A stretch of DNA of 28,779 nt from a virus, in the IMG/VR virus record IMGVR_UViG_3300042987_001591, positions 1 to 28,779 of that record; one strand, written 5' to 3'. Within the stretch, counting starts at the first letter, position 1, and the number at the start of each line of letters is the position of its first letter. This document shows positions 1-28,779 of this stretch, in pieces. The translations under genes and the position numbers were made by a program. Under the pieces are notes generated by a model. The model was not told where the DNA came from and did no database searches. It was given only the letters and a program-made list of their open reading frames with translations.

Positions 1-384
1 GTGATGAATCCAAATCTTAGGAAAAGCCTTAGCTACAAGCTCAGTAATACCAGAAGATGGCCCCCAAGCAGTATTGAAACCATACGTAACACACCAAATA
101 TCTTTGCTGGCATCATTTGCAAAGTAGTCAGTATGAATCTCAAGTGCCGAGAGTTCCCACTTAGTACCCCAATTCTCAACTCGCCAGTTATACCAACCAT
201 CTTTCTTGAAAGGATCTCTACCATCTAGGGCATCAGGCGGAGTCGGAAGAACAGCTTCAAAAGAGAACGGATAGAAAACCGGACCATCCTTAGTCGTTTC
301 CGTTCGGGAAACATAGTCTCGCAACTTATCGATTTCTTCCTTGGACCCCATAAACGTAAGATAGTTTGTACACCAATTAGGCAT
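1..384 (-). CDS. Api92-like (DUF1281-type) phage protein, C-terminus beyond the window
   Basis: An open frame starts at ATG 384 and runs without a stop to base 1, giving at least 128 residues. The N-terminus MPNWCTNYLTF, the central WRVENWGTKWE and the later YGFNTAWGPSSGI match the layout of Api92-like proteins with a ferredoxin-fold domain, a phage family of unknown function. This assignment is from memory of the family pattern, not a search. A GGAAGGAAG ribosome site lies just upstream, so the start is well supported. It is the last gene seen in the leftward transcript and follows two tRNA genes, so it may be co-transcribed with them. The C-terminus is not visible. Confidence 0.8.
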   Translation of the reverse strand, partial: MPNWCTNYLTFMGSKEEIDKLRDYVSRTETTKDGPVFYPFSFEAVLPTPPDALDGRDPFKKDGWYNWRVENWGTKWELSALEIHTDYFANDASKDIWCVTYGFNTAWGPSSGITELVAKAFPKIWIHH

Positions 385-418
385 TATACTTCCTTCCATT
401 GTTAAGTTAATAAAACAG

Positions 419-491
419 TGCGCCCAGCAGGAATCGAACCTGCAACCTTGAGATTAAAAGTCTCCTGCTCTGCCAATTGAGCTATAGGCGC
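419..491 (-). tRNA. tRNA-Lys (anticodon UUU)
   Basis: A 73-nt cloverleaf on the minus strand. The acceptor arm pairs 485-491 with 420-426 (GCGCCTA with TGGGCGC). The T-arm carries GGTTCGATTCC, and the 7-nt anticodon loop CTTTTAA puts the anticodon TTT at 456-458. Position 419 supplies the discriminator A. No CCA is encoded, so the host must add it. It lies 18 nt downstream of tRNA-Glu and is probably processed from the same transcript as the small-gene operon. Confidence 0.95.
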
Positions 492-509
492 TTATGTTAT
501 TTCTAACAG

Positions 510-584
510 TACCCCTGACGGGACTCGAACCCGCAAACTTCACCTTGAAAGGGTGACGACTCTAACCACTTCGTCCACAGGGGC
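510..584 (-). tRNA. tRNA-Glu (anticodon UUC)
   Basis: A 75-nt cloverleaf on the minus strand. The acceptor pairs GCCCCTG (578-584) with CAGGGGT (511-517), including the G1-U72 wobble. The T-arm has GGGTTCGAGTCCC. The anticodon stem TCACC/GGTGA encloses loop CTTTCAA, which places TTC at 547-549. Discriminator A is at 510 and CCA is not encoded. The GCCCC...GGGGTA ends resemble bacterial tRNA-Glu. Confidence 0.95.
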
Positions 585-595
585 AAACCTTATTT

Positions 596-1054
596 TTAGA
601 CAGTTACAAAGTACGAATCAAAGTCGTACTTAGCTACAATATCTGCAAATCTACGATCCCTAATCTTCCCAACCCAAGCGGTTCCGAGAAAATCATATTG
701 CTTATAAGGATCAGAAAAGTAAACACACTTATCAAAAGTTGTATCACCATAGGGAAGAACTTCGTGGGTTCCACAACGAAATCCGTGCTGATATGCTTCA
801 GACTGACTCATAAGTTCGCTGGTAGCGTAATCATAGCCATCATCATAAATTTGCCAACCGTTCTCGTCCAATAGATTATCAATAAAAAGCTGACCACAAA
901 TACAGTCGGCACCATTGGATAATTCCAACCAATCAATATTGATACGATTGTACCACGTTGGATCGTACTCGTCTAGCCATTGAGCACCTCGATCCACATT
1001 TCCTTGCAAGACCAATGCAACCAATTCATCATAGGTATTCCAGGTAATAGCCAT
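596..1054 (-). CDS. GQLF-family protein, copy 1 (unknown function)
   Basis: A 152-aa acidic protein with an AAGGA ribosome site before ATG 1054. It is one of four divergent paralogues in this operon that share a core layout: GAxxLD, then a tryptophan region (PTWYNRINIDWLEL), then CICGQLF near residue 55, a tyrosine/glycine stretch, and a C-terminal YxxLGxxWVxKIRDRR. I know similar small proteins from actinophage genomes, always without an assigned function. The two close cysteines of CICGQL could bind metal, but copy 4 keeps only the first, so a structural role is equally possible. The gene sits immediately upstream of tRNA-Glu in the transcript. Confidence 0.85.
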   Translation of the reverse strand: MAITWNTYDELVALVLQGNVDRGAQWLDEYDPTWYNRINIDWLELSNGADCICGQLFIDNLLDENGWQIYDDGYDYATSELMSQSEAYQHGFRCGTHEVLPYGDTTFDKCVYFSDPYKQYDFLGTAWVGKIRDRRFADIVAKYDFDSYFVTV

Positions 1055-1063
1055 TATTATCCT

Positions 1064-1261
1064 TTATTCGCACTCATGCCCATAGGCATATTCACAAGAA
1101 CAAAGAGCAATACCACACTCACTACAACGCGGTGCTCCATTAAGAAGAACACTAGATTCACTGCCAAACAACTTATTCATATCTACATCTCGATATGCAA
1201 TGGGAATGCCATCACACTCATCATATGATGTATGACGAAGCATCATTCGCTTATCAATCAC
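1064..1261 (-). CDS. Small cysteine-rich protein (unknown)
   Basis: A 65-aa protein starting at GTG 1261. The start overlaps the TGA of the preceding gene in a 4-nt GTGA junction, which suggests translational coupling. The C-terminal part has CxxC followed by CxC and a final HEC (RCSECGIALCSCEYAYGHECE), enough ligands for one or two zinc ions. ATG codons at 1246 and 1243 are alternative starts. I do not recognise the family. Confidence 0.75.
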   Translation of the reverse strand: MIDKRMMLRHTSYDECDGIPIAYRDVDMNKLFGSESSVLLNGAPRCSECGIALCSCEYAYGHECE

Positions 1262-1842
1262 TTAAGTCCTCCAGTATTAGCAATACGCTTCTCGATCTGA
1301 GTGATCCAACTAATAGCAAGATACTCGTATTGACGCGTCATCTGATACATAAACTCTGCGTTGTGGAATGGACTATTAATCCACTCGGGGTCGTCATCAG
1401 AGTACTCTTCAGAATTGAGAACTTCTTGAGGAAGATTGAAGCCAAGATATGAAGCAACCCCTTGAGACTCAACCCAATCTTCGTGATCCCAAATCTGATT
1501 CTCAACAGGGAGTTCACCATCCTGAAGAAACACATACCGAATAGCATAGTCAAAACCGTGATATGGATGATAAAGTCCACCGAAATTCTGCTCAAGCTTC
1601 TTAGCAAAAAGCTGACCGCAGATGCAGGTTTCACCACTAGCAATATTCAGTTTATCAATGTCAATCTTAGTAAACCAAAGAAGATCGCGGGAATCCAAGA
1701 ACTCAGCTCCACGCCGAACAGCCTCATCAAGTAAAGCCATAGCCTGGAAATCATACTTGTTTACACGATAAAAATTACCGCCCCAATCGATCACTTCCAC
1801 AGAAGTCTCTGGGTCAATAGTAAGTTTCATTTCCTTACGCAT
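1258..1842 (-). CDS. GQLF-family protein, copy 2 (unknown function)
   Basis: A 194-aa protein, the longest of the four GQLF paralogues. Common features are RRGAEFLDSRDLLWFTKIDID, CICGQLF, an HGFDYA stretch, LGFNLP and the C-terminal YEYLAISWITQIEKR. An extra segment of about 45 residues lies between the GFDYA and YEYLA blocks, and the N-terminus is longer than in the others. The start at ATG 1842 is preceded by ACGGAG at suitable spacing; ATG 1830 is a weaker alternative. Function unknown. Confidence 0.85.
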   Translation of the reverse strand: MRKEMKLTIDPETSVEVIDWGGNFYRVNKYDFQAMALLDEAVRRGAEFLDSRDLLWFTKIDIDKLNIASGETCICGQLFAKKLEQNFGGLYHPYHGFDYAIRYVFLQDGELPVENQIWDHEDWVESQGVASYLGFNLPQEVLNSEEYSDDDPEWINSPFHNAEFMYQMTRQYEYLAISWITQIEKRIANTGGLK

Positions 1843-1854
1843 TACTATCTCCGT

Positions 1855-2181
1855 TCAGTTAGTAGACTGGCTAGAAGCAATAGAAGCCTGAAGTTCATTC
1901 TCTGCATCATTAGCAAAGAATTGATAAATCAAAGCTTCAACCTTTAGCTGAGCATCAGCGATATTATCATACTTGAAATCCTTTGAGCCAAGAAAGCGAG
2001 GCTCACCTGTTTCCTGATCAAGTAAAGAATCATAAAACTCAACAAGACCGTGAGTAATGCCATCTTGGCACTCAGTTACTTCCGCATAGAAGAGTCTATC
2101 GAATGAATGATAAGTACCTCTATCCGTAAAGCCAGCGCGAGCCCGAAGATGACCCTCATCTAACTCTTCCCAGATAATCAT
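1855..2181 (-). CDS. Hypothetical acidic protein (unknown)
   Basis: A 108-aa protein starting at ATG 2181, directly abutting the stop codon of the 51-aa gene upstream; the ribosome site ACGGAG lies inside that gene's last codons. The sequence is acidic and aromatic with no cysteine pair, signal peptide or membrane segment. It ends in a low-complexity Ser/Gln/Thr tail. No family recognised. Confidence 0.8.
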   Translation of the reverse strand: MIIWEELDEGHLRARAGFTDRGTYHSFDRLFYAEVTECQDGITHGLVEFYDSLLDQETGEPRFLGSKDFKYDNIADAQLKVEALIYQFFANDAENELQASIASSQSTN

Positions 2182-2337
2182 CTACTTCTTCTCCGTACTC
2201 TTATCCATCGTTGAAATCTTCTTGATGTAGTCAATCTTCAGGGTTCCAAAAGGAGTTTCCCACTCCTCATAGATAAGTTCATCCTTATCATTGAACTTCT
2301 GCGAACCCTCGATCAACTTATTCGGAATAGCACCCAT
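2182..2337 (-). CDS. 51-aa hypothetical protein
   Basis: A short gene filling the gap between two longer ones. ATG 2337 immediately follows the TAA of the upstream gene and is preceded by a strong GAGGAGAGAAG ribosome site. It encodes 51 residues starting MGAIPNKLIEGSQKF, with a central YEEWETPFGTLKIDYIKKI and a lysine-rich end. The exact tiling (stop/start adjacency at both ends) is good evidence for a real gene. The sequence looks like a small beta-rich domain. Function unknown. Confidence 0.8.
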   Translation of the reverse strand: MGAIPNKLIEGSQKFNDKDELIYEEWETPFGTLKIDYIKKISTMDKSTEKK

Positions 2338-2778
2338 TTACTTCTCTCCTCGTCGCATTTTAATTTCAGCAATCCAATACTCACCTAGAACTTCATAACG
2401 CTGAGTTGGGTCGTCCAACACGGCATAATAATGAAACTCATCCGGATCAGAAATCTCAAAGCCATAGTAATCTGGATTGTGAGGCAGATTAATAACTTCA
2501 GAAAGATATGATGCAAAGAACTGATAACCACTACCCATCACATCATGTTCATGATTCTTTTCCATACCGTACTTATCAATAAGCATCTCACGAACTTTAC
2601 CAACAAAGAGTTGACCACAAATACACTGATAAGGGTCACTCATATGAATAGTATCAAGATACTCGAAATGAGTATGCCAATCTGGAACAAGATCATCGAG
2701 AAGTTTCGCCCCCTCTCTTACGGCATCAATAGTAACTTCCATAAAGTGCAGATCTGCTTTATTCATCAACTTAACCAT
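2338..2778 (-). CDS. GQLF-family protein, copy 3 (unknown function)
   Basis: A 146-aa paralogue with REGAKLLDDLVPDWHTHFE, CICGQLF, GYQFFASYL, YYGFEISDPDEFHYYAVL and the C-terminal YEVLGEYWIAEIKMRR. The YYGFEI block is shared closely with copy 4, so copies 3 and 4 look like the most recent duplication. The frame is open to a TTG at 2790, but GGAGG covers that region and sits 5 nt before ATG 2778, which I take as the start. Confidence 0.85.
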   Translation of the reverse strand: MVKLMNKADLHFMEVTIDAVREGAKLLDDLVPDWHTHFEYLDTIHMSDPYQCICGQLFVGKVREMLIDKYGMEKNHEHDVMGSGYQFFASYLSEVINLPHNPDYYGFEISDPDEFHYYAVLDDPTQRYEVLGEYWIAEIKMRRGEK

Positions 2779-2790
2779 AACTACCTCCAA

Positions 2791-3225
2791 TCAGTTAGAG
2801 ACAATAAGACCTTCGACAACCCGAAACCACGCCTGACTCAACACTTGATACGCAGCAGATTGCTGACGCAACATCTTAGTGCCATACAAGTCATTAGGGT
2901 TGATTTCGAATCCGTAATAAACCATATTCTCTTCCAGCTTCAAGGTCGGAAATACATAATCACGGAAGAAATCATACCCATCGATTTCACGGCTGTATGA
3001 GTCAAGGATAAATCCATAATCCTTAGCGAACTGCTCACGGAGATCGATGTTAGAATACACTTGACCAAGAACACACTTCTGGTTATCAAGCATATCAATA
3101 TCGTAAGGAGCAATCTCATAGAACCAGCCGGGAACAAGGCTATTCAATAGCGCTTCACCACGCTGAACACACTGCCCAGAGAAAGCAATAAAGTCTTCCT
3201 CATAAGAATTGTAGTTATTGAACAT
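2791..3225 (-). CDS. GQLF-family protein, copy 4 (variant motif CVLGQVY)
   Basis: A 144-aa paralogue with RGEALLNSLVPGWFYEIAPYDID, the variant motif CVLGQVY, YGFILD, GYDFFRDYVF, YYGFEINPNDLYGTKML and YQVLSQAWFRVVEGL. The second cysteine of the family motif is leucine here, so any metal site formed by that pair is not conserved. The start ATG 3225 overlaps the TGA of the preceding gene (TGATG). Function unknown. Confidence 0.85.
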   Translation of the reverse strand: MFNNYNSYEEDFIAFSGQCVQRGEALLNSLVPGWFYEIAPYDIDMLDNQKCVLGQVYSNIDLREQFAKDYGFILDSYSREIDGYDFFRDYVFPTLKLEENMVYYGFEINPNDLYGTKMLRQQSAAYQVLSQAWFRVVEGLIVSN

Positions 3226-3737
3226 CAGTCCATCCTAGATTCGGCTCGGGCGTTGATACCATTTTCACGAAGAACAGCAGCAAATGCTCTAGCATAGGCT
3301 TCCTTGCGGGCCATAGATTGACCATAGCCTCTAACCCAAACCTCAAGGCCACCGTAATAACCCTTGTGAGATTGGACATCCTCACGCTTCTTCAAGAAGT
3401 TAGCGAAAGCAGAATTCGCAGGCTTAATGGTAATCCAGGCGAAACCACAAACACCATCCATAACCGGCGGATACTCCTTGATGATTTCCGAAGTAGTATC
3501 CCAAGGATTCTCGTGCTGAACAACGATCATCGGCTCCGGAACGCAAATCTCAGCTGCCTTCCGACCCTTAGCATCAGCAAGAGCAAGAATCTCTTCAAAA
3601 TGCTTCATACGCTCAGCTTTTTCCTTTCCCTGCTCGTCAAGCATAGCCTTGAACGCAATACGAGCTTCCTCGCGATGGATAAGGCAATACTTAGACTTCC
3701 CAACAGTCTCTTGATCGCAACGCTTACAAATGGCCAT
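3225..3737 (-). CDS. Protein with N-terminal zinc-knuckle-like motif (unknown)
   Basis: A 170-aa protein. The N-terminus MAICKRCDQETVGKSKYCLIH gives a CxxC-x13-CxxH metal-site pattern at residues 4-21, followed by a charged helix (EEARIAFKAMLDEQGKEKAER). The C-terminal half has GFAWITIKPANSAFANFLKK, GGLEVWVRGYGQSMARKEAYARAFA, a mixed alpha/beta domain. Proteins with this layout are common in actinophages without known role. Both ends overlap neighbours by one base (TGATG), so it is firmly within the operon. Confidence 0.85.
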   Translation of the reverse strand: MAICKRCDQETVGKSKYCLIHREEARIAFKAMLDEQGKEKAERMKHFEEILALADAKGRKAAEICVPEPMIVVQHENPWDTTSEIIKEYPPVMDGVCGFAWITIKPANSAFANFLKKREDVQSHKGYYGGLEVWVRGYGQSMARKEAYARAFAAVLRENGINARAESRMD

Positions 3738-4135
3738 CAGATAATCTCACTTTCATCTCGAAGAGCATTACGCATCTTCATACTCAGGTAATCAAGATTA
3801 TGGTCAAGGCGACCGAGGTCCAAAGACCAAAGGTCATCCACAAGCTTACCGAGGCTTGTAGAAATAACGAGATGCGCACTTTTCATATCGTCGTCAACAT
3901 CAACATATACATCAATAAAGACATCATCAGAGTCAAAATTGCTAAAAGCTTGACTTACGTTGATGAATGATACTTCTGCAATCTGCAGCAAGGCTGTTAC
4001 TGTATTCGACTGCTTACTGACATCAAAATGAATACCGTAATACTCTTCGTAGCCATTAAGGCTAACAAAAGTACGGTAAGTCACATTAGAAGCATTACCA
4101 ATAATGCTGTCCATAAGTTCATTCTTATCAGCCAT
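3737..4135 (-). CDS. Hypothetical protein (unknown)
   Basis: About 132 aa. The frame is open from ATG 4147, but GGAGG lies only 5 nt before ATG 4135, so I choose 4135 (MADKNELMDSIIGNASN). It overlaps the end of the upstream gene by 8 nt. The body contains YEEYYGIHFDVSKQSNTV and a very acidic FDSDDVFIDVYVDVDDDM stretch, then an amphipathic C-terminus. It has no cysteine motif or membrane segment. Not recognised. Confidence 0.75.
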   Translation of the reverse strand: MADKNELMDSIIGNASNVTYRTFVSLNGYEEYYGIHFDVSKQSNTVTALLQIAEVSFINVSQAFSNFDSDDVFIDVYVDVDDDMKSAHLVISTSLGKLVDDLWSLDLGRLDHNLDYLSMKMRNALRDESEII

Positions 4136-4550
4136 CATATCCTCCATTCATTTCCGAGACCATATGAGAATCATCATCATTCATGTATTCATCCCACTGT
4201 GACATAGGAGCCAACTCTCGACCTGAAAGATTGTAGTTACGGCCACAATCACAGCCAACACCATAACCGTTATCATAGTCAAGCCAAACAGTTCGTCCAC
4301 AGTCGCAAGTACCGTGAGCCGCTACCCTATCCCAATAGGAAAGGTTAATAACTCCAAGGTCAACGATGTGATTTCCGGACTGCTTTACGCAATACTCATA
4401 GTTAGAGCGGTTATCATCGGTAACCTGAACAACTCCATTCCCATCACAAGGAAAAGAATAAAAGCCCGGAGTACCATCAGCATACGCAAATTCCTGAAAG
4501 TATTGCTCAACCCAAATTTCGTCGGGACGAACGATGTTGGTCAAAGCCAT
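4128..4550 (-). CDS. Paired-cysteine zinc-ribbon-like phage protein
   Basis: About 140 aa from ATG 4550 (MALTNIVRPDEIW); a GTG at 4562 is also in frame, but the AAGGAAG ribosome site sits too close to it. The C-terminal half has HGTCDCGRTVWLDY and YGVGCDCGRNYNLSGREL, two CxC knuckles likely to bind one zinc, ending in APMSQWDEY. I recall the same CDCG...CDCG-NxxG-ELAPxSQW pattern in actinophage proteins of unknown function. Confidence 0.8.
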   Translation of the reverse strand: MALTNIVRPDEIWVEQYFQEFAYADGTPGFYSFPCDGNGVVQVTDDNRSNYEYCVKQSGNHIVDLGVINLSYWDRVAAHGTCDCGRTVWLDYDNGYGVGCDCGRNYNLSGRELAPMSQWDEYMNDDDSHMVSEMNGGYDG

Positions 4551-4592
4551 AGTAATAATCACTTCCTTTCTAGGGGATATAAACTTATTGAT

Positions 4593-4754
4593 TTAGCCGG
4601 AGATAATACTTTCGATATAAGCATCAAGCATCTCAATAGCATCAGCGGCTTGACGAAGTTTAACTTGGATATCAGAAAGCGACTGACTCGAAATCGAATC
4701 AGCCGCTTCACGGAGTGAAGAAATCAATTGTTCAATATCTTGATGATTAGCCAT
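4593..4754 (-). CDS. 53-aa helical protein
   Basis: ATG 4754 is preceded by GGAG with a 7-nt spacer, and the frame upstream of it is implausible as protein. The 53 residues (MANHQDIEQLISSLREAADS...) are almost wholly helical with regular hydrophobic spacing and Ala/Asp/Ile repeats, suggesting a short coiled coil or helical hairpin. Function unknown. Confidence 0.75.
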   Translation of the reverse strand: MANHQDIEQLISSLREAADSISSQSLSDIQVKLRQAADAIEMLDAYIESIISG

Positions 4755-4767
4755 ACATAATCTCCAA

Positions 4768-4965
4768 TCAAATAGCGGGCTTGAGAGCTTCAGGAATAAC
4801 ACGATGATAGAGTGCCATCAGATCCGCAATCTCTTGATTATTGTGAGGACCAACATAACCTTTTTCCTCAATAATAACTTGAATAGCACTATCAATAAGT
4901 GCTTCGATCTTCATAAGATCAGAGATTTTCATAGAAATCTTTACATTCTCGTAATCAAATTCCAT
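4768..4965 (-). CDS. 65-aa hypothetical protein
   Basis: In-frame starts exist at ATG 4989, 4977 and 4965. Only 4965 has a well-spaced ribosome site (GGAG, 6-nt spacer), so I prefer it (MEFDYENVKISMKISDLMK). Using 4989 would give 73 aa and an 11-nt overlap with the upstream gene. The protein begins with a probable beta strand and continues as helices. No motif recognised. Confidence 0.7.
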   Translation of the reverse strand: MEFDYENVKISMKISDLMKIEALIDSAIQVIIEEKGYVGPHNNQEIADLMALYHRVIPEALKPAI

Positions 4966-4978
4966 TGGTTGCTCCATT

Positions 4979-5473
4979 CTATTCGTCATCCATTACAATA
5001 TCTGAAAGGATTTCGTCTTCCTCAATAGAACCGTCAATAAGTTCATCATCATTATGATTAGCAAGATGAATCTTGTAGCCGTTGTTGAGGATAGCGTAAA
5101 CCCCAAGGTCATCATAACCCTTACCGACAACAGTACCAACATACTCACCATTACGGTAAATAGTGCTACCGGAATCGTAACCTTTAGGCTTAGGCCGCTT
5201 CTCAAGGGTAGAAGCTACATAAATGTCATTGATTCGTGAAGTACGAATAACACTATCAAGATGACGAACACGCTTAGCGAACTTAGTTTGCTCAACATAA
5301 GCCTTACGTCCATCCTCAAGAATAAACACAGCCTTGTAATGCCCGTACCCATTCATAACATAGGTCGTAACATCAACGATCTTGCCGACAATAAAGCCGT
5401 GCTTATTACGCAGCATCTGACCAATACAGTGCTGATAATCTTCTACTTCATTCGAAATGATAACTTCAGACAT
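4979..5473 (-). CDS. Hypothetical protein, first gene of the leftmost operon
   Basis: A 164-aa protein from ATG 5473 with AAGGAATAATAA before it. It has repeated short beta-rich segments: GQMLRNKHGFIVGKIVDVTTYVMNG in the N-terminal half and GSTIYRNGEYVGTVVGKGYDD in the C-terminal half, each G-x(n)-VGxxVxKxYD/T like. This suggests a duplicated SH3- or KOW-like barrel, but that is inference. The C-terminus is strongly acidic. It is the first gene after the promoter at 5518-5546. Confidence 0.8.
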   Translation of the reverse strand: MSEVIISNEVEDYQHCIGQMLRNKHGFIVGKIVDVTTYVMNGYGHYKAVFILEDGRKAYVEQTKFAKRVRHLDSVIRTSRINDIYVASTLEKRPKPKGYDSGSTIYRNGEYVGTVVGKGYDDLGVYAILNNGYKIHLANHNDDELIDGSIEEDEILSDIVMDDE

Positions 5474-5517
5474 TTATTATTCCTTATTTCGGGGACATTA
5501 GTGGCGGGAACGGGTCT

Positions 5518-5546
5518 ATTATTACACGCGGCAAAGAGGTTGTCAA
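5518..5546 (-). promoter_or_regulatory. Promoter A, sigma-70 type, for the leftmost operon
   Basis: On the minus strand the -35 box TTGACA (5541-5546) is followed by a 17-nt spacer and AATAAT (5518-5523), preceded by TGT, a possible extended -10. It lies 45 nt upstream of ATG 5473. The block from 5540 to 5558, including the -35 box and an AAAAGAAATCCC upstream stretch, is identical to promoter B. Confidence 0.8.
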
Positions 5547-5558
5547 GGGATTTCTTTT
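5540..5558 (-). repeat. 19-bp promoter-associated repeat, copy 1
   Basis: Minus strand AAAAGAAATCCCTTGACAA, found again at 10496-10514. Flanking similarity extends upstream (CCAC-x-T-x) and a few bases downstream (x-CTC-x-TT). The identical part covers the -35 hexamer and the region where an UP element or activator site would lie. Confidence 0.85.
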
Positions 5559-5632
5559 TACGTGGCGAAATGGATTGCCGGCAGATGTCGCAACCAAATC
5601 AGCGATCAAATGCCGAGCTTGTTATGGCCGAT

Positions 5633-5651
5633 AAATGTGACAAGCACATTT
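5633..5651. repeat. Inverted repeat AAATGTG-N5-CACATTT
   Basis: A perfect 7-bp inverted repeat with a 5-nt spacer lies between the end of the HTH gene (5686) and promoter A. No T-tract follows on either strand, so a terminator is unlikely. Its shape fits an operator or a small RNA hairpin. The rest of 5474-5685 holds promoter A and no gene I can support. Confidence 0.45.
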
Positions 5652-5685
5652 GGATCTAATATCTCTTTCATCTGGAATATATACT

Positions 5686-5904
5686 TCAGTCGTTCTTCGT
5701 CTTGTTACGCTTATCCAGGTTGACCAAAGTAGGTCTAACAATATACCCATTGTCAATGGCAATTTGCGATACGCGAGCCCGAGTCAAACCAACCTGACGC
5801 CCGATCTCAGCATAAGAAAGACCACTGTCAACCATTTTCAAAATTAACTCATTACGCTGCTGTCTAGGGTTCATCTTAGATGCATCAATAAATTCATCAT
5901 TCAT
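5686..5904 (-). CDS. Small helix-turn-helix DNA-binding protein
   Basis: A 72-aa protein. Residues about 20-50 (LILKMVDSGLSYAEIGRQVG, then LTRARVSQIAIDNG) form a clear HTH of the sigma-region-4/resolvase kind, with SYAEIGRQ as first helix, G-L as turn and RARVSQIA as recognition helix. The basic C-terminus (RPTLVNLDKRNKTKND) could add DNA contacts. It overlaps the upstream gene by 8 nt. It is the last gene of its operon and lies next to promoter A, so it could regulate the two related promoters; that is inference. Confidence 0.8.
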   Translation of the reverse strand: MNDEFIDASKMNPRQQRNELILKMVDSGLSYAEIGRQVGLTRARVSQIAIDNGYIVRPTLVNLDKRNKTKND

Positions 5905-6199
5905 TTTCTAATTTCTCCTCGGTAACTTCATGATATTTTCTCCCATGTTCTTCATCATTTTGATCAAGTTTTCTAAACTTACTGCCAGATGGATTTGCAA
6001 AATATTCGTTCAGTGGACCCACCTCTGTTAGGTGTGCTCCATATTCAAAAACTCTGACAAACCAATGACTCACTGATGTATTGTATTCTTTTTTTACCTG
6101 CTCTTTTGCAATGTTTGCAGCTTCTTCTGGCGTTGCGGCCTCAGGAACTACAATCGGCAGTCTATATTCTACTACCCAATAACTCTTATCGTCAGACAT
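5897..6199 (-). CDS. Hypothetical actinophage-type protein (YWVVEYR family)
   Basis: A 100-aa protein starting MSDDKSYWVVEYRLP. It has an ATPEEAANIAKEQVKKEY helix, HWFVRVFEYG, and VGPLNEYFANPSGSKFRKL. I recall actinophage proteins with this order (YWVVEYRxPVVV, TPEEAA, WFARVFEY, GP-EYFxNPxG), all of unknown function. The start ATG 6199 follows the stop of the membrane peptide by 6 nt, and GAGG lies within that gene's end. Confidence 0.8.
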   Translation of the reverse strand: MSDDKSYWVVEYRLPIVVPEAATPEEAANIAKEQVKKEYNTSVSHWFVRVFEYGAHLTEVGPLNEYFANPSGSKFRKLDQNDEEHGRKYHEVTEEKLENE

Positions 6200-6205
6200 A
6201 TAACC

Positions 6206-6331
6206 TCAAATTGCGAATAATAATAAAATGATCAATGGTAATAAGAAGATGCCAATACTAATTAATATTACACCTAATATGATAATAACAATAAAACCAA
6301 TAACATACTGTACAACCTCAACCCAATTCAA
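6206..6331 (-). CDS. 41-aa single-span or hairpin membrane peptide
   Basis: A short gene starting at TTG 6331 with GAGG 8 nt upstream, 10 nt after the ATPase stop. The peptide begins MNWVEVVQYVIGFIV and is almost entirely Ile, Leu, Val, Gly and Phe to its end (LLPLIILLLFAI). That is one long or two short membrane helices with a central Gly/Pro break. Only the first ten residues are polar. It fills the gap between the ATPase and the next gene exactly. Membrane localisation is near certain if translated; holin-like, inhibitor or anchor roles are all possible. Confidence 0.7.
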   Translation of the reverse strand: MNWVEVVQYVIGFIVIIILGVILISIGIFLLPLIILLLFAI

Positions 6332-6341
6332 GTTAGCAACC

Positions 6342-7781
6342 TCAATTAGTAGGTAAATTTAACTCCGCCAGCATCAACATTAGTTTAGCACACCGATCAT
6401 CGGCCAAGTCACGAAATTCCCGTTCTTCATCCATTAGACCACTTTCATAATGATCGATTTCATGGAGCAGAACAGAAATCGTGCGCTCGATACCATCTTT
6501 CAATACATCCACATTAATCAAGATGGACTCTGAGCCGGGGCGATAAACACCAAGAATACTTTCTTGCATATCACGTGGGCGAAATGCAGCATATTCAATG
6601 TCTTTTGGAGCATTAGAAAACATACCAATAATATTTAAACTATTTTCAAGTGTAGCATTGAGATGATTTGGAAGTGAATCAATGATATCAAATTCAGCCC
6701 TATCACCAAGAATCTTTTCAACGTGCAACTGAGCCATCGGCGTTGAACGCATAATAAGCCTGTAAAGCAAAGGACTGCGGATCGTAGCAAACGTATAACT
6801 ACGAAGCTGAAGTTGTACCTTTACTTCATTGGCCGCGTGACCCTCAATACCATAGCAGAGAGGAACACAGTTATCTCCATTTTGATCAATCCAAGCTTGA
6901 CCCCAAGCATCATTTACTTGACCAAAATCAGCTGCGCTAGATGGAATCTCTTCAAGTTCATAGATTCCATCACGACCCTTATCCAAATTAAGGATAGTGG
7001 TACACATATCAACGGAATTGACACCGCCTAGGCCGATGCCAATAACAGAGTTAAGTTGATAGATGTGAGCAAGCTTACGCTCTTCATTTAGACGAAATCC
7101 AGTACACTGATAGTCAAAAAGCGACTCAGGCTCATCGTCACCCATATCACCAACCCAAATACCACCCTTGCCGTACAACTTACCACCAGCGCTGCTGCCA
7201 CCCATAAGCTGAGTACGAAACAGCGAGATTTCGCCCTGATACGAATCAATCTTGACATCAGGGATACTATTGAACTTAAAGTAAGTGCTGTGATTCTCAA
7301 AGATTTCGAGAATCTCATCACTAGCCGTCAGGTAGATATCAAAGAAACCCTCGACATACTCAACTTCATCCACGAGATCAATCGTATACTCAGCATCGAA
7401 CTCAAGGTGAGCATCAAGGATATTAGCATATGCTTCACGGTAAATCTGAAATACTGTATCCCAAGAAAGAACGCCGGCATCGAGAGAAAAAGATGAAGCG
7501 ACATCCTCTACATTACCATCAAGATCAGTATAACGATAGTAGACGATATCATAACCGTCAATATTCTTCGTAATATACTCAAGCCGATACATTCCCCGAT
7601 CATCGGCTCCAAGGCAAATCCATTCCCAGCCCTCACGAAGTGCAGAAATAGGAGCTAGTTTAGCACCAGATCCAAACTGACCAATAGTATTCTCATCATC
7701 TCGCTTAGATGAGATACCCATCTTCTCTAGACGAATACGCGGAACATTATCTGCACGATTCCTAAACCTCACGTATTTCAC
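6342..7781 (-). CDS. Bergerat-fold (GHKL-like) ATPase with C-terminal HExxH motif
   Basis: About 479 aa. The start is GTG 7781, set by AGGAGG 6-7 nt upstream; a TTG at 7823 is in frame but lies inside the upstream gene and lacks this site. Residues 31-51 (NTIGQFGSGAKLAPISALREG) match the glycine-rich lid motif of HSP90/MutL-type ATPases (GQFGxG). I recall a phage family carrying IGxFGxGLKxAxxxLxRxG without a classic N-box. The middle is unassigned. The C-terminus has LLHEIDHYESGLMDEE (HEIDH at 440-444), followed by REFRDLADDR, a zincin-like HExxH signature with acidic candidates for a third ligand. The combination suggests an ATP-dependent regulator or peptidase. Catalysis is untested. Confidence 0.8.
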   Translation of the reverse strand: MKYVRFRNRADNVPRIRLEKMGISSKRDDENTIGQFGSGAKLAPISALREGWEWICLGADDRGMYRLEYITKNIDGYDIVYYRYTDLDGNVEDVASSFSLDAGVLSWDTVFQIYREAYANILDAHLEFDAEYTIDLVDEVEYVEGFFDIYLTASDEILEIFENHSTYFKFNSIPDVKIDSYQGEISLFRTQLMGGSSAGGKLYGKGGIWVGDMGDDEPESLFDYQCTGFRLNEERKLAHIYQLNSVIGIGLGGVNSVDMCTTILNLDKGRDGIYELEEIPSSAADFGQVNDAWGQAWIDQNGDNCVPLCYGIEGHAANEVKVQLQLRSYTFATIRSPLLYRLIMRSTPMAQLHVEKILGDRAEFDIIDSLPNHLNATLENSLNIIGMFSNAPKDIEYAAFRPRDMQESILGVYRPGSESILINVDVLKDGIERTISVLLHEIDHYESGLMDEEREFRDLADDRCAKLMLMLAELNLPTN

Positions 7782-8007
7782 GTAAATCCTCCTCGGTTGC
7801 TGGGATGAAAAACTCTTCTGCAATCATGCCAATAAATTTACGAGTTTTGGCATTTTCCACAAAGATAAAACCTCTATCATAAGCATAAGGTCTACCGAAT
7901 GGGTAGACCTTTTTTACAAGCATTCTAGATTGTGGATGCCAACTCTTCAATTTATTTTTATTATGATAACTAGGGCTAAATACTAAATACTCAACTTCGT
8001 TATCCAT
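7762..8007 (-). CDS. 81-aa hypothetical protein
   Basis: The frame is open further upstream, but that part lies inside the preceding gene. ATG 8007 with GAGGA about 11 nt before it gives MDNEVEYLVFSPSYHNKNKL. It overlaps the previous gene by 8 nt and the ATPase by 20 nt. The protein has a basic central part (LVKKVYPFGRPYAYDRGF) and an acidic end (ATEEDLREIREV). Not recognised. Confidence 0.7.
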   Translation of the reverse strand: MDNEVEYLVFSPSYHNKNKLKSWHPQSRMLVKKVYPFGRPYAYDRGFIFVENAKTRKFIGMIAEEFFIPATEEDLREIREV

Positions 8008-8470
8008 AAATATCATTATCCTCATCATGCTGCTCTTCACAGAACAGACCGCAGTTGAAATGATCAACGAAGTAATTACAATATTCAATATGAGTCAATT
8101 GAGTATACGCAATTTTAGTTAACATAGGTGGCGAATGTAGTTGAGTAGGCTTAGTCATAGCCTCTTCGTGAATAGCTTTATTGATAGCTCTCATAATATA
8201 TGAAGGCATCTTCTCACGGTAATCGGGGTGAGCATCATACGTAAGCTCAACGTGGATAACCATATCGAAACCATTCTCCGGAGGATTGATTCCCATAGAA
8301 TCCATTAGCTTGCGCTTGTCCTCGTCCTTCATATCAGAGAGAACAATCTGCTTCATCTCGTTGTCGCGAACCTTCTCCTCTTTCTCAGCGAGAAGCTTTT
8401 GAAGTTGCTTTACACGACGCTCAAGTTCTTCAATACGATCTTTATCGGTCCACTCATTTACAAAACTCAA
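8000..8470 (-). CDS. Coiled-coil hypothetical protein
   Basis: A 156-aa protein from TTG 8470, which overlaps the TGA of the upstream gene (TTGA); AGGAG lies 8 nt upstream. Residues about 11-45 (RIEELERRVKQLQKLLAEKE and on) form a strong heptad coiled coil. A mixed domain (GFDMVIHVELTYDAHPDY) follows, then a Cys/His-containing tail (YCNYFVDHFNCGLFCEEQH). The N-terminal coiled coil suggests an oligomer. Function unknown. Confidence 0.75.
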   Translation of the reverse strand: MSFVNEWTDKDRIEELERRVKQLQKLLAEKEEKVRDNEMKQIVLSDMKDEDKRKLMDSMGINPPENGFDMVIHVELTYDAHPDYREKMPSYIMRAINKAIHEEAMTKPTQLHSPPMLTKIAYTQLTHIEYCNYFVDHFNCGLFCEEQHDEDNDIYG

Positions 8471-8736
8471 AACAAAGTCTCCTGCTCATCAAGAATAGTG
8501 AAGTCGTGAAGAGAAATCCACGTACTAAACTTGGGGTTACAACACTTACATTGGACGAATAAAAATTCATTAGCTCCGCCAAGAAAGCTAGAGCCAATAA
8601 AATCGGTAGCATTCGCACTACGCAAAACAGTAAACCCAGTGCCATGCTTTTTTACTAAACTAGCAATAATTCCTGAACTAACACTATTAGGTTTAATATT
8701 AATTTCACGAATATTAGACACTAGATTAGTCTTCAT
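8467..8736 (-). CDS. 89-aa hypothetical protein
   Basis: I start this at ATG 8736 (MKTNLVSNIREINIKPN). A longer frame exists but would lie within the upstream gene. The 11-nt overlap with that gene and the poor ribosome site suggest coupled translation. The protein is beta-rich, with FLFVQCKCCNPKF (CxCC) near the middle and SxFLGGANEFL before it, resembling a small beta-sandwich. Function unknown. Confidence 0.7.
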   Translation of the reverse strand: MKTNLVSNIREINIKPNSVSSGIIASLVKKHGTGFTVLRSANATDFIGSSFLGGANEFLFVQCKCCNPKFSTWISLHDFTILDEQETLF

Positions 8737-9082
8737 TCCAAGAATCAACACTAACATCTTCGACATTATGAACGCCAGAGATAGCGTTAGCAACATCATA
8801 CTCTACATCATCAACTTCAGCGTCTGCTGAAATCTCAATGTAAACAGTAAAACTGTACTTCCTATTCGGAATCTCAATGCCGAGATCTTCCAAGATTGCA
8901 CGCTTGTAAGAGAAATCAATCCCAGACTCTAGAACTGAAGCCAAGACCTCATCACGAAAATTAATGTACTTGTTGTATTGAGTATTAAACTTATCAGTCA
9001 TTTCCTTCAGCTTGTCGGAAACAGCCTGATAATCGGCAGCAGTAACCATCACAACTTCCGGGGTACTAATGATAGGTTCCAT
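8726..9082 (-). CDS. Hypothetical protein with helical N-terminus and beta C-terminus
   Basis: A 118-aa protein from ATG 9082, with GGAG 6 nt upstream. Residues 15-65 are helical (VSDKLKEMTDKFNTQYNKYI); then YSFTVYIEISADAEVDDVEY and the acidic end DVSVDSWNED. I recall actinophage proteins of this arrangement (coiled N-terminus, FRDEV, then a beta strand region ending in Val/Asp-rich sequence), unnamed. Function unknown. Confidence 0.75.
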   Translation of the reverse strand: MEPIISTPEVVMVTAADYQAVSDKLKEMTDKFNTQYNKYINFRDEVLASVLESGIDFSYKRAILEDLGIEIPNRKYSFTVYIEISADAEVDDVEYDVANAISGVHNVEDVSVDSWNED

Positions 9083-9094
9083 TTTAATCTCCAG

Positions 9095-9583
9095 TCATCC
9101 AATCTTGTTGTATTCATCACACATCAAACGACCAATACGCTCAATGTCATTCCAATCCGGCTCATCACCGGAAACCTTCACAACAGTAACAAGTAGCCAG
9201 ACATTCTTACCTGGAACATAATGAAAAATACTCATAGTATTATGAGTCAGACTAAAAGCATAGGCCCATTCAGTACACCAATTATCTTTATCAGTGGAAT
9301 TAATCCACTCATCCTCAGAGGTGTCAGTGTATGCCGTACCATATCCAAATCTGACACTATCGGCAATTTCACCATCTTCAGTGATAATGTTATTCTTATC
9401 AGCATGAATAGAAGACCAGCCATAGTTCTCTTCACAAAGAATAAGTAACGCTTCAGGCAATCCATCACGCCGAACAATCTTCCAAAGCTGATTTCCCATC
9501 CAAGATGGATAACCATCCCAATGACAATAACGACCAATAAAGCCGTCACCCTCCACATAACCAATAACACTACGCGTAGACAT
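9095..9583 (-). CDS. Actinophage-type STRSVIGY protein (unknown function)
   Basis: A 162-aa protein starting at ATG 9583, overlapping the preceding stop (TGATG), with GAGG upstream. The N-terminus MSTRSVIGYVEGDGFIGRYC, then HWDGYPSWMGNQLWKIVRRDG, matches a pattern common in actinophages (MSTRxxIGY...GRYVHWDGYPxxxGxxL), and WAYAF later is also typical. No function is established that I know of. Aromatic and acidic, no cysteine pair or membrane segment. Confidence 0.85.
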   Translation of the reverse strand: MSTRSVIGYVEGDGFIGRYCHWDGYPSWMGNQLWKIVRRDGLPEALLILCEENYGWSSIHADKNNIITEDGEIADSVRFGYGTAYTDTSEDEWINSTDKDNWCTEWAYAFSLTHNTMSIFHYVPGKNVWLLVTVVKVSGDEPDWNDIERIGRLMCDEYNKIG

Positions 9584-10014
9584 CAAACCTCACTTTCACC
9601 ATAATAATCTTCGCTAGCTGCCTGATAACAACTATCGCAAAGAGGACCGGAAATAACTTCCATATAAGTTCCACGATCAGCCTGAAGAAGCCACATACCT
9701 TCAACATCTTCACGATTACAAGCACTACACGGAACGTGATTGACAACATCTTCATTCATATCAGCTTCAGAAAATGAGATATCAAGAGTCTCGTACTTGA
9801 TAGGATTATCCGAAGCAATAGAGTTAGCAGGATGCCGATACTTAGCTGACTGCTCTTCGAACAAATCGATACGAAGAGTCAAAGCATTACGCTTAGCATA
9901 GTCATTACAACGACGGCAGAGAAAATTCTCAACCTCAGTATTATCAGGCTCACCATAGTTATGCTGGCAAACCATACAATAAGTTCCATCCCAAAACACC
10001 GTTTCGCTATTCAT
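9583..10014 (-). CDS. Double zinc-ribbon protein
   Basis: A 143-aa protein from ATG 10014, preceded by GGGGAAAG. It has two Cys4 sets: CMVC...CRRC in the first 36 residues and CSAC...CDSC in the last 50, with about 60 residues between. Each set resembles a zinc ribbon or treble clef. The body is acidic, so protein binding seems likelier than DNA binding. Translation is coupled to the next gene (TGATG). Family not recognised. Confidence 0.8.
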   Translation of the reverse strand: MNSETVFWDGTYCMVCQHNYGEPDNTEVENFLCRRCNDYAKRNALTLRIDLFEEQSAKYRHPANSIASDNPIKYETLDISFSEADMNEDVVNHVPCSACNREDVEGMWLLQADRGTYMEVISGPLCDSCYQAASEDYYGESEV

Positions 10015-10214
10015 TACTTTCCCCTTTCAATATCGACAATAATATCAAAATCATCTAGAGTTAGATTTTGGCGCATAATACCATCAATTTCAGTATAATC
10101 ATCAGGATCGCAGAGATAACATCCATCAGTTAGAAGAATACCGTGCTCAGAACATCTCTTTCCATCATTATCAGATGGATCGTAGTTTTCATATTCTTGA
10201 CCAATACGATTCAT
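10014..10214 (-). CDS. 66-aa acidic protein with Cys/His knuckle
   Basis: Starts at ATG 10214 with GAGG about 10 nt upstream and ends in TAATG overlapping the next gene. The sequence RCSEHGILLTDGCYLCDPDD has CxxH-x8-CxxC spacing, suitable for one zinc ion. The rest is strongly acidic (YENYDPSDNDGK, TLDDFDIIVDIE). Unknown function. Confidence 0.75.
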   Translation of the reverse strand: MNRIGQEYENYDPSDNDGKRCSEHGILLTDGCYLCDPDDYTEIDGIMRQNLTLDDFDIIVDIERGK

Positions 10215-10220
10215 ACTACA

Positions 10221-10427
10221 TCAACCTCTTTTCGGATTGTAAGCTTGGTCAGCAACAGAATCAACAAACATCGGTTGATAGCCTGCTTTATGACCACAAA
10301 CAAGAACAATACGATTAGTTCTACTAAGACCTAACTTTACACACTTATCAGACATACACCAATCATAACCTAGTTCGATACGTTGTAGAGAAACGTCATT
10401 AGTAAGACAATACTTACATTTACGCAT
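10221..10427 (-). CDS. 68-aa cysteine-containing protein, first gene of operon B
   Basis: Starts at ATG 10427 with GGAG 8 nt upstream. The N-terminus MRKCKYC has a CxxC; later WCMSDKC and VLVCGHK add three more cysteines and a histidine, so one or two zinc sites are possible. It is the first gene after promoter B, 47 nt from the -10 box. Unknown function. Confidence 0.75.
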   Translation of the reverse strand: MRKCKYCLTNDVSLQRIELGYDWCMSDKCVKLGLSRTNRIVLVCGHKAGYQPMFVDSVADQAYNPKRG

Positions 10428-10473
10428 AATGGAATCTCCTATCTAATCGAATAATGGGTGCGGCTCAGGGTTC

Positions 10474-10502
10474 ACTCTACAGCATCGGAATGAGCTTGTC
10501 AA
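10474..10502 (-). promoter_or_regulatory. Promoter B, sigma-70 type, for the 10427-5686 operon
   Basis: Minus strand TTGACA (10497-10502), 17-nt spacer, TAGAGT (10474-10479). It lies 47 nt upstream of the first start codon of the operon. The -35 box and upstream sequence are identical to promoter A over 19 bp (10496-10514). Confidence 0.8.
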
Positions 10503-10514
10503 GGGATTTCTTTT
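10496..10514 (-). repeat. 19-bp promoter-associated repeat, copy 2
   Basis: Identical on the minus strand to 5540-5558 (AAAAGAAATCCCTTGACAA). Both copies sit at the same place relative to a 17-bp-spaced -10 box, which supports a functional site rather than chance. Confidence 0.85.
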
Positions 10515-10577
10515 GATGTGGAGATCTCGGCGCTGACTCGGTGGCATTAAAAATTATATTAGCTACATAATACGAAC

Positions 10578-10628
10578 GTGGGCGGTAATCATTATTAACC
10601 ATAATTGGTAATAACGACTACCGCCCAC
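10578..10628. repeat. 20-bp inverted repeat with 11-nt loop
   Basis: Arms 10578-10597 and 10609-10628. In minus-strand RNA all 20 positions pair, with two G-U wobbles (plus-strand RNA would have two A-C mismatches instead), so it may be selected as RNA structure in the leftward transcript. The base of the stem is GC-rich (GTGGGCGGTA). No T-tract follows directly on either side. It lies 155 nt past the lysozyme-like gene and could be a 3' end structure or a regulatory element. Confidence 0.7.
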
Positions 10629-10782
10629 AATCTTTGCACATTTTTTTCACGCAGGTCCAGCCAATATTTTTGCTACGACTACTTGCCTTGGCTTAAGCCA
10701 CGGAAAAACTTTAATATATTTTTGGATGTGCATATATGCCTATAAAAAAGATTACAATTGGAATCTAAATGGGTCTATAGTC

Positions 10783-11373
10783 TCACAGATTCCAAGGTGA
10801 GCGACCGCTACCCTGATACAAAATCCAAGCGGCTCGAATATTGCATTCTGGATTAGTCCAGTCCGTTGAGCCACACGCAGCTATAAATAAGCCTGAGTGC
10901 ATCGGCATCATCATCTGGAATAAACCAGAAGCTCCTGAGGCATTTCTTGCCGTGGGAATACACCTTGATTCCCGGTAAGCAATGCCGATAGCCCACTCTG
11001 CATCTTTTTGCCAAATACTACGAATCAAATCTGCGTATTGGCAGGGGCTACCACCTTGAGGCTGTTGAGCAACATATGTCGTAGGTGTTGCTGCTCTTTG
11101 TCTTGCCAGCGTTTCCGACCGCCTGCTTTCTTCGGCCTGCTGTGCGGCAATTCTATTCTTCTCAACTTGTTGATTCCAGAGAACCACAGCCTCTTGGTGC
11201 TCTCGGAATTTTATTCTCTTTTCTGCCCGAATTTGGTTGAATACCTTTGTGTCGTCAACCACGATACTTTCTCTGGAGGCTTTCGGTGAAGCCTCCGTAT
11301 TACTATGTTTATCTGTTATACCGCCAGCGGCGGCCGTTATAAGTAAAATTAAACTACATAACACTACTCTCAT
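10783..11373 (-). CDS. Exported lysozyme-like (SLT/transglycosylase-fold) protein
   Basis: A 196-aa protein from ATG 11373 with AAGGAG upstream. Residues 1-18 (MRVVLCSLILLITAAAGG) form a signal peptide or lipid-free anchor. Residues about 35-95 are a charged, Gln/Arg-rich helix. The C-terminal domain has WAIGIAYRESRCIPTARNAS, then GASGLFQMMMPMHSG and a final GSGRSPW, the layout of lysozyme/SLT domains, with E of YRESR as the likely catalytic acid. It probably cuts peptidoglycan. The export signal fits a role in lysis, or in wall entry if virion-bound. It is a stand-alone gene beyond a terminator. Confidence 0.85.
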   Translation of the reverse strand: MRVVLCSLILLITAAAGGITDKHSNTEASPKASRESIVVDDTKVFNQIRAEKRIKFREHQEAVVLWNQQVEKNRIAAQQAEESRRSETLARQRAATPTTYVAQQPQGGSPCQYADLIRSIWQKDAEWAIGIAYRESRCIPTARNASGASGLFQMMMPMHSGLFIAACGSTDWTNPECNIRAAWILYQGSGRSPWNL

Positions 11374-11434
11374 TTTTTCTCCTTTTCTTTCTGTATATTG
11401 CCTTTCTTTATAGCCTATTTGACTATAAATATAA

Positions 11435-11485
11435 TTAACAGGGGCTAGCCTCCGGGGAATGGGAGTAGAGGCTAGCCCCTGTTAA
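11435..11485 (-). terminator. 18-bp stem-loop, likely terminator of the 104-aa gene
   Basis: A perfect 18-bp inverted repeat (11435-11452 with 11468-11485) enclosing a 15-nt loop, 15 nt past the stop of the 104-aa gene. In the leftward direction the stem ends in TTAA and continues TTATATTTATAG, an interrupted T-rich tail. The stem core GGGGCTAGCCTC is GC-rich. A strong terminator or 3' protective hairpin is the best reading. Confidence 0.7.
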
Positions 11486-11499
11486 ACCTTGTATTATCT

Positions 11500-11814
11500 T
11501 CAGCGGCTACGGCGAGAAGTTTTCTTAGCCTCAGCCTCGATTAATTCGTCAACCTTGTCCTCAGCAGTCTTACCTTGGAAGTAAAGGGTCTGCTCATCCT
11601 TGCGGTAACGAATTTCCACAGCCATACCAAGAGACTTGGCCGCCGTGCGAATCCGCTGCGAGAGGGCGTTGTATTCCTTGCCCTCGCTGATGTTCTCAAT
11701 CGCCTTCGGAGAGCAAGTCTTAAGGAGTTCCTGAATTTGACGAGTCTCCTCAGAAGCGCGCTTCCCACCACCACGAACTAACGGCGGTAATTCCTGAATG
11801 TCTCTGATCTGCAT
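11500..11814 (-). CDS. 104-aa basic protein in its own transcription unit (unknown)
   Basis: Starts at ATG 11814 (MQIRDIQELPPLVRGGGKR) with AGGAG upstream. It has an alternating helical body (SEETRQIQELLKTCSPKAIE, YNALSQRIRTAAKSLGM), a short strand region (VEIRYRKDEQTLYFQGK), and a basic tail KKTSRRSR. Base composition is richer in G+C than in its neighbours. It has a promoter candidate, a leader hairpin and an 18-bp terminator stem of its own, which suggests strong or separately timed expression. The basic tail fits nucleic-acid binding, but no known fold is evident to me. Confidence 0.8.
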   Translation of the reverse strand: MQIRDIQELPPLVRGGGKRASEETRQIQELLKTCSPKAIENISEGKEYNALSQRIRTAAKSLGMAVEIRYRKDEQTLYFQGKTAEDKVDELIEAEAKKTSRRSR

Positions 11815-11833
11815 ATCTTTTCTCCTATGTACC

Positions 11834-11854
11834 GGCGGGGGCCTGCCCCCCGCC
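11834..11854 (-). promoter_or_regulatory. Leader hairpin in the 5' UTR of the 104-aa gene
   Basis: An 8-bp all-GC stem (GGCGGGGG with CCCCCGCC) and 5-nt loop, 20 nt upstream of ATG 11814 and just downstream of the expected start point of the promoter at 11866-11894. There is no T-tract, so it is not a terminator. A 5' stabilising hairpin is likely. Confidence 0.55.
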
Positions 11855-11865
11855 TAGCGATTACG

Positions 11866-11894
11866 ACCGTACACCGGCCTAGCGGCGATTTCAA
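11866..11894 (-). promoter_or_regulatory. Promoter candidate for the 104-aa gene
   Basis: Minus strand TTGAAA (11889-11894), 17-nt spacer, TACGGT (11866-11871). The -10 box is weak, but the upstream layout (A-tract, then CGACTTGA) closely resembles promoter C at 16432-16460. It lies 52 nt before ATG 11814. Confidence 0.45.
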
Positions 11895-11937
11895 GTCGTT
11901 CTCATTTTTTTCTTATAAGCGACAAGATTGATCGCTG

Positions 11938-12270
11938 CTACTTTGTCGCCGCCATATCGCGACTATCTTCGAGATATCTAACTGCGGTGGAATTCTTCGG
12001 CTTTCCGACAAGGAAATAGACCCCACCCCAAAGGCCAGTTTCTGAAGCATTAATTGCATGTTCATAACAATCAGAACATACTTCACAAGATTCGCAAAAT
12101 TTTGCAATTTCACGCCTCGCCGCTGGCGTGGCTCTCTCGAAGTATTCAAAAAATAGAGATGTAGATTTACTTTGCTGTCTACACTTAGCTTGCGACATCC
12201 ACTTGCTTTGTTCTAAAACGTACTCAGCTTTTCTTCTCTCTGCGATAATATGTGCTTTAGTTCTGGGCAT
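11938..12270 (-). CDS. whiB: WhiB-like iron-sulfur transcriptional regulator
   Basis: A 110-aa protein from ATG 12270, with GGAGG 8 nt upstream. Four cysteines have WhiB order: C30, C59, C62, C68 (C-x28-C-x2-C-x5-C), with an additional C65 in the middle of the last interval. GLWGG at 79-83 matches the WhiB turn, usually G[VI]WGG. A basic segment (GKPKNSTAVRY) follows and would contact DNA. WhiB proteins bind a [4Fe-4S] cluster and act with the host primary sigma factor. Phage versions may redirect or silence host genes. The family strongly suggests an actinobacterial host. Confidence 0.9.
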   Translation of the reverse strand: MPRTKAHIIAERRKAEYVLEQSKWMSQAKCRQQSKSTSLFFEYFERATPAARREIAKFCESCEVCSDCYEHAINASETGLWGGVYFLVGKPKNSTAVRYLEDSRDMAATK

Positions 12271-12319
12271 ATCTGTTGCCTCCTCCGGCTCTTGTCTGGG
12301 CTGGCTCGGTGACCTCCGG

Positions 12320-12344
12320 GGATAAGGTGCTTCGCACCTTATCC
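12320..12344 (-). repeat. 11-bp stem-loop upstream of whiB
   Basis: GGATAAGGTGC (12320-12330) pairs with its inverse (12334-12344) around a 3-nt loop. Outer CCGGGG/CCCCGG segments could extend the stem across an asymmetric gap. It lies between the terminase gene end and whiB, with no T-tract in the leftward direction. It overlaps the candidate -10 box of promoter D. Confidence 0.5.
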
Positions 12345-12364
12345 TGCGGCGCCCCGGAAGTCAA
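12336..12364 (-). promoter_or_regulatory. Weak promoter candidate D for whiB
   Basis: Minus strand TTGACT (12359-12364), 17-nt spacer, TAAGGT (12336-12341), about 66 nt before whiB. The -35 is good, but the -10 is poor and lies in a GC-rich hairpin, so this is tentative. Confidence 0.3.
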
Positions 12365-12372
12365 TAGGGAAT

Positions 12373-14100
12373 TTATATCATCTCGATTAGCCAGCTCTCT
12401 AGGTCGCTGGGTATTTCACGCACTTGTTTCTGGGGTTCGGCTTCCTTACGAGAAATCTTTTCAACGATATCATCATCATCATATGACTCAAACTCTGGCC
12501 CGTCTGCACCCCAAATCTCAATTTCTACATCTTGCGATAAACCAAAATTTGTAACACACTTATAGACTGCCCCCGCTAAAGCGTCAGCCTTATCTTTTTC
12601 ACCTTTAGATGGGTGATCTACCTTTGTATTGTTAATAAGCCGTAACTTTAAAATTTCACCCTCTACTAATTGTTCATCCCAATAACCACGAAGTCTTCCA
12701 TCATAAATAGAGGTTGATAAAGTATCATAGGCAGATTTTTTCACAGTGAACGCATCAGCGTTAATTCCATTATTCCTAAGTGACTGAATCATATCTGCAC
12801 TTTGCCAGTAGTCGAATGTTACTGATGCGACATTGAATTTTCTACATAGTTCAACAATAGTTGATCGCACGGATGAAAATGGCACCTCTGAGTTCACCTC
12901 TGCCTTCCAAGCTGTTATGTAATCTATATTCAGGATAGGTAAAGTTTCTATCCCGGCTCCTGTGTTAACTTCCTTCATACCAGACATATGAACCATACAT
13001 AAAGCAGCCTTGTCTCTCTTAAGACCTAAGTCAACATGGATAAAGCGAGTGAAGCCATCGGTGCCATTGAACCACGGCTTCCAAGTTCCATCCTCGGCCA
13101 CGGGCGTTTCTGCATATAGGAATGCAGCCCGAACCCTATCAGGTTCTCTGAAGTAGGCGTCCTCCATTTCCGGGGGTTCGCATTCAAATCTAGCACGCGC
13201 CTCGCGAGGGTTTCTGACGTATTCTGACTCAAGGTCTTCTCTGGTAATAGTCGGATTTACTTCCCAAGTAGCTTTCTTGATGCCCCATGTTTTAGGCTCA
13301 TTATTAGCTATAGCTCCATAGTAACGCTCTTCAATGAAATCACCCTTGAACCTAGGAAAGGATAGAAGCACGACCTTCCCTACATCGGGGAACCGTGACA
13401 TAATTGATGCCTTACTCATCTTATAGATAGCAGATGCAGAGCCTTTAGCTCTAGCCTCACCTTTAAGTTCAATGTCAGTCTTGAAGGCGGCAATCTCGTC
13501 TAGCACCACAGTCATAACTTCATAGCCCTCCCAACCCTCAGATTCTGAGTGGCCGGAGAAGCAACGAATAGGACGACTAAAGAAGAAAACCTCTCCCACT
13601 CTCGGCTCAAAACCCACATCATTAAAGTATGGGGAGCGCAGCAGTAGGTTTTTAAAAGGCTCGAAGAATACTCGCTGAGCTTGCTGGGCGTTTACTGCTA
13701 GGTTTAGGAGGTCAATATACACTCCGTGCGCTTTGTGGTAATAATCAAGCGGATCACGAAGGCAGTGAAGAAGATATGCAATATACGCCAAGGAAATACG
13801 TGATGTATGATCCTTGCCACTTCCCTTGCCAAGCATTGCAATAACTTCATTAACAGTATATTTATGATAAATCTCCATACCCTTTTCCTCGCCGTGAATC
13901 TGCACAAGGGTATGCGGCTTATAAATCTGCGTAATATGCTTAGCAATCTCAGTCTGGACAGGGGACAGAGGAGGAAGGCCAAGATACTTCCTATCTTGGA
14001 CAAATACCTCCAATGGTACCGGCTCCTCCTCTAGTTCTTCCTTTCGAAGTAGCCGATCGAAATCTTCGTAATTAAAGTTTAATCCCCAGAAATCATTCAT
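12373..14100 (-). CDS. terL: Terminase large subunit
   Basis: A 575-aa protein. The ATPase has a Walker A at 91-97 (GKGSGKD) and Walker B VVLDE at 198-202. The C-terminal RNase H-like nuclease keeps acidic residues at D357 (FIHVDLGL), D430 (VTFDYWQ) and D503/D506 (EKDKADALAG). Length is in the usual range. It packages DNA through the portal, cutting the concatemer. It follows the small subunit by 9 nt. No portal or capsid gene follows in the window; whiB comes next, which is an unusual neighbour. Confidence 0.95.
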   Translation of the reverse strand: MNDFWGLNFNYEDFDRLLRKEELEEEPVPLEVFVQDRKYLGLPPLSPVQTEIAKHITQIYKPHTLVQIHGEEKGMEIYHKYTVNEVIAMLGKGSGKDHTSRISLAYIAYLLHCLRDPLDYYHKAHGVYIDLLNLAVNAQQAQRVFFEPFKNLLLRSPYFNDVGFEPRVGEVFFFSRPIRCFSGHSESEGWEGYEVMTVVLDEIAAFKTDIELKGEARAKGSASAIYKMSKASIMSRFPDVGKVVLLSFPRFKGDFIEERYYGAIANNEPKTWGIKKATWEVNPTITREDLESEYVRNPREARARFECEPPEMEDAYFREPDRVRAAFLYAETPVAEDGTWKPWFNGTDGFTRFIHVDLGLKRDKAALCMVHMSGMKEVNTGAGIETLPILNIDYITAWKAEVNSEVPFSSVRSTIVELCRKFNVASVTFDYWQSADMIQSLRNNGINADAFTVKKSAYDTLSTSIYDGRLRGYWDEQLVEGEILKLRLINNTKVDHPSKGEKDKADALAGAVYKCVTNFGLSQDVEIEIWGADGPEFESYDDDDIVEKISRKEAEPQKQVREIPSDLESWLIEMI

Positions 14101-14109
14101 AAATAAAAA

Positions 14110-14700
14110 TTAGTCTTCGATGTCAGCAGATTCAACATCATAAACTTCTTCGCCTTCAGCGTTCTCCATCAGAGAAAACGCCTCAGCAAGTTTTACTCGC
14201 GCCATATCACGACACCTTTCACAGTCAGATATAACATCGCGTAAAACTTCAGATAGAATCTGATTGACAGATTCCGCTTTTTGCATTCTAGCAATATACT
14301 CAGAGTCTGGCTTGCTGCCACCCATAAGTTGGTGGAGTTGAGCCTTCTTAGTCGTTACCTCAAGAGCTAACTTCAAAGCCTGAGTTCTAGCTGTAATCAT
14401 GCCATTATCAGTGGCTACATTGACAGTTTCCCATGCCTCTTTTGAAATTTCGTCTAATTCATTAAGGAAACGTAAGGTGTTCTGCTGAACACGCTCAAGA
14501 AAGTACGGGTCTTCCTCAGCCTCATTCTTGATTATCCTAAAATATTCCTGCACATACTGCTTTGCCTTATATGGCGTTATATCAAGCAGTTCAGCAATAT
14601 TAGTATAATTGTATCCCTTAATAGAGAGCGTTCCGGCCTCTTCTACTAAGTGCAATTCTTCAGCTAGGCCAAGACCTGCTTTCGCTACCTCTTGACTCAT
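14110..14700 (-). CDS. terS: Probable terminase small subunit
   Basis: A 196-aa protein directly upstream of the large subunit. Residues about 25-55 (LSIKGYNYTNIAELLDITPY, KAKQYVQEYF) form an HTH that would recognise the packaging site. Long helices follow (EAWETVNVATDN...QALKLALEVTTKKAQLHQLMG), which fit the oligomerisation region, and the acidic C-terminus fits contact with the large subunit. The family resemblance is of arrangement rather than a specific motif; position is the strongest evidence. Confidence 0.8.
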   Translation of the reverse strand: MSQEVAKAGLGLAEELHLVEEAGTLSIKGYNYTNIAELLDITPYKAKQYVQEYFRIIKNEAEEDPYFLERVQQNTLRFLNELDEISKEAWETVNVATDNGMITARTQALKLALEVTTKKAQLHQLMGGSKPDSEYIARMQKAESVNQILSEVLRDVISDCERCRDMARVKLAEAFSLMENAEGEEVYDVESADIED

Positions 14701-14724
14701 TGATCTATGTTACCATCTAATACG

Positions 14725-15081
14725 CTAGTCGTCAAATTCATCAGGCATCTCGGCATCTCGCGCCTGCCAACTCGTAGTTTTTTTCTGCTTAGGCGTCGAT
14801 TGCTTAGCCCAATCTTTTGCCTTAGGCATCCTCGGGGTACGAGTTTTCTTTACTCGTGAAGCAGCCTCTCTCTCCTCTGGACTCAGACCCCATTTCTCAA
14901 AAATTACCTCTAGGGATTGTCTGATCTCAGCGGCAACAATAGCAAAGATTAATTCATATCTTTCATCTGTTATATCAGAAGCCATGTACTTATGACGACA
15001 TTTCCTAGCGTGCGTCGATGACCCAAGATTAGAAATCTTTGAGTCACACTCAGACCAAAGCCTTACTAAATTATCATCCAT
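14725..15081 (-). CDS. 118-aa hypothetical protein with basic tail
   Basis: Starts at ATG 15081, which overlaps the upstream TGA (TGATG), with GAGG 8 nt before. It has a CxxxxxNLGSSTHARKCRHKY stretch near the N-terminus, a helical part (YELIFAIVAAEIRQSLEVIFEKW), then a basic, Pro/Lys/Thr-rich tail (TRTPRMPKAKDW). It lies before the terminase pair and may help in packaging or DNA handling; that is guesswork from position. Confidence 0.75.
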   Translation of the reverse strand: MDDNLVRLWSECDSKISNLGSSTHARKCRHKYMASDITDERYELIFAIVAAEIRQSLEVIFEKWGLSPEEREAASRVKKTRTPRMPKAKDWAKQSTPKQKKTTSWQARDAEMPDEFDD

Positions 15082-15428
15082 CAATTTGTCCTCGCAAAAT
15101 ATTCCAAAATTCCATTGACGACATCAAATTCATCATCTTCCATATCCTCAATATGCTTATATTCTCTTGATAGATATGGCCACATCAAAAATTTAACAGT
15201 CGCATCGTTTGTAATAGGATCAATGTTAACATCTGGATATAGGAACCCGGCATCCAGCATCTTCGTCAGATCAGACTGAAAGGTCTGCGAGTCTTCATAT
15301 CCAAACAACTCTTGCTGGAGAGAGTCCAGCAGCCGCTGGACTCTCTCCCAAGCAAGATAGTTAGTTTCTTTCAGCAGTTCAAAAGAGAATGCCCCTTTAG
15401 GTGGTAAAAAGATGGGTTTCATCTCCAT
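15081..15428 (-). CDS. 115-aa hypothetical protein
   Basis: Starts at ATG 15428 (MEMKPIFLPPKGAFSFELLK); ATG 15422 is an alternative. The rest is helical with FLYPDVNIDPITND in the middle and an acidic segment (HIEDMEDDEFDVV). No known motif. Its codons for LAWERVQRLLDSLQQE form a long perfect inverted repeat (15311-15356), listed separately. Confidence 0.75.
   Translation of the reverse strand: MEMKPIFLPPKGAFSFELLKETNYLAWERVQRLLDSLQQELFGYEDSQTFQSDLTKMLDAGFLYPDVNIDPITNDATVKFLMWPYLSREYKHIEDMEDDEFDVVNGILEYFARTN
15311..15356. repeat. 20-bp inverted repeat inside a coding sequence
   Basis: Left arm 15311-15330, 4-nt loop AGCC, right arm 15335-15356 with a 2-nt bulge. The inner 14 bp (GGAGAGAGTCCAGC) and outer 6 bp (CTTGCT) pair perfectly. 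It falls within the frame of the 115-aa gene, with no stop or frame change. Confidence 0.75.
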
Positions 15429-15429
15429 C

Positions 15430-16398
15430 TTATTCTACCGCACCACCGCAAGAGTCACATCTCGTCGTATTGTAAACCATAGCAGAACCAGCAATAGCAA
15501 ACAGATGTTCACGGTGAGCATCAGTTACATCTGCATGTGAAGCAACCCAAGTAAGTAAGTTAATAACATCATACATAGTACGCATCTCACCTGAGACGGT
15601 AGCTTTAAACTGCTGATGATCTACTGATTCAATGATGAGATTCTTTAATTTCTTAGGAAGGTTATTCTCTGCACAAATTTTGCCAATCAAGGAAATAAAG
15701 TTAGTAACCTCTACGTCAGCAAGTTTAGAGAATCCATCAATCATAGGTTGAATTTGACTGACAGCGGCATTTACATATTCCTTAGATTGTTCAATGAGTT
15801 CACCGCTGGACTTACCACTCACTCTAAACTTCTTGCTGGAGATGGGGGTAATAGCTGAGTTCATACAGGCAATCCGACAGAGGTAGCTATCGAATCTCGG
15901 GAATACTGACCAAGCGTCAGAATATAAGATACGAAGGCCTGCACGCACTGGCGAGTCAATGATGTGAGTATCATACATTGGAGAAAAACCAACGTATTCG
16001 ATAACGTCTCCATTAATATTCCAGTTTCCAATTTCCATCTCCTCAGTAAGGCAAGATTCAACACTACTGAAGATGTCTGACGCCGGAACATATGTATATG
16101 ATGGGCTCATAAAGGAGCGGAGATTATCTGCCTCAAAGAGACCGGCCCACATCATCTCGCCTCGCAGATTGAGCCAATAATTAATTGTCGTCTCTCTCAA
16201 GTCTTCCGGGCATCTGTCGGCATAGGCTTTAGGCACCCCAAGCAAATCACACATCTGCTCGCTAGCATTTTCAGTCAGCAAGTATTTTTGATCGTTGAAA
16301 ATAATCGAACTATTTTCATACTTTAATTCACTTAACTGAAATCTCTTGTGAGTAGTTTTGCTATCGCGATCTTGCAGGTATTCCTGAATGGTTGTCAT
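15430..16398 (-). CDS. DUF932-like phage protein
   Basis: A 322-aa protein from ATG 16398, preceded by AAGGAG. Layout: N-terminal MTTIQEYLQDRDSKTTHKRF, a beta-rich first half with LLGVPKAYADRCPEDL and SPSYTYVPASDIF, WSVFPRFDSYLCRIACMNS at about 170, a helical C-terminal half with NLLTWVASHA, and a final CDSCGGAVE. This order resembles phage/plasmid DUF932 proteins, whose function is unclear. Promoter C lies directly upstream, so it begins its own transcript that probably continues into the terminase genes. Confidence 0.65.
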   Translation of the reverse strand: MTTIQEYLQDRDSKTTHKRFQLSELKYENSSIIFNDQKYLLTENASEQMCDLLGVPKAYADRCPEDLRETTINYWLNLRGEMMWAGLFEADNLRSFMSPSYTYVPASDIFSSVESCLTEEMEIGNWNINGDVIEYVGFSPMYDTHIIDSPVRAGLRILYSDAWSVFPRFDSYLCRIACMNSAITPISSKKFRVSGKSSGELIEQSKEYVNAAVSQIQPMIDGFSKLADVEVTNFISLIGKICAENNLPKKLKNLIIESVDHQQFKATVSGEMRTMYDVINLLTWVASHADVTDAHREHLFAIAGSAMVYNTTRCDSCGGAVE

Positions 16399-16431
16399 TT
16401 TTCTCCTTGTTTCTGTAGTGGAACTAGAAGT

Positions 16432-16460
16432 ACTCTACCAACTCGAAACGCAACGGTCAA
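16432..16460 (-). promoter_or_regulatory. Promoter C for the DUF932-like gene and downstream
   Basis: Minus strand TTGACC (16455-16460), 17-nt spacer, TAGAGT (16432-16437), the same -10 as promoter B. An A-tract of nine lies upstream. The -35 overlaps the stop of the YkgJ-like gene. The start codon at 16398 is 34 nt from the -10 box. Confidence 0.7.
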
Positions 16461-17170
16461 GTCGAATCAGATTTTTTTTTCGCCCCACGGGTGTCAAGGT
16501 AGCGTTCCATAAAATAAGTTTTATAAATACTAGCCCCGTTCCAGAATTTTGGATCAGTATCTTGAAACAGTTTTGTCATACCTTCAGGCGGTAACAGAAA
16601 ATATAAAATACCAAGAGGCATATAAGAAACAAACTTATGTTCTTTATGTTTCAAGGAATAGCGTCTAACAACGCTATCAAACTCTTTGACAATCTTTGCA
16701 ATATTTTGTCCACCAAAGATATCAATGCCTCCCCCCTCTAATCTATCTCTAGGGCAGAAGTCATCGACTGCTACAATTGTACCGTAGGCGCGACAGACAA
16801 GTGGCCTATACTCATAAATAGTGCATCCGTCCTTATAGAACACACAATGACCTCCGGAGCCTCCATCATGTGACCATTCTTCATCGTACATTTTTGCAAT
16901 GAGACCGTCTATAATACCCTGAAACCATTCTTCACCAGATTGAATACCATATCGCTCCATCTTCAAATAAAACTCTCGCTTAAGATGGAAAGCAATATTT
17001 GCACACTCAAGCATGGGAATCATTAAACCAACACGGCAGCAGTGACCAGACCCCTTACACCCTGTACGTAACTGATCGTGATTCGCCTGTAGATGGCGCA
17101 TCTTATTGTAAACTAAATCAAGTTCTGAAAATAGAGAAAGATCTTTGACTGAAAAATTACTGCTTGCCAC
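16457..17170 (-). CDS. YkgJ-family cysteine cluster protein
   Basis: A 237-aa protein from GTG 17170 with GAGGAAAC just upstream. It has the CxxxxxCC cluster CKGSGHCC at 38-45, then CVFYKDGCTIYEYRPLVCRAYG with cysteines at 109, 116 and 126, and CPRD at 139. This is the pattern of the YkgJ/CxxCxxCC family, thought to bind zinc or iron. Partners and reaction are unknown. The C-terminal RGAKKKSDST is encoded over the A-tract of promoter C. It overlaps the upstream HTH gene by 14 nt. Confidence 0.85.
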   Translation of the reverse strand: MASSNFSVKDLSLFSELDLVYNKMRHLQANHDQLRTGCKGSGHCCRVGLMIPMLECANIAFHLKREFYLKMERYGIQSGEEWFQGIIDGLIAKMYDEEWSHDGGSGGHCVFYKDGCTIYEYRPLVCRAYGTIVAVDDFCPRDRLEGGGIDIFGGQNIAKIVKEFDSVVRRYSLKHKEHKFVSYMPLGILYFLLPPEGMTKLFQDTDPKFWNGASIYKTYFMERYLDTRGAKKKSDST

Positions 17171-17453
17171 GTTTCCTCGCCTGATTTCTTTTTCGCTGCT
17201 CTCGCTTTACTGCCTCAATACGTAACTGCATGGGAGATTTTTGCACGGGGCGACCACCCACGGCCTTTTTCTTAAGATTTCTACCCTTGCCTCTGTACTT
17301 TAAAAGATCATATCGATCAACCCAGTTATATAAACCCTGGACAGTGACACTAATATTATAACTATCCTTTAGAACTTTTTGGATATCTTTTAAGTTCATT
17401 CTTTTTTGTACATAGTGATGATATAACCAATCTTTTTGTTTATATGGTTCCAT
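17157..17453 (-). CDS. Small HTH-like basic protein
   Basis: A 98-aa protein from ATG 17453 (MEPYKQKDWLYHHYVQKR). Residues 19-50 (MNLKDIQKVLKDSYNISVTV, QGLYNWVDRY) resemble a helix-turn-helix, and the C-terminal 45 residues are very rich in Lys/Arg (KRGKQ end), so DNA or RNA binding is likely. No ribosome site precedes the start; it lies next to the stop of the resolvase gene, so re-initiation is plausible. Confidence 0.7.
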   Translation of the reverse strand: MEPYKQKDWLYHHYVQKRMNLKDIQKVLKDSYNISVTVQGLYNWVDRYDLLKYRGKGRNLKKKAVGGRPVQKSPMQLRIEAVKREQRKRNQARKRGKQ

Positions 17454-17454
17454 A

Positions 17455-18018
17455 TTATAATAATATATTAGATGCCCATACTCCGATAGCAATAGCATCT
17501 AAAATATCATAATCCTCCTCTATTAATGTTGGTATCTTTTCCTCTAAGATATTTTTCACTCTATTTTTTCTCTCAAATGAAGCTTTTTTCTTTGCTTCTT
17601 TTTCACCAAGTTCTAAAATCCATGCAGTAATTTCAGATTTGGAAACACTCTTATATCCCAACCATCTTTTCCACTCAAGCGGGCCGACATCGTGAACTTT
17701 AATATTATACTGCAGGGAAAGACCTAACATATGTCCTACAATATAAGATAATAATCTACTAGTCTGAGGGTTCTGAATATAGATAGTCTGTTCTATAACA
17801 ACCATATCCGGCTTATGGTGATCTATAAGCATCGGTAATATATGATTAATACATCGAAGTTTAGATACTAAGTCATCCAGATGATGAAAATTTATCTTCC
17901 CTTTGGATATTAATTTAATATGATCTTTATCTCTTCTTACGACAGCAAATGCAAGTGACTTGGTAGAAGGGTCAATAGATAGCACGGTGCCAGAATGTAA
18001 CTTCTGCAGGAGGCTCAT
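17455..18018 (-). CDS. RuvC-like Holliday-junction resolvase
   Basis: A 187-aa protein; ATG 18018 has GGAG 8 nt upstream and overlaps the upstream stop (TAATG). The RNase H fold acidic residues are in order: D16 (VLSIDPSTKSLAFAVV), E76 (DMVVIEQ), and D171/D174 (YDILDAIAIG). The fold is RuvC, which cuts branched DNA in pairs near recombination sites. Phage versions are thought to clear branches before packaging. The length fits RuvC. The insert EKEAKKKASFERKNRVKNILEE before the last motif is basic and helical. Confidence 0.85.
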   Translation of the reverse strand: MSLLQKLHSGTVLSIDPSTKSLAFAVVRRDKDHIKLISKGKINFHHLDDLVSKLRCINHILPMLIDHHKPDMVVIEQTIYIQNPQTSRLLSYIVGHMLGLSLQYNIKVHDVGPLEWKRWLGYKSVSKSEITAWILELGEKEAKKKASFERKNRVKNILEEKIPTLIEEDYDILDAIAIGVWASNILL

Positions 18019-18326
18019 TATTCTAACTCCTTCCGAAGTTGCTCCTCGTCCCATCCCCAGCGAGAAAGTCGCTTAATAAAACGATCAATTTTATGTGCTT
18101 CACATATGTCTTCAGTATTATATCTACTCAATACAGTAGTACAGTTTTTACGTTTACAAATTTTTTGTTTTCTACCAGCAAGTCTTTCTTTATTCTCGTA
18201 GTATCTATCTAATACTTTTTTATTCGTTGCACGCTTGCGGCATTTAGCTGAGCAATATTTACCATTGTGCGCCTTGGGGGTAAATTCTATGCCACACTCG
18301 TCACAGCTTCGATCCTCATATTCCAT
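18018..18326 (-). CDS. Zinc-finger protein (FCS/MYM-like N-terminus)
   Basis: About 102 aa from ATG 18326 (MEYEDRSCDECGIEFTPKAH). The first 35 residues hold CxxC...CSAKCRKRA, an FCS- or MYM-like zinc site typical of short phage DNA-binding proteins. A basic helix follows (TNKKVLDRYYENKERLAGRK), then CKRKNCTT and an ICEAH pair that may form a second site. It lies between the two recombination nucleases, so it is probably part of the same pathway. The exact function is unknown. Confidence 0.75.
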   Translation of the reverse strand: MEYEDRSCDECGIEFTPKAHNGKYCSAKCRKRATNKKVLDRYYENKERLAGRKQKICKRKNCTTVLSRYNTEDICEAHKIDRFIKRLSRWGWDEEQLRKELE

Positions 18327-19065
18327 TTTCCTCGTCTGTCCAGCACATATCAGCCAAATCACACATCCGACATTGTGGGGATGCTATGCTTTTATATGGC
18401 CTCTTGAGCAGGGAACCCTCCTTGTACATGCTATATATTTTAGCATATTTCTTAAAGAGTTTATCTATAAATTCGTCGTTTCTGTCTACATATATGGGAA
18501 GAATTTCTTGATTATTCTTATTTTCATATATAACAAAGCCGCCCTCAAGATCTAAACATCTCATATAAATTTGAGCTTGACGATAGTGTTCATCCTTAGG
18601 TTTATGATGAGCTTTTCTAAGCATGAATCCTTGATCTGAAATGGACTTTAATTCAATAAGTTTTCTTCCATGCCAATCAATAATTCCATCAGCTGTGCCC
18701 TCAATCGGAGGATCTTCATATGAAACAGGAACCTCATCAGCAATGAGGATACCCATATCACGTAAATATCCGTAAATACGGTCGTGCGTAGCGTGCCCAT
18801 TGTCGAAAATACGCTGTGTTCTGGCGTCGTACTTAGGCTGATAAGTTACACCACGAAATAGATAGATTGCGTATCTTCCACATTCGTTGGTGGTGCTAGG
18901 GTGGAAGCCACTAATCTTTCTTGTTCTTTCAATAATATATTTATCAGCAATACACGCATCCAAACTTTTGACTAACTCTTCTTCCATGTCGATTGATGGA
19001 ATGGGTGTAATCTCCCTAACCGGCTTCGTAGGTGGTACGGCCATTAAATTAATAAGATTTTTCAT
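18316..19065 (-). CDS. Cas4-like PD-(D/E)XK nuclease with iron-sulfur cysteines
   Basis: A 249-aa protein from ATG 19065. It has C62 (TNECGRY), H91 (DNGHATHDR), D126 (GTADGI), E138-x-K140 (LIELKS), and QAQIY at 164-168, the order of a RecB/Cas4 nuclease core. C232, C235 and C241 at the end (CRMCDLADMC), together with C62, make the four ligands of a [4Fe-4S] cluster. Such phage enzymes act as ssDNA exonucleases in recombination or replication. There is no CRISPR array or cas1/cas2 in the window, so a recombination role is more likely than spacer acquisition. Start is a 4-nt ATGA overlap. Confidence 0.85.
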   Translation of the reverse strand: MKNLINLMAVPPTKPVREITPIPSIDMEEELVKSLDACIADKYIIERTRKISGFHPSTTNECGRYAIYLFRGVTYQPKYDARTQRIFDNGHATHDRIYGYLRDMGILIADEVPVSYEDPPIEGTADGIIDWHGRKLIELKSISDQGFMLRKAHHKPKDEHYRQAQIYMRCLDLEGGFVIYENKNNQEILPIYVDRNDEFIDKLFKKYAKIYSMYKEGSLLKRPYKSIASPQCRMCDLADMCWTDEENGI

Positions 19066-19400
19066 CGAAGAATACCTGCGCTAACTGCGTCGATACGGCC
19101 AAGAAGTTTGAGGGTATTAATATTTTCCTCCAGCGCATGATACATCGTCTGGAACACATCCTTGCGGCGACGATTGATAATACTACTGTTGCCAGATGTC
19201 TTATAATGCTGTGCTTTGATACCAACCTTATAGCGATATGCTGCAAGAATATTGGCATATTTAACCGCCTTAGCGGAATGATAAGAGTCAGGATTGTCAA
19301 TAATATCCTGTACTACGTTCATTACCTCAATAAATTCCTCAGCATCTTCACCAAGGCTTTCACGAAGCTGCTCTACTGTCATTGATACATTTTCATTCAT
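19062..19400 (-). CDS. 112-aa helical protein in recombination block (unknown)
   Basis: ATG 19400 to TGA 19064, overlapping both neighbours. The sequence is helical: VEQLRESLGEDAEEFIEVMN, then YHSAKAVKYANILAAYRYKVG and RRRKDVFQTMYHALEENINTL. Its place between RecA and the Cas4-like nuclease suggests an accessory factor, by analogy with recombination mediators such as UvsY, but I see no sequence match to that family. Confidence 0.75.
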   Translation of the reverse strand: MNENVSMTVEQLRESLGEDAEEFIEVMNVVQDIIDNPDSYHSAKAVKYANILAAYRYKVGIKAQHYKTSGNSSIINRRRKDVFQTMYHALEENINTLKLLGRIDAVSAGILR

Positions 19401-19707
19401 TATTTTCTCCTTGTAGGTCCATAAAAATCTGCCAATCGATGATTGCTACCTTTGTTCCATCGCCAAAGACAACTGAGATGATTGGCTCTCTGTAGTTATC
19501 CTTCCAAGCATCCCTGCGGTGCTTATGCCAATTTTCTACGGTCAGCGTGAACGTTTTCTCGTTATGCTTATAATCTAATAGGTAGCCCGAGAGTTTAGCG
19601 TCCCCCTTTTCCTTACCCCTGCCTGAGTTAGCAACGAGCGAGGCGCCATCCTTGGCGGCCTCTTTTGATTCACGTTTATCCTTCTTACGAGGCAATTGCT
19701 TCACCAT
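19393..19707 (-). CDS. Hjc-like Holliday-junction resolvase (PD-(D/E)XK)
   Basis: A 104-aa protein. E13 (RESKEAAKDG), the SGRGKEKGDA loop with D36, and D45-Y-K47 (LLDYKHN) reproduce the E...GD...(D/E)xK core of Hjc-like nucleases, followed by FTLTVENWHKHRRDAW and ISVVFGDG. It should cut four-way junctions. It overlaps the recA gene end by 23 nt, and the start ATG 19707 has no clear ribosome site, so translation is probably coupled. The window encodes a RuvC-like resolvase too, so two unrelated folds for the same kind of job. Confidence 0.75.
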   Translation of the reverse strand: MVKQLPRKKDKRESKEAAKDGASLVANSGRGKEKGDAKLSGYLLDYKHNEKTFTLTVENWHKHRRDAWKDNYREPIISVVFGDGTKVAIIDWQIFMDLQGENNE

Positions 19708-20638
19708 CGTCGGTGATAAGAGCCGTATGGTTTAAAGCCTCATCAATCTGCTCCATGAGAGCATCATCTGCGGCTTCTACAAGGCTCTTCATCCCGTGGA
19801 ACTTATCTTCCCCAAAATAGAACCAAGCACCACGCTTTTCTACAACACCATTGATTACAGCAAGGTCAAGTAATTCCATCTTGGTATCTATTTCGGCATT
19901 TTGCGGAGAGAACCAATAAGACCCTCTTGTACCCTCAACAGGTGCCTGCTTAGACTTCTCAATAGTCCAGCGAACCTGTCGATTAACAATGAGGTCAGAA
20001 TCTCCAGCGCGCTCCAATGAATCTTTGGCAGCAGAAGCAAACAGATTAATAATATTAGTCGTCCAATGTAATTCGGCATTGCCAACCTTTGCCATAAGTC
20101 TAGGGTGACTACCGCTCAAGTCCATTGTTTGCTGAGCAACCATAATAACAGCATTATTAACATTTAAATACTGAGCCATCTTCTGGTACATAAGCCTACG
20201 TGAACGCGACTGCGAGGCGATACCACCGCTCCCGTCAGCGTCCTTGTAGAAAGCTTCTGAAGCGATGCCGTTAATGCTGTCGATAAGAAAGACATACTTC
20301 TCGTCTCTCTCTTGCATAAGCGGAATGATGTTCTTAAGAATATCCTCAGCAATTCTGCTCTGAAGAAGAATGCGGTTATCTAAGTCTAATCCACACTTCT
20401 CTGACCAATCATCGGTGATAGAGCCTTCCGTATCAACGATAACAGCAGTATATCCCTTCTTCTGCGCTTCAGCCAGTAAGTGCAGAAGCATTGTTGTCTT
20501 ACCAGCAGACGGTGTTCCCCACACAAGGCTAAATCGCCCTGTCCAAAGTCCTCCACCAATAACATGATTTAACCCAACGGAAGGCGTTGGAATAACGTCG
20601 TGCTTAGGCAGGCGTTCCCCTCTATTAATTCGTAACAT
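19685..20638 (-). CDS. uvsX: RecA/UvsX-like recombinase
   Basis: A 317-aa protein from ATG 20638 with AGGAG. N-terminal TPSVGLNHVIGGGLWTGRF is typical of RecA-like phage proteins; Walker A GTPSAGKTT at 41-49, the VDTEGS segment at 69, Walker B VFLID at 116-120, then QQTMD and the C-terminal basic loop KSKQAP. It forms filaments on ssDNA and drives strand exchange, working with the SSB and nucleases beside it. It heads the recombination block. Confidence 0.9.
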   Translation of the reverse strand: MLRINRGERLPKHDVIPTPSVGLNHVIGGGLWTGRFSLVWGTPSAGKTTMLLHLLAEAQKKGYTAVIVDTEGSITDDWSEKCGLDLDNRILLQSRIAEDILKNIIPLMQERDEKYVFLIDSINGIASEAFYKDADGSGGIASQSRSRRLMYQKMAQYLNVNNAVIMVAQQTMDLSGSHPRLMAKVGNAELHWTTNIINLFASAAKDSLERAGDSDLIVNRQVRWTIEKSKQAPVEGTRGSYWFSPQNAEIDTKMELLDLAVINGVVEKRGAWFYFGEDKFHGMKSLVEAADDALMEQIDEALNHTALITDDGEAIAS

Positions 20639-20679
20639 TGTTTTCTCCTATTGAAATAATTAGCGTTTTGTCCAGACAC

Positions 20680-23600
20680 CTAACTGGTTATTCCCTTAAT
20701 CTCCCTGAATTTATCCAGCGAAATTGCATCTTCGAAGATTATATCAGAGCTCTTAACCGATTTCCGGTAGATTAATGGAGCAAAAGCATTTCGCACCAAA
20801 TGAATCACGGAATTCAGCGTTCGATTAAAGATTACAATCTTATAGATTTTAAGTTTGATTGGGTCAAACATATACATCGAAGCCATTAACTTGCCAGTCT
20901 TTGTATTAAAGATACGGCAACGCATAACAATACCAAGGCTCTTCTCACTATCGAAGTCACCAACGCCATATGGACGCAGTGATTCTGCTAACTCAGTAAA
21001 TGCATTGTTATTCAGCAGATTAAGAAAGATAGCAAACTTCTGAGTATTGTCTAACGTACTATGGATGAGGTCATCAAGGCCAGCATCCATCCACTTCTGT
21101 GGCTCGTCAGTTTCACAATAGGCAATAATGGACTTATCACCCACTAGGGCATAGAGATGCTCGCGAGTCTTAATGTTCATCTCAAGGTCGCCAAAACCCG
21201 TGAGAGAGCCGGTCGAATCCTCAATTTCCACCCTAAAGTAATGCGGCTTGCGTTTAGTGCTCTTTGTGAGTGCTCTCACAAAGTGATACTCATTGGCATC
21301 GATATCAACATTGGCACACTCGCTAAGCAGATCAGCAAATGTCGTATCTTCATTAACATAGATAGGATAGTTTAGAATTGGCAGATAGTATTGCTTCTCG
21401 TCGTAATCTCCGCTATAGCCAATGCTTCTAAAAGCGCCAACTTTTGCCAGATTTTCGACAACAGTTGATCTGACATAGGTTTTACGACACTTGCCATTAA
21501 ACTCATCAAAGGACGAGAATGGCTTATTACGCATGATCTCATCTAGAGCACCTCTCCCGACACCCAAGACGTTTCCTAAGCCAAATCTAATCCCGTCATC
21601 ATCCAAAGAAAATGTTATATCAGACTTATTAACATCTGGGCCGTTTATGTTGATCCCCAGCCTATTAGTCTCAAGAAGGAGTGTAGCAATACGCTCTTTC
21701 TCGTTCTCGTTGGCAAGCAGGGCCCACATATATTCTACAGGATAATTCAGTTTGAGCCACATTGTCTGGTAGGAGAGTACCGAATAGCCCACCGCATGGC
21801 TCTTGTTGAACATATAAAGCGATGATTTTTCAAAGTCATCCCACATTTTCTCGGCGGCCTGTCTTGAGATGTGCCTTGATGCATTATCTACAAACTTGTC
21901 CTTAAATTTATCGAACTCGCTACCGTCACGTTTTTTACCAATGATCTTACGAAGTTTGTCTGCTTCCGACCAAGAGAAATCAGCCAGCAACACGACAGTC
22001 TGCATGAGTTGCTCTTGGTAAATGAAAGCACCATAAGTCTCACGAAGAATATCCTCCAACATCGTATGTGGATATTCTACCTCTTTACCTTCATTCTTGC
22101 ACGCAATATATTGAGCACCCTGTGTAAGCATGGCACCCGGACGCACAAGAGCATTAGACGCAGTTAGGTCGTTAAAATTATCAACGCCCATTTCTAGCAA
22201 TAATCTACTGTAGGCTGAAGCTTCTGCCTGAAACACACCAAGGGTATTGCCGTTCCGCAACTCAGAATAAACCTGAGGATCGTCCAACGTGACGGATTCT
22301 GATGTTACATCTTTACCATGCCTGTTCTTAATAGCCTGTAATGCATCATCTACAACGGCAACAGCCTTGACGCCAAGAATATCAAACTTAATAAGACCAA
22401 GCTCCTCTGCCTGAACCATATCGTAAGCGATGACCTCAACTCTACCGTCAGCGCTTGGATCTGTACGTGATTCGATAGGGCAGACTTCCCATAGCGGCCT
22501 ATTAGATACAACAACACCAGCGGCATGAGCTCCCGCCGTTCTGATGCGTCCCTCAATTCGCCTAGCGATGCTTAGTACATCTGGGTACTCGCTGATGTAC
22601 TTACGGCATTTATCCTGAAATTCATCTAATGTTTCAAATAGTGGAGTCATCTTATTGACTTCACTATATGGCACGCCGAAGACGCGGCTTACATCCTTGA
22701 TAATAGATTTGGCCTTGAACTCACCAAAGGTGGAGATAGAAGCCACATTATCGCTGCCCCATTTATCTTTAATATATTGCTTAACAAGATATCTTTTTCT
22801 ATCATCAAAGTCTAGATCGATATCTGGGTAGTCATTTCGTTCCTCGTTAATAAACCGCGAGAAAAGCAAACCATGCTCCAGAGGGTCAATCTTCGTGATA
22901 TCGAGCGCATACGCCAAAATAGAGCCCCCTACGGAGCCTCTGGCGGGGCCTCTGGCGATGCCATTTGCATCAGCCCATTTGACGATATCCCAGATAATTA
23001 GAAAGTAGTCTGAGAAGTCAAGTTTTGTGATAATCTCAATCTCAGCATTGAGCCTATCCATGTAATCCTGATTCGTGTGGAGACCCTTTTCCCGCAGGCC
23101 CCACTCGGCAATCTCATACAAATATTCGTTGCTGTTCAAGACAGTAGAATATGAGGGCAAAAGCTTTCGGCCAGTCTCAATACTGGCATTACACTTATCT
23201 GCTACCTCAAGAGAATTCTCTAAGAGATATGGCTGAGGCCAACCGTGGTCAGCAAAGTAACTAGCAACCTCGTCGCTACCCATAAGATAGGGATGAATAT
23301 CGTCAAAGCGAAGTCTGCGCTCAGGGAAAAGAAGATTCATTCTCTTCACGAGGTCTTTTTCTTTCTTACCCTCATCGGCGTGCTCGCGCATATGCCTATC
23401 AGCAGCAGCATTCATGCTCGGCATCTGAGCCACGCAAAGAAGAACTTCTTCAATTCCTCTATCAGCTAAGGTAGGATAGTGGCAGTCAATTGTACCAACT
23501 GCTTTGACATCAAGAGCATCACTAAAGTTGAGTAACGTCTTGTTAAGATTAGTTTCATTCCAAGGCTGTAGTTCAAAGTAGTAATCATCCTTAAAACGCT

Positions 23601-24084
23601 CTTTAAATTGTAGCGCAGTGGCTTCCGCCTGTGACTCCTGACCATTCATAATGAGTCTACTAAGATATGAAGCCATGCATCCAGATAATACTGTAACGTC
23701 GCCAGCTAGGTATTCAAGATCATCCCACTCAATACGAGGCTTGTGATAGAAGCCGTTAGTCCAAGACTTCTTCATCAGGTTAAATAACTTATATAAGCCA
23801 TCCTGATTCTTGGCGTGCATAATTAGATGAAACCGCTCAGCCTTTTTGTCGTCACTGTCTGAGGCGAGGGCCGGTACGTAATAAAATTCGCATCCGAAGA
23901 TTGGCTTGATTCCAACATCTTGACAGGATTTCTGAAACTGCAGCGTGCCTGCCATTGTTCCGTGGTCTGTAATACCGCAAGCAGATTGTCCATTGCGCTT
24001 GGCAATTTGAGCAATCTCAGATGGGCGGCTCATGCCGTCAAGAAGCGAGTATTCGCTGTGGACATGCAGGTGTACGAAATCCAA
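20680..24084 (-). CDS. dnaE: DnaE-type DNA polymerase III alpha subunit
   Basis: A 1134-aa protein from TTG 24084, whose first residues (MDFVHLHVHSEYS) are the normal DnaE start; no ATG is available upstream. The PHP domain keeps all nine expected metal ligands: H7, H9, D40, H41, E66, H86, C136, D200, H202. The palm has ARGPARGS at 378-385, PDIDLDF at 420-426 (D421, D423) and the third aspartate in LIKFDILG. It is the replicative polymerase, with helicase and primase in the same operon. No DnaN, DnaX or DnaQ is seen here, so it may use the host clamp. Confidence 0.95.
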   Translation of the reverse strand: MDFVHLHVHSEYSLLDGMSRPSEIAQIAKRNGQSACGITDHGTMAGTLQFQKSCQDVGIKPIFGCEFYYVPALASDSDDKKAERFHLIMHAKNQDGLYKLFNLMKKSWTNGFYHKPRIEWDDLEYLAGDVTVLSGCMASYLSRLIMNGQESQAEATALQFKERFKDDYYFELQPWNETNLNKTLLNFSDALDVKAVGTIDCHYPTLADRGIEEVLLCVAQMPSMNAAADRHMREHADEGKKEKDLVKRMNLLFPERRLRFDDIHPYLMGSDEVASYFADHGWPQPYLLENSLEVADKCNASIETGRKLLPSYSTVLNSNEYLYEIAEWGLREKGLHTNQDYMDRLNAEIEIITKLDFSDYFLIIWDIVKWADANGIARGPARGSVGGSILAYALDITKIDPLEHGLLFSRFINEERNDYPDIDLDFDDRKRYLVKQYIKDKWGSDNVASISTFGEFKAKSIIKDVSRVFGVPYSEVNKMTPLFETLDEFQDKCRKYISEYPDVLSIARRIEGRIRTAGAHAAGVVVSNRPLWEVCPIESRTDPSADGRVEVIAYDMVQAEELGLIKFDILGVKAVAVVDDALQAIKNRHGKDVTSESVTLDDPQVYSELRNGNTLGVFQAEASAYSRLLLEMGVDNFNDLTASNALVRPGAMLTQGAQYIACKNEGKEVEYPHTMLEDILRETYGAFIYQEQLMQTVVLLADFSWSEADKLRKIIGKKRDGSEFDKFKDKFVDNASRHISRQAAEKMWDDFEKSSLYMFNKSHAVGYSVLSYQTMWLKLNYPVEYMWALLANENEKERIATLLLETNRLGININGPDVNKSDITFSLDDDGIRFGLGNVLGVGRGALDEIMRNKPFSSFDEFNGKCRKTYVRSTVVENLAKVGAFRSIGYSGDYDEKQYYLPILNYPIYVNEDTTFADLLSECANVDIDANEYHFVRALTKSTKRKPHYFRVEIEDSTGSLTGFGDLEMNIKTREHLYALVGDKSIIAYCETDEPQKWMDAGLDDLIHSTLDNTQKFAIFLNLLNNNAFTELAESLRPYGVGDFDSEKSLGIVMRCRIFNTKTGKLMASMYMFDPIKLKIYKIVIFNRTLNSVIHLVRNAFAPLIYRKSVKSSDIIFEDAISLDKFREIKGITS

Positions 24085-24086
24085 CT

Positions 24087-24497
24087 TTAGTATCCAATCC
24101 TAATATCTATATGATCAAAAAGATAGTTATATCCGTCCATATTTCGATATGCCTCAGCGCACACTACCTTTGCGATGCCGGAGTTGAGAATATGTGGAGC
24201 ACATTGTATACATGGAGTACACGTTAAATACAGTGTAGCACCATTGGTGCTTACTCCGTTAAAGCATGAATTTGTTAACAGATTTAATTCTGCGTGAATA
24301 GCGATACACTCAGAAGAGCCAGAAGGATGGTCAGGGCAGTGATCAATTCCCCGAGGTGCTCCATTATATCCCGTAGCCAATATGGCTTTAGTTTCTGGAT
24401 TGACAAGGACAGCTCCAACTTTTCTTGACGGACAGGTTGCTCTCTTGGCGACGGCCTCGGCTATCTCAAGAAAGTATTCATCCCAGCTTGGACGCAT
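24087..24497 (-). CDS. dcd: dCMP deaminase
   Basis: A 136-aa protein, ATG 24497 (MRPSWDEYFLEIAEAVAKRA). The active site H68-A-E70 (IHAELN) and TCTPCIQC (C96, C99) give the zinc-binding set of the cytidine/deoxycytidylate deaminase family. ESTCPSRKVG-like N-terminus is TCPSRKVGAV here. It converts dCMP to dUMP for thymidylate supply. It overlaps the 65-aa gene by 20 nt and lies 2 nt before dnaE. The dTTP pathway partner (ThyX/ThyA) is not in the window. Confidence 0.9.
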   Translation of the reverse strand: MRPSWDEYFLEIAEAVAKRATCPSRKVGAVLVNPETKAILATGYNGAPRGIDHCPDHPSGSSECIAIHAELNLLTNSCFNGVSTNGATLYLTCTPCIQCAPHILNSGIAKVVCAEAYRNMDGYNYLFDHIDIRIGY

Positions 24498-24675
24498 CGT
24501 CCACCAACCTCAATTTAATATTGTGTATAGCAATTTCAATATCTAATAACTTCTTGACTAGAGGAGCGTGGCTGAGACCACTTTCCTCATCTCGATTTAT
24601 ATATGATTCAATGAATAAGTTTGTATCTGAGATTATATGATTTAAATATATCTCTAGAATATTTTGATGATTCAT
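24478..24675 (-). CDS. 65-aa hypothetical protein
   Basis: ATG 24675 overlaps the upstream TAA (TAATG), and the end overlaps the deaminase start by 20 nt, so both ends suggest coupled translation. The peptide is helical (NILEIYLNHIISDTNLFIES, HAPLVKKLLDIEIAIHNIKL). No motif recognised. Confidence 0.7.
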   Translation of the reverse strand: MNHQNILEIYLNHIISDTNLFIESYINRDEESGLSHAPLVKKLLDIEIAIHNIKLRLVDDASKLG

Positions 24676-25106
24676 TAACTATACCTCTGCACTAAATATG
24701 CGGGAATACCCGATGACCGCGCCAATTCTAGCATATGTTCTGTACCGGGGCTAGATCTAATATCGGGGACGAAAGCAAAAATAAAATCTGGGTTATTTTC
24801 GCTTAACATCTTTTCATTTCTTATATACCCAAGAACTGGGGTAAAGGACTCTGGATCGATTGGATATTCTGATAACTCAAGTTCCCCGGCTCTAAGAACG
24901 CTCTGATTAAGTGAAACTAGCTTTCTGGCGCATTTTTCAACAATTCGCCCTACGCCCTTATCGTTGGTGTAGATGACTCTCAATTTTTCTTCACGGTTAT
25001 CGATGATCTCGTAAAGACCCCACATACAAGCAAAGATAATATTCTCATCTACCCAGTCCTGACTGCCACAAAATAATGCAGTCAAGTGCCTATTTCTTGA
25101 TCCCAT
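24675..25106 (-). CDS. SLOG-fold protein (DUF2493/YspA-like)
   Basis: A 143-aa protein from ATG 25106. N-terminal LTALFCGSQDW is the GSRxW nucleotide-binding turn, followed by VIYTNDKGVGRIVEKCARKL, then YIRNEKMLSENNPDFIFAFV and SSPGTEHMLELARSSGIPAY. This is the full order of the DUF2493 (YspA-like) group of SLOG proteins, thought to bind a nucleotide or nucleotide-derived ligand. The usual GGAxGAD is changed to DKGVGRI, so ligand binding may differ. It overlaps the zinc-ribbon gene by 25 nt. Confidence 0.8.
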   Translation of the reverse strand: MGSRNRHLTALFCGSQDWVDENIIFACMWGLYEIIDNREEKLRVIYTNDKGVGRIVEKCARKLVSLNQSVLRAGELELSEYPIDPESFTPVLGYIRNEKMLSENNPDFIFAFVPDIRSSPGTEHMLELARSSGIPAYLVQRYS

Positions 25107-25249
25107 AATATTTGCTCACAGTCCCTGCAGAAAAAAATTCGCATCCAGCAGTCTAACTCTGCATTGAATTTATATTGTCGGCCTACGTTGGTAATGTCCT
25201 GCTTTGACCGACAATGCGGACATTGGATTTTCTTTGATGAGTTCCCCAT
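25082..25249 (-). CDS. 55-aa zinc-ribbon protein overlapping both neighbours
   Basis: A short gene from ATG 25249 to TGA 25082. It encodes MGNSSKKIQCPHCRSKQDIT, a polar linker and FFCRDCEQILWDQE: CxxC at 10-13 and CxxC at 41-44, a standard zinc ribbon. It overlaps the HAD-like gene by 67 nt and the SLOG gene by 25 nt, in different frames. GGAG sits only 2 nt before the ATG, so initiation may depend on coupling. The paired cysteines make a chance frame unlikely. Confidence 0.65.
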   Translation of the reverse strand: MGNSSKKIQCPHCRSKQDITNVGRQYKFNAELDCWMRIFFCRDCEQILWDQEIGT

Positions 25250-25686
25250 TGCTCCATTGCCATATCAATATCATTTAAATGACTAATTTTGTTTACCGCC
25301 GAGCTTACCTTAGCAGATGATGGCTCCCTAGAATAGAAAAACGAAAGGATCTCTGGCTTTTCGTGCTTGGGAAGTTCTTCTGAGCATGGTGTAATAAATA
25401 TATCACAATTTAATGCGATAGCGGTATTATAATGATATCCATGTGGAATATCATAAATAATCTTGTTATACATTAGATTCCATTCATCCAACCACCTATC
25501 AGTCATAACCTGATTAGATCTAGACGTAATGAAGAAAACATCATTTCCGGAAAGGAACCAGCGCGTAGATGAATACCATCCATCTTCCGTGGCCACTTGA
25601 TTCAAGCAAAATAAATCATCATCTAATGCATATTTAGATAAATTTTCTGACGAGATGAGACCGTCAAGCGTTAGTGCAATTTTCAT
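25183..25686 (-). CDS. HAD-like protein lacking the nucleophile aspartate
   Basis: About 167 aa from ATG 25686 (MKIALTLDGLISSENL). Layout follows small phage HAD proteins: motif I near the N-terminus, DGWYSSTRWFLSGNDVFFITSR (motif II at 52-56), RWLDEWN, then NCDIFITPC where motif IV is expected. Motif I reads LTLDG, with T6 where the nucleophile Asp should be and D8 retained; the acid pair of motif IV is also not typical. The enzyme is probably inactive as a phosphatase. A strong hairpin lies between the ribosome site and the start (see finding). An in-frame GTG at 25722 would start inside the hairpin. Confidence 0.65.
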   Translation of the reverse strand: MKIALTLDGLISSENLSKYALDDDLFCLNQVATEDGWYSSTRWFLSGNDVFFITSRSNQVMTDRWLDEWNLMYNKIIYDIPHGYHYNTAIALNCDIFITPCSEELPKHEKPEILSFFYSREPSSAKVSSAVNKISHLNDIDMAMEQWGTHQRKSNVRIVGQSRTLPT

Positions 25687-25693
25687 AATATTT

Positions 25694-25723
25694 GGTGGGG
25701 CCGGGCGTATTCCCGGCCCCACC
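25694..25723 (-). promoter_or_regulatory. 12-bp GC stem-loop between ribosome site and start of the HAD-like gene
   Basis: GGTGGGGCCGGG (25694-25705) pairs perfectly with 25712-25723 around a 6-nt loop. AGGAGG lies 1-2 nt upstream of the stem in the leftward direction, and ATG 25686 is 7 nt after it. The stem has no T-tract beyond it, so a terminator is less likely. Confidence 0.75.
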
Positions 25724-25736
25724 GCCTCCTAATATC

Positions 25737-26387
25737 CTACCAGTTGCTAACGCCGGTACGTGGCGATTCATCGGAGGAAGTCATAAACTCTGCCTGCTCC
25801 GAGTATGGAATCGTTCGGTACACTGAAAGCGCGTCGTGCATCTCAAGGTCGGCAAATTCGCTAGGCTCTTCGCCGGTCTCAATCGGAATCAAGGTGTAGT
25901 TAGTGTCGTGCATCTTCGATCCGCTACGGCTAACCTTGTATGAGCGATCGGTGATAGTACCAAACTCAGTGGCATATTCTACTAACGTTGCACCAATGTG
26001 ACGTTGGTTAAAGGTCTGGTCAAGAATCATCGTTGACCAGCTCTTGTTGTCGTCCATCACAGCTACGTTCACTACGAAATGTGTTTGCGGACGCCACTTG
26101 GGGTCCTTGACAGTCTGCTCGCAGGCCCAGCACTTAAAGCCAAACTCTTCGCTATCTGCGGTGCAAGCAAACTGCTTCTTGAAATCAAGAGGTGACTTGT
26201 GTACAGCAACGATGGCTGCAGCACCTCTGGATTCATTGTAATTCTTGCTGTCAATCGTCAGTTCCTGAAGGAACCTAATCTTAAACGCATCGCGATCCTT
26301 GAGGGTCAGGAACTTCTTGCCCCCGCCACCCTTGGATTCGTTATCAACCTTATTCTTTAAATTTGCAAGTGTTTTGTAAACAGTCAT
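25737..26387 (-). CDS. ssb: Single-stranded DNA-binding protein (gp32-like)
   Basis: A 216-aa protein from ATG 26387 (AAGGAG upstream; TAATG overlap with primase). N-terminal basic/Gly segment (KGGGGKKFLTLKDRDAFKIR), a beta barrel region, and H63, C75, C86, C89 (FGFKCWACEQ) as a likely zinc site; the C-terminal third is acidic and Ser-rich, ending in NW. This matches actinophage SSBs, which resemble T4 gp32 in layout rather than bacterial SSB. It would bind single strands at forks and serve the RecA-like recombinase. Confidence 0.8.
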   Translation of the reverse strand: MTVYKTLANLKNKVDNESKGGGGKKFLTLKDRDAFKIRFLQELTIDSKNYNESRGAAAIVAVHKSPLDFKKQFACTADSEEFGFKCWACEQTVKDPKWRPQTHFVVNVAVMDDNKSWSTMILDQTFNQRHIGATLVEYATEFGTITDRSYKVSRSGSKMHDTNYTLIPIETGEEPSEFADLEMHDALSVYRTIPYSEQAEFMTSSDESPRTGVSNW

Positions 26388-27358
26388 TATATTTTCTCCT
26401 TGTTTTGAAATAAATAATCTAAGTAGTTAATCTTATTACCTAGGTTTTCTCTAATTTGTTCTTCCGTCATCTCCCCCGGATCTTTAATCCCTGACGGATA
26501 AGGGACGATCCAAAGATCCTTTCGGGGGTTCCCCTCTATTATAGCACGACGGGCGGCGTTTCCAGCCTCGTCGTTATCAAAAAAGATAACAATGCTATCG
26601 AAATAACGCCTTAAAATTTCGTGATGATCTGCTGGAATGGAGGCGCCTAGGGTGGCTACTACATTTGGAAAACCAGCTTGATGGACACGAATAGCGTCTA
26701 GGCTTCCTTCTGTCATAATTACCTGCTTATATGCTTTCGCATTCTGCAGATTAAATAACGTCGTCCTCCGAGGGAAGTTATCTGAGTAAAGATATTTAGG
26801 GAATTGGTCCTCTCTCGTTGCCCTTCCAATAAATCCAACTATATTAAAATAAGCATCTCTAGCTGGAATCACTATACGCTGTTGCTTTTCAGAGAATCCA
26901 ATTGAAAATTGCTCTAAAACTGCGCGGTGAAATCCGCGATCTAAAAGGTACCCGAGCTTCTGATTAACCTCATCGTCACTTCTATAATCAACCGTCACAC
27001 GCTCTAGTGCCATATCCCAGTCTTGGCTGCTTACTTGCTGTGTACTCAGCGGTTGATCAGATAACATAGAAATTAACTGATCATCTGAGTAGTGGGGCTG
27101 GTAATTCCAAGCAATTTCCTTACCGGCTAGTTCTCTTGCGAGCGTTACAAAAGAACCCTTTTTATCGCAACTTGGATTGAAACAATGCCATAGACCTGTT
27201 TTTTTATTGATATAAAAGGCTGGGCTAGATGAGTTGCTATGGAATGGACAGTAACAGGCGTACTCAGATGGAGTTTCAGATACTATAGTAAGGTATTCCT
27301 CTACAAATTGAGAGATAGTCTTACTATTTTGTAAACCAGAAATGTAGTTCAAACTCAA
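26387..27358 (-). CDS. dnaG: DnaG-type primase
   Basis: A 323-aa protein from TTG 27358 with AAGGA 4 nt upstream. The zinc-binding CHC2 domain has C37, H40, C59, C64 (CPFHS...CFNPSC). The Toprim domain has E217 (MTEGSLDAIR) and D261-N-D263 (FFDNDEAG). Bacterial DnaG is nearly twice as long and has a C-terminal helicase-binding domain that this lacks, as usual for phage primases. It makes RNA primers and lies two genes after the helicase. Confidence 0.9.
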   Translation of the reverse strand: MSLNYISGLQNSKTISQFVEEYLTIVSETPSEYACYCPFHSNSSSPAFYINKKTGLWHCFNPSCDKKGSFVTLARELAGKEIAWNYQPHYSDDQLISMLSDQPLSTQQVSSQDWDMALERVTVDYRSDDEVNQKLGYLLDRGFHRAVLEQFSIGFSEKQQRIVIPARDAYFNIVGFIGRATREDQFPKYLYSDNFPRRTTLFNLQNAKAYKQVIMTEGSLDAIRVHQAGFPNVVATLGASIPADHHEILRRYFDSIVIFFDNDEAGNAARRAIIEGNPRKDLWIVPYPSGIKDPGEMTEEQIRENLGNKINYLDYLFQNKEKI

Positions 27359-27515
27359 ACGTTCCTTTATCTGTCATATTCCAATATAACTTTGTACGCT
27401 CAACATTACCCATCGTTTCTGCTATATATTCTTCAATACTTGGGCGCTGCCTAAGGATCGTTTCCTGATCCTTGGCTTCTCCATCAACAATATGATCTGG
27501 GGTGTCCTCAGACAT
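27324..27515 (-). CDS. 63-aa acidic protein between helicase and primase
   Basis: ATG 27515 with GAGGAA 7 nt upstream gives MSEDTPDHIVDGEAKDQETI, continuing to FEFELHFWFTK. It overlaps the helicase end by 8 nt and the primase start by 35 nt. The N-terminal half is acidic and probably disordered, and the C-terminal half could form beta strands. Not recognised; a helicase-primase linker role is guesswork from position. Confidence 0.7.
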   Translation of the reverse strand: MSEDTPDHIVDGEAKDQETILRQRPSIEEYIAETMGNVERTKLYWNMTDKGTFEFELHFWFTK

Positions 27516-28734
27516 CAAAGAGTTCCTCTCTCTTGCCACTGTCAAGATCCCACTGAAGATAAAAAGCAAAAGGATGACCTCTGCGAACCTTGCGACTAAC
27601 CACTTCAAACAAATTCGATTCAGCATTTCTATGCACTGCCATAACAAGATCAGCATCGTAAGCTAACTGCTTACTCCATGCTACCTCGGCTAAGGCGGGT
27701 GCCCTTTCTCCATGATTACTATCCATTGTAACAGCAGCAATATCAATAACCGGAATATTGTGCCTTACTGCAATTCTCTTAAAGTCCTTGGATAGATTCT
27801 TGGCTCGTTCAGTCTCTGTTCCGCCCTTTTTAGCGTCATCAAAGAGTCCGTGGTAATCCAAAATCAACAAATCTGGATTATACTGCTCTACTTTTGCTTC
27901 CACCACATTCTGATTTGCTGCCTCAATACCGTCTGATGTTACTAAGTGGATTGGAGGTCTATTAGCAAAAGTACGCTTAGCCCAATCTTCGTAGGCATCT
28001 GGGTTTACCCCACGGCCGAACATTAAATCTGAATTTCTGAAGGTTTCACCTTGGTTAAGAATGGTGTCTAAGCGATATCCCTCTTGCTCTTTATTCATCT
28101 CTAAGGAAATGATCAGCGGGCTATATCCTGCCATCCAAGCATTAGCGGCAAAAAGTCTAGAGAACCAAGACTTACCGCTGCCTGTCCAGCCAAGGATAAC
28201 AATAAAGTCTCCCTTTTGCCAGCCACCAAAGTGCTTATCAATTACGTCAAAACCGCTGGGAATACCCATAATATTATTATCTGGGTCTTCATACCGAGTT
28301 TTGAAGTCTTGTACTCTCTCAATGTAGTCGCCCGTTAGGTTGGTATCCTTGAGAGCCCCTGTGTTCTTCATTAACCTAAGGCTGTTCATTGCCACAAAAT
28401 TCAATGCAGCATTAGGCCCACTATCTCTGAGGATCTGGATTGTGTCGTGAAGAGTCGTTCGGACATTCTCCGACAATGAATGCTTTCTTGCTTCATCAAT
28501 ATAAAACTGTAGTGGGGCTGCCGTCGTATCAATAAACTCAAACTGCCTAAATTCATTCTTGACAATAGATTTTGTGGGAAGCTTACCGTACTTGGAGTAA
28601 TAGCCATGTACAAACTCCCAAATATCTTTATGGTCGATAAATGCCTCATCAATATTTTGCTCTACGGCAGGGATTATGTCTTCGGCATCAATCAGACTAT
28701 TTAATAGTCCCATTTCGTAATTAATTTGAATCAC
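27508..28734 (-). CDS. dnaB: DnaB-like replicative helicase
   Basis: A 408-aa protein. Residues 1-120 form the DnaB N-terminal helical domain, then the RecA-like domain: Walker A GWTGSGKS at 182-189, LEMNKEQ after it, and Walker B LLILDYHG with D293. The C-terminal RKVRRG arginine region is the usual DNA-loop/finger. It unwinds the fork ahead of the polymerase. The start is GTG 28734; its ribosome site AAGG is almost adjacent, and ATG 28713 is a shorter alternative, so the exact start is uncertain. Confidence 0.9.
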   Translation of the reverse strand: MIQINYEMGLLNSLIDAEDIIPAVEQNIDEAFIDHKDIWEFVHGYYSKYGKLPTKSIVKNEFRQFEFIDTTAAPLQFYIDEARKHSLSENVRTTLHDTIQILRDSGPNAALNFVAMNSLRLMKNTGALKDTNLTGDYIERVQDFKTRYEDPDNNIMGIPSGFDVIDKHFGGWQKGDFIVILGWTGSGKSWFSRLFAANAWMAGYSPLIISLEMNKEQEGYRLDTILNQGETFRNSDLMFGRGVNPDAYEDWAKRTFANRPPIHLVTSDGIEAANQNVVEAKVEQYNPDLLILDYHGLFDDAKKGGTETERAKNLSKDFKRIAVRHNIPVIDIAAVTMDSNHGERAPALAEVAWSKQLAYDADLVMAVHRNAESNLFEVVSRKVRRGHPFAFYLQWDLDSGKREELFDV

Positions 28735-28779
28735 CCTTCATGCGCTCTTGCGTCTCCCGAAGGAGGCGACGAAATTCTT
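28721..28779 (-). CDS. C-terminal end of an upstream gene, truncated by window
   Basis: One frame runs from base 28779 to TAA at 28721-28723, giving EFRRLLRETQERMKGDSN, which looks like the amphipathic end of a real protein and overlaps the helicase start by 14 nt. Only these 18 residues are visible; another frame also lacks early stops, so this is tentative. Confidence 0.4.
   Translation of the reverse strand, partial: EFRRLLRETQERMKGDSN

Follow-up and report, generated by a model that had tools for sequence, protein, structure and literature searches.

In the canonical chain of a GHKL (Bergerat-fold) ATPase the N box comes first, followed by the G1 box and then the lid, and we know of no described natural circular permutation of the fold of the HSP90, gyrase and MutL type. 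T4 rIIA, a phage protein of the membrane-protection or counter-defence type, has a GHKL domain in this canonical order (N box at 45, G1 box DFGPG at 81, lid at 116) within a chain of 725 aa. T4 rIIAB gives protection against RexAB (PMC8594841), and rIIA orthologues carry GHKL domains with variable C-termini, representing poorly understood counter-defence systems (PMC7824862).

The window analysed here is a 28,779-nucleotide stretch of viral DNA (IMG/VR record IMGVR_UViG_3300042987_001591, positions 1 to 28,779). It encodes a 479-aa protein (6342-7781, minus strand; GTG start, GAGGAGG upstream) predicted to join a permuted Bergerat-fold ATPase, a transducer and a zincin-like domain. Translation of 7781-6342 confirmed that IGQFGSGAK (residues 33-41) and HEIDH (residues 440-444) occur in one protein, as a preliminary description had reported, and the 41-aa hydrophobic gene with its own GAGG and the HTH gene two genes beyond it were found where that description had placed them. 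The former is a 41-codon ORF with a TTG start (6206-6331, minus strand), 10 nt from the stop of the 479-aa gene, and encodes a single-TM peptide with a maximum 19-residue hydropathy of 3.35. It is followed on the same strand by a conserved partner of 100 aa, gene 3 (5897-6199), and by the small HTH gene (5686-5904; phrog_686, E 2.9e-6), which overlaps the end of gene 3.

No match was obtained when GenBank phages (50,697 records, E 1e-5) were searched directly with the protein, and a single-sequence scan of IMG/VR gave no relative; the family was found only at a loose threshold (E 10) and with an alignment query. The loose-threshold matches (21-32% identity) were to Pseudomonas YuA-like phages, Bordetella FP1 and Pseudomonas AH02, with further matches to Synechococcus Yong-M4-211 and an uncultured megaphage. 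Depositors' labels for these proteins cover single halves ('HATPase', 'ATP-binding protein', 'hydrolase, metallopeptidase'), and PHROGs places the named relatives in phrog_8203, which has no assigned function. The phrog_8203 profile matched residues 1-150 (E 7.6e-11), the rest of the protein aligning with that family in the multiple alignment only. An alignment-based IMG/VR scan returned 113 relatives, of which 80 were kept, comprising a near clade of full-length homologues with 30-35% identity and distant relatives with approximately 20%. Most near-clade proteins (L013, L016, L017, L020 and similar) are approximately 550 aa long, with an extra C-terminal segment of approximately 80 aa after the zincin that the window protein does not have. 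Neither the window protein nor gene 3 matched a PADLOC profile of known anti-phage defence proteins.

Chain order of the ATPase domain

The lid, or G2 box, was read from the translation as IGQFGSGAK (7659-7685, minus strand) and has the GxxGxG pattern of GHKL ATPases. An N box with the E-x3-N-x2-D pattern, REAYANILD (residues 115-123, with E116, N120 and D123; 7413-7439, minus strand), was missed in the preliminary description and follows the lid, an order that is not the canonical one. RExxxNxxD lies after the lid in 83/83 relatives and before it in 0/83; no N box was found upstream of the lid in these 83 sequences, even when reading from the upstream stop codon, and no DxGxG was found there. 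Ten positions are invariant in 61 sequences (G34, G37, G39, K41, W107, R115, E116, N120, D123 and R235). By analogy to HSP90 we take E116 to be the general base and N120 a Mg ligand, and R235, which lies in the transducer motif YQCTGFRLNEERKL (Y224, E233, R235; 7071-7112, minus strand), is a candidate ATP-sensing Arg by comparison with the HSP90 middle domain; assignment of this motif to the transducer is based on the invariance of R235 and a structural match to the N-terminal and middle (N-M) region of HSP90. Where the G1 box DxGxG should have its Asp, 60 of the 61 sequences carry Asn (Asn8); the canonical G1 Asp is absent, so that ATP binding is predicted rather than proven. The G1 box is degenerate too in the canonical-order family phrog_6077 (SRGG, SPGA).

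phrog_6077 (Escherichia phage W70_78, Pseudomonas PAKlein3) has the same ATPase and transducer sequence blocks as the window protein but in the canonical N box-then-lid order, and the C-terminal zincin motif was not seen in it. Profile comparison of the two families gave a main match of 4-337 to 46-370 (E 3e-19) and a second, out-of-order match of 86-117 to 2-31 (E 2.6e-5), and hhalign against the phrog_6077 alignment gave 4-96 to 46-138 (E 2e-15) together with 86-117 to 2-31 (E 1.6e-7). When the canonical ATPase part of phrog_6077 was duplicated head to tail and used as a tandem template, a single match crossing the junction was obtained by hhalign (4-117 to 46-169, E 3e-20), with a score of 127.4 relative to 90.4 and 47.1 for the two separate matches; a reversed-profile control gave E ~0.4. 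Fusion of the out-of-order matches on the tandem template argues for a circularly permuted Bergerat fold, and the pattern is what a permutation opened at the hairpin that follows the N-box helix should give; the permutation is well supported by computation. Residues 1-155 would form the permuted ATP-binding domain, the chain beginning at the strand that normally bears the G1 box, passing the lid and then forming the N-box helix, and residues ~155-360 are predicted to include an HSP90/topoisomerase-type transducer. In agreement with the permutation, a sacsin-type GHKL model spans 23-85 of W70_78, taking in the N box and then the lid, but reaches only the lid region in the permuted proteins. Pfam and NCBIfam gave nothing above their cut-offs for the 479-aa protein, and the permuted order would explain why Pfam misses the ATPase domain.

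An AlphaFold model of the 479-aa protein was generated from a 61-row alignment (pLDDT 89.5, pTM 0.75). Residues 1-271 (some matches extending to 360) aligned with HSP90, TRAP1, MORC2 and GyrB at Z 7-8 (VIA-align), scores that are not decisive alone. Sequential aligners cannot superpose a moved N-box helix; within these limits the model has a GHKL fold. Residue 1 of the model aligns to approximately residues 61-86 of cytosolic HSP90, MORC2 and GyrB, past their N box, a placement that is consistent with the permutation and alone is no proof of it. The window protein shares the fold, lid motif and N-box residues with HSP90, MORC2 and GyrB but differs from them in being permuted, in having Asn for the G1 Asp and in the fused C-terminal zincin. 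As a direct homologue T4 rIIA was rejected, with only short, weak matches found: the profile match was weak (E 0.0074), as were Foldseek matches of the model to phage rIIA models, and the protein has neither the canonical N-terminal GHKL order nor the full-length similarity of an rIIA orthologue.

The zincin-like domain and its metal site

The metal-site motif HEIDHYESGLMD (H440, E441, H444 and D451; 6429-6464, minus strand) was assigned from sequence and from matches to Wss1 and minigluzincins. In the AlphaFold model HEIDH lies within a helix (431-447) that follows a strand (419-423), the arrangement of a zincin, in which HExxH is in the helix after the edge strand. Residues 366-474, predicted to be a Wss1/minigluzincin-like zincin domain, matched Wss1 (WLM/SprT-like) with Z 9.3 over 101 residues at 2.8 A, and minigluzincins with Z 7.5-8.3 (selecase 8.3, jannalysin 8.0; abylysin was also matched; VIA-align). 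By sequence, too, the top PDB match of this region is Wss1 (E 0.03). The window protein shares with Wss1 and the minigluzincins this fold, the HExxH and the following turn, but near the candidate third-ligand position it has Asp where they have His, and it is fused to an ATPase. The structure prediction proposed in the preliminary description thus returned an HSP90/MORC/GyrB-like ATPase with transducer followed by a Wss1/minigluzincin-like zincin; it upheld both domain calls made there. The outcome that would have spoken against them, a HEIDH buried in a non-zincin fold or without a third ligand, was not obtained, the region matching zincin structures and having a conserved Asp in a possible third-ligand position.

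H440 is present in 21/21 complete near-clade members, with Glu at this position in 37/39 other relatives, while E441, H444 and D451 are kept in both the HExxH and EExxH groups. D451, found in 58/60 sequences, is a candidate third metal ligand; D461, which does not vary within the near clade but mostly gives way to hydrophobic residues outside it, is a candidate third ligand for the HExxH clade only. In a tree built without the metal-motif columns, the HExxH sequences and one truncated sequence formed one clade (SH-aLRT 99), so that the His/Glu state needs one change on that tree. The invariance of H440, E441, H444, D451 and D461 in complete HExxH-clade members at approximately 30% identity points to selection on the site. 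With Glu as the first ligand in most of the wider relatives, the family cannot universally act by proteolysis at a standard zinc site. phrog_8203 (YuA gp29, M6 ORF071, AH02 gp26, Bordetella FP1) is homologous over the ATPase part, with the same lid-then-N-box order, the same transducer motif and a C-terminal ExxH...D motif at the same position, but has EExxH instead of HExxH and neither the downstream TM peptide nor gene 3. The replacement of the first zinc-binding His by Glu, with the E, H and D kept (L003, L009, L002, L069 and others), is an unusual metal-site variant, and the motif is lost in L077 and L100. In locus L005 the gene AN14_29 (2588-2953) encodes a 121-aa 'putative hydrolase, metallopeptidase' with a TM-like segment and without HExxH, a label that may have spread from the gene beside it.

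The membrane peptide and gene 3

A small hydrophobic TM ORF, mostly of 37-58 aa, lies directly downstream (start -25 to +75 nt from the stop) of the ATPase gene in 30/31 near-clade loci, compared with 11/445 for the same position at other genes of the same loci (Fisher 3e-37; the loci are not independent, 20 being left after removal of 90%-identical copies), and in 0/50 EExxH relatives. A family-wide TM gene was therefore rejected; the TM protein of the YuA relatives is a different one of 121 aa that is encoded upstream. All near-clade loci (31/31) have gene 3, whereas none of the EExxH loci does. The one near-clade locus without a TM ORF directly downstream, L042, has it after gene 3. Two further loci came from a GTDB scan: in L108 the cassette is intact, and in L107, whose contig was assigned to an archaeon MAG but is possibly viral and mis-binned, it is re-ordered, with gene 3 (3379-3675) upstream and a 37-aa, only moderately hydrophobic TM-like ORF (4742-4855) directly before the ATPase gene (4873-6420). 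The cassette parts thus stay together despite re-ordering. Codon position 2 has the fewest substitutions in the TM ORF, the pattern that selection for hydrophobicity would produce.

The tight tie to a small membrane gene claimed in the preliminary description was therefore borne out within the HExxH clade, whose homologues do carry such a gene. The covariation with HExxH that it proposed to test is perfect but counts as one event rather than repeated covariation, as the two coincide on one branch only. HExxH-clade phages also have other conserved neighbours in common, so a conserved layout of the genome may account for part of the linkage between the TM peptide and gene 3. The HTH gene was rejected as part of the module: it is not conserved beside the relatives, no homologue being found in their loci. 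Gene 3 was dropped as a clue to function: its predicted fold (beta-beta-alpha-beta-beta-beta-alpha; AlphaFold pLDDT 79) gave no known-fold match, with no Foldseek hit at E <0.17 and a best VIA Z of 4.0.

Proposed role, alternatives and genomic setting

The permuted order, the domain identities, the conserved catalytic positions and the conserved cassette are well supported by computation. We give roughly an even chance to the proposal that the permuted ATPase and zincin, with the TM peptide and gene 3, form a phage ATP-driven switch with an rIIA-like role. ATP binding would probably close a dimer through the lid and transducer, as in HSP90, MutL, GyrB and MORC, and closure would reposition the C-terminal domain, positioning or activating the zincin, which in the HExxH clade is probably an active zinc peptidase. 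The protein would act with the co-encoded single-TM peptide, serving as membrane anchor, substrate or regulator, and with gene 3, and would thus most likely do so at the inner side of the host membrane while the infection proceeds. Shielding of the infection from a membrane-linked host response is the leading guess for its rIIA-like role. ATP hydrolysis, dimerisation, proteolysis, membrane partnership and the biological role are what we infer here.

A DNA-directed reading has some support. For the C-terminal domain the top relative by structure and sequence is Wss1, a DNA-protein-crosslink protease; for the lid the top PDB match by sequence is MORC2; and EExxH-clade genes lie in replication and recombination regions (YuA primase/helicase; AH02 Gam-like and DNA-binding genes; also L119 and L124), which does not suggest a membrane role for that clade. 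The protein could then be an ATP-gated clamp of the MORC/MutL/topoisomerase kind whose Wss1/SprT-like protease clears proteins off DNA, the TM peptide being an unrelated neighbour; however, no DNA-binding domain was recognised in the protein and a small TM gene adjoins it almost constantly in the HExxH clade, and we consider this explanation unlikely. The EExxH state of most relatives and the loss of the motif in two of them show that the ATPase can persist where a standard zinc site is missing, and fit instead a non-proteolytic switch, in which the zincin fold would be a structural or metal-binding scaffold, the ATPase would work in an rIIA-like manner and HExxH would be a relic. rIIA orthologues likewise keep the GHKL domain while their C-termini are highly variable (PMC7824862). 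The invariance of all five metal-site residues across the divergent HExxH clade argues against a relic, and we regard this alternative as improbable.

It is highly unlikely that the locus is a lysis-timing module in which a holin- or antiholin-like TM peptide is regulated by the ATPase-zincin. A transglycosylase/endolysin-like gene is located 3 kb away (10783-11373) and one phrog_6077 member, that of PAKlein3, is labelled 'RIIA lysis inhibitor' in one record, but the peptide has one TM segment without the charged tail that holins usually carry, and the relatives keep it together with the ATPase gene. Returning to the proposed ATP-driven switch, its fullest form is rather doubtful: a permuted Bergerat ATPase widespread in phages, one branch of which would be a three-component, membrane-associated, ATP-gated metallopeptidase that disarms a membrane-linked host defence, a counter-defence role and real peptidase activity being the steps we infer.

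The suggestion that this is an undescribed system stood in part: no paper on a permuted GHKL protein or a phage ATPase-zincin protein was found among the open-access papers searched, but the wider family is already in public phage genomes (phrog_8203, YuA gp29). Both domains are known, hence the protein is not categorically new, while its arrangement and permutation are new to the open-access literature searched. The permuted family is widespread, with the 113 IMG/VR loci coming from one scan, and its presence in well-studied Pseudomonas phages such as YuA and M6 means that a genetically tractable phage is available for testing it. As a counterpart to rIIA, whose counter-defence action is poorly understood, it has a recognisable enzyme-like C-terminal domain.

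EExxH-type genes are also found on bacterial chromosome contigs (L119, 4697-7275; L124, 5974-9393) beside a phrog_1366 gene, which in L124 is Sak4-like and is also adjoined by a DNA polymerase exonuclease subunit; given their phage-type neighbours these loci are probably prophages, and the neighbours suggest a replication-module link for the EExxH clade. The window phage itself encodes a DNA polymerase, helicase, primase, UvsX, RuvC, a terminase-like gene and the transglycosylase, together with a WhiB-like regulator (11938-12270, minus strand; phrog_472, E 3e-12). Homologues of the regulator are present in 21 near-clade loci, which suggests actinobacterial hosts for these low-GC phages.
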